Origin: a virus
IMG/VR virus record: IMGVR_UViG_3300027754_000161
Location: 1-45,903 of that record
Strand: one strand, 5' to 3'
DNA: 45,903 bases
Below are positions 1 to 45,903 of the stretch, in pieces. A model generated the notes under the pieces. That model ran no database searches. It was not told where the DNA came from and saw only the letters and a program-made list of their open reading frames with translations. A program made the position numbers and the translations under genes. Position 1 is the first letter of the stretch, and every line of letters starts with the position of its first letter.

Positions 1-660
1 ACTAAACGTAGTTTAAATGCTCAAATAAAATGGGATACTGAACCAGGTGTTAAAGAGCAATTAAAGAAAGTGTTAGCCGGTGTAAAAAAAGACATTGCAG
101 AATATGGCAAAACAAATCCTGAATGGTACAAAACTTTTAAGGAAGCAGATGCATTATATGGAAATGTGGCTAAAAGAGCTAAAGTAGAAAAATTATTGAG
201 TGGAAGGGGAGAAAATTATTCAACTGGCAACGTGCAACATAGTGCTTTATCGAAAACTATACATAATCCAGAAACCGCGGAGTTTCTAAAAACAAGAGTC
301 TCTCCTGAGGTTTTTAGTAAAATCGAAAAACTCGGAAAAATATCAAGAGCATTTGCGCTCAAAAGTAAGAATGCTCCTAATCCTTCAGGGACAGCTTCTA
401 CAGCTAATATAATCAATCTAGGTGTAGGTGCAGTAACTGGTTCATTGGGCTTACCTTATCTAGCGGCTCTTGGAGCAGCTGGTGTTGGCGTTACTTCGCT
501 TCTTACTGACAAGAAGTTTTTAGACCTTGCTCTTAAATATGCCCAAAGGCCTAATTTAGTAAGCGTCGTTCCTCTAAACAAACGCATAAAAGATGTAACT
601 GGTTATTCAGCAGTAGCATTAAATAGAGAGCTACAACGTGCCCAAGAAAGGGAGGAATAA
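1..660 (+). CDS. C-terminal part of a large internal/ejection-type virion protein (partial)
   Basis: The frame is open from base 1 without a start, so this is the C-terminal 219 residues of a longer protein; the first internal ATG-like start near base 70 is probably not used. The visible part has a helical region around NPEWYKTFKEAD, then a small-residue-rich hydrophobic stretch (about residues 136-165 of the fragment) and a basic helical tail ending QRAQEREE. This arrangement resembles the C-termini of large podoviral internal proteins ejected into the host; that is a family-level resemblance, not proof. It abuts the adaptor gene with no gap, in an operon of tail genes. Its N-terminus lies outside the window. 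Confidence 0.6.
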   Translation, partial: TKRSLNAQIKWDTEPGVKEQLKKVLAGVKKDIAEYGKTNPEWYKTFKEADALYGNVAKRAKVEKLLSGRGENYSTGNVQHSALSKTIHNPETAEFLKTRVSPEVFSKIEKLGKISRAFALKSKNAPNPSGTASTANIINLGVGAVTGSLGLPYLAALGAAGVGVTSLLTDKKFLDLALKYAQRPNLVSVVPLNKRIKDVTGYSAVALNRELQRAQEREE

Positions 661-1290
661 ATGAATTATAATTCTCTACGTCTTCAAATACAAAATTACT
701 CAAATAGGACTGATCAATTTTTTATTGATCAGATTCCTGATTTTATTAATCAAGGAGTGAATCGAATTTATTCAGAAGCAAAAAGTATAGGCTTTGAAAC
801 AGTTTTAAACGGGAACTTGATAATAAACAATCCATTACTAGCAAAGCCAGCAGATTGGAAAGAAACAGTTAGCTTTAGTATAACTGACGATAGATTAAAT
901 CCAGCTCCTACCTCTTTTTTACTGCTAAGAAGTTTAGAGTTTTGTAAAAGCTACTGGCCAAAGACAGTGCTGACAGGAACGCCAGAATTTTATGCTAATG
1001 CTTTAGAGTATAATAATTTTTTCTTTGCGCCTACCCCTGATTACGCATATCCGCTGCAATTAATTTATCTTGCGCTACCTTTATTTAATCAGGCGAATCC
1101 TGAAAACTTTTTAACTTTGAGATATCCGAGTTTGCTTCTATATGCTTGCCTGCTTGAGACAATCCCGTTTTTAAAAGACGATGAACGCGTGCAGGTGTTT
1201 GAAGCTTTATATAGTCGTGCTTTGCAGAGCGTAAACAAAGATGCGCAAAAACTCTACACTGATCGTATTTCAAAGAGAGATAAAGACTAA
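661..1290 (+). CDS. Phage head-tail adaptor protein
   Basis: This 209-residue protein begins MNYNSLRLQIQNY and has the layout of podoviral adaptor proteins that sit under the portal: an N-terminal helical region (YSNRTDQFFIDQIPDFINQGVNRI), a central beta-rich region and a C-terminal helix (DERVQVFEALYSRALQSV). Its ATG follows the preceding stop directly, with GGAGG (about 650-655) acting as ribosome site. Its stop overlaps the ATG of the gp10-like gene (TAATG), so the two are translationally coupled. A second adaptor-like protein is encoded at 41913-42968, so the tail may use two adaptor layers. The call rests on fold-level resemblance and on the gp10-like neighbour. Confidence 0.72.
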   Translation: MNYNSLRLQIQNYSNRTDQFFIDQIPDFINQGVNRIYSEAKSIGFETVLNGNLIINNPLLAKPADWKETVSFSITDDRLNPAPTSFLLLRSLEFCKSYWPKTVLTGTPEFYANALEYNNFFFAPTPDYAYPLQLIYLALPLFNQANPENFLTLRYPSLLLYACLLETIPFLKDDERVQVFEALYSRALQSVNKDAQKLYTDRISKRDKD

Positions 1291-2918
1291 TGACAGCGAA
1301 TCTTTACCCATTAATATATAGCCCAGGTATTCAAAGAGACGGTACTCAGTTTCAATCTGAGTATTGCCTTGATGGACAATGGATTAGATTTCAAAGGGGA
1401 AAAGTCAAAAAGATAGGAGGAATGAAAGGGGCTAGTACCATATATGGAGCTGAGAGAGTTACTAATTTAGCAATTTTTCCTTGGGAAAGAGGGGGAATTT
1501 TAATTTTTCTTTGTAGTGAACAAGGGCTTGCTGCCCAAATTAATTCCCCTAATTGGGCATTCGCAGCTAATAATAATTTATTAAATGCTGCATTTCCTCC
1601 AACAGTTTTGTGGGAGACGGCAACTGTTATTGACACAGGATCTAACAGAGCTTTCATAGTATTTATGAAAACTAATAATGCACTTGACATAACCCAAAAT
1701 TCTGCCTCTGAGTTTTTTAGAAAAGAAATTAATCAAGCCCTTAATGGCGCTGTTGAGCAGAATGTTCTTAGGGGAGTAAAGCCTCTAATTAACGGCGGTT
1801 TATGTTTTGCCGCTCCTTATCTTTTTATATACGGCTCTAATGGCCTGGTTCAATATAGTACCTCAAACGATCCATTTGATTTTAGAGACGATATAATGGT
1901 GGAGGTTGATGGTCCAAATGGAACGAGAGTGCAAGAGCTTTCTCCAAACCGAGGTGGGGATTTCACGATATCAAATGACAAAGTTATTTATGGTCGCCCA
2001 ATTCGCGGTGGTTCTAACAGTCCTTCTCTTCTTTTTTGGACACTATCTTCTGTAGTTCGTGTGGCAAATGCTTCCATTGGCGACGGTGAAGCTGATTTTA
2101 AAAGTGATACGATATCTACCAGCTCGTCTATTTTATCAAGTAAATGCGTAGTTGAGTATGATGGGCTATTTTTCTGGCCCGGTACTGATAGATTCTTTGT
2201 TTATAACGGTATTGTTCAAGAAATGGATAACCGAATGAATCTAAATTATTTTTACGATAATATAGACATGGAAAGACGTCAGCAAGTTTTTGGGGTAAAG
2301 AATACAAAATATGGTGAAATATGGTGGTTTTACCCAGTAAGAGGAGTTGCTGGAGCTAATTCAAGAGCCATTGTTTATAACAAAAGAGAGAACTTTTGGT
2401 ACGACACGGCTATTTCCAGAACTGCGGGCGTATTTTCTCCTAACTTTGGCTTTATGAGTACCTATGGACCTGCTCTTGTTAATCCCTACGATGGCCAAAA
2501 TAATCTTTGGAGACATGAATTTGGAGTAGTGCAAGATGAGGCAGAAGGAAACGGTAGAAATATAGTTCCTATTCCTTCATCTTTTACTACTCCTATATTT
2601 TCATGGGTAGCATTTCCACCCAAACCAAACAGAGGTTCAATGCCCTCTCAATTCATTAATAGATGGGTAGATTTGCAAAGGATAGAACCTGATTTTGTAA
2701 TTACAACTGGACAACCAGATAGATTTGAGGTTCTAGTTAATACGCAAGAATATGCTCAAAGTCCAGTAGTTACTAGTGCACCGGTACAATTTTCAAGGGA
2801 TACAGGCAAACTTGATATGAGAGTGCAAGGACGCAATATGAGCCTTACATTTAGATCGATAGATAATTTTGAAGTTGGGCACATAATACTATTACTCGGT
2901 ATGGGGGATGCAAGATAA
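1290..2918 (+). CDS. P22 gp10-like DNA stabilisation / tail hub protein
   Basis: The protein is 542 residues long. The N-terminus (YSPGIQRDGTQF, then GQWIRFQRGKVKKIGG) matches the opening of the phage stabilisation protein family typified by P22 gp10. In P22, gp10 joins the tail machine after packaging and plugs the portal channel. The body is beta-rich with blade-like repeats (LFWTLSSVVRVANAS, FFWPGTDRFFVYNG, EIWWFYPVRG), which fits the propeller-like fold of the family. Length is close to P22 gp10. Start and stop both overlap neighbouring genes (TAATG junctions). This gene and the terminase are the strongest evidence for a short-tailed phage. Confidence 0.85.
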   Translation: MTANLYPLIYSPGIQRDGTQFQSEYCLDGQWIRFQRGKVKKIGGMKGASTIYGAERVTNLAIFPWERGGILIFLCSEQGLAAQINSPNWAFAANNNLLNAAFPPTVLWETATVIDTGSNRAFIVFMKTNNALDITQNSASEFFRKEINQALNGAVEQNVLRGVKPLINGGLCFAAPYLFIYGSNGLVQYSTSNDPFDFRDDIMVEVDGPNGTRVQELSPNRGGDFTISNDKVIYGRPIRGGSNSPSLLFWTLSSVVRVANASIGDGEADFKSDTISTSSSILSSKCVVEYDGLFFWPGTDRFFVYNGIVQEMDNRMNLNYFYDNIDMERRQQVFGVKNTKYGEIWWFYPVRGVAGANSRAIVYNKRENFWYDTAISRTAGVFSPNFGFMSTYGPALVNPYDGQNNLWRHEFGVVQDEAEGNGRNIVPIPSSFTTPIFSWVAFPPKPNRGSMPSQFINRWVDLQRIEPDFVITTGQPDRFEVLVNTQEYAQSPVVTSAPVQFSRDTGKLDMRVQGRNMSLTFRSIDNFEVGHIILLLGMGDAR

Positions 2919-3205
2919 TGTTAGTAATTTGGCCAGAGTATATAACTTTAAACAATTGGGCGGCTGCTTTAGTAGCTGATCGCCCTAATGCATTTCTACC
3001 CCTTCTACAAGATGAAAATAAATGGCAAGAATGGGGAGCTGCGGTAGTTGGAACTGGTGTTTTTACACGTAGCGGTGTTCCTTCTCCATTTTCTATTACT
3101 CAAGGAACTAAAAAAGAAAATTTTAAAGACTGGCAAGAATGGGCGAAGGTCGTCTATTCAATTGTTAATAATGAATCTAATCCACAAGAGGGTCAAAATG
3201 TTTGA
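2918..3205 (+). CDS. Small tail-module protein of unknown function
   Basis: A 95-residue protein starting MLVIWPEYITLNNWA, coupled to the gp10-like gene by a TAATG overlap and overlapping the next gene by 8 nt. It is Trp-rich (WPEY, NNWA, KWQEWG, DWQEWAKV) with a repeated WQEW motif at about residues 36-39 and 71-74. I recognise no domain. The tightly coupled position between tail genes suggests a small structural or assembly protein; that is inference only. Confidence 0.7.
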   Translation: MLVIWPEYITLNNWAAALVADRPNAFLPLLQDENKWQEWGAAVVGTGVFTRSGVPSPFSITQGTKKENFKDWQEWAKVVYSIVNNESNPQEGQNV

Positions 3206-5069
3206 TACAAGATTTAATAATGGTTATCAAAATACGGTTATGCCATTAAATACAAATACAGATCCGTACGCAGATCCATATCTTAATCAAATGCCTCAGA
3301 ATACTTATGGACAAAATCCTTATACTCAAGGGAATGTACTATCTAATATGATGAGTAATAATGCTCCTTATCCTACAGTACCCTCTCAATCAGTTTCTGC
3401 TGTTAATACTAATAGACAAAATCCCAATACAGTAAGTTATGCTGATGGTGGAACTGTAAAAAAGAAAAAAAATAAAGCGGAAAATAGCCCTTATCCAATG
3501 TTAGCTGAGATGATTAGAAAACAAGGAAAGGGTGAAGACACTGTATTAGCTCATATAACCCCGCTAGAAGCCATGATATTGAAAGATCTAGGGGGGAGTG
3601 GGACGATTAATCCTAAAACTGGATTGCCACAATTTAAACCAAGATGGTTAAAGAAAGCACAAAAATGGTTAGCTGGTAGTGCAGGTGGAGGATTAGGAGC
3701 GATCCTAGGTAACATGATTTTACCTGGTATCGGCGGAGTTATCGGCGGGGCATTAGGGGGCGCAGCAGGTTCTGCCGTACGTGGTCGTAAAGATTATATG
3801 CAAGCGGGACTTAGAGGTGCTGGAATGGGAGCTGCATTACCTACTGTTGCTGGTTTAATTGGCACCGGAGCTAATGCACTGGGAGCTACAAATGTTGGGC
3901 ATGCACTTACTAAGTATGGCAATGTTAATGCCATATTACCCTCTTTAGGTTTAGATAATATGTTTGGAGGCGGTGGTGGGAGTGCTGTAGGAAGCTCAGG
4001 CGGAATAGGGGAAGGAGCTAGGACCCCTAGGATGTTTGAAGCTAACGATCAAGGATCTGCATTAGAAAATTATAATAGATATCAAAGCGGAGTAAGTGCT
4101 GGCGATGGTGACGAGAGTTTTACTGATAAACTGCTAGGAAACACTAAAGACTTTCTAACTAAACCTAAAAACCTTTTAACTCTAGCGTCAGTTGCTAGCT
4201 CATTTGCGAACCGACCAAAAGAAAAGAAAGAAAAGTCACCAGAACAACAAGCAGATGAAGCAAAGCGTTTAGAAAGGGCGCTTAGATTAAGTCCAGCTGA
4301 TAGAGCTGGTATGGAAGCTAATTTACTGGCAGAAGAACAGATGAGAAGAAGGATCTCTCGTCAAAAGTTCTTGCCAGAAGAACGGCTGGGTAATATCGAA
4401 CCTATGTATCGAAGAAGTAATACTCCAGAAGAATATAAACAGCACGGTAAATGGCTAAATTATTACAATAATCCTCAGTTTACCGGTGAACCTATACCTT
4501 ATAAAAAGGGTGGCTCAACACGTCCGGAAATAATAGCTAGAGGACAAAAGTTAACAACTGATATTATTGAAAAAAATAAAAATCAACACAAAGGTCTATT
4601 AGATGAGAAGAGTTTATCTAGAGAACTTACAAATTTGACTAAAACTTTAGGGTTAACTGAAGAAGAAGTATATGCCTTAGAGAGATATACTGAAAATATA
4701 TTTAAAGATAATCAGTTTACAGATGGGCCAGGCTATTTTTATAGTAAAGCTCATGGCAACCCAATAACAATGAAAATGGGTGGCTCTCCTAATCATAGAG
4801 AATATATTGAGGATCAAATGGAATACCCACCAGGACTAGGGCGTTATATAGCCGGCGATACTAACGGACAGGATGACAAAATACAGGCTCTACTTTCTGA
4901 CGGCGAATATGTTATCCCTGCTGATGTTGTAGCTCATTTAGGAGATGGCAATAATACTGCCGGTGCGAAAAAATTAGATATGGGTTTAAAGAAAATACGT
5001 AAGCATAAAGGCGGTATAATCAATAAGTTACCGCCAAAGGCTAAATCATTAGCAAGTTATTTAAAGTAA
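3198..5069 (+). CDS. Probable ejection/internal virion protein with Gly-rich membrane segment
   Basis: The start is set at ATG 3198 (MFDTRFNNGY), preceded by GAGGG at 3188-3192, giving 623 residues; the longer upstream frame only overlaps the previous gene. Segments in order: Asn/Pro/Gln-rich N-terminus; a YADGGTVKKK motif followed by HITPLEAMILKDLGGSGTIN; Gly/Ala-rich hydrophobic segments (roughly residues 160-235) able to enter a membrane; a charged helical region; two further GG motifs (KKGGST, KMGGSP); and a C-terminal SDGEYVIPADVVAHLGDG block of a type recurrent in podoviral internal proteins. A role in DNA ejection is plausible. The short GG(T/S)VKK motifs also occur in the small protein at 34647-35024. 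Confidence 0.7.
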   Translation: MFDTRFNNGYQNTVMPLNTNTDPYADPYLNQMPQNTYGQNPYTQGNVLSNMMSNNAPYPTVPSQSVSAVNTNRQNPNTVSYADGGTVKKKKNKAENSPYPMLAEMIRKQGKGEDTVLAHITPLEAMILKDLGGSGTINPKTGLPQFKPRWLKKAQKWLAGSAGGGLGAILGNMILPGIGGVIGGALGGAAGSAVRGRKDYMQAGLRGAGMGAALPTVAGLIGTGANALGATNVGHALTKYGNVNAILPSLGLDNMFGGGGGSAVGSSGGIGEGARTPRMFEANDQGSALENYNRYQSGVSAGDGDESFTDKLLGNTKDFLTKPKNLLTLASVASSFANRPKEKKEKSPEQQADEAKRLERALRLSPADRAGMEANLLAEEQMRRRISRQKFLPEERLGNIEPMYRRSNTPEEYKQHGKWLNYYNNPQFTGEPIPYKKGGSTRPEIIARGQKLTTDIIEKNKNQHKGLLDEKSLSRELTNLTKTLGLTEEEVYALERYTENIFKDNQFTDGPGYFYSKAHGNPITMKMGGSPNHREYIEDQMEYPPGLGRYIAGDTNGQDDKIQALLSDGEYVIPADVVAHLGDGNNTAGAKKLDMGLKKIRKHKGGIINKLPPKAKSLASYLK

Positions 5070-5078
5070 GAGGTTAGT

Positions 5079-7211
5079 ATGGCGGTAGGAGAATATGGAA
5101 GGGGATATGCGTCTGATTTAGCTCCCGAGCAACTTCTTGAGGAAGGAGCGAAGATTTTAGCTAGAGATCAAGCTAGACTTTCGGGCTTAAGTTATCCGGT
5201 ATATAAGGGGCAGACAGTAGCTCCGATGTCTAGTCTTACCCAAAGAGCAAGGACTTTAAAGGAAGGCTTTGCTAGAAAACCAGCTCCATATTCACGAAAA
5301 TTAGAGAGTGTCTTAAATCGTTCTAATGCAGGGATTGATCCAGCTCGTCAACTACAGATGTTAGGACAACGGCAACAAGATTTTAGCGACCGTACTATGC
5401 TAGAAGCTTTGCGTAGACAATTTAGAGAGTCGTACAATCCAAACATTGATAGATTTAGAGGTAAGGGTCAAAGAGATGTCCAAAGGGGCTTAAATGAGGC
5501 TTCAGGAGATCTTAGAGATATAGGCCGAGCAAGCGGGGTTTTAGAGCAGTCAAGTAATGAACAGCTTGTAAAAGCTCTTCAAGCATTACAAACTCAAAAA
5601 CAAGGTCGTAGAGAGGGTTTAACCGGAACACTTGAACAATTTGGTGCTCAGAAGCATGGGTATACTAATTTAGCTAACCAGGCTCAAAGAAATCAATTTA
5701 ACGAAGAGGCAGCTGCGCCATATAACCGAATGGAAAGACTACGAGAAGCGCTGGGGCCTTTAAACGCGAATATGGAATCAGCACACCCAGACATTCAAGC
5801 TCAATCAGGGAAAGATGCCTTGCAAGCTCTAAGAGCTTATGGTGTAGATGTCTCTGCACCGGTAGGAAGCTGGGGCGAAGCAAGAACTACCCCAGCTACA
5901 TATAAGGGGCAATTAGTAGCGAACCTTCCTCCGGAAATATTAGCTTCGCACAGTACTTTAGAAGCCGTCAATCCTAAATTTAAAGATACTGCTTATGACC
6001 AACGCAAAGGATTACTTAGGCAATTAATGACGGATAGGGGTGTTGGACAAAGAGCTGAGGAAGCAGTCCCTGAGAGAATGCGTGGTGCCGTTGAAGCCCT
6101 TGAGTACGAGGCCAGACAAAAATTAAACAAAGATATGGCTAGTATCAATGGGCGATTTATTAGCAGGAATATGTACGGCTCTTCGGCGCATCGTAGAGCC
6201 GCAGAGGAAAGAGCACAAGAAATCAACAGGGCTACTCTTGGAGAGAGAAATAAATTGCTACAAGAATCAATGAAATCTGAATTATCTTTAGGGCATCAAG
6301 GTCAACTTTCTAATCTTCGGCAGTTGGGTCTCTATGGAGATCAGGGGCAAAGAGAGTTTGGTGATACACTTAGTAAGATTAGGGATATGAATAAGCTTGG
6401 TTCTACTAAATGGGGGAATGAACAAGCTGAAAATGAAGATTTATATAAAAACTATCAAAATGAAGCTGCTTGGGAATGGCCTCACATGAAAGGGGTAATC
6501 GCAGGAAACGCTAGAAGTGGAGCTTTAGGCGATGTATTTAGGGGGATGAGCAACAGAGGGATAGGTCTAGATCAATTAGCAGCACTAAATACTAATTATA
6601 GTGAATTGCAAAAAGAAAATGCTAATCGCAGAGCAGAGTTATCTACTAGAGACAGTACAATAAATGATTTATATGGGCAATTAGGAGTATTTAATAAACA
6701 AAGAGGCAACGATTTAATGACTCAAAGGTTACTTGATGCTACTAGGGAATCTGATGAGGCTACTAACTGGTGGAATACTGGTGGATCTAGAAACGGTGAC
6801 TTTAACACTAACTGGAAAAGGGTGCAAACTGCACGCGATAACCTAGAAGCAATCCAAAAAGAGGTGAGGGCAAGCGGAAATCTTGGAGCCTTCGCACAGG
6901 CATTTTCCCAGTCTAACGCAAGAACGACAGGTTATAATAAAGCTTGGGATGCAAACTTGGCACAAAGAGCATCGGAAGAAACAGCAAGATTAGATGTTTT
7001 AAAGAAGGCAGCGAGTCCAATGGAACAATTTAATCGAATGAATAAATATCAACAGTATGCTTATAGAAATTATCCCTCAGAAGGTGAATTCTTGGCTGAT
7101 CATGCGAGGCTTGGTAGAGAATACTTTGGGTCTGAGGACTGGAAAACACATCAAGGACAATTCACAAGAGTACCAGAGGCTCAGCGTGCTGCTTTTTGGA
7201 ATAAGTCATAA
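5079..7211 (+). CDS. Large helical internal virion protein
   Basis: A 710-residue protein starting MAVGEYGRGYASDLAPEQLL, ATG preceded by AGAGG at about 5069-5073. It is almost entirely helical and rich in Gln, Arg, Ala and Asn, with many heptad-like stretches (for example QRDVQRGLNEASGDLRDI and HRRAAEERAQEINRATL). There is no membrane segment and no recognisable enzymatic motif. Size, composition and position next to the gp10-like and Gly-rich proteins fit the large ejection proteins that podoviruses inject with the DNA. It lies nine bases after its neighbour in one operon. No specific homologue is claimed. Confidence 0.7.
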   Translation: MAVGEYGRGYASDLAPEQLLEEGAKILARDQARLSGLSYPVYKGQTVAPMSSLTQRARTLKEGFARKPAPYSRKLESVLNRSNAGIDPARQLQMLGQRQQDFSDRTMLEALRRQFRESYNPNIDRFRGKGQRDVQRGLNEASGDLRDIGRASGVLEQSSNEQLVKALQALQTQKQGRREGLTGTLEQFGAQKHGYTNLANQAQRNQFNEEAAAPYNRMERLREALGPLNANMESAHPDIQAQSGKDALQALRAYGVDVSAPVGSWGEARTTPATYKGQLVANLPPEILASHSTLEAVNPKFKDTAYDQRKGLLRQLMTDRGVGQRAEEAVPERMRGAVEALEYEARQKLNKDMASINGRFISRNMYGSSAHRRAAEERAQEINRATLGERNKLLQESMKSELSLGHQGQLSNLRQLGLYGDQGQREFGDTLSKIRDMNKLGSTKWGNEQAENEDLYKNYQNEAAWEWPHMKGVIAGNARSGALGDVFRGMSNRGIGLDQLAALNTNYSELQKENANRRAELSTRDSTINDLYGQLGVFNKQRGNDLMTQRLLDATRESDEATNWWNTGGSRNGDFNTNWKRVQTARDNLEAIQKEVRASGNLGAFAQAFSQSNARTTGYNKAWDANLAQRASEETARLDVLKKAASPMEQFNRMNKYQQYAYRNYPSEGEFLADHARLGREYFGSEDWKTHQGQFTRVPEAQRAAFWNKS

Positions 7212-7251
7212 TAATATCGAACAAGAATTATTTATAAATAGGTAATAAATC

Positions 7252-7782
7252 ATGGTAGGAGCTAAAGAATTTGCAATAAACAGAAAAGTAATTGCACCAA
7301 AAGAGAAAAACCCACTTATTGAGGAGATTTCTATGCCAAGCTCAATGAGATCTCACGAAGGCGAGATTAAAAACATGACAGGCTCATTTTTAGATAAAAT
7401 TAAGCCTAATAGTTTTAATTTTCCTAAGATGATTGAACACAAAGAAATTATGGTAAAGCGTTTTCCTAAAATGGATAAACCTTATGATGCTCGTAGTATA
7501 AATCCAATTTTAGAAGATTCTAAGAGCAAAAAAACTATTGCCTCTAAAAAACCAAGACAAATAGATAATAACATGTTTAATATTTCGCCTGTATTTGACT
7601 TTATGAGATCAAATATGGGAGGAGAAAATAAACATGAAGAGCATGAGGAATGTAATGATTTGTCTGATGAGCTAGCGAATCGCATTACTTATAAAGTTTT
7701 TCAAAATATCAAGAATTATCTGGATAGAGACTCAGACAAGCCTATGGGGAATAGGCAAATTAAACTTGAGATTAGCCTGTAG
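7252..7782 (+). CDS. Hypothetical phage protein
   Basis: A 176-residue polar protein starting MVGAKEFAINRKVIAPKEKN. The first two thirds are basic and probably disordered (many Lys and Pro), and the C-terminal third is a helical region (ELANRITYKVFQNIKNYL). No domain recognised. It lies 40 nt after the large internal protein. Its stop overlaps the GTG of the DUF1064 gene (TAGTG), so the two are likely co-translated. Confidence 0.6.
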   Translation: MVGAKEFAINRKVIAPKEKNPLIEEISMPSSMRSHEGEIKNMTGSFLDKIKPNSFNFPKMIEHKEIMVKRFPKMDKPYDARSINPILEDSKSKKTIASKKPRQIDNNMFNISPVFDFMRSNMGGENKHEEHEECNDLSDELANRITYKVFQNIKNYLDRDSDKPMGNRQIKLEISL

Positions 7783-8084
7783 TGTTAAAACACAAATTCA
7801 GAGCAATCCCAACAGAACTTGATGGTATTAAGTTTGCCTCGAGAAAAGAGGCAAGACGGTATAGAGAGCTTAGACTACTTGAAAAATCAGGTGAATTATT
7901 ATTTTTTCTAAGACAAGTCCCTTTCCATCTGCCTGCTAATGTTAAGTATGTATGTGATTTTCTGTGTTTTTGGAAAGATGATACCGTTACTATTGAAGAT
8001 GTTAAGGGAATAAAAACGCCTCTGTATGTTTTAAAGAAAAAGCAGGTAGAAGCTATCTATCCTATAGAAATAACGGAAATATAA
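7782..8084 (+). CDS. DUF1064 family protein, PD-(D/E)XK nuclease-like
   Basis: A 100-residue protein from a GTG start that overlaps the previous stop. It follows the DUF1064 pattern: the GIKFASRKEARRYRELRLLEKSG block (residues about 15-37), then YVCDF with Asp59 and EDVKG with Asp73 and Lys75, matching the D...(D/E)xK arrangement of the PD-(D/E)XK nuclease superfamily. DUF1064 proteins are common in phages and their substrate is usually unknown. As the last gene of the rightward late operon, before convergent leftward genes, it may act in late DNA processing; that is inference. Confidence 0.8.
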   Translation: MLKHKFRAIPTELDGIKFASRKEARRYRELRLLEKSGELLFFLRQVPFHLPANVKYVCDFLCFWKDDTVTIEDVKGIKTPLYVLKKKQVEAIYPIEITEI

Positions 8085-8103
8085 TGAAATAAGACTGTTA
8101 ATA

Positions 8104-8418
8104 TCAATTCAGCGTATGATTCACATCTATAAAAATTAAATTGAGAGTGTTAGGGGACTCGAGGTTTTTTGTGCAATAACACCTAATCTTGTCAGACAAT
8201 CTAAATTTATAAATAATAATCGTGGTGTCCGTGTTTAATTTTTTATAGGTATTACTATCGGTAATTTTTGTAATTCCATTTTCTTTTCCGCTGGTAATTA
8301 GTTCATCAATTGAGAATCTAGAAAATATAGAAAGCTTGCTAACCAACTTATAAAAGATATCTGGCTGTTTTTTTAAATTTTTCAAATGCTTATCTGTAAA
8401 AACAAAAGAAAAGAACAT
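8104..8418 (-). CDS. Putative toxin paired with Panacea antitoxin (RelE-like?)
   Basis: A 104-residue leftward gene starting 11 nt after the Panacea-domain gene. It has an N-terminal helical part (FTDKHLKNLKKQPDIFYKLVSKL) and a C-terminal beta-rich part (TTIIIYKFRLSDKIRCYC, then LNLIFIDVNHTLN). The last block resembles the RelE-fold ending, in which strand residues run into Asp-x-x-His. Panacea-domain antitoxins are known to neutralise many unrelated toxins encoded next to them, so context makes this the toxin. The RelE assignment is tentative. It ends convergently 20 nt from the DUF1064 gene. Confidence 0.6.
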   Translation of the reverse strand: MFFSFVFTDKHLKNLKKQPDIFYKLVSKLSIFSRFSIDELITSGKENGITKITDSNTYKKLNTDTTIIIYKFRLSDKIRCYCTKNLESPNTLNLIFIDVNHTLN

Positions 8419-8429
8419 AGGCCAAGATA

Positions 8430-8879
8430 TTAATTACATTGGTTGTTGCGAATATCTTGCAAGATTAAATCCTGAGTGATGATTTTGTCATCTGAACTTC
8501 TCGCTAATTTCCAAGGATTCTCTTGATGAGTCATTTCCATTAAGGCAATACCAGTGAAACGGCCCTTGTCTTTAATCACATCGTCTATAATCATTTTTTT
8601 GTCCAATGGTTTGAACATTAAATTTGGGCTATCGGTATCTAGCACATCTCTACCGAATGATTTGTATTGATGATAAATTTCTGGTACTACTGGGCCATAG
8701 TCCCAAGCCTCCATTTTATCATTAAAAAGAAGCTCGCCTGTTCTTTTTAACGAAAGAACCTGTGTGTAATAAAGGAGTTTTTGCAATTTAAGATTGGTTA
8801 AGTCTCCCTCTATAGGATTTGTAACAATATTAGAAAAATAGCTGATAATATATTCTGCAACTTCTTTAGCTTTAATCAT
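8430..8879 (-). CDS. Panacea-domain (DUF4065, SocA/GepA-like) antitoxin
   Basis: A 149-residue protein with the family hallmarks: AEYIISYF at the N-terminus, LTNLKLQKLLYYTQ (about residues 27-40), then MEAWDYGPVVPEIYHQYK (about 57-74). Panacea domains form antitoxins that directly neutralise adjacent toxins, and SocA itself is a proteolytic adaptor. The ATG has a clear GGAGG ribosome site on the minus strand (about 8886-8890). It is first in a two-gene unit with the 104-residue protein at 8104-8418. The pair may stabilise the extrachromosomal element or act in phage defence. Confidence 0.85.
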   Translation of the reverse strand: MIKAKEVAEYIISYFSNIVTNPIEGDLTNLKLQKLLYYTQVLSLKRTGELLFNDKMEAWDYGPVVPEIYHQYKSFGRDVLDTDSPNLMFKPLDKKMIIDDVIKDKGRFTGIALMEMTHQENPWKLARSSDDKIITQDLILQDIRNNQCN

Positions 8880-8996
8880 CTATTACCTCCAATTAAAATA
8901 GTATCGCAATAAGCATGTATTATGTCGCCTGCCTTCAATAACATTTAAATTACCATATAGCTTAACATATTTAATTAACAGTCGCATTAAAAAATA
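8880..8996. promoter_or_regulatory. AT-rich spacer ahead of the Panacea toxin-antitoxin pair
   Basis: This 117-nt gap separates the XRE repressor gene from the Panacea gene and should hold the toxin-antitoxin promoter. On the minus strand it contains a TAATAC -10-like hexamer and the GGAGG ribosome site; I see no convincing -35. No ORF is evident. Confidence 0.35.
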
Positions 8997-9377
8997 CTAA
9001 TGGTTATCTATATCTACCATAGACCTGTTAGCCAACGACTTTATCAATATATTAACAGCTTCTTGATGCACGGCACTCTCTATTCTCATAAAGTTACGGG
9101 ATACCTCGATGCACATGCGTTGATGTTGGGTTACCATAGGCTCATTATCATCACTTAACCCTTCGTAGAAATAAGATATGTCTTGCGACAAAGCTTTTGC
9201 AATGACAACCAATCTACTCACGGAGATTCTATTTGTACCTTTCTCGTATTTTTGTAGTTGTTGCTGAGTGACATCGAGTTTCTTTGCTAATTGAGCACGA
9301 GAAAGTCCATAAGCAAGCCTCTGGGAGAGTATTTTACCCCCTACATGTTTATCAACTTCGTTACAACCTCTTCTCAT
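8997..9377 (-). CDS. XRE-family transcriptional repressor
   Basis: A 126-residue protein with an N-terminal HTH_3/XRE domain: GGKILSQRLAYGLSRAQLAKKL then VTQQQLQKYEKGTNRIS, residues about 13-65. The C-terminal half is helical and lacks a LexA-type cleavage motif. XRE proteins of this layout are common in alphaproteobacteria and as phage/plasmid repressors. The start has AAAGGAG seven bases upstream, which lies inside the end of the YqaJ gene, so it is expressed at least partly with the recombination genes. It is the best candidate for the maintenance-state regulator. Confidence 0.85.
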   Translation of the reverse strand: MRRGCNEVDKHVGGKILSQRLAYGLSRAQLAKKLDVTQQQLQKYEKGTNRISVSRLVVIAKALSQDISYFYEGLSDDNEPMVTQHQRMCIEVSRNFMRIESAVHQEAVNILIKSLANRSMVDIDNH

Positions 9378-9379
9378 TT

Positions 9380-10039
9380 TTAATCTCCTTTGTTTGATTT
9401 GAATATATTATGATACTGATTTACATATTTATTCATTATTGGTATGCACTCATCAACTGCTTCTAGTATACGCGCTTGCATAACACTATCACGCTCCACT
9501 CTATGGATGAATAAGCCATTGCCGATAATGTCATGTTTAGGGTTGTACAGCACGTAATCACACCACTGGCGACCGCATACAAACAAATTAAACTGCATTT
9601 GAATATAATGCTTGCTCTCGATAGCCTCTGCTCCTTTTTCGGACATCTCAATAACCTGTCCAAAATAATTATTAGAGTCTAGTATCTTGATTTCTATCAT
9701 GCCGTCTTCACCGACTAATCCATCAGGAGAACACGCTATATAATCACCCAATTGCGCTAAACCAACCTCGTCAACGGAAGTGAATGTACGCGTTATATAA
9801 TTTGTTCTAGCTGTGGATTCGTGTTCCCACCCTCGTTGAATATGAATATTTACATACTCCTCGCCGTCTGATTTACAACCCGTGACAATTTCATTGGCCC
9901 TGTCATAAAGATACTTCTGCTGAGCAGCTTTAGTTCCTAGCAACTTGTGAAAGCATGAGCCGGTTATTTTGCCTAAGCGCAACTTATGCCACTCATCACT
10001 CCCTTGTTCAAGGTCAGTGTGTACTTGTGATTTCTGCAT
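9380..10039 (-). CDS. YqaJ-type viral recombinase / lambda-exonuclease-like 5'-3' exonuclease
   Basis: A 219-residue protein opening QGSDEWHKLRLGKITGS, the standard YqaJ N-terminal signature. Catalytic-type residues are visible: Glu73 in RGWEHES, Asp106 in SPDG, and Glu116 with Lys118 in MIEIK, as in the PD-(D/E)XK core of lambda exonuclease. It would resect double-stranded DNA ends to feed the Erf annealing protein encoded immediately upstream, giving a two-component phage recombination system. The start overlaps the Erf stop by 26 nt. No key residue appears missing. Confidence 0.92.
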   Translation of the reverse strand: MQKSQVHTDLEQGSDEWHKLRLGKITGSCFHKLLGTKAAQQKYLYDRANEIVTGCKSDGEEYVNIHIQRGWEHESTARTNYITRTFTSVDEVGLAQLGDYIACSPDGLVGEDGMIEIKILDSNNYFGQVIEMSEKGAEAIESKHYIQMQFNLFVCGRQWCDYVLYNPKHDIIGNGLFIHRVERDSVMQARILEAVDECIPIMNKYVNQYHNIFKSNKGD

Positions 10040-10676
10040 TTAAAAACCTTTCTTTAAGCGAATTGAAATTAGCTATACCATTTGTAATAGTCTCGGAGCG
10101 TTGGCTATCAATATTATGGAATTTAGCAAACTCCTTAGCATCAAGTTTATGCTCAGCGCATAAGTTCATGAACTCTTTTACTACAGTTAAGCCTTGTTCT
10201 TTTTCTACGCCTTTACTTACGCTTTGACCGTCGTCATCCTCTTGAGTAAGTCCTACTATCGCCGATAAAGCATAGCGTCTTGCGTACGTGATACCTGCCC
10301 CCAGTTGTTGCAACGAATTGCATTGCTTCATGACCACGTTTTCTAAGGCAAATGTTGATTTAAGCCATTGTCCCGACTTATGCATTAGCAAAGTAATCAA
10401 TACTTGCTTGCCGTCCTTATCTTGGCTAACTATCTGTGATACCGACAAGCCGTTATCTGCTAAAGGTTTTTTTACAGCAGCTAAGCAACTTGCTAGGTCT
10501 GCATATTTGTAGCCGTATGCTTGTTTGTCCTTGCTGACATTCTCTATCGCTGATTGCGCCTTACTAAGAGCATCCACTAAAGACTCGATCTGATTGCTCA
10601 TTAATTCATTAGTGCTTCGTGAAGTATCATTATTTGTATTTTCCATAATTTCCTCATTTTTTTCTAAGTTATGCAT
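10014..10676 (-). CDS. erf: Erf-family single-strand annealing protein
   Basis: I choose ATG 10676 (MHNLEKNEE) because GGAGGGG lies just upstream and the start overlaps the previous stop by 8 nt; ATG 10646 (MENTNND) with its own GAGG is an alternative. The ERF core is clear: YGYKYADLASCLAAVKKPLA then GLSVSQIV, and later GAGITYARRYALSAIVGL ending in an acidic QEDDDGQ. ERF proteins anneal complementary single strands, as in P22. The partner exonuclease YqaJ follows with overlap. The C-terminal region (KEFMNLCAEHKLDAKEF...) is a separate helical extension. Confidence 0.9.
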   Translation of the reverse strand: MHNLEKNEEIMENTNNDTSRSTNELMSNQIESLVDALSKAQSAIENVSKDKQAYGYKYADLASCLAAVKKPLADNGLSVSQIVSQDKDGKQVLITLLMHKSGQWLKSTFALENVVMKQCNSLQQLGAGITYARRYALSAIVGLTQEDDDGQSVSKGVEKEQGLTVVKEFMNLCAEHKLDAKEFAKFHNIDSQRSETITNGIANFNSLKERFLNAEITSTH

Positions 10677-10974
10677 AACCCCTCCAATTCCATTTCTCAG
10701 GAATAAAAAGGTTTTTATCGTCATTCTTAATAGTTCGTTTTTTTTCAATTGCCATATGTGTGTAGCCAGTATTGACACTATTAATGATAGTTATTTTTTC
10801 TTCATACAAGCTGATCTTTTTGTAATTAGTGGGTTTTCTGGTTTCAATACCATTTTCTTTCATGAAGGTAGATAACGTCTTCACTGTTACGCCAAGCTTT
10901 TTTGCAATTTCTTTTTGGAGCATCCCAGTTTCTTGCAAGCCGATTACTTCTTCTCTGTCTAATTCTACTCTCAT
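10669..10974 (-). CDS. Small HTH DNA-binding protein
   Basis: A 101-residue protein starting MRVELDREEVIGLQETGMLQ with a helix-turn-helix (MLQKEIAKKLGVTVKTLSTF, about residues 18-37) of the resolvase/homeodomain-like type. A basic second half ends WNWRGYA. It overlaps the preceding gene by 4 nt and the Erf start by 8 nt, so it belongs to the leftward recombination operon. A regulatory or DNA-landing role is inferred; no enzyme motif is visible. Confidence 0.72.
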   Translation of the reverse strand: MRVELDREEVIGLQETGMLQKEIAKKLGVTVKTLSTFMKENGIETRKPTNYKKISLYEEKITIINSVNTGYTHMAIEKKRTIKNDDKNLFIPEKWNWRGYA

Positions 10975-11435
10975 AATACCTCGTTAGATAATTTATGTGG
11001 ATACTCAAATTCGATATTCTTAAACTCAATATCTGCCAAAAATGCTACATACTCACCAAATGTTAAATGACCTACTATCTTACTTGAAACATCTTCGTCA
11101 AAAACTAGCTTCCGAGATACAAGGCCTCCCTCTCTTACTCTAACATCACGGAAATGAGTTTTTTTTCTGAGTACTTCCTTCCCATACTCGTATCTCTCAA
11201 ATACCGCCGTAAATAAAGATTTACTTTCTACATTATGATATACTTCCCAGTCATCCTCTAACATTTCGATATCAGGTTTATATTCTGTCCAATCACTTTC
11301 GGTAGTATAATGATGCATTGCGCCATGCGATCCGCCTTCTATCCAAGTTTTCGCTTCCCAGGCTTTTCGACGAATCTTGTTAGTTTTATTACTGTTTTCG
11401 TCAATATCCTTAAATAATGCTTCTAAATACTGCAT
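10971..11435 (-). CDS. DUF2829/Tad2-like domain fused to a C-terminal domain shared with the neighbouring gene
   Basis: A 154-residue protein in two parts. Residues 1-67 (MQYLEALFKDI, IRRKAWEAKTWI, ending DIEMLEDDWEVYH) resemble DUF2829, the family of Thoeris anti-defence 2 (Tad2) proteins that sequester nucleotide second messengers. Residues about 72-145 (FTAVFERYEYG, KKTHFRDVRVREGG, VAFLADIEFKNIEF) are clearly paralogous to the whole protein encoded at 11450-11710. The fusion suggests an accessory immunity-related or regulatory module. The Tad2 similarity is read from motif spacing only, so confidence in function is moderate. Ribosome site AGAGG lies upstream. Confidence 0.7.
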   Translation of the reverse strand: MQYLEALFKDIDENSNKTNKIRRKAWEAKTWIEGGSHGAMHHYTTESDWTEYKPDIEMLEDDWEVYHNVESKSLFTAVFERYEYGKEVLRKKTHFRDVRVREGGLVSRKLVFDEDVSSKIVGHLTFGEYVAFLADIEFKNIEFEYPHKLSNEVL

Positions 11436-11449
11436 ATTGCCTCTTTAAA

Positions 11450-11710
11450 TTATGCTCCACTTAATTCAAATACATTTAAAAACTGAATATTCTTAAACTC
11501 AATATCAGCTAAAAATGCTACAAATTCACCTAAACTTAACTCTTTTGGTATTTTCCGTGAGATTTTTTCATCAAAGACTACATACTTTTTTACTATTCCC
11601 CCCTCTCTACTCCTCACATCACTAAAATGTGTCTTTCTTTTATGCGCCTCAGAAGCATTATCATATTTCTCAAATACTGCTGAAAACATTTCTTTTGGTT
11701 CTTTTGTCAT
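11450..11710 (-). CDS. Stand-alone paralogue of the C-terminal domain of the Tad2-like protein
   Basis: The start is placed at ATG 11710 (MTKEPKEMFSAVFEKY), preceded by GGAGG and just after the previous stop (TAGTATG), giving 86 residues. Nearly the whole protein aligns with residues 72-145 of the neighbour: FSAVFEKYD against FTAVFERYE, KTHFSDVRSREGG against KTHFRDVRVREGG, and VAFLADIEFKNIQF against VAFLADIEFKNIEF. This is a tandem duplication with one copy fused to another domain. Function is unknown. Confidence 0.75.
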   Translation of the reverse strand: MTKEPKEMFSAVFEKYDNASEAHKRKTHFSDVRSREGGIVKKYVVFDEKISRKIPKELSLGEFVAFLADIEFKNIQFLNVFELSGA

Positions 11711-11711
11711 A

Positions 11712-12284
11712 CTACGCCTCCAAGCCACGAGTTGCGGCAAAGTCTAAATAGGCGTGTTTTCTATAACTAGCTTCTTCCTCTCTTTCTTCGTCCTCAACTA
11801 TTTGTTTAATACAGTTCAGTCCTAGAGTAGTCATTGTGTGATAACCAAAATGCTTCCAATTTATACCACTCGCTTCTGCTCGAGCTACGACTTTTTCAAA
11901 TTCCCGCACTTGGTTAAGCACAGTAAGAAAATCAATGTTACTAGGATCGTACTCAATACCAAACTTATCGGCTTTTTCTAGCGTCTCTTTCCCGCGGCTA
12001 GATATTTCAAAATTCTCATATATGCTTTTTGCTTTACGAGCAAATGTCGCCACAATATCGGAAAGTGGCACGCCTATATCAGTATATTGCTCTTCTTCTT
12101 TAACTCTACGGAGAGTTGGTATTTCGGAAACATTAGAATTGCTTGTCATAGTGTTACTGCAATGGTTGGTTGCAATTATACTACATTGAGGAGTTGAGCC
12201 GCCATTATTATTTCCAGAAAAACGTAATTTTGCCTGAGCTAATAGTGGACTTAAGAATGATTGTGGGATATTGTTCATATACAT
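11712..12284 (-). CDS. Hypothetical protein, first gene of the leftward recombination operon
   Basis: A 190-residue protein starting MYMNNIPQSFL with AAAGG upstream. The first 60 residues are polar and low-complexity (Asn/Ser/Gly), followed by a mostly helical acidic region (VRKEEEQYTDIGVPL-like, then FEKVVARAEASGINW and KQIVEDEEREEEASY). I recognise no domain. It is the promoter-proximal gene of the leftward block ending at 8104 or 8997. Confidence 0.6.
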   Translation of the reverse strand: MYMNNIPQSFLSPLLAQAKLRFSGNNNGGSTPQCSIIATNHCSNTMTSNSNVSEIPTLRRVKEEEQYTDIGVPLSDIVATFARKAKSIYENFEISSRGKETLEKADKFGIEYDPSNIDFLTVLNQVREFEKVVARAEASGINWKHFGYHTMTTLGLNCIKQIVEDEEREEEASYRKHAYLDFAATRGLEA

Positions 12285-12326
12285 ACCTTTGTTTTTTGAT
12301 GAATTACAAAATTAGTAAGTAAAACT

Positions 12327-12365
12327 AAAACGCTTGAAGTCTCTAGCTTCAGGCGTTTTTTTATG
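12327..12365. terminator. Bidirectional intrinsic terminator
   Basis: AAAACGCTTGAAG (12327-12339) pairs with CTTCAGGCGTTTT (12347-12359) with one G-T wobble and a 7-nt loop, followed by T's on the plus strand; the A-rich left flank gives a T-tract on the minus strand too. It lies between the leftward wHTH gene (12436-12723) and the leftward recombination operon (from 12284), separating their transcription. Confidence 0.85.
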
Positions 12366-12435
12366 CCTTGCTTATAAAGGTAGTATAGTGGGGAAAAATA
12401 GAAGAGTCAAGTTATTTTTTTTAAAATAGTAAAAA

Positions 12436-12723
12436 TTATTCTTGTTTGTATCTTTTGGTTTTTTTATACAAGTCTACCAAAGTCTTTATCTTCGATTTAT
12501 TGAGCGCGTATAAATATACACCATCCTTGCTACGCTCAACGAATTCTTTCTTTAGTAATTTTTGCAAAGGATAATGTAGAGCTTGCTTACTATTATTCAT
12601 CAAATCCTGAATATGACTTGCAGGAAGTGGATCGTTAATTTCATTTAAGATAGCGAGGATTTTTTTTTCGCACCTAGACAATGTGTGACACTCATTAATT
12701 GCATTTTTCATTTCTGTATCCAT
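12436..12723 (-). CDS. Small winged-helix regulator
   Basis: A 95-residue protein with a winged-helix pattern: LSRCEKKILAILNEINDPL, then PASHIQDLMNNSKQALHYPL as recognition helix and LLKKEFVERSKDGVYLYAL as wing. This resembles MarR/ArsR-type small regulators. On the minus strand a TTGACT (plus 12773-12778) with a 17-nt spacer to TATTAC is a plausible promoter. It sits across the origin-like region from the DnaA_N-type gene, as plasmid copy-control regulators often do; that role is inference. Confidence 0.72.
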   Translation of the reverse strand: MDTEMKNAINECHTLSRCEKKILAILNEINDPLPASHIQDLMNNSKQALHYPLQKLLKKEFVERSKDGVYLYALNKSKIKTLVDLYKKTKRYKQE

Positions 12724-13108
12724 TCTGACAAAAAGACTATTTATTGTTAAGTAATAATTATATATTTAAAAAAGTCAATAAAATCGTTGATTTTAAATTT
12801 TAATTAATTATTGTAGTTGTGTACTCGAGTGAGAACTAGAGTTTTTTTTAATTTTATTTAGAGGTAAGTATTAGGATAATTTAAGGATTCACACATTTAG
12901 CAAAAAGTTTTTAAAATTCTTCCCGGTCTTTTTAAAACTTTTTCTAACGTTCAGGCGTATTTAGCAATACGTCAACCGCGCTTTTTTAACTCAACGTCAA
13001 ACCAACGCAACAGGTAATCTGAGGATAGTATTTTATTACCTATTCGTCAAGCTATTTGTTGTTGGTATTTAAGAAAATTATAACAACCACAATAAATGGT
13101 AATATTTA
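12724..13108. other. Divergent, inverted-repeat-rich region: candidate replication origin
   Basis: No ORF is evident in these 385 nt between the wHTH gene and a DnaA_N-type gene. It holds a 10-bp inverted repeat AAAAAGTTTT/AAAACTTTTT (12902-12911, 12934-12943), a hairpin CGTATT-TAGC-AATACG (12956-12971), an inverted repeat AGGTAAT/ATTACCT (about 13012-13039), and three direct copies of CGTCAA (12970, 12995, 13045). A TTGTTG-17-TATAAC promoter candidate (13056-13084) faces the DnaA_N-type gene. The combination fits a plasmid origin. I see no consensus DnaA box. Confidence 0.5.
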
Positions 13109-14179
13109 GTGATAGCATTACAACAGGAGCAGAAAGCTCTAGAACAAGAGATTAGAGCACTACTTGCTTTAAAATACAAACGACGTGGCTATAAGCAAGA
13201 ACTAGAGAAGCTTGTTAGAGCAAATGTCGATATAACAACGCAACGCACCGACAAAACAATTTACCTTAGTGAGAAAGCTAGCAAGCTTCTAAAAGCTGTA
13301 TTGGAGAAATTATTTAAAGGCGAGACTGTTCTACTTAATCATAAATATATTTCTAAAATTACCAGGTGTCATCCTAATCAAAATAATAATATCCTAAAAG
13401 AATTAGCTAGAATATTGGATATAAAATATCATCGGTTATTGAAGGTAAATGGAGTATATTTTTCTCGTCATTTGCATTTCCAGTTGGCCACAATAATTAT
13501 AAAAGAACTAAGCCTTGTGGAGGCGGGATGTAGTCAATCTTACCAACAAGAAAATGTGAGTACTTATACTAATAACAATAAAATTACTAACAGTAATAAT
13601 AGATCTAGTAAATCTACTTTTTTAAAAAAACAAGAACCAAAAAGTTTATCCGATATGTACCAATTGCTAGATCAATCAATATTCGACGAATTACGCTCTA
13701 AGGCAGATAGGGATTTCAGTAATAACTTTATTTCTCAAAGAGTGCTGGCAATGTCAAAGAAACCACAGCTACAAACTAGAAATTTCAAGACTAGAGAGGG
13801 CTTTATTGCTTACATGTCGTTAGTTTTGAAGAATGAGTTACACGATGCAGTCAAAACTGCAAACATAGACTTTCGATTGCTGGCTAATATCAAAGAGCAT
13901 GACAAGAAATCACCTGAATTATGTGTTGGAAAAGTCAAGCAACCGCAAGAAGAATTAATACTACCAGAAGGGATATGGGGTGAAGTATTGAAAAAACTTA
14001 TAGCAGAGTTTGGTATTGATACTTACAGGAACTGGTTTAGCAAGCTAACTGCAAATGTTGATGAGGTAACAAAGACTATACGGCTAAAGGCAAGTAGTAA
14101 CTTTATTAAAGATTGGATAGAAAGAAATTATCAGTGTCCTATGGAAAAATTTATAACAGATTTTAATTTTACATGGTAA
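13109..14179 (+). CDS. Plasmid-type replication protein with DnaA domain-I-like C-terminus
   Basis: A 356-residue protein from GTG 13109; no in-frame ATG is available upstream and no strong ribosome site is visible. It starts with a basic helical region, then an HTH-like segment (LLNHKYISKITRCHPNQNNN, about residues 75-94), an Asn/Ser-rich linker, and a C-terminal domain (WGEVLKKLIAEFGIDTYRNW, IRLKASSNFIKDWIERNY, about 290-350) matching the DnaA N-terminal (domain I) family. Rickettsia plasmids encode replication proteins of this type. The adjacent repeat-rich region supports a role as initiator. AAA+ and domain-IV parts of true DnaA are absent. Confidence 0.8.
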   Translation: MIALQQEQKALEQEIRALLALKYKRRGYKQELEKLVRANVDITTQRTDKTIYLSEKASKLLKAVLEKLFKGETVLLNHKYISKITRCHPNQNNNILKELARILDIKYHRLLKVNGVYFSRHLHFQLATIIIKELSLVEAGCSQSYQQENVSTYTNNNKITNSNNRSSKSTFLKKQEPKSLSDMYQLLDQSIFDELRSKADRDFSNNFISQRVLAMSKKPQLQTRNFKTREGFIAYMSLVLKNELHDAVKTANIDFRLLANIKEHDKKSPELCVGKVKQPQEELILPEGIWGEVLKKLIAEFGIDTYRNWFSKLTANVDEVTKTIRLKASSNFIKDWIERNYQCPMEKFITDFNFTW

Positions 14180-14214
14180 GAAAGAATAACAAATGCAAAA
14201 TTAGGAGATAGAAC

Positions 14215-14505
14215 ATGTACGCAGTATCATTTGACATGGAAGTTGCAAAGTTAAAGGAGCATTACGGTGAGCCTTATAACAGAGCATATGATGAGATTAG
14301 AGTTGTTATGGGCGAGTTAGGTTTTGACTGGGCGCAAGGTAGTTTGTATATCGCAAAAAGTGAACAAAATAACTTAACATCCGTGTACAAAGTAATTAAC
14401 AAACTTTCTAGCATTCTATGGTTTAAAGAGTCTGTGAAAGATATTAGGGCTTTTAAAGTTGAAGATTGGTCTGATTTTACTGAAGTTGTTAAATTTAAAG
14501 GTTAA
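14215..14505 (+). CDS. vapD: VapD family endoribonuclease/toxin
   Basis: A 96-residue protein opening [18 protein letters not shown], with Asp7 at the catalytic-type position of VapD, then [20 protein letters not shown] and the [21 protein letters not shown] tail. VapD proteins have a Cas2-like ferredoxin fold and cut RNA; they are frequent on plasmids and in intracellular bacteria. The ribosome site AGGAG lies ahead of the ATG. It is followed four bases later by a short membrane protein rather than a recognisable VapX antitoxin. Confidence 0.93.
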
Positions 14506-14509
14506 GAAT

Positions 14510-14674
14510 ATGCAAACTAAAAAAATCACTTACTTAGAAAAAAAGCAGTTCACTCCCTCAGAACTAGAGCAAGCTAAAAGAGACGCAGAATTACTGTTAG
14601 CATGGGGGTTACCGATATTAGGGATTTCTTTTATAATACTGCTAATCTTGATAATTAGAAAACTACGGGAATAA
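14510..14674 (+). CDS. Small single-pass membrane protein downstream of vapD
   Basis: The start is set at ATG 14510 (MQTKKITYLEK), 4 nt after vapD, giving 54 residues; the longer frame only overlaps vapD. A charged N-terminal helix is followed by one membrane segment (LLLAWGLPILGISFIILLIL) and RKLRE. It may be a VapD partner, a holin-like peptide or unrelated. It ends convergently 12 nt from the receiver gene. Confidence 0.55.
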   Translation: MQTKKITYLEKKQFTPSELEQAKRDAELLLAWGLPILGISFIILLILIIRKLRE

Positions 14675-14685
14675 TAAAGAGTTCA

Positions 14686-15051
14686 TTACAGAAAAGCCAA
14701 AATAGATTGATGTAATTGCTCTCTAGTATAAGGCTTGATTAGGTAATCTTTTATACCTAATGCCATTGCTTTTCCTATCTCTTTTTTATCGTCAAGTCCA
14801 GTTTGTAATATCGTTGGTATCTTAATATTGTTTTTATTTATCCATTCTAATACTTCTAAGCCATTTATTCCAGGCATCTCTAAATCTAAAAATATTATTT
14901 TGACTTCTTGTGGCTTAGCTTTGTCCGATAATATTTCTATAGCCTCGTGGCCAGAAGACGCTAAATACGCTTCGCACTCTATAGAACTCAATACTAATCT
15001 AGCCACTTTCAATATGGCTACTTCATTATCAACAAATAGTATTTTAGACAT
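14686..15051 (-). CDS. Stand-alone CheY-like response-regulator receiver
   Basis: A 121-residue single receiver domain: acidic pocket in KILFVDNE, phospho-acceptor Asp56 in FLDLEMPG, Thr84 in QTG, and Lys106 in DYLIKPY. All key residues are present and there is no output domain. It overlaps the end of the symporter gene by 8 nt and is co-transcribed with it. No histidine kinase is encoded in the window, so it would depend on a host kinase. Symporter, kinase and receiver occur as one CbrA-type hybrid protein in some bacteria; here only the two ends appear. Confidence 0.9.
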   Translation of the reverse strand: MSKILFVDNEVAILKVARLVLSSIECEAYLASSGHEAIEILSDKAKPQEVKIIFLDLEMPGINGLEVLEWINKNNIKIPTILQTGLDDKKEIGKAMALGIKDYLIKPYTREQLHQSILAFL

Positions 15052-16459
15052 TTTTGGTCTCCTTCAATTCACTCGTGATTCCAAAACATTTTAATATTTC
15101 CCACTTCTCAATGAGGTAATGGCTTGTAGTTAATATAATTAGGTTAAACAGCATAGCAGGAGCAATGATATTAAATTTATACTTAAGAACAAATTTAAAT
15201 ATGACTACAAAAACGAACGTAACTCCCATAGTAATAAGCGCGCACCGTTCGGTCGTTTTAAACCCGAATATTGTAGCAAGAAACGGAGGAACGATAATCG
15301 GCATATAAAAAAGGTGTCCAAAGATAATTATGTCAAGTAAACTTCCTTCCTTGAAACAAAAAAGCAAAGACAATAAACCTATAACAATAGTCATTCCCCT
15401 TGCGAAGTATAGTTTTTGTAATTGGTCAAAAGTATTTAGCTTGTAAGTATCATTCGCAATTAAAACCGCGGCGATATTTAAGTTTGAATCGGCCGTAGAC
15501 ATACACATCGAGATTATACCAATAACTAATATTGCCTTAGTCCCGTCGAGAGTGAACAAATCTAATAAAGACGATAGAATCTTATTAGATGGAATATGTG
15601 GATTTGTTTGAAAAAGAAGATAGGAAAAGTAGCATGAGAAGAGTAAAAAAACAGTTAATGAGAGAGATGACCATAAATAAGCTTTTTTTACTTGGCTTAA
15701 GTTGACGCCCATTGATACTCTCTGTACTGTCTGCGGCGACATTGAAGGGATTAAAAAGTATACGCAAAGAAAAAATAGATCTATTTGCTGTTCAGCATTT
15801 AAAGAAAGTAAGTGACTAGGATAAAAATGATCTCCTAAATTATGAACAGGTGTTTCGTATTTTATTATCGTGTTTAGTAATACGATTCCTATTACTAATG
15901 ATAAAGCCAAGCATGTAGCTTGAATTTTATCTGTATGCACAACCGCGTCCACGCCCCCCGAGAATGAATAAAAGATCACGATAGCGCTACTTATCACAAT
16001 ACAGATAGGCTCATTTAAAGACGGGAGCAAATAGTATAAAACACTACCCATAATTTTAAATTGGATATAAATTTTACTGGAAGCAGCGACGCAACCTAGT
16101 ATACCCGTGATAATTCTTACTGTTTGCCCGTACTCCTCACCCATTATCGAAGCAACTGATAATTTTCCTAAAAATCGCCCCATTTTGGGAACTATCCATA
16201 ATGCTAGGATAACCATACCAATGGACATCCCTAGAGAAGCAAGAAAAAAACTAGACCCTTCTTTATAAAACTCAGTTAAATCTATAGTGAAAGCACTGCC
16301 GCTTATCCAGGTAGCCGTAATAGTAGCTCCTAATGCGGCTGTGGAAAATTTTCGTCTGCCTAGAGAGAACGAATTGATACTGCTTACCTGTTTATAAGAT
16401 TTTATCGAGAAGAAGGCTAAATAGGCGAGGAAAGAAATTATTAAAATGTAATCTATCAT
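15044..16459 (-). CDS. Sodium:solute symporter (SSS) family transporter
   Basis: A 471-residue protein with about 12-13 hydrophobic segments. The N-terminus (NSFSLGRRKFSTAALGATI, ATWISGSAF) and SGGVDAVVHTDKIQA block match the SSS/PutP family. Later segments include SPQTVQRVSMGVNLSQVKKAYLW and MCMSTADSNLNIAAVLI, near the family Na+-site region. Substrate cannot be told. Length is typical for a complete transporter with no kinase extension. It is an unusual cargo for a phage and is divergently oriented from the replication operon, with the receiver as operon partner. Confidence 0.9.
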   Translation of the reverse strand: MIDYILIISFLAYLAFFSIKSYKQVSSINSFSLGRRKFSTAALGATITATWISGSAFTIDLTEFYKEGSSFFLASLGMSIGMVILALWIVPKMGRFLGKLSVASIMGEEYGQTVRIITGILGCVAASSKIYIQFKIMGSVLYYLLPSLNEPICIVISSAIVIFYSFSGGVDAVVHTDKIQATCLALSLVIGIVLLNTIIKYETPVHNLGDHFYPSHLLSLNAEQQIDLFFLCVYFLIPSMSPQTVQRVSMGVNLSQVKKAYLWSSLSLTVFLLFSCYFSYLLFQTNPHIPSNKILSSLLDLFTLDGTKAILVIGIISMCMSTADSNLNIAAVLIANDTYKLNTFDQLQKLYFARGMTIVIGLLSLLFCFKEGSLLDIIIFGHLFYMPIIVPPFLATIFGFKTTERCALITMGVTFVFVVIFKFVLKYKFNIIAPAMLFNLIILTTSHYLIEKWEILKCFGITSELKETKNV

Positions 16460-16564
16460 AAAACTAGTTAATTAATGTTAAGATCGGGACAATCATGGCT
16501 CTTTTCTTTAATAGTTATAATTGATACACTTATTTTTTCAATTTTTATTTAGAGGAAAAGGTAT
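16460..16564. promoter_or_regulatory. Divergent promoter region between symporter and replication operon
   Basis: The 105-nt spacer must drive both the leftward symporter/receiver pair and the rightward operon. A good -10 (TATAAT, about 16514-16519) faces right, but its -35 is weak. GAGG sits just ahead of the rightward ATG at 16565. I see no clear operator repeat. Confidence 0.4.
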
Positions 16565-16894
16565 ATGAGAGAGAAAGTATTTTGCGACGTTGACTTAATA
16601 GGAGCGATTTTTTTAGAAAAAAAAATAAGCACAAAATATATAGGATATCTTCAAAACATAGTGTCTAGTCTTTCTGTATCAAATAAAACTCTTTGTTTTC
16701 AGGGCGTCATCTCCATAAAAAAAGTAGCTCTTCTCTTTAATGTCAGTGCAAAGACTGTTCGTCGATTTTTAAATTATTTTGAAAAGCATGACGTCATTCC
16801 CTCTAGAAGCAAGGACAAATTTCACAATGATGAACATTACATCGTTATTAACGATGAGTATTGCAAGTGTTTCGTCTCCCAAAAAACTACTTAA
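16565..16894 (+). CDS. Small HTH regulator
   Basis: A 109-residue protein starting MREKVFCDVDLIGAIF. Residues about 48-75 (VISIKKVALLFNVSAKTVRRFLNYFEKHDVIP) form a wHTH-like DNA-binding segment, followed by a polar wing and a short tail. It is the first gene of the rightward replication operon and may control it. No closer family is recognised. Confidence 0.65.
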   Translation: MREKVFCDVDLIGAIFLEKKISTKYIGYLQNIVSSLSVSNKTLCFQGVISIKKVALLFNVSAKTVRRFLNYFEKHDVIPSRSKDKFHNDEHYIVINDEYCKCFVSQKTT

Positions 16895-16904
16895 GGAGGA
16901 ATTT

Positions 16905-17087
16905 ATGAAAGAAAAAGTAGAGTCTATGAAAAAACTTTTAGATATGGATGACGTAGAAATCGTCGCAGAACGTCTTAAGAGAATGATGAGGCAGGACGGC
17001 CATCCGACTCCTTCTACTTTTAATGATGTAGTTACGTTGCTGAGTTTAATCGATGAATTGAAGAAGAAAAATGAATTTTACAATTGA
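16905..17087 (+). CDS. Small helical protein
   Basis: The start is set at ATG 16905 because AAGGAGGA (16893-16900) is a near-perfect ribosome site four bases upstream; this gives 60 residues (MKEKVESMKKLLDM...). It is charged and helical, with no domain recognised. It overlaps the next gene by 17 nt and lies within the replication operon. Confidence 0.65.
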   Translation: MKEKVESMKKLLDMDDVEIVAERLKRMMRQDGHPTPSTFNDVVTLLSLIDELKKKNEFYN

Positions 17088-17373
17088 AGATACACGCAAA
17101 TTTATTTCAAACATTTACCAGTGGGCAACGACTAATGGTGACTTTGATTTTATTAAAATGTCCATCAACGACTGTTGTTCGGACGAATGTACGCAGCTCC
17201 GTTACGAGCTGGAGATCGTTTTAAAAAAGACTAGGGTGTTACTTAATCAATTGGCCGAGTCTATAGATGAGATGGATGTCAGTATTAGACAATTAAAAAT
17301 CGCGATTGAGAAAGAAAGGGAAATCAGGAAGAAAGCTAGAATAGATCAAAGGCAAAAAAAGAGGGAGGAATAA
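17071..17373 (+). CDS. Hypothetical coiled-coil protein
   Basis: A 100-residue protein starting MNFTIEDTRKFISNIYQW. The second half (RYELEIVLKKTRVLLNQLAESIDEMDV... to QRQKKREE) has heptad periodicity and a strongly basic end. A CCSDEC cluster at residues 35-40 could bind metal. Function unknown. It is embedded in the operon ahead of the second DnaA_N-type gene. Confidence 0.6.
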   Translation: MNFTIEDTRKFISNIYQWATTNGDFDFIKMSINDCCSDECTQLRYELEIVLKKTRVLLNQLAESIDEMDVSIRQLKIAIEKEREIRKKARIDQRQKKREE

Positions 17374-17380
17374 AAAGAAC

Positions 17381-18931
17381 ATGAGACCCCATGCCCTAGA
17401 ATTTAATAATACGAAGAACCTCTTGAAGGAAGAAGGAAATATCAGAATAGAGGCTTTGTACAATATCATTCTTACTAAGAAGGGGCAACCTGATTATCTG
17501 GCTATCGACATCTACACGGAAGCTAGGTCTTGGTACAAACCTAAAAAAACAAATATTCAAGGTAATGTAGTCTATTCATCAAAGCTAAAAGGCTATGGGT
17601 GGCAGATAGGTTATGAGTATTTGGCTAACAGGTATAAATGCACTACTGAGTTGATAAGAAGAAAATTGGTTTTATTAGAAAAGTTAGGGCTACTTACTAG
17701 AGATTTTAGAACTGAATATTATCACGGAAAAAGATTTAACAATAATATGTATCTTTTAGTATGGAAAGATACGCCTCATTTTTATAGCGCGATCGGTCTA
17801 GAAAAAAAGGTATCTACTACCCCTCCAAACCAAGGAGACCTATGCAAAAATTTGAGTACCCCTGTCCAACAAAAAGTGGACATCATATATGTAATACCCA
17901 ATAACGGTAAAGAAAAAGAAGAAGCTTTAGCTTATTCTTCTTTTTCTTCTAGTACTTCTACTAAAAGGAATACTCCTTTACCGCGCGCGCGCGTGAGTGA
18001 GGCGAAAATCGTGCAAATCACAAATGCCAAACTCGAACAAACACCGCGAAAAAAAATCACCGAGATACCAACCTTGGCTACTGGCTATCCTACGGAGCCA
18101 GCCAAGGTTTACCAAACAGAAGAAATCCGTGTTGTGGAAACTGAAGTGGTGACAAATTGTAACCGATTAGGTGAGATTAGCCTTTTGCAGGATATTCCGT
18201 TACTAGCTAACCTTCTAAGCCCAAGCGAGGAAAGCCCAACCATCGACATTTTGTCGACAATTCACCCCGAAATAACCCAAAAACATGAGGAGGTTATGCG
18301 TATGAAAGAACGATCACCGATTGAAGACGATTTTGAGGATATACCAAGTGCGGTAGACCTGGAAAACAAGAGGAACATGGAGTTTGAACTAAGCGGCGCA
18401 ATCTTCAAAAGTTTTGGCGGTGTAAAGTCCGATGAGATCATGGAAAATTGCAAGTTCATCCCGATAAACGAGAATAAACTCGGTGTCCAGCTTAGCAACG
18501 GATTTAGCTTGACCCCAACTGATAGAGATCGGCTCAAAGCCTGTATACGCTTGGTTTACGGGGAGGGAATTAATATCGTTTCTTCTGCTGTATTAAAAAT
18601 AGCACAACCCAAACCTGAAATTTTGGTAAAACCGCAAATCCAGCAATATTATCACCAATGGACTAGGTTCAAAAATGATCTGCTGAACTACCTGCCGGAA
18701 AAAACCGGCCATCATATCCTCAATGCTTGGTTTGATAAATTTCAAGTTTGGGAAGACCCGAAAAATAACAGGATTATCCTGACAGGCTCAAGGTTTTACG
18801 TCGATAGTGTTTATAACAGATTTCAAAGTGCGATTGAGCATGTGGTTACAAAAACCAAAGTGACGCTTGAACTACATTTTGAAAACAATGATGAGAAACC
18901 AATAATTTATAAACCAAATGGAGGGTTTTGA
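17381..18931 (+). CDS. Second replication protein with wHTH and DnaA_N-like C-terminal domain
   Basis: A 516-residue protein. The N-terminal region carries a winged helix (WQIGYEYLANRYKCTTELIR, then LVLLEKLGLLTRDFR, residues about 74-128), as in plasmid initiators. A low-complexity linker follows. The C-terminus has two related segments: IFKSFGGVKSDEIMENCKFI... and LLNYLPEKTGHHILNAWFDKF with RFYVDSVYNRF, the latter resembling DnaA domain I. From about 17980, starting at a CGCGCGCGCG run, base composition becomes visibly richer in GC than upstream, suggesting the C-terminal part came from another source. It differs in sequence from the protein at 13109-14179. Confidence 0.75.
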   Translation: MRPHALEFNNTKNLLKEEGNIRIEALYNIILTKKGQPDYLAIDIYTEARSWYKPKKTNIQGNVVYSSKLKGYGWQIGYEYLANRYKCTTELIRRKLVLLEKLGLLTRDFRTEYYHGKRFNNNMYLLVWKDTPHFYSAIGLEKKVSTTPPNQGDLCKNLSTPVQQKVDIIYVIPNNGKEKEEALAYSSFSSSTSTKRNTPLPRARVSEAKIVQITNAKLEQTPRKKITEIPTLATGYPTEPAKVYQTEEIRVVETEVVTNCNRLGEISLLQDIPLLANLLSPSEESPTIDILSTIHPEITQKHEEVMRMKERSPIEDDFEDIPSAVDLENKRNMEFELSGAIFKSFGGVKSDEIMENCKFIPINENKLGVQLSNGFSLTPTDRDRLKACIRLVYGEGINIVSSAVLKIAQPKPEILVKPQIQQYYHQWTRFKNDLLNYLPEKTGHHILNAWFDKFQVWEDPKNNRIILTGSRFYVDSVYNRFQSAIEHVVTKTKVTLELHFENNDEKPIIYKPNGGF

Positions 18932-19194
18932 TGAATAGTACAGACGAGAATTATACATATCCGCACAAGAACGATCTCATAATGTGTTTAATGAGTTTAA
19001 TTGAGGATTGCCAAGCCGAGCATACAAAAAAACTCCGTGAGATTTTTAAATGGGCTAGAAATGACGAAGATAAACAGACTTTAAAAAGGATGATTAGAGC
19101 TAATAGAGTCCTTGAAGAAGGATTAGACGAAGACGCTACAGGCGCGTACCAGAAACTAATTAACGATATAACAGATTTTAGGAGAGTGGAATAA
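18931..19194 (+). CDS. Small hypothetical protein
   Basis: ATG 18931 overlaps the previous stop (TGATG) with GGAGG upstream, giving 87 residues (MNSTDENYTYPHKNDLIMCL...). Helical and charged; no domain recognised. Its stop overlaps the next ATG (TAATG), so expression is coupled within the replication operon. Confidence 0.6.
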   Translation: MNSTDENYTYPHKNDLIMCLMSLIEDCQAEHTKKLREIFKWARNDEDKQTLKRMIRANRVLEEGLDEDATGAYQKLINDITDFRRVE

Positions 19195-19514
19195 TGAGGT
19201 TTCGAACAAAAATGTCCGCTAAGTCGTTACCAGCATTGGTAACTGAGATTTTAGAAGACGATGATGATATCGCTTGTGTGTCAATCAATATTGTAGAAAG
19301 AGATTCGCAAATACGATCCTTTAGCGCGACATACAATGATCGCTTTATTATTAATTTAGCCATGGATAACTTGTATCATTTGTTGAGCAACAACAATAAT
19401 GCAGGTGATCCGATGGAACTTGATTACATACAAATATGCGACAAAGCTCTGCTGCTAAAATTAAAGGAAAAGCTTTTCTCCATAGTTAAACTCATAGAGA
19501 ATAAAAATGTATAA
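19194..19514 (+). CDS. Hypothetical protein preceding the helicase
   Basis: A 106-residue protein starting MRFRTKMSAKSLPALV. It has an alternating pattern of strands and helices (DDDIACVSINIVERD, FSATYNDRFIINLAMDNLY) and no recognised motif. It is coupled to the preceding gene by TAATG and overlaps the helicase start by 8 nt. It may be a small accessory factor for the helicase; this is inference from position. Confidence 0.6.
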   Translation: MRFRTKMSAKSLPALVTEILEDDDDIACVSINIVERDSQIRSFSATYNDRFIINLAMDNLYHLLSNNNNAGDPMELDYIQICDKALLLKLKEKLFSIVKLIENKNV

Positions 19515-20946
19515 TTTAACGGCAGAACAAGAGGCTTGCGTACAAGCATCTACTACCGGAAAAAATATTAAAACAAAGGCTTTTGCAGGAAGCGGAAAGA
19601 CCTCTACTTTGGTAGCGATATCAAAGGCCTTAGTTGATAAAAGGATATTGTATCTAGCCTATAACAGGTCTATCAAAAAAGAAGCAGACGGCAAATTTCC
19701 CGATAACGTAGACTGCAAAACATCTCATTCATTAGCGTTTTGTCGTTATACTCACATAATCGGTCGCAGAGTGTCTGATGATTATCCAAAACTAAATACA
19801 GAAGCTCTAGTAAAGCATATCGGTATTAAAAAGCTGTACGATTGCGAGCAAGACGAGTTAGCAATGAAGGCCTTGAAAATATTAAACCGTTTTGTTCAAA
19901 ATAGTTATCCTCTAACTTATCTAGTTCCTAGACCTCTTAAAGAGTATCAAGATGAAGATGAACAAAAAGAAGCTGAGATAGACCGATATATTGAAGAAAT
20001 TGCTTATAATTATTGGGATGGGTGTACTAAAAAAGACTCTGTATTGCCGATAAGCCATGACGTGTATTTAAAAATGTATCAATTATCTAATCCTGATTTG
20101 TCTGCATTATACGATGTCATACTATTTGACGAATGCCAAGATGCTAACCCTGTATTGCTTGATATAGTTACAAAACAAAAATGTCAAAAAATATATGTAG
20201 GCGATGAGCATCAGCAAATTTATTCATGGCGCGGTGCTATTAATGCCTTTGACCAATTAGAAGGAGAAGAGTTTTATTTGAGTCAGTCTTTTCGTTTTGG
20301 CAAAAAGATAGCAACAATATCAAATATGATTTTGACAATAAAAGGAGAAGAAAAGGAATTAAAGGGTCTTGATACTTTGGACACTGATATCATTTATAAG
20401 GCTTGTTTCCCTTATACGTCTTTGTGCAGAACGAATAATAAAGCGATAGAGGTGATTTTAAGCAATCTGAATAAAAAGGTCCATCTAGTCGGCAATAAGA
20501 TTAAGTCTATAGTATTTTTCTTGAACAATGGGGTAGCCTTATACAAAAATAATTTGAAGATGATAAAGCATGATTTGTTAAAAGGCTTCCGGTCTTGGGA
20601 GCATATGTTGACAGAACATGAAAAAAGCGAAGAGAAAGATAGAAATTTAAGTCTGCTAATTAGTTTCGTTGAAGATTATAACGATAATTTAGTAGGGACG
20701 TTAGAAAAGCTTAGAAACGTTTCTGATACAAAGGAAAAGGAGGCAGATTTAATTATTTCAACAATACATAAGTCTAAGGGGAGAGAGTGGAATAATGTTG
20801 TTATAGAAGATGATTTTAAACTGTCTGAGAAGACAAGTAATGAGGAATGGAATTTGTTATATGTAGCAGTGACTAGAGCGCAAAAAACACTATTCCCTAA
20901 AGGGAACTTGCTAAAAGATCTCACTAAGATTTTCTCCAATCAATAA
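19507..20946 (+). CDS. Superfamily 1 (UvrD/Rep-like) DNA helicase
   Basis: A 479-residue protein with the SF1A motifs in order: Q-motif-like LTAEQEA, Walker A AFAGSGKTS (25-33), motif II ILFDECQD (205-212), motif III VGDEHQQIYSWRGA (231-244), motif IV SQSFRFGKKIA (259-269), motif V STIHKSKGREW (418-428) and motif VI LLYVAVTRAQ (450-459). It is shorter than UvrD (about 720 residues) and nearer in size to phage-type and FBH1-like helicases. It probably unwinds DNA during phage replication or recombination, working with the ssDNA-binding protein encoded next. Confidence 0.93.
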   Translation: MYNLTAEQEACVQASTTGKNIKTKAFAGSGKTSTLVAISKALVDKRILYLAYNRSIKKEADGKFPDNVDCKTSHSLAFCRYTHIIGRRVSDDYPKLNTEALVKHIGIKKLYDCEQDELAMKALKILNRFVQNSYPLTYLVPRPLKEYQDEDEQKEAEIDRYIEEIAYNYWDGCTKKDSVLPISHDVYLKMYQLSNPDLSALYDVILFDECQDANPVLLDIVTKQKCQKIYVGDEHQQIYSWRGAINAFDQLEGEEFYLSQSFRFGKKIATISNMILTIKGEEKELKGLDTLDTDIIYKACFPYTSLCRTNNKAIEVILSNLNKKVHLVGNKIKSIVFFLNNGVALYKNNLKMIKHDLLKGFRSWEHMLTEHEKSEEKDRNLSLLISFVEDYNDNLVGTLEKLRNVSDTKEKEADLIISTIHKSKGREWNNVVIEDDFKLSEKTSNEEWNLLYVAVTRAQKTLFPKGNLLKDLTKIFSNQ

Positions 20947-20975
20947 AATTAAAAAATTAAAAATAGGAAAATAAA

Positions 20976-21557
20976 ATGAAAAATCAATGGAAAAACTTTA
21001 ATGACGCAGATGATCAAATGTCTTACGCGCTGATACCAGATAAAACCTTAGCTAAAGTAGCTTTAAAAATAACTAGAGGCGATCATATAACCGAAGTTTT
21101 TGACGATGGTTATGCTACGAAAAGCAAATCTAGTAATAGCGTGTATCTCGCCTGTGAATTTGTAGTTTTGGGTGGAAAGTACGATAAAAGAAAGATTTGG
21201 AGCAATATTGGTTTGTATAGTGAGCATTCTACAAAATACGCTGATATTGGCAGGGCTACAATCAAGGCTATTCTAAATTCAGCAAAGAATCTAAGCCCTC
21301 AAGATAAATCCGAGCAGGCAGAGTCAAACCGAATAATAAAAGATTTTGGAGATCTGGATAATCTTGAATTTGTAGCAGAGATATCTGTGGACGACAAAGG
21401 GACATCGCCAAAAAATGAGATTAAAGTCATTATCACACCTGATAACCCTAAATATCATGAGTATATGCCAGCTACTAACGGTAGATATAAAATAGAAAGC
21501 GCAACAAAAAAAGCTGCTCCAGAAGTAGAATTGCGTGATGATGAAATACCGTTTTAG
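20976..21557 (+). CDS. DUF669-like phage single-stranded DNA-binding protein
   Basis: A 193-residue protein starting MKNQWKNFNDADDQMSYALIP. It contains the OB-like core GYATKSKSSNSVYLACEFVV, KRKIWSNIGLYS and GRATIKAILNSAKNLSPQDK, as in DUF669 phage proteins. The C-terminus ends RDDEIPF, the acidic tip with a terminal Phe typical of SSB proteins that recruits replication partners. Ribosome site AGGA lies ahead. It follows the helicase by 29 nt. Confidence 0.85.
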   Translation: MKNQWKNFNDADDQMSYALIPDKTLAKVALKITRGDHITEVFDDGYATKSKSSNSVYLACEFVVLGGKYDKRKIWSNIGLYSEHSTKYADIGRATIKAILNSAKNLSPQDKSEQAESNRIIKDFGDLDNLEFVAEISVDDKGTSPKNEIKVIITPDNPKYHEYMPATNGRYKIESATKKAAPEVELRDDEIPF

Positions 21558-21561
21558 GGAA

Positions 21562-21583
21562 AAGTATAAATGCTAGATCAAAA
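21562..21583 (+). repeat. Copy A of a 22-nt translation-start duplication
   Basis: The 22 nt here are identical to 22318-22339, which is the ribosome-site/start region of the HNH-AP2 gene. This copy encodes only MLDQNE followed by a stop. It looks like a leftover start region, marking a past insertion or duplication around the DnaB_N-like gene. Confidence 0.75.
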
Positions 21584-21599
21584 TGAATAGGAACTTTTT

Positions 21600-22325
21600 A
21601 TGAAAGATATACTAAAGAACGAAGATGTAGAAATGCTTCTAATGAGCAAATCAATGCCTTTATCAAAAATAATACAGACCATAGGAGAAGAGGGAAATTC
21701 GCCATACGTTACGATTATACAAAATACAGAGGATGGGTGTAATGTCAGGATCGGCATTCAACCCTCCAAGAATTTTCAGCAGATTTTATTTAGTGGACTG
21801 ATGGCGATCAATAATATTATGGACCAAGATCTTGTGGACCAATTAAACAAACCTCCTCGGGCTAAAAAGGTTCTAGAAGGGATTGATCTTGATAAAGAGA
21901 CTATGGAGCTACTACAACAATTATACAAAAAGCTCGAAAAAAGAACTGAAAGAAAACTATTCGCCGACGCGCATGCAGAGCAAATGTTGCTTGGAGCTGT
22001 CCTTATTAACAACGATTTAATTGAGCGAATTGATTACTTCTTGAAAGCAGATCATTTTTCCGAGAAACTTCATCAAAAAATCTATCATGCTATAGAAATA
22101 TTAGTTGAAAAAGGTTTAAGTGCCACTCCTGTTACTATCAAATCTATGCTTGAGAAAGACCCTTTATACCAAGCCCTAAACGGTAATGAGTATATTATTA
22201 GATTAACAACAATCGCTATGGTTGTAATTAACCCTTATGATTACGGCAAAATAATCTACGACTTAGCAATTAAGAGATTTGGAATAGATAAATTAAGAAA
22301 TAGTCATAATGAAGAGGAAGTATAA
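21600..22325 (+). CDS. DnaB N-terminal-domain-only protein
   Basis: A 241-residue protein starting MKDILKNEDVEMLLM. Residues about 123-225 (HAEQMLLGAVLINNDLIERID, DHFSEKLHQKIYHAI, KGLSATPVTIKSML) match the N-terminal (primase/loader-contacting) domain of the DnaB replicative helicase. The RecA-like helicase half is absent; no Walker A is present. The first 120 residues are unrelated and helical. It could interact with host DnaB or primase, to recruit or to inhibit. It sits in the replication operon after the ssDNA-binding protein and ends one codon from the HNH-AP2 gene. Confidence 0.8.
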   Translation: MKDILKNEDVEMLLMSKSMPLSKIIQTIGEEGNSPYVTIIQNTEDGCNVRIGIQPSKNFQQILFSGLMAINNIMDQDLVDQLNKPPRAKKVLEGIDLDKETMELLQQLYKKLEKRTERKLFADAHAEQMLLGAVLINNDLIERIDYFLKADHFSEKLHQKIYHAIEILVEKGLSATPVTIKSMLEKDPLYQALNGNEYIIRLTTIAMVVINPYDYGKIIYDLAIKRFGIDKLRNSHNEEEV

Positions 22326-22339
22326 ATGCTAGATCAAAA
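22318..22339 (+). repeat. Copy B of the 22-nt translation-start duplication
   Basis: Identical to 21562-21583. Here the repeat spans the stop of the DnaB_N-like gene and the first codons (MLDQ) of the HNH-AP2 gene. Confidence 0.75.
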
Positions 22340-22805
22340 ATATTTATTAGAATTATTTGAATATAAAGACGGAGAACTTTATTGGAAAGTATCACCAAGC
22401 AATAACGTAGCAATAGGGAGCAAAGCGGTTACTACAAAGGCTCAGTATACCATGATAGGAATCAATGGCATAAGGTGTTACGCTCATAAGATCATATTTA
22501 TGATGATCCATGGCTACTGCCCTAAATTAATTACCTTTATCGATCGCAACACCAGAAATTGCAAAATAGAAAATTTAAAAGAACTTACAAGCTCGCAGTT
22601 GGTTGCAAAAGTTCCACGGCGAATAGATAATACCTCGGGTTACAAAGGCGTCAGCTGGTCATCGAGAAACAAAAATTGGGTAGCTACTATTACAAAAAAT
22701 GGAAAGATGATGTTTTTAGGTGGTTTTGACAATATAGAAACTGCCCATAAAGCTTATTGTGAAGCTGCAAATAAATATCATGGTGAATTTGCTAATGCAG
22801 GTTAA
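22326..22805 (+). CDS. HNH-AP2 protein with degenerate HNH active site
   Basis: A 159-residue protein with an N-terminal HNH-type region (LYWKVSPSNN... AHKIIFMMIHGYCPK, ITFIDRNTRNCKIENLKELT, residues about 15-88) and a C-terminal AP2-like DNA-binding domain (NTSGYKGVSWSSRNKNWVAT, FLGGFDNIETAHKAYCEAA, about 102-150). In active homing HNH enzymes the central motif is usually DHINGD...DNRIENLR; here DH is replaced by TF and the Asn by Asp, so catalysis is doubtful. Such genes are typical mobile passengers of phages. Its start region is duplicated upstream. Confidence 0.85.
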   Translation: MLDQKYLLELFEYKDGELYWKVSPSNNVAIGSKAVTTKAQYTMIGINGIRCYAHKIIFMMIHGYCPKLITFIDRNTRNCKIENLKELTSSQLVAKVPRRIDNTSGYKGVSWSSRNKNWVATITKNGKMMFLGGFDNIETAHKAYCEAANKYHGEFANAG

Positions 22806-22809
22806 AAAG

Positions 22810-23055
22810 ATGACTAAATCATTATCGGTATTTGATATTTTTTCAGGAATAGGCGGAAGAGGGAGTATGGAAAGGGACTATGACGATTACGAAGCAATAA
22901 GACTCGCCCTGCGTCAAGATATGCAGGATTATAAGCTTTATCAGGAAATAGAATTAATGGGATGTAGCGAGGAATTTAAGCCGCTGTTAAACTCCTTTGA
23001 AATGCATTTACAGTATATTATTAGAAGAGGTATAGAGAAATTAGATAATGACTAA
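22810..23055 (+). CDS. Small protein carrying a cytosine-methyltransferase motif I relic at its start
   Basis: From ATG 22810 the 81-residue frame begins MTKSLSVFDIFSGIGG, which is the first motif (SAM-binding FSGIGG) of C5-cytosine DNA methyltransferases. It then turns at once into an unrelated acidic helical sequence (MERDYDDYEAIRLALRQDM...). An in-frame ATG at 22867 with GGGAG ahead could be the real start, giving 62 residues. The likeliest reading is that a methyltransferase gene was deleted down to its first codons and joined to a small gene. It overlaps the next gene by 8 nt. Confidence 0.6.
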   Translation: MTKSLSVFDIFSGIGGRGSMERDYDDYEAIRLALRQDMQDYKLYQEIELMGCSEEFKPLLNSFEMHLQYIIRRGIEKLDND

Positions 23056-23239
23056 AAAGAAATACAACAAGACGGCAGCAAAAAACAACTTTAGCAAAGA
23101 AACTCTAACCAAACTGTGGAACGAGTCCAAAGAAGATAGAGCATTAGCCTTAATGGCGGAGAACTTTGACGTAGATCAAGCCTTGAAAGAGTATAAAAAA
23201 GGCTATCTAGAAAGGAAGAAAAACGAAATTTCTAAATAA
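23048..23239 (+). CDS. Small basic hypothetical protein
   Basis: A 63-residue protein (MTKKKYNKTAAKNNFSKETL...), Lys-rich and helical, with no recognised domain. It overlaps the preceding gene by 8 nt. Confidence 0.55.
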   Translation: MTKKKYNKTAAKNNFSKETLTKLWNESKEDRALALMAENFDVDQALKEYKKGYLERKKNEISK

Positions 23240-23257
23240 ATATAAAAAGATGATATT

Positions 23258-23407
23258 ATGACCATGGAAGATAAGCGATTACAGCGCAAAATCAATGTAG
23301 TTAAAAAAAAGAGGAAGAGAATTCGGATTAAAGAAAAACCTGAATTCATAGTAGAAAACAAACCAACACAAACAATCTGGAGCTGGATTAAAGATAAGTT
23401 TTTGTGA
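23258..23407 (+). CDS. Very basic 49-residue protein
   Basis: ATG 23258 opens a short frame (MTMEDKRLQRKINVVKKKRK...) with a Lys/Arg-rich N-terminal half and a Trp-containing end (WSWIKDKFL). It lies in the operon between similarly spaced small genes. The charge suggests nucleic-acid binding. No family recognised, and it may be non-coding. Confidence 0.4.
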   Translation: MTMEDKRLQRKINVVKKKRKRIRIKEKPEFIVENKPTQTIWSWIKDKFL

Positions 23408-23462
23408 AGAATTAACAAGAAATTACATAATATCCATACTCCAGAACCCCTATAGGAAAAAC

Positions 23463-24032
23463 ATGAAAACTGAAAAAAATTTTATAAAACGTTTTACTAG
23501 TGGTAAACCGACAAAATATGATAAAGAAAAACATATAGGGTTGCTGTTTAATGTTTTTAATCAAGGTAAAGGATTAGCTGCTTTTTTTAATGCAGCTTCC
23601 ATTGGTAAAAAAACATTTTATGATTGGTTAGAAGCCCATGAAGAATTTAAAGAAGCTTATGAAGCAGCAATATCTCTTGCTCAAGAAATATGGGAGGATT
23701 ACCCAAAAGACATCCCTGATTTCAATATTTCTTACTGGTCAATAATAATGCGTAACCGTTTTGGATATGGCAAACCAAAAGTCCGAACAGCAAAAGACGC
23801 TACGCCTATTGCTCGTATGAATGCTATTTGGGACGGGCTAGAAGAAGGGGAGCTAAGCGCGCAAGAAGCAACTCAGTTATCTTCCGTAGCTCGTACGCAA
23901 GCTGAGATATTAGGCAGTCAATCTCTAGAATTAGAACCATTAAAGCAGTATACTCAAGAAGAAAAAGAAGCTCAGATAAAGGAAATGCAAAAGATCATAG
24001 ATTATGCCGAGAGAAATAAACATGAGAGTTAA
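23463..24032 (+). CDS. Terminase small subunit-like protein
   Basis: A 189-residue protein. Its N-terminal part has the HTH pattern of small terminases: GKPTKYDKEKHIGLLFNVF, then GLAAFFNAASIGKKTFYDWL and FKEAYEAAISLAQEIW. A middle segment (YWSIIMRNRFGYGK) and a charged C-terminal helix follow. Small subunits recognise the packaging site and assemble as rings on DNA. The large subunit is encoded 6 kb downstream at 30181, so the two are separated by the partition and cargo genes. AGGA precedes the ATG. Confidence 0.75.
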   Translation: MKTEKNFIKRFTSGKPTKYDKEKHIGLLFNVFNQGKGLAAFFNAASIGKKTFYDWLEAHEEFKEAYEAAISLAQEIWEDYPKDIPDFNISYWSIIMRNRFGYGKPKVRTAKDATPIARMNAIWDGLEEGELSAQEATQLSSVARTQAEILGSQSLELEPLKQYTQEEKEAQIKEMQKIIDYAERNKHES

Positions 24033-24408
24033 AAAACCACTCACCAAGGAGGAGGCTCGTAAAAGAAATGCCGCTTATATGAGAGCTTATAGGGAGAATT
24101 TGACAGAAGAGCAGAGAGAGGCAAAAAGAGCTTATCAGAAAGCTTATTTTAGTACAGAAGCAGGGCGCGAGAGAAACAATATATATATGAAAGCTTATAA
24201 GGAGAATTTGACGGAAGAACAGCGAAAAAAAAGAAATGATCGTCAGAAAGTTTATAATGCAAGACATCCTGCTACAGAAGAACAGAGAGCTTGTAGAAGA
24301 GCTTATGCGAAGGCTTATAAGGAGAGTCGTACAGAAGAGCAGAGAGAAAAAAGCAGAGCTTATCGCAGAGCTTATTATATTAGAAAAAAACTAACGAGAG
24401 AATCCTAA
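24022..24408 (+). CDS. Tandem-repeat helical protein
   Basis: Start chosen at ATG 24022 (MRVKKPLTKEEARKRN), overlapping the previous gene by 11 nt, giving 128 residues. The protein is built of degenerate units around the motif AYxKAYKENLTEEQREK (about residues 19, 35, 55, 95 and 110), very rich in Lys, Arg, Glu and Tyr. Such arrays resemble the basic linker repeats seen near HNH/NUMOD proteins and are likely to bind nucleic acid. No enzyme motif present. The first 15 nt of the gene are repeated exactly at the start of the next gene. Confidence 0.6.
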   Translation: MRVKKPLTKEEARKRNAAYMRAYRENLTEEQREAKRAYQKAYFSTEAGRERNNIYMKAYKENLTEEQRKKRNDRQKVYNARHPATEEQRACRRAYAKAYKESRTEEQREKSRAYRRAYYIRKKLTRES

Positions 24409-24707
24409 TGAGAGTTAAAAAAGTATGGGAGAAAGCAAATAAAATGCCGACATATATTCAAAAGGCGAAATTCCTTACCGAGGAGCAAGTTAAAAGAGTG
24501 CTACTAGATTTTACTGAAGTTAATCCAGAATGCCCTGAATCAGTCCGAAAATATGGTGAACGATGCGAGATGATAGGAGAGTTATATTATGGTTATAAAA
24601 ATTATATGAAAACTGCTGGCGAGAAAGGCGCAAAATCGCAAGTCGATAAACATTCCATGGACAAGATAGAGCGATTAATAGGCTACAAAGATGAATACAT
24701 AGGCTAA
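24408..24707 (+). CDS. Hypothetical protein sharing the MRVKK start
   Basis: A 99-residue protein starting MRVKKVWEKANKMPTYIQKA; its ATG overlaps the previous stop (TAATG). The C-terminus DKIERLIGYKDEYIG closely resembles the N-terminus of the next protein (NTERLIAYPDDYIG), showing local duplication. No domain recognised. Confidence 0.55.
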   Translation: MRVKKVWEKANKMPTYIQKAKFLTEEQVKRVLLDFTEVNPECPESVRKYGERCEMIGELYYGYKNYMKTAGEKGAKSQVDKHSMDKIERLIGYKDEYIG

Positions 24708-24709
24708 TT

Positions 24710-25093
24710 ATGGGGCGGAATACTGAACGATTAATAGCATACCCTGATGATTATATAGGGTTTACCCACCATGTTTTATTAGAAGACGGTAAGGCACTCC
24801 TATTAGATAGCAGCGGTAAAGAGTATATCGACTCTAAGAAAGAGGAACTTTTTGAAGAAATTAAACTCGAATACATTAAGAATGCATTTGATATACAAGA
24901 TTGGCCAAGAATGGGAGATGCATCAAGAATAGTTATAGAGAAACAAACTAAGAAAGATGAGTTTACTAAAATCAAGAAGTTTGCTTCTGAAAATGACATA
25001 AAGCTTGGTGTAGTTCTTGATGTTTTAGGAATTTATTTAAATGAATTAGCGTTACGTGCAATAGAATCTATAAATTATGGAGCAAAAAAATGA
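24710..25093 (+). CDS. Hypothetical protein
   Basis: A 127-residue protein starting MGRNTERLIAYPDDYIGFTHH; the first 16 residues repeat the end of the preceding protein. The rest is acidic and helical (KEELFEEIKLEYIKNAF, NDIKLGVVLDVLGIYLN). No domain recognised. It overlaps the next short gene by four bases (ATGA). Confidence 0.55.
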   Translation: MGRNTERLIAYPDDYIGFTHHVLLEDGKALLLDSSGKEYIDSKKEELFEEIKLEYIKNAFDIQDWPRMGDASRIVIEKQTKKDEFTKIKKFASENDIKLGVVLDVLGIYLNELALRAIESINYGAKK

Positions 25094-25221
25094 AATTAAA
25101 AGAGATACTACTACTAATAGCTGTTGGTACAATAGTTTTAAGCTGCGCTTATCTCGCTGTGATAATCTGTTCTGGTTATGATGTTAAAATGGATGAAGTC
25201 TGCTTGACGGAAGTGTTGTAA
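25090..25221 (+). CDS. Short membrane or lipoprotein-like peptide
   Basis: ATG 25090 overlaps the previous stop (ATGA) and opens a 43-residue frame: MKLKEILLLIAVGTIVLSCAYLAVII, then a Cys-containing polar tail. The N-terminus is either a single membrane helix or a signal with a weak lipobox (VLSC). It is the last gene before a strong terminator. A lysis-related role (spanin-like) is possible but unsupported. Confidence 0.5.
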   Translation: MKLKEILLLIAVGTIVLSCAYLAVIICSGYDVKMDEVCLTEVL

Positions 25222-25367
25222 AAGCCTATAATCTACAGATGTGACTAAACAAAAAAAACACCTTGTTCTTTTTGTATTCATATTCTCTATGATTAAATTA
25301 CTAACCTTCTGTCCGCAAAAACTTCGGGTTAATAATTCGTTCAAAAAATGTTTTCATCTCTTTCTTT

Positions 25368-25405
25368 AAAAGCTATCCATCTACAAAATGGGTAGCTTTT
25401 TTTAT
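25368..25405 (+). terminator. Intrinsic terminator of the replication operon
   Basis: AAAAGCTATCCAT (25368-25380) pairs with ATGGGTAGCTTTT (25388-25400), 13 bp with one G-T wobble and a 7-nt loop, followed directly by a run of T's. It ends the rightward operon begun at 16565. The 146 nt before it hold no convincing gene. Confidence 0.9.
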
Positions 25406-25430
25406 TGCTAAAATAATTTAAAATAAAGTG

Positions 25431-25459
25431 TTGACATGTGTGTAAAAACGCGCTAATAT
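25431..25459 (+). promoter_or_regulatory. Consensus sigma-70 promoter of the RHH gene
   Basis: TTGACA (25431-25436), a 17-nt spacer and TAATAT (25454-25459) make a near-perfect housekeeping promoter. It lies directly after the terminator and ahead of the RHH gene, whose GGAG is at 25481-25484. An ATATAT-rich stretch just downstream of the -10 could serve as autoregulatory operator. Confidence 0.88.
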
Positions 25460-25491
25460 ACATATATAACAACAAACAAAGGAGAATTGAA

Positions 25492-25677
25492 ATGACAGAA
25501 AAACAACTTAAAAAAATGACAAGAATAGGTAATTACCCACGTAGAATGTCCATTTATTTAACAGAAGAAGATTACCAGCTGCTGGAAAAGCTAGCAAAGG
25601 AGAAGTATCAAACAACTGTATCAGCGACATTAAGATCGTTGTTACATAAAGCGATAAGTGCTGAAATAAAAACTTAG
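25492..25677 (+). CDS. Ribbon-helix-helix (CopG/Arc-type) regulator
   Basis: Start at ATG 25492 behind AAAGGAG, giving 61 residues; the longer upstream frame overlaps the promoter. The sequence RRMSIYLTEEDYQLLEKLA followed by SATLRSLLHKAI fits the beta-alpha-alpha RHH fold: an N-terminal strand (RMSIYL) and two helices. RHH proteins of this size act as copy-number regulators, antitoxins or repressors. The strong dedicated promoter and isolated position favour a plasmid copy-control or autoregulated role. Confidence 0.8.
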   Translation: MTEKQLKKMTRIGNYPRRMSIYLTEEDYQLLEKLAKEKYQTTVSATLRSLLHKAISAEIKT

Positions 25678-25695
25678 AGCCATCCGATAGATTCT

Positions 25696-25745
25696 AACTA
25701 TAGCCGGCTATAGTTTAAGGGGTAGAGCTTGTACATCGCTACCCC
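25696..25745. repeat. 20-bp perfect palindrome followed by a GGGGTAG hairpin
   Basis: AACTATAGCC/GGCTATAGTT (25696-25715) is a perfect 20-bp palindrome, followed by GGGGTAG (25719-25725) and CTACCCC (25739-25745) as a second stem. It separates the convergent RHH and HTH genes. No T-tract follows, so a protein-binding site or an unusual bidirectional terminator are both possible. Confidence 0.75.
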
Positions 25746-25752
25746 CCAATGA

Positions 25753-26025
25753 TTACCGTTTCTTTGATATCTTTATTTTTCTTCTTTGTGTCCAATAATG
25801 CAAATTGACGGCACTAACGCCGTATCTCCTTGCAATAGAGGCCTTAGAAGCTCCATTATCTAGAGCTTTTATTATGTCTCCTCTATGTAGATCCAGCTTG
25901 CTTTCTTTTCTGTTTGATTTTCCACGTGGTATTGTGAGGGTTATTTCCTCTCTATCTTCTTCCTTAACGTTATGGATAAACGATTTAAGGTATTTAATAA
26001 AGGATGATAATAGGCTTTCTTTCAT
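25753..26025 (-). CDS. Small HTH protein
   Basis: A 90-residue leftward gene, divergent from parA. Its C-terminal half HRGDIIKALDNGASKASIARRYGV then NLHYWTQRRKI is a resolvase/transposase-like HTH. The N-terminal part is helical. It may regulate the divergent parA promoter or the element's maintenance. Ribosome site is weak. Confidence 0.6.
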   Translation of the reverse strand: MKESLLSSFIKYLKSFIHNVKEEDREEITLTIPRGKSNRKESKLDLHRGDIIKALDNGASKASIARRYGVSAVNLHYWTQRRKIKISKKR

Positions 26026-26052
26026 AAGGTTACTTCTTAAATTAAGTTAGCA

Positions 26053-26104
26053 GTATATACATCTTCAAATAAATGTATATACTTATCTTTATTTAAGGAT
26101 AAGT
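26053..26104. promoter_or_regulatory. Candidate partition operator/centromere ahead of parA
   Basis: Two inverted repeats abut: GTATATACAT/ATGTATATAC (26053-26062, 26073-26082; perfect 10 bp) and ACTTATC/GATAAGT (26081-26087, 26098-26104). GTATATA occurs three times. They lie immediately before the parA ATG, where RHH partners of ParA-type systems usually bind for autoregulation and sometimes partition. Assignment is by position. Confidence 0.7.
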
Positions 26105-26108
26105 ATAT

Positions 26109-26735
26109 ATGAAGACAATAGCAATATTAAATCAAAAAGGTGGCGTAGGTAAAACTACTTTAGCCACTAACATAGCAACAAAATTACATTTAAATGGATC
26201 GAAAGTACTACTCGTAGATTCAGACCCACAAGGATCAGCTAGAGATTGGCATGCTGCTGGTAATAGCGAAATAGCAGTTGTAGGTATAGATAGACCAACC
26301 CTAGACAAAGATATAAAGAAAATATCTGATAATTTTGATTGGGTTGTCATAGATGGTGCTCCACAATTAACTGATATGGCTATCTCAGCTATTAAATGTG
26401 CTGATCTGATTATTATACCTGTGCAACCTTCTCCCTATGATATATGGGCTTCTGAAGATCTTGTAGATATAATAAAACATAGGCAGCAACTTACAGATGG
26501 CAATCCAAAATCATATTTTTGTATTAGTAGAAAGATAGCTACTACTTCTTTAAGTACAGAGGTAGTAGAGGCTTTAAAAGGATATTCCTTGCCAATAATG
26601 AAGAGTTGCACATCTCAAAGAATTGTCTATGCAAAATCAGCAGCGGAAGGTCAGACAGTTTTTGACACTACTAATAACGACGCAATACAAGAGATAACAA
26701 ATATCGTAAACGAAATAAAAGAAATAATAGTATGA
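26109..26735 (+). CDS. parA: ParA-family partition ATPase
   Basis: A 208-residue protein with the deviant Walker A KGGVGKTT (10-17), [12 protein letters not shown] (about 37-48) and VVIDGAP with [10 protein letters not shown] downstream. Short length and absence of an N-terminal HTH place it with type Ib ParA proteins, which use a small RHH DNA-binding partner. AAGGA lies ahead of the ATG within the operator. The next gene overlaps by four bases and is an RHH protein. This locus would segregate the element as a plasmid, so it argues that the phage is maintained extrachromosomally. Confidence 0.93.
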
Positions 26736-26932
26736 GTTTATTAAAAGCAGGACGTCCTTCCGTTAACAAGGTAAAAGCCTTGCAGCAATTAGAAAAAAGA
26801 CAAGATCTCACTAAGATGAATTTGAACATCACAAAGAGTTTTCATAAAGAGATAAAGCGTTATGCGTTAGAAAATGACATAACAATTACTGAATTGATAC
26901 ATAAATCTTTACAAGAATATATGAAGAAATAA
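26732..26932 (+). CDS. RHH partition partner of ParA
   Basis: A 66-residue protein overlapping parA by four bases (ATGA). A basic N-terminus ([15 protein letters not shown]) is followed by [18 protein letters not shown] and [15 protein letters not shown], the strand and two helices of an RHH fold. Such proteins (ParG/ParF-type systems) bind the palindromic sites upstream and stimulate the ATPase. Confidence 0.85.
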
Positions 26933-26958
26933 ATCTATAAAGAAAGGAGTATAAGAAG

Positions 26959-27141
26959 ATGGATTTAAAAGAAGAAACAATACTTTTACGCACTGAACTA
27001 GAAAGACTTACGAATTTTGTTGATGGCATTGAATATGATGATTTTGTTAATCAGCACAAGATTATGGAAACACAAGATATCATTAAGTTTTTATTAGAGC
27101 GGTTATGTATCTTGTCGTGGGAATTGGAGAATAGAGGTTGA
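26959..27141 (+). CDS. Small acidic helical protein
   Basis: A 60-residue protein (MDLKEETILLRTELERLTNF...) with a strong AAAGGAG ribosome site. Helical with heptad-like spacing; no family recognised. It lies downstream of the partition genes in the same direction. Confidence 0.6.
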   Translation: MDLKEETILLRTELERLTNFVDGIEYDDFVNQHKIMETQDIIKFLLERLCILSWELENRG

Positions 27142-27145
27142 TAGA

Positions 27146-27367
27146 ATGACCCTATCTTGGACAAAAGACAACCGATACTACAAGCTCCTGTTTCAACCAA
27201 CTCTATTTGGTACTACAGATGTAATACGTATTTGGGGTAGGATTGGGAGTAACTTGGGTGGATATAAGATTATTTCTTGTGATAGCGAAGAAGATGTGAT
27301 TACTATTATAGATAGGATAAAGAAACGTAGAAAATATAGAGGGTATAAAAATGCTGACAACAATTAA
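27146..27367 (+). CDS. Stand-alone WGR-domain protein
   Basis: A 73-residue protein consisting of one WGR-like domain: LSWTKDNRYYKLLFQPTLFG, then IRIWGRIGSNLGGYKII and SEEDVITIIDRIKKRRKYRGY. The WGR motif itself is at residues about 30-32. WGR domains bind nucleic acid and occur in PARPs and in bacterial regulators. It overlaps the GapR gene by 17 nt. Confidence 0.8.
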   Translation: MTLSWTKDNRYYKLLFQPTLFGTTDVIRIWGRIGSNLGGYKIISCDSEEDVITIIDRIKKRRKYRGYKNADNN

Positions 27368-27587
27368 TAGTGCTAACTTACTGCAAATCGTAACAAAAAT
27401 AGAAAATATAGAACGTGAGAAGGTAGAGACTTCGGAGCTACTGACTGACGCTTATAATGAGGCCAAGTCTATGGGATATGATGTTAAGATTATCAAGCAT
27501 GTTCTCAAGTTGAGGAAGAAGGACAAAGATGCATTAGCTGAGGAGGATAGTTTAATTGAGTTATATCGGGGAGCATTAGGGGTTTAA
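27351..27587 (+). CDS. gapR: GapR/DUF2312 family DNA-binding protein
   Basis: A 78-residue protein with the family pattern ANLLQIVTKIENIEREK, LLTDAYNEAKSMGYDVKII and HVLKLRKKDKDALAEEDSLI. GapR binds overtwisted AT-rich DNA ahead of forks in Caulobacter, and the family is essentially alphaproteobacterial. A phage-plasmid copy may help its own replication or alter host chromatin. It lies between the WGR gene and a small membrane peptide. Confidence 0.92.
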   Translation: MLTTINSANLLQIVTKIENIEREKVETSELLTDAYNEAKSMGYDVKIIKHVLKLRKKDKDALAEEDSLIELYRGALGV

Positions 27588-27692
27588 ATGACTAGCGTTA
27601 TTGTATTGTTTGTATTTCTTGCGGTGTTATTTTTAGCATTATTGAAACTTGGAAAGCTAGTAATTAGTGGAGGCAGAGGAACGGATGAGTGA
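27588..27692 (+). CDS. 34-residue single-pass membrane peptide
   Basis: ATG 27588 directly follows the GapR stop and opens a short frame (MTSVIVLFVFLAVLFLALL, then KLGKLVISGG) that is one membrane helix with a basic tail. It overlaps the next ATG (27685) by 8 nt, a spacing like other coupled genes here. Too short to assign; a holin-like or regulatory peptide is possible. Confidence 0.5.
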   Translation: MTSVIVLFVFLAVLFLALLKLGKLVISGGRGTDE

Positions 27693-28221
27693 AGAATATG
27701 TGAATAAACATACATGGGACGATGAATGGGATGATAGATGGAAAAATACAAGATTTTCAGATCTTCTGGGGTTAACAATAACTAAGATAGAGAATATCGA
27801 AGACGTGGCATTAGTTTTTTATGCAGACAATACATGGGATGAAGACGGCAAAGATATGATCTTTTATATGAGTCATGCTCAAGAAGATTCTGAAGTTGTC
27901 TATATTGAAAGTGTTACTGGAGATATTAACGACTTAATTGGCTCAACTATAGAGAGTGCATCTGAGGAGGTGACAACAATGGAGTTAAGCCAAGAACAAA
28001 TTGAAGCTTTTGGCGGGGGGGAAGAATTTAATAAACTGGTATGCACGTTCTATAGACTAGTTACAAAAAAGGGTTGTGTTAAGATTAGGTGGCAAGGAAA
28101 TAGTAACGGTTTCTATGATGTGGGCGTAGATTTTAGACGCGTCACGCAGGAGGGTCTGAATGTCTTTAGAGTAATAGACGCTGTTATGGGTGCTTATTTG
28201 AGTGATCCTGACAAAGACTAA
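27685..28221 (+). CDS. DUF7448-like protein
   Basis: Start placed at ATG 27685 (MSEEYVNKHTWDDEW) after GAGG, giving 178 residues; an upstream GTG is less likely. The pattern LLGLTITKIENIEDVALVFY, SEVVYIESVTGDINDLIGST and CTFYRLVTKKGCVKIRWQG then SNGFYDVGVDF matches the DUF7448 family found widely in phages and plasmids, function unknown. It is the last gene of the partition block before a long noncoding region. Confidence 0.75.
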   Translation: MSEEYVNKHTWDDEWDDRWKNTRFSDLLGLTITKIENIEDVALVFYADNTWDEDGKDMIFYMSHAQEDSEVVYIESVTGDINDLIGSTIESASEEVTTMELSQEQIEAFGGGEEFNKLVCTFYRLVTKKGCVKIRWQGNSNGFYDVGVDFRRVTQEGLNVFRVIDAVMGAYLSDPDKD

Positions 28222-28618
28222 TAACAATTAATTCTTTAATATTTCCCGTCTAAAATACGTTGCAAATTAGCAACACTTTCCATAATGCACATTATGTAAT
28301 CGTTTTTAGCCCAGTTTTTCCTTAACTGTTTTTTCGATGTTTTTAAAATTTATTGGGAAAATGATGTTGGTAGGTTTTTATAAAATAACCACAAAAAACT
28401 CAAACCTACCAAAATCGAAAGTTCAGAAACCCTTAGAAAGTAATGAACGAGACAACAATGGTTAATAACAAAAACAACTAAGTTATCAATCAGTTACAAC
28501 TAATTTTACATAAAAATATACTTAGAGTCAAGTGCCTTTTAATCTTCGTAGATAACATCTATTCTCTAAACCTTCATTATTATGTTATAATAAAAGTATA
28601 ACTAATAGTGAGGTTAAG
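28222..28618. other. 397-nt noncoding region with nested inverted repeats
   Basis: No gene is evident. It contains GTTGC/GCAAC (28259-28263, 28270-28274), ATAATG-CA-CATTAT (28282-28295), and a nested pair: outer TTTCGAT/ATCGAAA (28332-28338, 28414-28420) around inner TTGGTAGGTTT/AAACCTACCAA (28367-28377, 28402-28412, perfect 11 bp). A TATAAT-like -10 (about 28582-28588) precedes the coiled-coil gene. It may hold a terminator, a noncoding RNA or a replication/packaging site. Confidence 0.55.
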
Positions 28619-29386
28619 ATGAGCAAACAATTTTTAACTCAACATCTCAATCAAGTATTTACTCATAGAAGAAAAAGCGCGGAGAAGAAACTAGCGGAGC
28701 AAAATGCCCTTCTAGCCGCAAACCCTCCAAATTTCCGACAAAGCGAAAACGCGGCTTTAAAAGAGCAGCAGGATCGTATTGCTCAAGAACAGTTAATTTT
28801 AAAAGCAAAACAAGCAGTGACGATAAGAGAAAATGAAGTTTATAGGTTGCAACAGGAATCGGCTACTAAAGAAAGAATAGTATGTGAACAATTGCAAAAA
28901 GAAAAAGAGCAAGTAGCGCAACAGGTAATAGCTTTAAGAATAGAACAAGAAAAGATTAGTAGGAAAAAAATCGCTTTAAGAGAAGAACAAGACTCCATAG
29001 AGCAAGAAGCTTTTAGAGAAAGACAACAAATAAGAGAAGCCTTTGAATTAGAGAGAGAACAACTAGCTAGAGAAAAAATGCTTTTAATAGCAGAACAAAA
29101 AAAAGCAGAAGAGAGAATCAATGAGTCTATGCAAGAGTTGGCAGTCAGAAATGAGGAAGCTCTTGGGAAAAAGCAACAAAATATTGCTGAAATGCAAGAA
29201 GCCTTTGAATTAGAGAGAGAACAACTTGTGAGAATGCAACGGATGCACCAAGAAGAAAGAGATCAATTTTCTAGAGAACAAGCTGAACAAGAAAAAATTC
29301 TCCATGACATTCCTCTAGGGGAGCCTAACGAGCCGTACAATGAAGACTATTGTGTCGTTTCAGCTCTAGGTGACCTTAGTGACTAA
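28619..29386 (+). CDS. Coiled-coil protein of unknown function
   Basis: A 255-residue protein, almost wholly coiled coil from about residue 45 to 228, rich in Glu, Gln, Arg and Lys. EAFELEREQL occurs twice (140-149, 194-203), encoded by an exact 30-nt repeat (29035-29064, 29197-29226), a recent internal duplication. There is a short non-coiled N-terminus and an acidic C-terminus (GEPNEPYNEDYCVVSALGDL). No signal peptide. It has its own promoter region and precedes the outer-membrane protein. It could be a host-interaction or structural protein. Confidence 0.65.
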   Translation: MSKQFLTQHLNQVFTHRRKSAEKKLAEQNALLAANPPNFRQSENAALKEQQDRIAQEQLILKAKQAVTIRENEVYRLQQESATKERIVCEQLQKEKEQVAQQVIALRIEQEKISRKKIALREEQDSIEQEAFRERQQIREAFELEREQLAREKMLLIAEQKKAEERINESMQELAVRNEEALGKKQQNIAEMQEAFELEREQLVRMQRMHQEERDQFSREQAEQEKILHDIPLGEPNEPYNEDYCVVSALGDLSD

Positions 29387-29414
29387 TGTAGATTTTTTAG
29401 AGAATATAAAAAAC

Positions 29415-29461
29415 CATGGTAAAATATATCGTTATGTTCATATATTCGGTAACTTACCATG
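29415..29461 (+). promoter_or_regulatory. Long inverted repeat enclosing the start codon of the outer-membrane protein
   Basis: CATGGTAAAATATAT (29415-29429) can pair with ATATATT (29440-29446) and TTACCATG (29454-29461), 15 bp with a 7-nt bulge on one side. The second arm includes the ATG at 29459 and no Shine-Dalgarno sequence precedes it. As RNA it would bury the start codon; as DNA it could be an operator, since a TAAAAT -10-like hexamer lies at about 29420-29425. Confidence 0.6.
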
Positions 29462-30169
29462 TTCAAAAACGGATTAATATTTTTTCTAACCACTCTAATT
29501 GGCTTTAATTCCTTAGCTCTTGCAGAGCCAAAGGAGAGCAAGTTATATTTAAAAATGATAACTACAGTCAGCAAAGTCTCTGATATTCAGGCAGTTGATA
29601 AAGAAATGAGTTTTAATTTAGACCACGAATCAAGCCTATCGCCCGCAATAGGCGTAGGTTTTGGTTATTACATTAATGACAAGGTTAGAGTCGACCTAAT
29701 GTACGAGTATTTAAAGTTTAATTTTAGTAAGCAATCAGCTAGTTTTAATTATAGCGACGCTGACATCTTAACTACAGGTACTAAATCTGTCAGAAGCACG
29801 ACTTCCGGCAAATCTTTAATGCTTAATGGGTTTGTCGATCTTGTAGAGAGAAATAGCTTTAAATTCTTCGTAGGCGCAGGAGCTGGAGCAGTACGAATGA
29901 AAGAAAAAGTAACGCAGTCTTTATCAGGAAATTCTACAATAGCTGACCAAACTTACACCTTTCCTTTAATAACTCAGAATACTACTAGCAAAGCGATAAC
30001 TAAATTTGCTCATTCACTAATGCTAGGAACAAGCATAAGTGTTCTGCCACAACTTAATATTGAGCTGCTATATAGTTGGAAAAACTTGGGGAAAGTTAAG
30101 CGCAATGATTTGATGAAGAGTCAATATAAAGGCCATCATTTTTCTATTGCTACACGCTTTGACCTTTAA
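29459..30169 (+). CDS. Outer-membrane beta-barrel protein
   Basis: A 236-residue protein with a signal peptide (MFKNGLIFFLTTLIGFNSLALA, cleavage likely before EPKES). About eight amphipathic strands follow (VGFGYYINDKVRVDLMYEYL, FKFFVGAGAGAVRMK, NIELLYSWKNLGKV), ending in HFSIATRFDL with the aromatic-rich last strand of outer-membrane porin-like barrels (OmpA-like/Opa-like 8-strand type). It lies just ahead of the terminase gene but is not a virion-type protein. It may be a lysogenic conversion or superinfection-exclusion factor displayed on the host surface. Start lacks a ribosome site. Confidence 0.85.
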   Translation: MFKNGLIFFLTTLIGFNSLALAEPKESKLYLKMITTVSKVSDIQAVDKEMSFNLDHESSLSPAIGVGFGYYINDKVRVDLMYEYLKFNFSKQSASFNYSDADILTTGTKSVRSTTSGKSLMLNGFVDLVERNSFKFFVGAGAGAVRMKEKVTQSLSGNSTIADQTYTFPLITQNTTSKAITKFAHSLMLGTSISVLPQLNIELLYSWKNLGKVKRNDLMKSQYKGHHFSIATRFDL

Positions 30170-30180
30170 GAAAACACTGC

Positions 30181-31797
30181 ATGAATCAAGTATCTAGCGA
30201 ATTGTTGTCAGAGGAGTGGAAAGCAGCATCGTCTGGTTTTGAACTAGATATTATTGATGATATTAAATATCGACAAAGCGTTTTAAAAGCCGAGTGTTCT
30301 TTGCATGATTTTCTTAAACAGGCATGGCATGTAATCGAAGGAGGGGTGCCTTTCATAGATAATTGGCATTTGCATGTCGTTGCTGAGCATTTAGAGGCTT
30401 GTTATAGACGAGAGATTAAAAATCTTATTTTGAACGTCCCCCCTAGAAGCGGCAAAACGTCCTTGATATCCGTAGCTTTCCCGGCATGGGTTTGGCTACA
30501 GAATCCTGAGGAAAAGTTTATGTATGCTTCTTACGCCCATAGTCTTTCTGAGGAACACGGGGCTTTATGTTTAGCTTTAATTCAATCCGATTGGTATCAA
30601 CGAAGATGGAAGGCCAATTTTAACCTTACCAAAACAGCGATTTCTTTTTTAAAGAATAATAGAACAGGTTATCGTATCGCTACCTCTATAGGTGGCGTGG
30701 GAACAGGCTTCGGGGCTAGTATTTTGGTCTGTGATGATCCCAATAATGCGAGGGATCTTGATTCCGAAGCAATTAGGAAAACCACAAATAATTGGTGGAA
30801 TATGACGTGGCCTTCTCGTAGGAATAATGCAGATAATGATGTTAGGATTTTGGTACAACAAAGAACTCAAGAAGATGATGTAACGGGCAATACTTTATCT
30901 AGAGATCATGATAAGGAATGGACTACTGTGATTATTCCAATGGAATATGAAGGTAAGAGAAAATTCCGTAGCGTTATTAATCAAAAGGTATATGAAGACC
31001 CAAGAACAATAGAAGGCGAGCTGCTATGTCCGGCTAGATGGTCTCAAGACGTGATAAAAAGCTTAAAGAACCAATTGGGAGAGTATGGTTACGCAGGCCA
31101 ATATCAACAAAGGCCAGCTCCAGCAATAGGTGGCATAATTAAAAAGCCTTGGTTTCAATGGTGGAAAGATAGCACCCCTCCACAAATAGAATTCGTTTTA
31201 CAAAGCTGGGATACAGCACTTACGGCGAATGAAATGTCTGCTTATTCTGCCTGTACTACCTGGGGCGTTTTCTATGATAGTAACCATATAGAGAACGTTA
31301 TTTTACTATCTATGTGGCGTGGTAGGATAGAATATCCTGAACTTAGGGAATTGGCTAAGCGTATGTACTTTGACTATAGGGATAATGGTAAAACAAGAAA
31401 TCCAGCGTTTAAAGGCAGAGCGGTAGATATGTGTCTTATTGAGGCCAAGGCTTCAGGCGATCCGTTAATACAGGATTTAGTTAGAGGTGGGATTAGGGCT
31501 ATTCCATTTGTTCCTAATAAATATGGAGATAAAATACAAAGAGTCCGTTTGATTACTCCTTTAATTGAAGGAGGTAGAGTGTGGTTACCTGCCAGAGCAC
31601 CTAAATATGATACACTATTACCATATGCTGACGAGTTTCTAGAATCAGTAGCTTGCTTTCCTAACGCAGAGTCAAGAGATTTAGTAGATACTATGGCACA
31701 AGCCCTTCTAAAGTTAAAAGACGGTAGATTTGTCTTGAATCCTAGGGATGAAAGGCCTGTGCAAGCGTCAACAAAAGAGATAGTAGAGTTCTATTAA
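30181..31797 (+). CDS. terL: Terminase large subunit
   Basis: A 538-residue protein with an ATPase domain (Walker A PPRSGKT, 87-93; Walker B ILVCDD, 181-186; VQQRTQEDD, about 225-233) and a RNase-H-like nuclease domain (Asp344 in QSWDTA, Glu421 in LIEAKASGDP, Asp500/503 in RDLVDTMAQAL). It drives ATP-dependent packaging through the portal and cuts concatemers. Complete by length and motifs. Its small subunit appears to be at 23463. The stop overlaps the stop of a leftward gene by four bases, showing a late insertion between terminase and portal. Confidence 0.96.
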   Translation: MNQVSSELLSEEWKAASSGFELDIIDDIKYRQSVLKAECSLHDFLKQAWHVIEGGVPFIDNWHLHVVAEHLEACYRREIKNLILNVPPRSGKTSLISVAFPAWVWLQNPEEKFMYASYAHSLSEEHGALCLALIQSDWYQRRWKANFNLTKTAISFLKNNRTGYRIATSIGGVGTGFGASILVCDDPNNARDLDSEAIRKTTNNWWNMTWPSRRNNADNDVRILVQQRTQEDDVTGNTLSRDHDKEWTTVIIPMEYEGKRKFRSVINQKVYEDPRTIEGELLCPARWSQDVIKSLKNQLGEYGYAGQYQQRPAPAIGGIIKKPWFQWWKDSTPPQIEFVLQSWDTALTANEMSAYSACTTWGVFYDSNHIENVILLSMWRGRIEYPELRELAKRMYFDYRDNGKTRNPAFKGRAVDMCLIEAKASGDPLIQDLVRGGIRAIPFVPNKYGDKIQRVRLITPLIEGGRVWLPARAPKYDTLLPYADEFLESVACFPNAESRDLVDTMAQALLKLKDGRFVLNPRDERPVQASTKEIVEFY

Positions 31798-32135
31798 TAT
31801 TCAAAATTATCGTTTACAAACTCGTCTAATAAAGTTTTTACACCTTCTATAGTTGAAATTCCTTTTTTGTTATTAATACTCAAGAGCGGCAAATTATATT
31901 TTAAAAACATTTTCTCAATTTCTAAAGGCTTTGCTGCGATCGTCACAAGAAAGAAAACGGGCAATTCTTTGTCTATATTTTGTGTTCTTGGTTGAAAAAC
32001 ATTACCCAAAAATTCCTTATGCTCCTTAATTATTATTTTAGTCCCTATAATAATATGCTCTTTTTCTTGCCTTAAAACATAGTATTCATCTAGCTTTGCG
32101 AGATGTTTTACAAATTTTTCAAGAATCTCAAACAT
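31794..32135 (-). CDS. Antisense insert gene between terminase and portal
   Basis: A 113-residue leftward gene with AGGAG ahead of its ATG. The protein (MFEILEKFVKHLAKLDEYYV, IIIGTKIIIKEHKEF, LLSINNKKGISTIEGVKTLL) is mixed alpha/beta with no recognised domain. Orientation against the late operon and its own ribosome site are typical of a moron, a gene expressed in the maintenance state. Function unknown. Confidence 0.7.
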   Translation of the reverse strand: MFEILEKFVKHLAKLDEYYVLRQEKEHIIIGTKIIIKEHKEFLGNVFQPRTQNIDKELPVFFLVTIAAKPLEIEKMFLKYNLPLLSINNKKGISTIEGVKTLLDEFVNDNFEY

Positions 32136-32192
32136 GTGATATAATCTCCTGTGATATTAAATATACATACTATGAGTAGTATAGCATAGCCA

Positions 32193-32236
32193 CCAGCGAA
32201 TATTGAAGTTTTTGATAGGGCAAAAATATTCGCTGG
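32193..32236 (+). promoter_or_regulatory. 12-bp hairpin in the portal leader
   Basis: CCAGCGAATATT (32193-32204) and AATATTCGCTGG (32225-32236) form a perfect 12-bp inverted repeat around a 20-nt loop that itself has TTTTTG/CAAAAA complementarity. It sits between the antisense gene and the portal. No T-tract follows, so an operator or RNA-processing hairpin is more likely than a terminator. Confidence 0.75.
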
Positions 32237-32275
32237 CGTTAACCCAATGAAAAACATGAGGTTATTCATATATAT

Positions 32276-34663
32276 ATGAAAACTACCGATGATGATATTA
32301 GAAAAATCGAAGAGCTAGAAGATGGCTCAAGCGTGTATGAAATTGGCACACCTCCAGAAAGAGAGGATAAAGACACCTCTTTTTACGATAATCTTGCCGT
32401 AAAATTCCCGGAAGAAGCTAGGAAAAAACTATCTACTCTATTACTTGACTCCATTAAGCAGGATATCGAAGCTCGCCAGGACTGGATGGATTCAGTCGAG
32501 AAGGTTAAAAAATACCTTGGCTTTTCCTTAGAAGATTTAGATGCTGCTCCTTATAAAGGTGCTACTAGAACGTTTGATACTACTCTTTCTACTGCACTTA
32601 TTCGTTTTTACGCAACAACTAGAGCAGAACTTTTGCCAGGGTCTGGACCAGCTGGATTTAAAATTACCGGAGTAAGTAGTGAAGAAATAGAAAGAAAAGG
32701 CGAGGCTAATAGAGATTGGCTAAATTATTACTTAACCGTTCAAGATGAATCTTATTACTCAGACTTTGAAAGATTTTTACTTTATCTAGGCCTTTATGGC
32801 AGCGGCTTCAAAAAAGTATATTACGATCAATTATTAAAGAAGCCATTAAGTCGTTTTATTCGGCCTGAGGATTTTGTAATTGATGGCGATTGCACTTCTA
32901 TTCTTGAATCGAGCAGACTAACTCATATTTTGCACCTTTCTAAAAGGGATATTATCCTAAATCAGCAGAATAAGATCTATCGAGATGCAGAATTATCTTA
33001 TTTAAAGACTTCAGAAAACCCCGAAGACGAAGAGAAGGGACCTAAAAAAGACGATGTTGATATTAGTGTCTATACAAAACAATCATTGTTTCCTATATAC
33101 GAAGTTCATACATACCTTAATTTAAAGGATTTTACTGATGATAGGGTGGGCGAAACAGATAATGCCATACCTCTGCCATATATAGTTACAATAGACAAAA
33201 TTACTAAAGAAATACTGTCGATCAGAAAGAACTGGGAAGAAAATGACCCGGAGCAAAAAAGAGAAAATTACTTCGTTCAGTATAACTATTTGCCTGGTTT
33301 CGGCGTTTACGGCATAGGTTTAGCTCATCTTATTGGCTCAAATGCTATCACTCTGACAAAATTGCTTAGACAATTAGTAGATGCAGGATCATTTAAAAAT
33401 CTGCCCGGCGGATTAAGAAGCAAAGGTTTTAAATCTCAGAACAACGATTTAATTGTAGGCCCAGGGCAATTTGTAGAAGTAGACACAGGCGGTATTCCCT
33501 TGGGTGAGGCTTTTATGCCTTTGCCTTATTCCGAACCTTCTGCTGCTCTTCGTGAGCTTAGATTAGAGATTGTTGCCCAGTGTAAAGAATTAGGGTCAAC
33601 AAGTGAGATGGGTATGCTTCAATCAAAAGAAGATATTCCAACTGGTACTACTATTGCTCTTCTTGAGACGAACAATCGTATTCAGTCATCAGTTCTGCGT
33701 TCAGTTCACGTATCTTTAACTCGTGAATTGCAATTGATAGATAAGCTTTTTAGAAAAACTTTAGAATCAGAAGAGTTTAACTTTGGCAACTCACAAAGAA
33801 CCATTACTGCTAATGATTTTCTAGAAGAAGTGAAGATTATTCCTGTTTCTGATCCTTCAGTAAATTCTACTACTCAAAAGATATTAAAGGCAGAATCTAT
33901 ATTAAGGACAGCTCAACAAGCTCCTGAGCTACACAATATGCGGGAGGTGTTAAGACAGAATTATGAAGCGCAAGGATTAGATGCGCAAGATATAGATAGT
34001 ATTTTAAAACCAGAACCACAAGAAGCAGAGGTTTTGCCGCTTGATCCTATTAGCGAAAACTTAAACGCTATGAAAGATATGCCTTTAAAAGCTGCTATTT
34101 GGCAAGATCATGCAGCTCATAAATTAACTCATGGGCTATTTGCACAAACTCACCCCGAGTTTCAACCAATAATTATGGCGCATGTCAAAGAACATGAGGC
34201 GTTTGAATATTTAATACAAATGCAACAGCTACTAGGTCAAGAATTGCCTCCATTAGAAGAGATTCAAGATCCACAAATACAAAATTCTATTGCTATGGCT
34301 ATTGCAGGAGCATTAGAGGATTCGGGTATCGGCAATGACCAACAACAAGCTCCAATTGATCCAAATGCATTGCTAATGGCGGATATCCAGCAAAAACAAG
34401 CTGAAATAGAAGCTAAAGAAAGAATAGCAAGTCAAAAAACAGAAACAGATATCTTTAAAGCTCAATTAGATTTTGAAAAAGAAAAAGCCAAGATTGAATC
34501 TGCTGAGGATATTGCAAAACTCAAAACAGAAACAGACATCTTGAAGGCAGAATTAGATTTCGAAAGAGAAAAAGCCAAGATTGAGTCTGTTGAAGATATG
34601 GCGGAACTAAAATCACAAACTGAATTAATTAAACAAGGAGTCCAAAATGACGGAAATTACTAA
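32276..34663 (+). CDS. Portal protein
   Basis: A 795-residue protein beginning MKTTDDDIRKIEELEDGS. The core (SVEKVKKYLGFSLEDLD, YKGATRTFDTTLSTALIRFY, ELLPGSGPAGFKI) and GVYGIGLAHLIGSNAITLTKLL fit podoviral portal proteins; it forms the ring through which DNA is packaged. The C-terminal 80 residues are coiled coil with a 29-residue unit repeated twice (about 721-749 and 750-778; KTETDI, KAKIES). The spacing of GAGG (about 32258) from ATG 32276 is long. It follows the terminase, as usual in head modules. Confidence 0.9.
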   Translation: MKTTDDDIRKIEELEDGSSVYEIGTPPEREDKDTSFYDNLAVKFPEEARKKLSTLLLDSIKQDIEARQDWMDSVEKVKKYLGFSLEDLDAAPYKGATRTFDTTLSTALIRFYATTRAELLPGSGPAGFKITGVSSEEIERKGEANRDWLNYYLTVQDESYYSDFERFLLYLGLYGSGFKKVYYDQLLKKPLSRFIRPEDFVIDGDCTSILESSRLTHILHLSKRDIILNQQNKIYRDAELSYLKTSENPEDEEKGPKKDDVDISVYTKQSLFPIYEVHTYLNLKDFTDDRVGETDNAIPLPYIVTIDKITKEILSIRKNWEENDPEQKRENYFVQYNYLPGFGVYGIGLAHLIGSNAITLTKLLRQLVDAGSFKNLPGGLRSKGFKSQNNDLIVGPGQFVEVDTGGIPLGEAFMPLPYSEPSAALRELRLEIVAQCKELGSTSEMGMLQSKEDIPTGTTIALLETNNRIQSSVLRSVHVSLTRELQLIDKLFRKTLESEEFNFGNSQRTITANDFLEEVKIIPVSDPSVNSTTQKILKAESILRTAQQAPELHNMREVLRQNYEAQGLDAQDIDSILKPEPQEAEVLPLDPISENLNAMKDMPLKAAIWQDHAAHKLTHGLFAQTHPEFQPIIMAHVKEHEAFEYLIQMQQLLGQELPPLEEIQDPQIQNSIAMAIAGALEDSGIGNDQQQAPIDPNALLMADIQQKQAEIEAKERIASQKTETDIFKAQLDFEKEKAKIESAEDIAKLKTETDILKAELDFEREKAKIESVEDMAELKSQTELIKQGVQNDGNY

Positions 34664-35024
34664 AAATATGAAGGCGGGTTATCAAGGTAAAAAAGACTCG
34701 ATGAGAGAAAAGGCAGAAAGACTGCTTAATCATCCAGGCAAAGCAGATGACGTTTATTACTCAAAATCATGTGCCGATAAAAGCAAAATGAGAGCTTATA
34801 AAGAAGGTGGCTCAGTTAAGAAAGAAGGCAGCGAGATGGAATACATGCACGGTGGCACGGTCAAAAAAATGGAAGATCGTGTACGTACCGGAGCTTCAAA
34901 AAAAGATAAAGGTGGATGTCAAAAGTTTGCGATGGGCGGCGTAGCTAAGATCCGTTTAAAGCAAGCGACTCCACAAGGATTGCCAATTAAAGTTACGAAA
35001 AAATCATTAAAAGACGTTTTGTAA
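34647..35024 (+). CDS. Small conserved podoviral protein with GGTVKK motifs
   Basis: A 125-residue basic protein overlapping the portal end by 17 nt, with AGGAG upstream. It contains short glycine motifs (KEGGSVKK, HGGTVKK, FAMGGVAKIR) resembling YADGGTVKK in the ejection-type protein at 3198-5069. Its placement right after the portal suggests a minor virion or assembly protein. No enzyme motif. Confidence 0.65.
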   Translation: MTEITKNMKAGYQGKKDSMREKAERLLNHPGKADDVYYSKSCADKSKMRAYKEGGSVKKEGSEMEYMHGGTVKKMEDRVRTGASKKDKGGCQKFAMGGVAKIRLKQATPQGLPIKVTKKSLKDVL

Positions 35025-35026
35025 AA

Positions 35027-35206
35027 ATGCTTTTAAAAAGACTAGTTGAAACCCTGCGTGAGGAAAAAAATAAAATCGAGAATTATGTCATTAGCGGGCA
35101 GATTCACGACTTTTCTTCATATCGATTTTCCGTCGGTCAAATCAAAGGTATGCAAGATGCAATAGACATATGTCAAAACATATTCAAAGGAAGTACAGAT
35201 GAATAA
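35027..35206 (+). CDS. Small conserved phage protein (59 residues)
   Basis: ATG 35027 opens a frame MLLKRLVETLREEKNKIENY, then HDFSSYRFSVGQIKGMQDAI, resembling a small helical protein encoded next to head genes in many podoviruses. It overlaps the next start by 8 nt, the common coupling distance in this genome, which supports it as a real gene despite its size. Confidence 0.75.
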   Translation: MLLKRLVETLREEKNKIENYVISGQIHDFSSYRFSVGQIKGMQDAIDICQNIFKGSTDE

Positions 35207-35585
35207 AGAAGATTTAGGAATTGATTTAAATAATTTCTCAAAAGAAGAAGAAATCAGCAAGTTTAATGATATTGAACCTCAAGGGTGGACGATATTAGTT
35301 CGCCTTTATACTGAGCCGAAAGTAGTAAACGGCATTTTTAGACCCGATATCGTCCATGACGAACAACAATATAGAAGTTGCGTAGGATTAGTAGTCAAAA
35401 AATCTAAGGCCGCTTATTTAGATCCACGTTACGAACAAACGGGAAAATGGTGTGAGGTTGGTGATTGGGTAGTATTTCCAAGACATGCGGGATACAAAAT
35501 ACAATGCCATAACTTGCCGGTTTTTGTCTTAAAAGAAGATGCAATTGATCTCATCATTTCTGACCCGTCACACATCACAAGATAA
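35199..35585 (+). CDS. GroES-like co-chaperonin-type phage protein
   Basis: A 128-residue protein. Residues about 27-118 follow the GroES layout: GWTILVRLYTEPKVVNGIFR, CVGLVVKKSKAAYLD, GKWCEVGDWVVFPRHAGYKI and LPVFVLKEDAIDLII. The mobile-loop region is short and polar. Phage co-chaperonins, such as T4 gp31, adapt host GroEL to fold the capsid protein. Position ahead of scaffold and capsid genes fits. A GroES-like fold with another function cannot be excluded. Confidence 0.72.
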   Translation: MNKEDLGIDLNNFSKEEEISKFNDIEPQGWTILVRLYTEPKVVNGIFRPDIVHDEQQYRSCVGLVVKKSKAAYLDPRYEQTGKWCEVGDWVVFPRHAGYKIQCHNLPVFVLKEDAIDLIISDPSHITR

Positions 35586-35605
35586 ATAAAATATATGGAT
35601 AAATT

Positions 35606-36589
35606 ATGAATTCAGAACAAAATGTCGTTAATACCGAACAGTATCAAGAACAGCAGGATACAAGCGGATTAGTCGAAATACAACAGGCCTTAGAAGAGAT
35701 AGAAAAGTTACAAAACGGTCAACAAGAGTCTCAAGAAATAGAAGAGCCTGAAGTATCAGGAGAAGAAGAAAGCCAAGAGGCCGAAGCCGAGGCACCCGTT
35801 GAACAAGAAAAGAAAAAAAGCAAAATCTGGAAAGAGAAAAAGCGCAAATACCAAGCTATTGCAGAAAAAGAAGCTTTGTATCAGGAAAATTTGCAACTTA
35901 AACAAATGCTTAGCGAATCTTTGAACTCAGGTACTTATCACTATGGGAAGAGTGCTTATGCCGATTTAGATAAAGCAAAAGAGAACAAAAGAAGAGCCAT
36001 AGAAGAGGGTGATTTAGATTCTTTATTAGAAGCTGATATCTCCTTAACTAAGGCTATACATACCATCAATGATCTAGAGAAATGGGCCTACACAGAAGAG
36101 CGGGGAAAGCCTACGCCTGCAAAACAAAATAACGATTATGAACAATCGGGATATGCAAATCCTCGCTTTAACGAAAGAGAGCAAGAAATTGCCAAAGATT
36201 GGTTAGAAGATCATCAATATCTAGATCCTAATTCGGGGCAATATGATGTCAATATGGCGAATAAAGTTGCAAAATTTATTAATGATTTAGACGTCAACTT
36301 AAATCACAGTGGGAATGAAGCCGCTCTTTTTACAGATGAATATTTTGACCATATTGATGATTACATATCAAAAATCAAAAAGGAATCACCAAAGAATACA
36401 AAAAGCTTAGATGCCGTCGCCCCTGTAGGAGCAGTTAGAAATTCTTATACCTCCTCTATGAGCGGCAAGACTGCCGGTCCAACCCAAATGATTCTAACAT
36501 CTGATGAAAAAAGAATGTGCAGCAATGCGGGAATCAGCGAAAAAGACTGGCTAAGATACAAATTAGAAGATTTAAAAAAAGGTAAATAA
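35606..36589 (+). CDS. Capsid scaffolding-type protein
   Basis: A 327-residue, very acidic and helical protein. It has a Glu/Gln-rich N-terminal third, a coiled-coil middle (KKRKYQAIAEKEALYQENL), and a C-terminal part with NPRFNEREQEIAKDWLEDHQ. Composition, size and position between portal and capsid genes fit a scaffold that is lost or cleaved on maturation. No protease domain is seen. Confidence 0.75.
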   Translation: MNSEQNVVNTEQYQEQQDTSGLVEIQQALEEIEKLQNGQQESQEIEEPEVSGEEESQEAEAEAPVEQEKKKSKIWKEKKRKYQAIAEKEALYQENLQLKQMLSESLNSGTYHYGKSAYADLDKAKENKRRAIEEGDLDSLLEADISLTKAIHTINDLEKWAYTEERGKPTPAKQNNDYEQSGYANPRFNEREQEIAKDWLEDHQYLDPNSGQYDVNMANKVAKFINDLDVNLNHSGNEAALFTDEYFDHIDDYISKIKKESPKNTKSLDAVAPVGAVRNSYTSSMSGKTAGPTQMILTSDEKRMCSNAGISEKDWLRYKLEDLKKGK

Positions 36590-36591
36590 TT

Positions 36592-37020
36592 ATGTCACGT
36601 ACAACAAGAGATAGCGAAGCAAGAATACAAGAAGCAAGAGAAGAATATAGCATGGATTACATGAGTCCCTTTACTCTTCCTGAAGGTGTAAAGAAGGATG
36701 GATATTCTTACAGATGGGTGAATACCGGAATAAAAGGAGAAGCCAACTTTAGAGTAGAAGAAATGGCAGCAAAAGGATGGACTCTAGTGCCTTCCGATAG
36801 AGCACCCGGATATTCTTTTGATCCATTAGAAAGAAACGCCTTATCTAGGAAATACATCTCTTATAAGGATGTTATTTTGATGGAACGTCCAGACGTCTTC
36901 TGCAAAAGAGCAACACAGGCATTTAATGAATTGAATGCAAATAAAATAAAATCATTGCGAGGAGTTAGTAATGATCTAGGTGGTTTTGCCGCTCCTCTAA
37001 CTTCTATAAATAATTTTTAA
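36592..37020 (+). CDS. Small virion-region protein
   Basis: A 142-residue protein starting MSRTTRDSEARIQEAREEYS. It has a patterned centre (SYRWVNTGIKGEANFRVEEM, KGWTLVPSDRAPGYSF) and VILMERP, as in small head-region proteins of podoviruses. It lies two bases after the scaffold gene. Function unknown. Confidence 0.65.
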   Translation: MSRTTRDSEARIQEAREEYSMDYMSPFTLPEGVKKDGYSYRWVNTGIKGEANFRVEEMAAKGWTLVPSDRAPGYSFDPLERNALSRKYISYKDVILMERPDVFCKRATQAFNELNANKIKSLRGVSNDLGGFAAPLTSINNF

Positions 37021-37022
37021 AT

Positions 37023-38177
37023 ATGCCTTATACCGTAGTAAATGGTAGTACAGTCTACCCCACACAAGTATCGTATCAGTTAATCACACTAACTAATAAT
37101 ATAGTTTTGTCGTGGCCGTCATCTTTTGCCGGTGGTCCAATAGCCGCTGGATTCAATGATGTTGATCCTGACCAAGCTGGGTGGACAATCACCCTCCCAG
37201 ACGCGACACTCGCGGCAACGGGTACGGATGTAATATTTAATAATATTTCTATCTATACCTTTAACATACTAAAAAACGACAACACCCTTTTATACACCTT
37301 GAATCCTGGGGATATTATAGATTTTAAACTCTATGATGCATCAACTGCGGCTGGATTATGGCGTATCATACCATTCGGTGGGGGGTACAACGGCATTGTA
37401 GCGTTTGAAGCTAGCAGTTCAGACAATTCAATAGATATAACCAATGGCAATGTAGTTCCACCCGGTGCGATAATTGATTTTAAACTGCCGGCATCCATTT
37501 TTAACTTAAATAATGTTATTACAACAGGAATACCAGTAATCAAAAGTGTAGCACCCTTAACATGGGCTACTACCACTATAACAGCGGGTACTAATATTAA
37601 TATAACTAATGGCGATGGCATTTTAGGTAATCCAACCATAAATTTACTGCCGGATGTCGTTAACTTAAACTCTCTTCAAGTAGGTGAGTTTACTTTAAAT
37701 GGCCTAGATTTATACACTACTACAGTAGACGGCACCATTTCGCTTGCTAGTAATGGGACGGGATATTTGATTTTAAATGACGTGACGATTGATACTGCCG
37801 GTAATATGGTCGTACCGGGTAATATTACAGTAGACGGGCAGTTTAAGAATCCATTCACTCCAAAGGCTTGGTGTACATTCACCGATATAAGCAATACTAT
37901 AGTTATAGGGGACAAAGCTAATGTTCCAGCTAACGGAGTCACTAGAATTACAGACTCAACAGGATCTTATCAAATCACTTTCTCAACTGCGATGCCTAAT
38001 ATTAACTATGGGGTTTTTATTTCTTTGGGGACTAACGGCGGATCAATTCCTTTTGTTTCTCATGGTTTTTGGACGACAAAAAATTTGGGATCTGTGGTTA
38101 TTTCTATAGCCGATGCTAGTGGAGAGTTAGTAACTGCTTTACCTTACGGGGCTACAGTTATGATAATGTCGAGCTAA
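37023..38177 (+). CDS. Beta-rich fibre-like protein within the head module
   Basis: A 384-residue protein (MPYTVVNGSTVYPTQVSYQL...) rich in Thr, Asn, Gly and Ile, beta-structured with fibre-type segments (TWATTTITAGTNINITNGDG, YLILNDVTIDTAGNMVVPGN). The C-terminal 120 residues (TFTDISNTIVIGDKANVPAN onward) look like a globular tip. It sits ahead of the capsid genes, away from the tail-fibre cluster, so a head fibre or decoration role is possible. No Shine-Dalgarno is seen. Ends before a strong late promoter. Confidence 0.65.
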   Translation: MPYTVVNGSTVYPTQVSYQLITLTNNIVLSWPSSFAGGPIAAGFNDVDPDQAGWTITLPDATLAATGTDVIFNNISIYTFNILKNDNTLLYTLNPGDIIDFKLYDASTAAGLWRIIPFGGGYNGIVAFEASSSDNSIDITNGNVVPPGAIIDFKLPASIFNLNNVITTGIPVIKSVAPLTWATTTITAGTNINITNGDGILGNPTINLLPDVVNLNSLQVGEFTLNGLDLYTTTVDGTISLASNGTGYLILNDVTIDTAGNMVVPGNITVDGQFKNPFTPKAWCTFTDISNTIVIGDKANVPANGVTRITDSTGSYQITFSTAMPNINYGVFISLGTNGGSIPFVSHGFWTTKNLGSVVISIADASGELVTALPYGATVMIMSS

Positions 38178-38211
38178 AGATGAATTAAAAAATCTAATAA
38201 TAAATTATCTA

Positions 38212-38239
38212 TTGACGAAATGAATAATTTTAATACAAT
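38212..38239 (+). promoter_or_regulatory. Sigma-70-type promoter ahead of capsid genes
   Basis: TTGACG (38212-38217), 16-nt spacer, TACAAT (38234-38239). It lies after the fibre-like gene and before the structured leader of the decoration protein, so it can drive decoration and major capsid genes. Confidence 0.8.
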
Positions 38240-38274
38240 TAACAATTAGTATTCTTGATTCACAAGAAGTTTAA

Positions 38275-38462
38275 AGTTTCTACGAAACTCAAAATCGTAT
38301 CTTTTGGTTGTTCCTCCTCCATAAAAGGAACATGTCAGGCAAGACGTTAAAACGTTGCATCGGTTTATCAAATCTCTCCTTAAAAGATTATCCAATTACT
38401 AGTTTCTACGAAACTCAAAATCGTATTATCGGTCTCTTAAATCTCTACCTTAAAAGATTTAA
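38275..38462 (+). promoter_or_regulatory. Structured leader: two copies of a hairpin element with CC(A/T)TAAA-loop hairpins
   Basis: Copy 1 (38275-38300) and copy 2 (38401-38426) are identical: AGTTTC-TAC-GAAACT followed by CAAAATCGTAT. Each is followed by a second hairpin. After copy 1: TGTTCCT/AGGAACA (38309-38315, 38326-38332) with loop CCTCCATAAA. After copy 2: TTAAATCT/AGATTTAA (38437-38444, 38455-38462) with loop CTACCTTAAA. A further hairpin AATCT/AGATT (38371-38375, 38385-38389) with loop CTCCTTAAA lies between. Stems differ but pair, while the loop keeps CC(A/T)TAAA. It lies in the 5' leader of the gene at 38500. A third copy is at 45693. Confidence 0.75.
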
Positions 38463-38499
38463 AAAAAATAATTTTTTAAATTTAAAACAAGAGGTTTAT

Positions 38500-39255
38500 A
38501 TGGCTTATGGCGTAAATGCACCATTCGGCTTAAGACCACTATCATCAATCAACGGTGGTAGCTGGACTGAAAAAACAAACACATATTATATAAGCGCTCC
38601 CGCAGACGGAGTGGCAACTTACGCAACAAGTATCTTTACAGGCGATCCAGTAATTTGGAATACGGCCAATGCTAACCAAGGCAGCGGCACAATAGCAAGA
38701 TATGGATTTGACACAGACGGTAATGCCGGAACAAACGACGTTTCGATCGTTGGTGTCTTCATGGGCTGTGAATATATGCTGCCAACAGGCGTACTTGTTA
38801 AAGCTCCTTACTGGCCAGCTGCTACAGCAGTTATGCCTGGTAGTAAAATTACAGCTCTTGTCATCGATGATCCAAGTGCAGTTTTTGATATACAAGTATC
38901 GACTTGGACAAACGTATTGGACGAGGCTCGTTTTCCATATGGCTTAATGGGTCAAAACTTTGGACTTGGACTCGGCGGTGGTGGTGCAAACTTAGCTCCA
39001 CAGAATCCAGGTGATGGTAGTACTCGTACCGGTCAATCAGGAGCTTTTTTAGCAACTACATTTACGGCCAACGATATAGCCCATACGGTCATTACCTTAC
39101 CTTTAAAAGTAATCGGTTATACCAATGATCCTATTAATTTAAGTAATCCAATTAGTTATGTAGCAGATGCAACAACTGCCGCTTTCCTAAATGTAATGGT
39201 CACAATCAACAATCATGCTTATAGAGGCGGTTCTCTTGGCGTAGTAGCTGTTTAA
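38500..39255 (+). CDS. Capsid decoration/head protein
   Basis: Start set at ATG 38500 (MAYGVNAPFGLRPLSSI) with GAGG at 38491; the longer upstream frame runs through the structured leader and is not coding. The protein has 251 residues, beta-rich, with YYISAPADGVATYATSIF and GDPVIWNTANANQGSGTIAR, like head proteins encoded just before the major capsid protein in several podoviruses. It probably decorates or forms part of the capsid and is likely highly expressed from the upstream promoter and leader. Confidence 0.75.
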   Translation: MAYGVNAPFGLRPLSSINGGSWTEKTNTYYISAPADGVATYATSIFTGDPVIWNTANANQGSGTIARYGFDTDGNAGTNDVSIVGVFMGCEYMLPTGVLVKAPYWPAATAVMPGSKITALVIDDPSAVFDIQVSTWTNVLDEARFPYGLMGQNFGLGLGGGGANLAPQNPGDGSTRTGQSGAFLATTFTANDIAHTVITLPLKVIGYTNDPINLSNPISYVADATTAAFLNVMVTINNHAYRGGSLGVVAV

Positions 39256-39276
39256 TTATAGAAAGAGTATAAAATT

Positions 39277-40185
39277 ATGATAAATACCGGACAAATCGCT
39301 CAGTTACTCCGCCCTGGTTTAAAGGCGGTCTTTGGGCAATATCCAACATATCCTGAACAATGGACAGAGATATTTAAAACTTACCAATCGGATAAGTATC
39401 AGGAAATCGAAGTTGAGATGAAATATCTTGGCGCAGCTGATATTAAGATGGAAGGTCAACCTATTGCTACTGATAGTATGGGACAAAGAATCGTGACTAA
39501 CTATATTCATAAAAGGGTTGGTTTAAGTTTTACGATTACTAAAGAAGCCGTTGAAGATAATTTGTATCAAAATCAGTTTCCACAACAAGCAATTTCACTT
39601 AGAAATTCTTTAAGGGTAACTAAGAATATTCTTGGTGCAAATGTATTAAATAATGCTTTTAATGCAGCTTATCCTATCGGTGACGGTCAATCAGTATGTT
39701 CTGCAAATCACCCAATTGACGGCGGTGTATTCTCTAATGCCTTTGCTGGAGCGGCTCCAAACGTTGATTTTAGTGAGGCAGGAGTAGAACAAGCTATTAT
39801 TTTGATTCAAAAATTCCCAATGCAAAGCGGGATTTTGTCTCAAACTATGGCTAAAAAACTGATTTTACCGAGAGAGTTGCAATTCGCTGCCTCTAGGTTA
39901 CTTAATTCTGCTTTCCGTGTGGATGTAGCAAACAATGATATTAACGCCTTATATCATAATGATTACATCCCTGATGGTTATAAAATTAATCAGTATCTAA
40001 CTTCGGCTACTGCTTGGTTTATAATTACTGACGCAGAAGATGGATTAAAACATTTTCAAAGAACACCTGTTGAGACTGATACTTACGTTGATTATCCGAC
40101 AGATAACGTTATGGCTAAGGCTACAGAGCGTTATTCTTTTGGTGTATCTAATCCTCGTGGGATCTTTGGTTCACCTGGAGTTTAA
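39277..40185 (+). CDS. Major capsid protein, Mu gpT-like
   Basis: A 302-residue protein starting MINTGQIAQLLRPGLKAVFG. Segments such as WTEIFKTYQSDKYQEIEVEM, RVGLSFTITKEAVEDNLY, CSANHPIDGG and LQFAASRLLNSAFRVD match the gpT family of major head subunits with HK97 fold. Combination with a P22-like tail module shows mosaicism. It is followed by two hairpins, the second a probable transcript end or processing site. Ribosome site GAAAGAG lies ahead. Confidence 0.88.
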   Translation: MINTGQIAQLLRPGLKAVFGQYPTYPEQWTEIFKTYQSDKYQEIEVEMKYLGAADIKMEGQPIATDSMGQRIVTNYIHKRVGLSFTITKEAVEDNLYQNQFPQQAISLRNSLRVTKNILGANVLNNAFNAAYPIGDGQSVCSANHPIDGGVFSNAFAGAAPNVDFSEAGVEQAIILIQKFPMQSGILSQTMAKKLILPRELQFAASRLLNSAFRVDVANNDINALYHNDYIPDGYKINQYLTSATAWFIITDAEDGLKHFQRTPVETDTYVDYPTDNVMAKATERYSFGVSNPRGIFGSPGV

Positions 40186-40190
40186 TTACC

Positions 40191-40257
40191 AATGTGCGAA
40201 AATTGCACATTCCTAAAGAGTATGTAAATTAGAACAAAAACATCTAATTTACATACT
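40191..40257 (+). terminator. Two hairpins after the capsid gene
   Basis: AATGTGC/GCACATT (40191-40197, 40205-40211) is followed by a 15-bp perfect stem AGTATGTAAATTAGA/TCTAATTTACATACT (40219-40233, 40243-40257) with a 9-nt loop, then T/A-rich sequence. It may attenuate transcription after the capsid gene or stabilise its mRNA 3' end. The T-tract is interrupted. Confidence 0.7.
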
Positions 40258-40284
40258 TATTTAAATTTAAAAGAGAGTCGTCCT

Positions 40285-40977
40285 ATGTCTAGATATTTAA
40301 GATATATTTTTCCAGTGGCTAACACCTCGGATGTCTGCATACTACAAAATACTGCTGGGGCGGCTAATCTTGTTTTAAACGGCAATCTCGCTAATCAAGT
40401 GACAAACCAAGTATCATTTATTGATCGTGGATATAGTAGGTCTATTTCTCTTACTTCTGCAAATAACCTTGCGGCAGTAAACTTTACTATTAGTGGTATC
40501 CAAAATGGAGTTCTTATCACGGAAGTGTTAGTAGGGCCTAATGCTAATACTGTTTATTCAGGACAAATTTATGACAAAATTTATTCCATAGCAACAAGTG
40601 GAGCAGTAAACCAAGTGCGAGTTGGCACGGGATATACTGGCTTCTTCCCACTGATTAATATTAATCTTGAACGTGATAATATTAATTATATTTTGACTAC
40701 ATCAAAATTAACTGCTGCAAGTATTCATACAACCATCTTCGCTGTTATTTCGGATATTAGCCATAATGGCACAACTTTTTTAGATGCTGTAAATAATGAT
40801 TTTCATATCTTCACAATCAAAGCAGACACTGCGAATGACCAATATAGATTCCCTATTTTACCAACGGCTGGCATAAGTTTTCAACCATCACTACCATTCG
40901 CCTCTCTTCTGATACATATCAGTGGACAATTGGGAGAGATAGCTAATAGTATTGAAATGAATTTTAGACAAATATAA
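40285..40977 (+). CDS. Virion protein, paralogue A
   Basis: A 230-residue protein starting MSRYLRYIFPVANTSDVCIL. It aligns with the next protein over the first 140 residues: ANLVLNGNLA against GSLLLNGTLK, SRSISLTSANNLAAV against IKSVSLTSVNNLSAI, GPNANTVYS against GPNNNTVYG, and QVRVGTGYTGFF against QVKVGTGNAGYL. Beta-rich, no motif of an enzyme. Position after the capsid gene suggests a capsid-surface or vertex protein. Confidence 0.7.
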   Translation: MSRYLRYIFPVANTSDVCILQNTAGAANLVLNGNLANQVTNQVSFIDRGYSRSISLTSANNLAAVNFTISGIQNGVLITEVLVGPNANTVYSGQIYDKIYSIATSGAVNQVRVGTGYTGFFPLININLERDNINYILTTSKLTAASIHTTIFAVISDISHNGTTFLDAVNNDFHIFTIKADTANDQYRFPILPTAGISFQPSLPFASLLIHISGQLGEIANSIEMNFRQI

Positions 40978-40989
40978 AGGTATAACAAC

Positions 40990-41646
40990 ATGTCTCTTTA
41001 TTCAAAATTAACGTGGCCAGTTGTAGATTTAGCAGCAGTATGCGCTTTACAAGACACGCCTGGAGCGGGTTCTTTATTGTTAAATGGCACATTGAAAAAT
41101 AATAGTGTTCCTGACCAAATCTCTTTTAGAGTAAACAATTTTATAAAATCTGTTTCGCTTACATCGGTAAACAATTTAAGTGCCATTACTTTTGTAGTTA
41201 ATGGTTTTCAAAATAATGCTCCTATTAGCGACACCATTAATGGGCCTAATAACAATACTGTATATGGCGTTAAATATTTTGATGTCATAACTTCTATAAC
41301 GGTAAATGCGGCAGTTAGCCAAGTTAAAGTTGGGACTGGAAATGCTGGATATTTGTCATTATTCGTGGTTAATAGCAACACAAGCAATATTAACTATTCT
41401 ATGTCTGTAATATTTCCGCCATCTGGCGCGGGGATTACTTATTCGCTTTATCAGACATTAGATCAGATTAACAGTAATTTTATTACTTTTGAAAACCAGC
41501 TTAGCAACTTGTTTCCCATTTTAATTAATCAAACAACGTCGCAAATAATCAGTTCTCAGAATGTTACAAATTTTGTTTTATTAAAAGTAGATTCCTCGGT
41601 TACTCCGGTTACCGACACTTTTGATTTCATTTTCTTACAAGCTTAA
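40990..41646 (+). CDS. Virion protein, paralogue B
   Basis: A 218-residue paralogue of the preceding protein, 12 nt downstream. The N-terminal 140 residues are shared; the C-terminal 70 are unrelated, with a helical stretch (YQTLDQINSNFITFENQL). The pair likely arose by tandem duplication with tip divergence, as seen in decoration or fibre-base proteins. Confidence 0.7.
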   Translation: MSLYSKLTWPVVDLAAVCALQDTPGAGSLLLNGTLKNNSVPDQISFRVNNFIKSVSLTSVNNLSAITFVVNGFQNNAPISDTINGPNNNTVYGVKYFDVITSITVNAAVSQVKVGTGNAGYLSLFVVNSNTSNINYSMSVIFPPSGAGITYSLYQTLDQINSNFITFENQLSNLFPILINQTTSQIISSQNVTNFVLLKVDSSVTPVTDTFDFIFLQA

Positions 41647-41663
41647 AATAAAGGTATATTGAC

Positions 41664-41891
41664 ATGTCGCATAGCAGAGCAAAAAGAGAAGTAATGGCTA
41701 AATCTGGAAAAAACTGGATTCAAGGGGCTATAACACCAGAGAATAAAGGTGCTTTACATAAAACATTAGGAATACCTGAAGGCAAAAAAATCCCTGAAAA
41801 AAAACTAGAAAAAGCCACTCATTCGCAAAATGCTTTAACTAGAAAAAGAGCTAATTTAGCTGAGACATTAAAAGGCTTTGGGCGCAAATAA
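41664..41891 (+). CDS. Small basic conserved phage protein
   Basis: A 75-residue Lys-rich protein containing NWIQGAITPENKGALHKTLG, then IPEGKKIPEKKLEKATHSQN and a basic end (LAETLKGFGRK). This pattern recurs in tailed-phage virion operons as a small protein of unknown function. Real-gene status is well supported by position and composition. Confidence 0.75.
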   Translation: MSHSRAKREVMAKSGKNWIQGAITPENKGALHKTLGIPEGKKIPEKKLEKATHSQNALTRKRANLAETLKGFGRK

Positions 41892-41912
41892 TAATTAAAA
41901 AGAGATGTCTTG

Positions 41913-42968
41913 ATGCTTCCTACCTCCGGTACTTTTAATTTTCAATCTATTCAAATCGAGCTTATTATCAGAGAAGCCTTTGAAAGAATAGGTATTTTAG
42001 GGGAGTTTGTAGAGCCTCAAAAGTTAGATTCAGCTAAAAGAAGTATTGATCTTTTGCTTCTAGAGTGGATGAACAAAAGTATAAATCTTTGGACTCTTGA
42101 AATTAGTTACCTTCCTCTTATAACTGCGCAGATACAATATACTTTGCCTGTTACAGTGAGTAATATCATACAAGCGAATCTCAGAACATCGACACGTCAA
42201 TTAGATGGAGTCGCTGCTAGTAGCAATGGTGGTGTAGCTGCTAATGCTTTTGATGGTGACCCACTAACTGCTTGTACTCAAAATGCTGCAAATGGCAATA
42301 TTTCCTATGATTATGGGATGGGGGAAACTCAGCAAATTAACTTTGTGGGCGTTCAATCTAATGTTGATCGTACTTATAATCTAATTATTGAAAGTTCAGT
42401 AAATAATATTGATTGGTTGCCATTGATTACTCTTTCTTCATTGGATTTTGTAAAAGGAGTTAATGTATGGTTTGACGTTCCTACTCCTATTGATGCTAGA
42501 GCTTATCGTATAAGAGAAACTGGTGGAGCGACGCTCGATATACAAGAAATTTATTTTAATAATAATATTCTTGATATGCCTATAAGCAATGTGAGTAGAT
42601 ATGAGTATTTGAATTATCCAAACAAAAGATTAGAAAGTCGTCCAAGTATTTATTATTTGAATCGTCAAATCACGCCTATTCTTAATTTATGGCCTGCGCC
42701 TTCTAATCAATATAATTGTTTGCAATATTCTTATAAACAAATGATTCAGGATGCTGGAGCTTTTTACACTAACGCCTTGGAGATCCCATCACGTTTTTAT
42801 CCGGCTTTGATATGGGGTTTGAGTTATCAACTTGCCTTAAAATATAATCCTCAAGTAGCCGGCGCATTTAAAGGCGAATATGAGCAATCATTTAATCTTG
42901 CCACGATATCGGATTCAGAATCTGTAAACATAAGTATTCGTGGCGATGAAGACTATGGAGAGATTTAA
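41913..42968 (+). CDS. Tail adaptor with inserted discoidin-like (F5/8 type C) domain
   Basis: ATG 41913 is chosen over TTG 41910, giving 351 residues. The outer parts form a P22 gp4-like adaptor: FQSIQIELIIREAFERIGIL, LDSAKRSIDLLLLEWMN and LWTLEISYLPL at the N-terminus, YEYLNYPNKRLESRPSIYYL with RFYPALIWGLSYQLALKY at the C-terminus. Between them (about 95-217) is an insert with discoidin features: ANAFDGDPLTACTQ, YDYGMGETQQINFVGVQS and ARAYRIRETG. Such domains bind carbohydrates or surfaces. The insert explains the excess length compared with ordinary adaptors. Confidence 0.8.
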   Translation: MLPTSGTFNFQSIQIELIIREAFERIGILGEFVEPQKLDSAKRSIDLLLLEWMNKSINLWTLEISYLPLITAQIQYTLPVTVSNIIQANLRTSTRQLDGVAASSNGGVAANAFDGDPLTACTQNAANGNISYDYGMGETQQINFVGVQSNVDRTYNLIIESSVNNIDWLPLITLSSLDFVKGVNVWFDVPTPIDARAYRIRETGGATLDIQEIYFNNNILDMPISNVSRYEYLNYPNKRLESRPSIYYLNRQITPILNLWPAPSNQYNCLQYSYKQMIQDAGAFYTNALEIPSRFYPALIWGLSYQLALKYNPQVAGAFKGEYEQSFNLATISDSESVNISIRGDEDYGEI

Positions 42969-43316
42969 ATGAGTTGGGTTAATCGTTGGAAAGGGAAAAA
43001 TGTAGTTATTGACGCAACGCATCCTTCGGCACTCGGAGTATGCGATGAAAGTGGCCTTGATTTTAACCATAAGGATTTGGTTAAACAAATGGAATGGCGC
43101 GGTGATAGATTAGTATGGACCGGTCTTATGGTCGGTAAACCTTATTTAGACGTGCCGTCAGAACAAAATAGACCGCCGCTTGTAAAAGCTGATCCACGTC
43201 CTATAAAAAACCCGAGACTACCTGGTAACGATGCTTATACCGATCCTAATGGAAATCAAGTTCTGCCAAATACGCAATTAACGACAAAACTACAAAATAT
43301 TAATTGGGGCAATTAA
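42969..43316 (+). CDS. Small tail-module protein
   Basis: A 115-residue protein directly after the adaptor stop. The segment GVCDESGLDFNHKDLVKQM, WRGDRLVWTGLMV and PYLDVPSEQNRPP follows a pattern common in tailed phages next to adaptor genes; relatives often carry Cys residues that may bind metal, of which one remains here. Function unknown, probably structural. Confidence 0.7.
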   Translation: MSWVNRWKGKNVVIDATHPSALGVCDESGLDFNHKDLVKQMEWRGDRLVWTGLMVGKPYLDVPSEQNRPPLVKADPRPIKNPRLPGNDAYTDPNGNQVLPNTQLTTKLQNINWGN

Positions 43317-43329
43317 TTAAGGACTGTCT

Positions 43330-44316
43330 ATGAAGTTTAATGTTTTACATAATTTTATCTCACCAGTTACCGGCAGAATACTTTGTGATCCAAATTATGT
43401 ATTAGTTGGTGATGCAAATGGTATCGCCATACCTACAATTAGCATACCGATTATTACATTACCCAATCTCTCAACAAATAAATTTTGGGTAGGCAGCGCG
43501 ATGGATCGACCAGTTGAAGCAATAGTCGATATCCCCGTTTGTTATGCTGCTACTACTTTAGCTCTGGCTGCAAACTACAATAACGGCATACTAGGAGTAG
43601 GGGCGACGTTAACTTCTACAGCTCCTGGCATATTAACTATTGATTTAGTACCTCCTTTTTTAAACTCTTTAATTTTGGTAAAAAATCAACCAGCTGGTTA
43701 TCAAAATGGAGTGTACGTAGTAACGGTTCTTGGGTCTACTGAGACGCCTTGGGTACTGACTAGAGCTAATATTTATAATAAAACTCATGAAATCAGAGAA
43801 GGCGATAGTATAAGCGTTCAATTCGGCGCAGTTAATGGATTGAGTACATGGGTACAAACTAACATAATTAATAATATTGGGACAGACAGTATTAACTATA
43901 TCGGTCCTATGGGACCAGCTGGTCCAGCTGGACCAGCTGGAGCGGCAGGGGTTGAAGGTCTAGCGGGAATCGCCCTGGGAGGTCTTGCAAAAGGAGTCGG
44001 AAACGGTCTAGTAAGTGCTATTTTTGACGCTACGTTTGGTACGCTAAGAGACTTGCTCGGAGGGGGAGCTAGTTTACTAGGGAAAATTCTTATTACCGCG
44101 GCTTTTGCGCCAGAAGGTGGAGTCGCAGGAGTCGCAGGAGCACCAGGAGCATCCGCAACTTCTGGGCAATCTACATTTTTTATAAATGCCAACTTGAATT
44201 TAAATGGCGGAAGAATAGCAAATATAGAACAATCCCCACAAGCTGATTTCGATGCAATAAGTGCTCGTTTTGTTTGGGATTTATTTAATGATAATGTCGA
44301 GATTAAATGGCAATAA
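43330..44316 (+). CDS. Collagen-like tail fibre protein
   Basis: A 328-residue protein starting MKFNVLHNFISPVTGRILCD. A beta-rich N-terminal domain is followed by a collagen-like Gly-X-Y run (GPMGPAGPAGPAGAAGVEG, residues about 192-212), a Gly/Leu-rich helical segment, a second short collagen-like patch (about 263-274), and a C-terminal STFFINANLNLNGGRIANIE domain. Collagen repeats form trimeric stalks in phage fibres. AGGA precedes the start. Confidence 0.85.
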   Translation: MKFNVLHNFISPVTGRILCDPNYVLVGDANGIAIPTISIPIITLPNLSTNKFWVGSAMDRPVEAIVDIPVCYAATTLALAANYNNGILGVGATLTSTAPGILTIDLVPPFLNSLILVKNQPAGYQNGVYVVTVLGSTETPWVLTRANIYNKTHEIREGDSISVQFGAVNGLSTWVQTNIINNIGTDSINYIGPMGPAGPAGPAGAAGVEGLAGIALGGLAKGVGNGLVSAIFDATFGTLRDLLGGGASLLGKILITAAFAPEGGVAGVAGAPGASATSGQSTFFINANLNLNGGRIANIEQSPQADFDAISARFVWDLFNDNVEIKWQ

Positions 44317-44342
44317 CATAATTTATACACGAGGAATATACT

Positions 44343-45644
44343 ATGCCAATGAGTACTATAACGGTTGCAGGGATTAATCCATGTTTAAATATTCTAGGAG
44401 CTACGCAACAACTTAACTATACGCAACCACTATCTACGTTACAGATAACTAATAGTTTTCTTCCTATTATTGCCATTCCATCGCAATTTAATCATGAATA
44501 TAGAAATAATTTATTTTCTGGGTTTAGGTGGACTCATCTGACGACTAATACCGATACTTATGGTTCTTTGACATTGCAAAATTTTGTGAATGCGCAAGTA
44601 TCGGCTCTCGGTAATAATATGATAAGATTTGACAATACTGGAATCACTATATTCACATCATTAAACCTAAATAGTGGAGTAATCACTAATGCAACATGGA
44701 ATGGAAACACCATAACAGTTCCATATGGAGGAACAGGAATAACTACAACTACACCATATTCAGTTATTTGTGGTGGTACTGGTCCTACAACTTCATTACA
44801 ATCTGTTGCTAGCTTAGGTAATGCTGGTCAAGTATTAACTTCGCAAGGTCCTGGACAGTTACCTATTTGGATGACAAATGGAAATGGAACAGTAACATCA
44901 ATCACGGCTGGTATTGGATTATCAGGGGGCGCAATTACAACTTCCGGTACAATAGATATTACCAATACAGCAGTTACTGCTGGAAATTATACATACGGAA
45001 GCTTTACGGTTAATGCGCAGGGTCAACTAACTGCCGCATCTAATGGAGCTAATCCAGTTTTATTAGTTGTAGGGACGGCTACTAGAATAGGTAGTACGGG
45101 GGGACAAAACCCTGTTATTGATTTGATTGATACTGCGGTTACCCCTGGTAGTTATACCAATACAAATCTAACAGTGGATTCAGCTGGTAGATTGACTGCC
45201 GCATCTAATGGAATTATTGGAGTATTAGCTTCGCTTTATATGAGTGGCAATTTAACGACTACCACTATAACAACGAGTAATACTTTTTATAAAATTGTTG
45301 GTTCTACAACAGCAACTTTGGTAAATAACTTTAGTAGCCCCGCAAATAACAAACTTCAATACACAGGTTCTAATCCTATTGAAGCATTAGTAAGTGTTAA
45401 TATATCAGCAAAGCATACAGAGATTGGGGGAAGTACAATCGGTCTTAGTATTTTTAAAAATGGCACAATACAAATCGCAGCTGCAAATTATGCTTTTCAA
45501 TTATCTACAAATTCAGCTACTTCTCTTTCGTTATCGGTACCTGTAGCATTTATTACGACTGATTTTGTTGAGGTGTTTATAACCTATAACGCGGGAGTTA
45601 ATCCCGTGTTGGTTACTGACATGAATTTAACGGTAACAATATAA
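44343..45644 (+). CDS. Tail fibre/appendage protein
   Basis: A 433-residue Thr/Gly/Asn-rich beta protein starting MPMSTITVAGINPCLNILG, with GAGG upstream. The N-terminal part includes SGFRWTHLTTNTDTYGSLTL. The middle holds two repeats around GNYTYGSFTVNAQGQLTAAS and GSYTNTNLTVDSAGRLTAAS. A globular tip (about 290-433) follows. Repeats and composition fit a receptor-binding fibre next to the collagen-like fibre. Confidence 0.75.
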   Translation: MPMSTITVAGINPCLNILGATQQLNYTQPLSTLQITNSFLPIIAIPSQFNHEYRNNLFSGFRWTHLTTNTDTYGSLTLQNFVNAQVSALGNNMIRFDNTGITIFTSLNLNSGVITNATWNGNTITVPYGGTGITTTTPYSVICGGTGPTTSLQSVASLGNAGQVLTSQGPGQLPIWMTNGNGTVTSITAGIGLSGGAITTSGTIDITNTAVTAGNYTYGSFTVNAQGQLTAASNGANPVLLVVGTATRIGSTGGQNPVIDLIDTAVTPGSYTNTNLTVDSAGRLTAASNGIIGVLASLYMSGNLTTTTITTSNTFYKIVGSTTATLVNNFSSPANNKLQYTGSNPIEALVSVNISAKHTEIGGSTIGLSIFKNGTIQIAAANYAFQLSTNSATSLSLSVPVAFITTDFVEVFITYNAGVNPVLVTDMNLTVTI

Positions 45645-45674
45645 TAGATAATTATAATTTTTTAAAAAATCTGT

Positions 45675-45752
45675 TATAATAAACTTTTCTACAGTTTCTA
45701 CGAAACTTAAAATCGTATTTCGGGTTTAAACGTTCTTAGCCATAAAAAGAAT
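45675..45752 (+). promoter_or_regulatory. Promoter -10 and third copy of the structured leader element
   Basis: TATAAT (45675-45680; weak -35 TTATAA at about 45652) is followed by AGTTTC-TAC-GAAACT at 45693-45707 and TAAAATCGTAT (45708-45718), one base different from the copies at 38275 and 38401. A second hairpin follows: GTTCTT/AAGAAT (45732-45737, 45747-45752, one G-T pair) with loop AGCCATAAA. The first hairpin would lie very near the transcript's 5' end. Confidence 0.72.
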
Positions 45753-45798
45753 CTTAAGAATTTTTTAAAAATTTTAGGATTATTTTAGGATTATTTTT

Positions 45799-45903
45799 AT
45801 GCCGAGACCGCCAATAACAACTTTTTCAAGCTTAGCAGTTAAAGAAAGTCCTACTAACAACAATAACGGTTTTTACGCACCGCAATTAACTGCGGCACAA
45901 ATA
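45799..45903 (+). CDS. N-terminus of a further fibre-like virion protein (partial)
   Basis: ATG 45799 opens a frame of 35 codons to the window end (MPRPPITTFSSLAVKESPTN... APQLTAAQI). The PQLTAAQI segment is of the kind found near the start of phage fibre proteins. The frame is open at the edge. It follows the third leader element, so it is a late gene. Joining it to the fragment at base 1 keeps frame, but the content suggests a longer unseen gene or genes between them. Confidence 0.55.
   Translation, partial: MPRPPITTFSSLAVKESPTNNNNGFYAPQLTAAQI

Follow-up and report, generated by a model that had tools for sequence, protein, structure and literature searches.

A predicted pseudoknot module conserved in leaders of capsid-operon and tail-fibre genes of an uncultured phage family

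What is the short sequence that recurs in front of late virion genes in the viral record IMGVR_UViG_3300027754_000161, and what might it do there? The window analysed is the whole of this 45,903-base IMG/VR record. A sequence-only reading of it had described a 26-nt element present three times, always in a leader, and a scan of the full record bears this out: exact copies lie at 38275 and 38401 (C form) and at 45693 (T form), all on the + strand, and nowhere else. Window copies by themselves would not settle the status of a looser version, since a 15-mer allowed 2 mismatches was seen 5 times within the window for 3.4 expected, insufficient to place it above chance. Further copies in related genomes, which the same reading had proposed to look for, do exist: the exact 26-mer was found in 24 IMG/VR stretches and a degenerate form of it in 35, in the same genetic place.

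The sequence-only reading had seen in these leaders of late virion genes a selected RNA structure, and had drawn it as the hairpin AGTTTC-TAC-GAAACT. The first part stands, and is backed by covariation; the hairpin is replaced. TCGTA in the element's tail forms pairs with TACGA, which comprises bases from the hairpin loop and its 3' arm, and from this covariation the block is best read as an H-type pseudoknot of about 25 nt, composed of S1 (AGUU:AACU, 4 bp), a loop 1 of 1-2 nt, S2 (UACGA:UCGUA, 4-5 bp) and an A-rich loop 3. Two-sided changes keep S2 paired, wholly or nearly, as UGCGC...GCGUA (L041), UACGC...GCGUA (L042), UACGC...GCGUC (L043), UACGU...ACGUA (L064) and UGCGA...UCGCA (L014, L078, L083), the last pair being seen as A-U, C-G and U-A. 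When mapped onto a downstream-gene tree, the double change of this last pair arose at least 3 times in first modules and 3 times in last modules, about 6 separate events. The first pair of S1 went from A-U to G-C about 5 times in all, and S1 occurs as GGUU:AACC in several lineages.

The rows of alignments A1 and A2 were picked by a descriptor requiring pairing, and the main test is therefore A3, an alignment of 156 matches collected by a sequence-only model that was built to limit circularity and was itself seeded from A1. In A3, 96% of S2 cells are paired, 19 cells have both sides changed against 4.4 in shuffles, and S2 beats every slid version of the helix. RNAalifold, which cannot draw pseudoknots, picks S2 alone from the core alignment; on the gappy A3 alignment it gave no pairs, and nested-structure folds of single modules were not clearly better than shuffles. 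Three other pairings were rejected. The 6-bp hairpin AGUUUC-UAC-GAAACU shows 0 compensatory changes; 12 distinct rows keep S2 yet have lost the U5:A11 pair. In AAUC:GGUU, taken from minimum-energy folds, GGUU is unchanged in modules where U23 becomes G or A. An extra pseudoknot between GG and the loop CC involves partners that are both too conserved to be informative, and L022 alters both, not compensatorily in the same register.

The pseudoknot is followed by a GGUU stretch and then by a short hairpin, hairpin B, with a variable stem and a CCnUAAA loop; this order defines the module. The claim that each window copy precedes a hairpin of differing but paired stem, whose loop retains CC(A/T)TAAA, holds up: in 72 distinct modules with 38 distinct arm pairs, a module's own hairpin B arms pair at 11.9, swapped arms at 9.1 (sd 0.27), and the highest of 300 swaps reached 10.0. 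The unpaired AAA of L3 and the CC and AA of the loop are conserved more than the hairpin B stem, as specific recognition would predict. Some leaders depart from this scheme. In three first modules (L013:2208-2238, -; L061:5063-5093, +; L082:6998-7045, +) the CC-loop hairpin is replaced by another that has neither GG nor CC, for example TTACTTT-CTAC-AAAGTAA. In three others (L068:800-890, L077:6860-6918, L079:6860-6917) a differing hairpin, with no promoter, lies just 5' of the first module; its stem, CCCACAA/TTGTGGG or GGYTACAA/TTGTAGCC, varies in sequence among phages.

Could the 26-nt block instead be a DNA site, an operator or a recombination site in which the hairpin is incidental? It does hold a perfect inverted repeat, and its recurrence before paralogous fibre genes could provide homology for cassette exchange. 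Against this, the pairing of hairpin B and of the non-palindromic S2 is preserved, the block is always on the coding strand, and L041, L042, L043, L060 and L064 break the inverted repeat and keep S2, all of which makes a DNA site very improbable.

The sequence-only reading had also noticed a fourth loop at 38376 and two elements in the capsid leader. The loop (38376-38384) is real, yet it does not stand alone: it belongs to a diverged module at 38334-38389 that likewise has the A-rich loop, GGUU and hairpin B, so that the capsid leader has, besides its two type I modules, a third (Table 1). The sequence-only model detects the shared 3' part of this middle module with a weak score. Its 5' part, here called type II, reads GUC-AGGCAA-GAC in the window and GUC-A-NNCG-A-GAC followed by AAAA-CGNN in relatives, which suggests the same pseudoknot in a different sequence; the loop-tail pairing lies just above swapped controls (9.2 vs 8.45, sd 0.28). 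At two loci of one contig (L084 and L143) all three leader modules are type II, with S1 variants ACGUC:GACGU, GCGUC:GACGC and GUGUC:GACAC.

Table 1. Features of the capsid-operon and fibre leaders of the window and of the genes they precede
Feature	Position	Strand	Evidence
Sigma-70-like promoter TTGACG-16-TACAAT, capsid operon	38212..38239	+	Consensus scan; same place in relatives
Module 1, predicted type I pseudoknot	38275..38299	+	S2 covariation
Module 1 parts	S1 38275-38278:38286-38289; L1 38279-38280; S2 38281-38285:38295-38299; L3 38290-38294	+	
Module 1 hairpin B TGTTCCT/AGGAACA, CC in loop; GGTT before it at 38306-38309	38309..38332	+	Arm-swap test, 72 modules
Module 2, type II pseudoknot candidate: GUC AGGCAA GAC, A-rich loop, CGTTGC	38334..38359	+	Sequence-only model, loop-tail pairing
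Module 2 hairpin B AATCT/AGATT, containing the fourth loop	38371..38389	+	Arm-swap test
Module 3, predicted type I pseudoknot, 99 nt 5' of AUG	38401..38425	+	Covariation, sequence-only model
Module 3 hairpin B TTAAATCT/AGATTTAA	38437..38462	+	Arm-swap test
A+U-rich linker and ribosome-binding site AGAGG	38463..38499	+	Linker A+T composition
Capsid-operon gene MAYGVNAPFGLRPL..., 251 aa	38500..39255	+	Synteny with cultured relatives
Major capsid protein	39277..40185	+	PHROG phrog_371 major head protein; relatives annotated MCP
Alternative promoter of fibre gene, 11/12	45616-45645	+	Consensus scan
Extended -10 TGTTATAAT of fibre gene, 12 nt 5' of module 4	45675..45680	+	Consensus scan
Module 4, predicted type I pseudoknot, 106 nt 5' of AUG	45693..45717	+	Covariation, sequence-only model
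Module 4 hairpin B GTTCTT/AAGAAT, loop AGCCATAAA	45732..45752	+	Arm-swap test
Fibre-type gene start MPRPPITTFSSLAVKESPTNNNNGFYAPQL..., cut by window end	45799..45903	+	Same family 3' of modules in relatives

Module carriers number more than 50 contigs, every one of them metagenomic, and a variant with a shorter loop 1 is present in additional contigs. When 23 records were searched whole, 17 had type I modules (one of the 17 by a marginal match), usually 3-5 per record, on a single strand within each record and always on the coding strand. Against Rfam 15 the module had no match at the gathering threshold and nothing convincing at relaxed E-values, in keeping with the earlier view that the RNA was undescribed. 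A scan of prokaryotes, one genome per species, gave just 3 unrelated single matches, and BLAST of the leader against cultured phages gave chance matches only. More distant relatives, among them the cultured phages 023Pt_psg01, HTVC023P and CRP-902, carry no module and have 7-82 nt at the corresponding place. Judged by comparison of sequences, the module is a conserved, previously uncatalogued RNA of an uncultured phage family.

Wherever the gene after a module is readable, it is either the MAYG.NAPFGL capsid-operon gene, which directly adjoins the major capsid gene on its 5' side, or a fibre-type gene beginning MPxxITxF, MPRSAITRINGG and kin. Capsid leaders carry two to four modules, fibre leaders one. 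No SSB gene bears the module, and none of the genes scanned was a known SSB gene. The MAYG protein possibly has a role in head decoration: its predicted structure (pLDDT 60) has no significant fold match and weakly resembles capsid decoration proteins. An alternative reading, in which the ORF from 38308 lengthens the capsid-operon gene in frame at its N terminus and across the leader, was rejected, since the leaders of relatives vary in length and indels; the frame looks like a chance one in the window copy. Fibre-type paralogues form tandem cassettes, each with its own module (L007:3472-3535, -; L008:6332-6386, +; L017:2033-2087, +), whose first bases overlap the preceding gene's stop codon, as if gene and leader co-move. 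In the window, a fibre-like gene (37023-38177, +) lies immediately 5' of the leader; as it is missing from this place in cultured relatives, both gene and leader look inserted. Elsewhere the window encodes a sodium:solute symporter (15044-16459, -; Pfam SSF), possibly host-derived; an outer-membrane beta-barrel protein with a signal-like N terminus and weak Surface_Ag_2 similarity, just 5' of the terminase gene (29459-30169, +); and a GroES-like co-chaperonin (35199-35585, +), whose Cpn10 score is just below the Pfam cut-off and whose position is that of the annotated GroES gene in cultured relatives.

Repetition of short H-type pseudoknots with A-rich loops is also a property of the type III antitoxins ToxI, CptI and TenpI, and the modules might be decoys that mimic such RNAs and absorb a host endoribonuclease. 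The short S1 and S2 and the A-rich loop 3 would suit this idea, and there is a precedent in phage TE, which evades ToxIN via a pseudo-ToxI (PMC5086642). Type III antitoxins are, however, tandem repeats followed by a terminator and then a ToxN-like gene, whereas the present copies sit in mRNA leaders, are tied to start codons, lie about 75-150 nt apart with hairpins between them, and are single before fibre genes. Because there is neither an array nor an adjoining toxin-like gene, mimicry fits less well, and I regard it as having hardly any likelihood.

Distance to the start codon varies little among the leaders. Measured from its first base, the last module stands 82-109 nt, about 97, 5' of the AUG in 40 distinct leaders, whether capsid-operon or fibre-type. 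The linker 3' of hairpin B averages 93% A+T in these leaders, compared with 64% for the window, and from -45 to -15 element-bearing starts have 87% A+T, against 75% for the remaining start regions whose gap is 50 nt or longer. Relative to mononucleotide shuffles, the linker contains UUUAA 40 times (17.4, sd 3.4), whereas UUAAA itself, at 23 times (16.1, sd 3.2), shows no clear enrichment. Promoter-like scores upstream are 9.96 for first modules (mononucleotide shuffles 8.77, sd 0.14) and 7.77 for internal ones (8.45), and most first modules lie 8-37 nt 3' of a promoter-like -10. On the + strand of the window's late region, the leader sites are among the best promoter-like sequences (45616-45645, 11/12; 38212-38239, 10/12, tied). 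The module-promoter distance is loose, and some copies, seemingly without a promoter in the gap, start at the preceding stop codon.

A promoter near the first module brings to mind HK022 put RNA, a cis-acting phage RNA that binds the zinc domain of the RNA polymerase beta' subunit and gives terminator read-through. The modules could likewise modify RNA polymerase as it leaves a late promoter, for their two structured parts stand at, or close to, the beginning of transcripts driven by sigma-70-like promoters. Put RNAs, of about 70 nt, have two stem-loops downstream of promoters too, but early ones (PMC9378689). The stem-loops of put are long, whereas here the fold is a pseudoknot whose S2 helix is supported, the narrow distance is to the AUG and not to the promoter, and the capsid leader repeats the module. 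Moreover, terminator-like sites in the window's late region (10, against 10.9 in shuffles) do not stand out. Put-like action also fits less well; I consider it quite unlikely.

The main rival to a translational operator is mRNA stabilisation. Here the modules would be passive: folded RNA near the 5' end would shield abundant virion mRNAs against 5'-end-dependent decay, and the linker would leave the ribosome site accessible. Closeness of most first modules to a promoter-like -10, the A+U-richness of the linker and the abundance of the encoded virion proteins all agree with it. Passive protection, however, needs no strict conservation of loop bases or of the S1 and L3 sequence, several copies without a nearby promoter abut the preceding stop codon, and in capsid leaders there are two to four copies of the module. 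Stabilisation is unlikely, though less so than put-like action.

Sequence comparison establishes the S2 helix, hairpin B, the strand, the genes and the narrow distance to AUG. Since the start codon is the most constant reference and the conserved letters include unpaired ones, the data point to a protein-recognised translational control site. To the reading in which the module is a protein-bound translational control site on virion genes, with the layout of the T4 gene 32 operator, I give a probability of roughly 45%. A putative protein made during infection would recognise the pseudoknot and the CC loop, and would then spread along or block the A+U-rich linker, a probably unstructured stretch of 30-50 nt followed by the Shine-Dalgarno sequence and AUG. 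Ribosome loading on capsid-operon and tail-fibre mRNAs would thereby be controlled and the virion genes adjusted together, the two to four modules of the capsid leader offering more binding sites than the single module of fibre leaders. Repression or feedback seems a more likely sign of control than activation. Of the roles proposed by the sequence-only reading (translation, mRNA stability or antitermination), I infer from the tight AUG distance that translation is favoured over antitermination. Several points count against an operator: the linker may be an ordinary ribosome site, A+U-rich like the genome around it; a near-constant AUG distance could follow from compactness of the leader, without any translational role; S2 is just 4-5 bp; and SSB genes do not bear the module.

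A further proposal, which I hold to be doubtful, is that of an RNA-level phage regulon in which one putative infection-made protein would bind capsid-operon and fibre modules alike and, through translation, determine in what ratio virion parts are made. Fibre cassettes would then bring their own operator, and the module would be a second, unrelated viral leader-pseudoknot operator. Leader pseudoknots controlling phage translation are rare. A leader RNA with covariation support, not in Rfam and tied to virion genes across a broad group of uncultured phages, is both a marker for that group and a testable lead on the post-transcriptional balance of capsid and fibre.

The closest known layout is that of the T4-like gene 32 operator, in which a pseudoknot of about 28 nt precedes a less structured stretch of more than 40 nt that holds UUAAA/UAAA units and the ribosome-binding site, and whose 5' part may overlap the preceding gene (PMC535899, PMC3014915); a 2010 review of T4 noted that this pseudoknot may be the sole viral example used in autoregulation (PMC3014915). 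The module is not filed as a member of this class, because the gene is not that of an SSB and because binding and repression are putative here. What the T4, T2 and RB69 operators share with the present leaders is an H-type pseudoknot of about 25-28 nt placed 5' of the start, A+U-richness of the RNA that follows, ribosome site included, and a 5' part that may reach into the gene before. They differ in that the gene 32 operator serves SSB, whereas the modules serve capsid-operon and tail-fibre genes; in the conserved CC-loop hairpin that here stands between pseudoknot and linker; and in number and spacing, with up to four modules per leader and 82-109 nt to the AUG, compared with 67 nt in the gene 32 operator.
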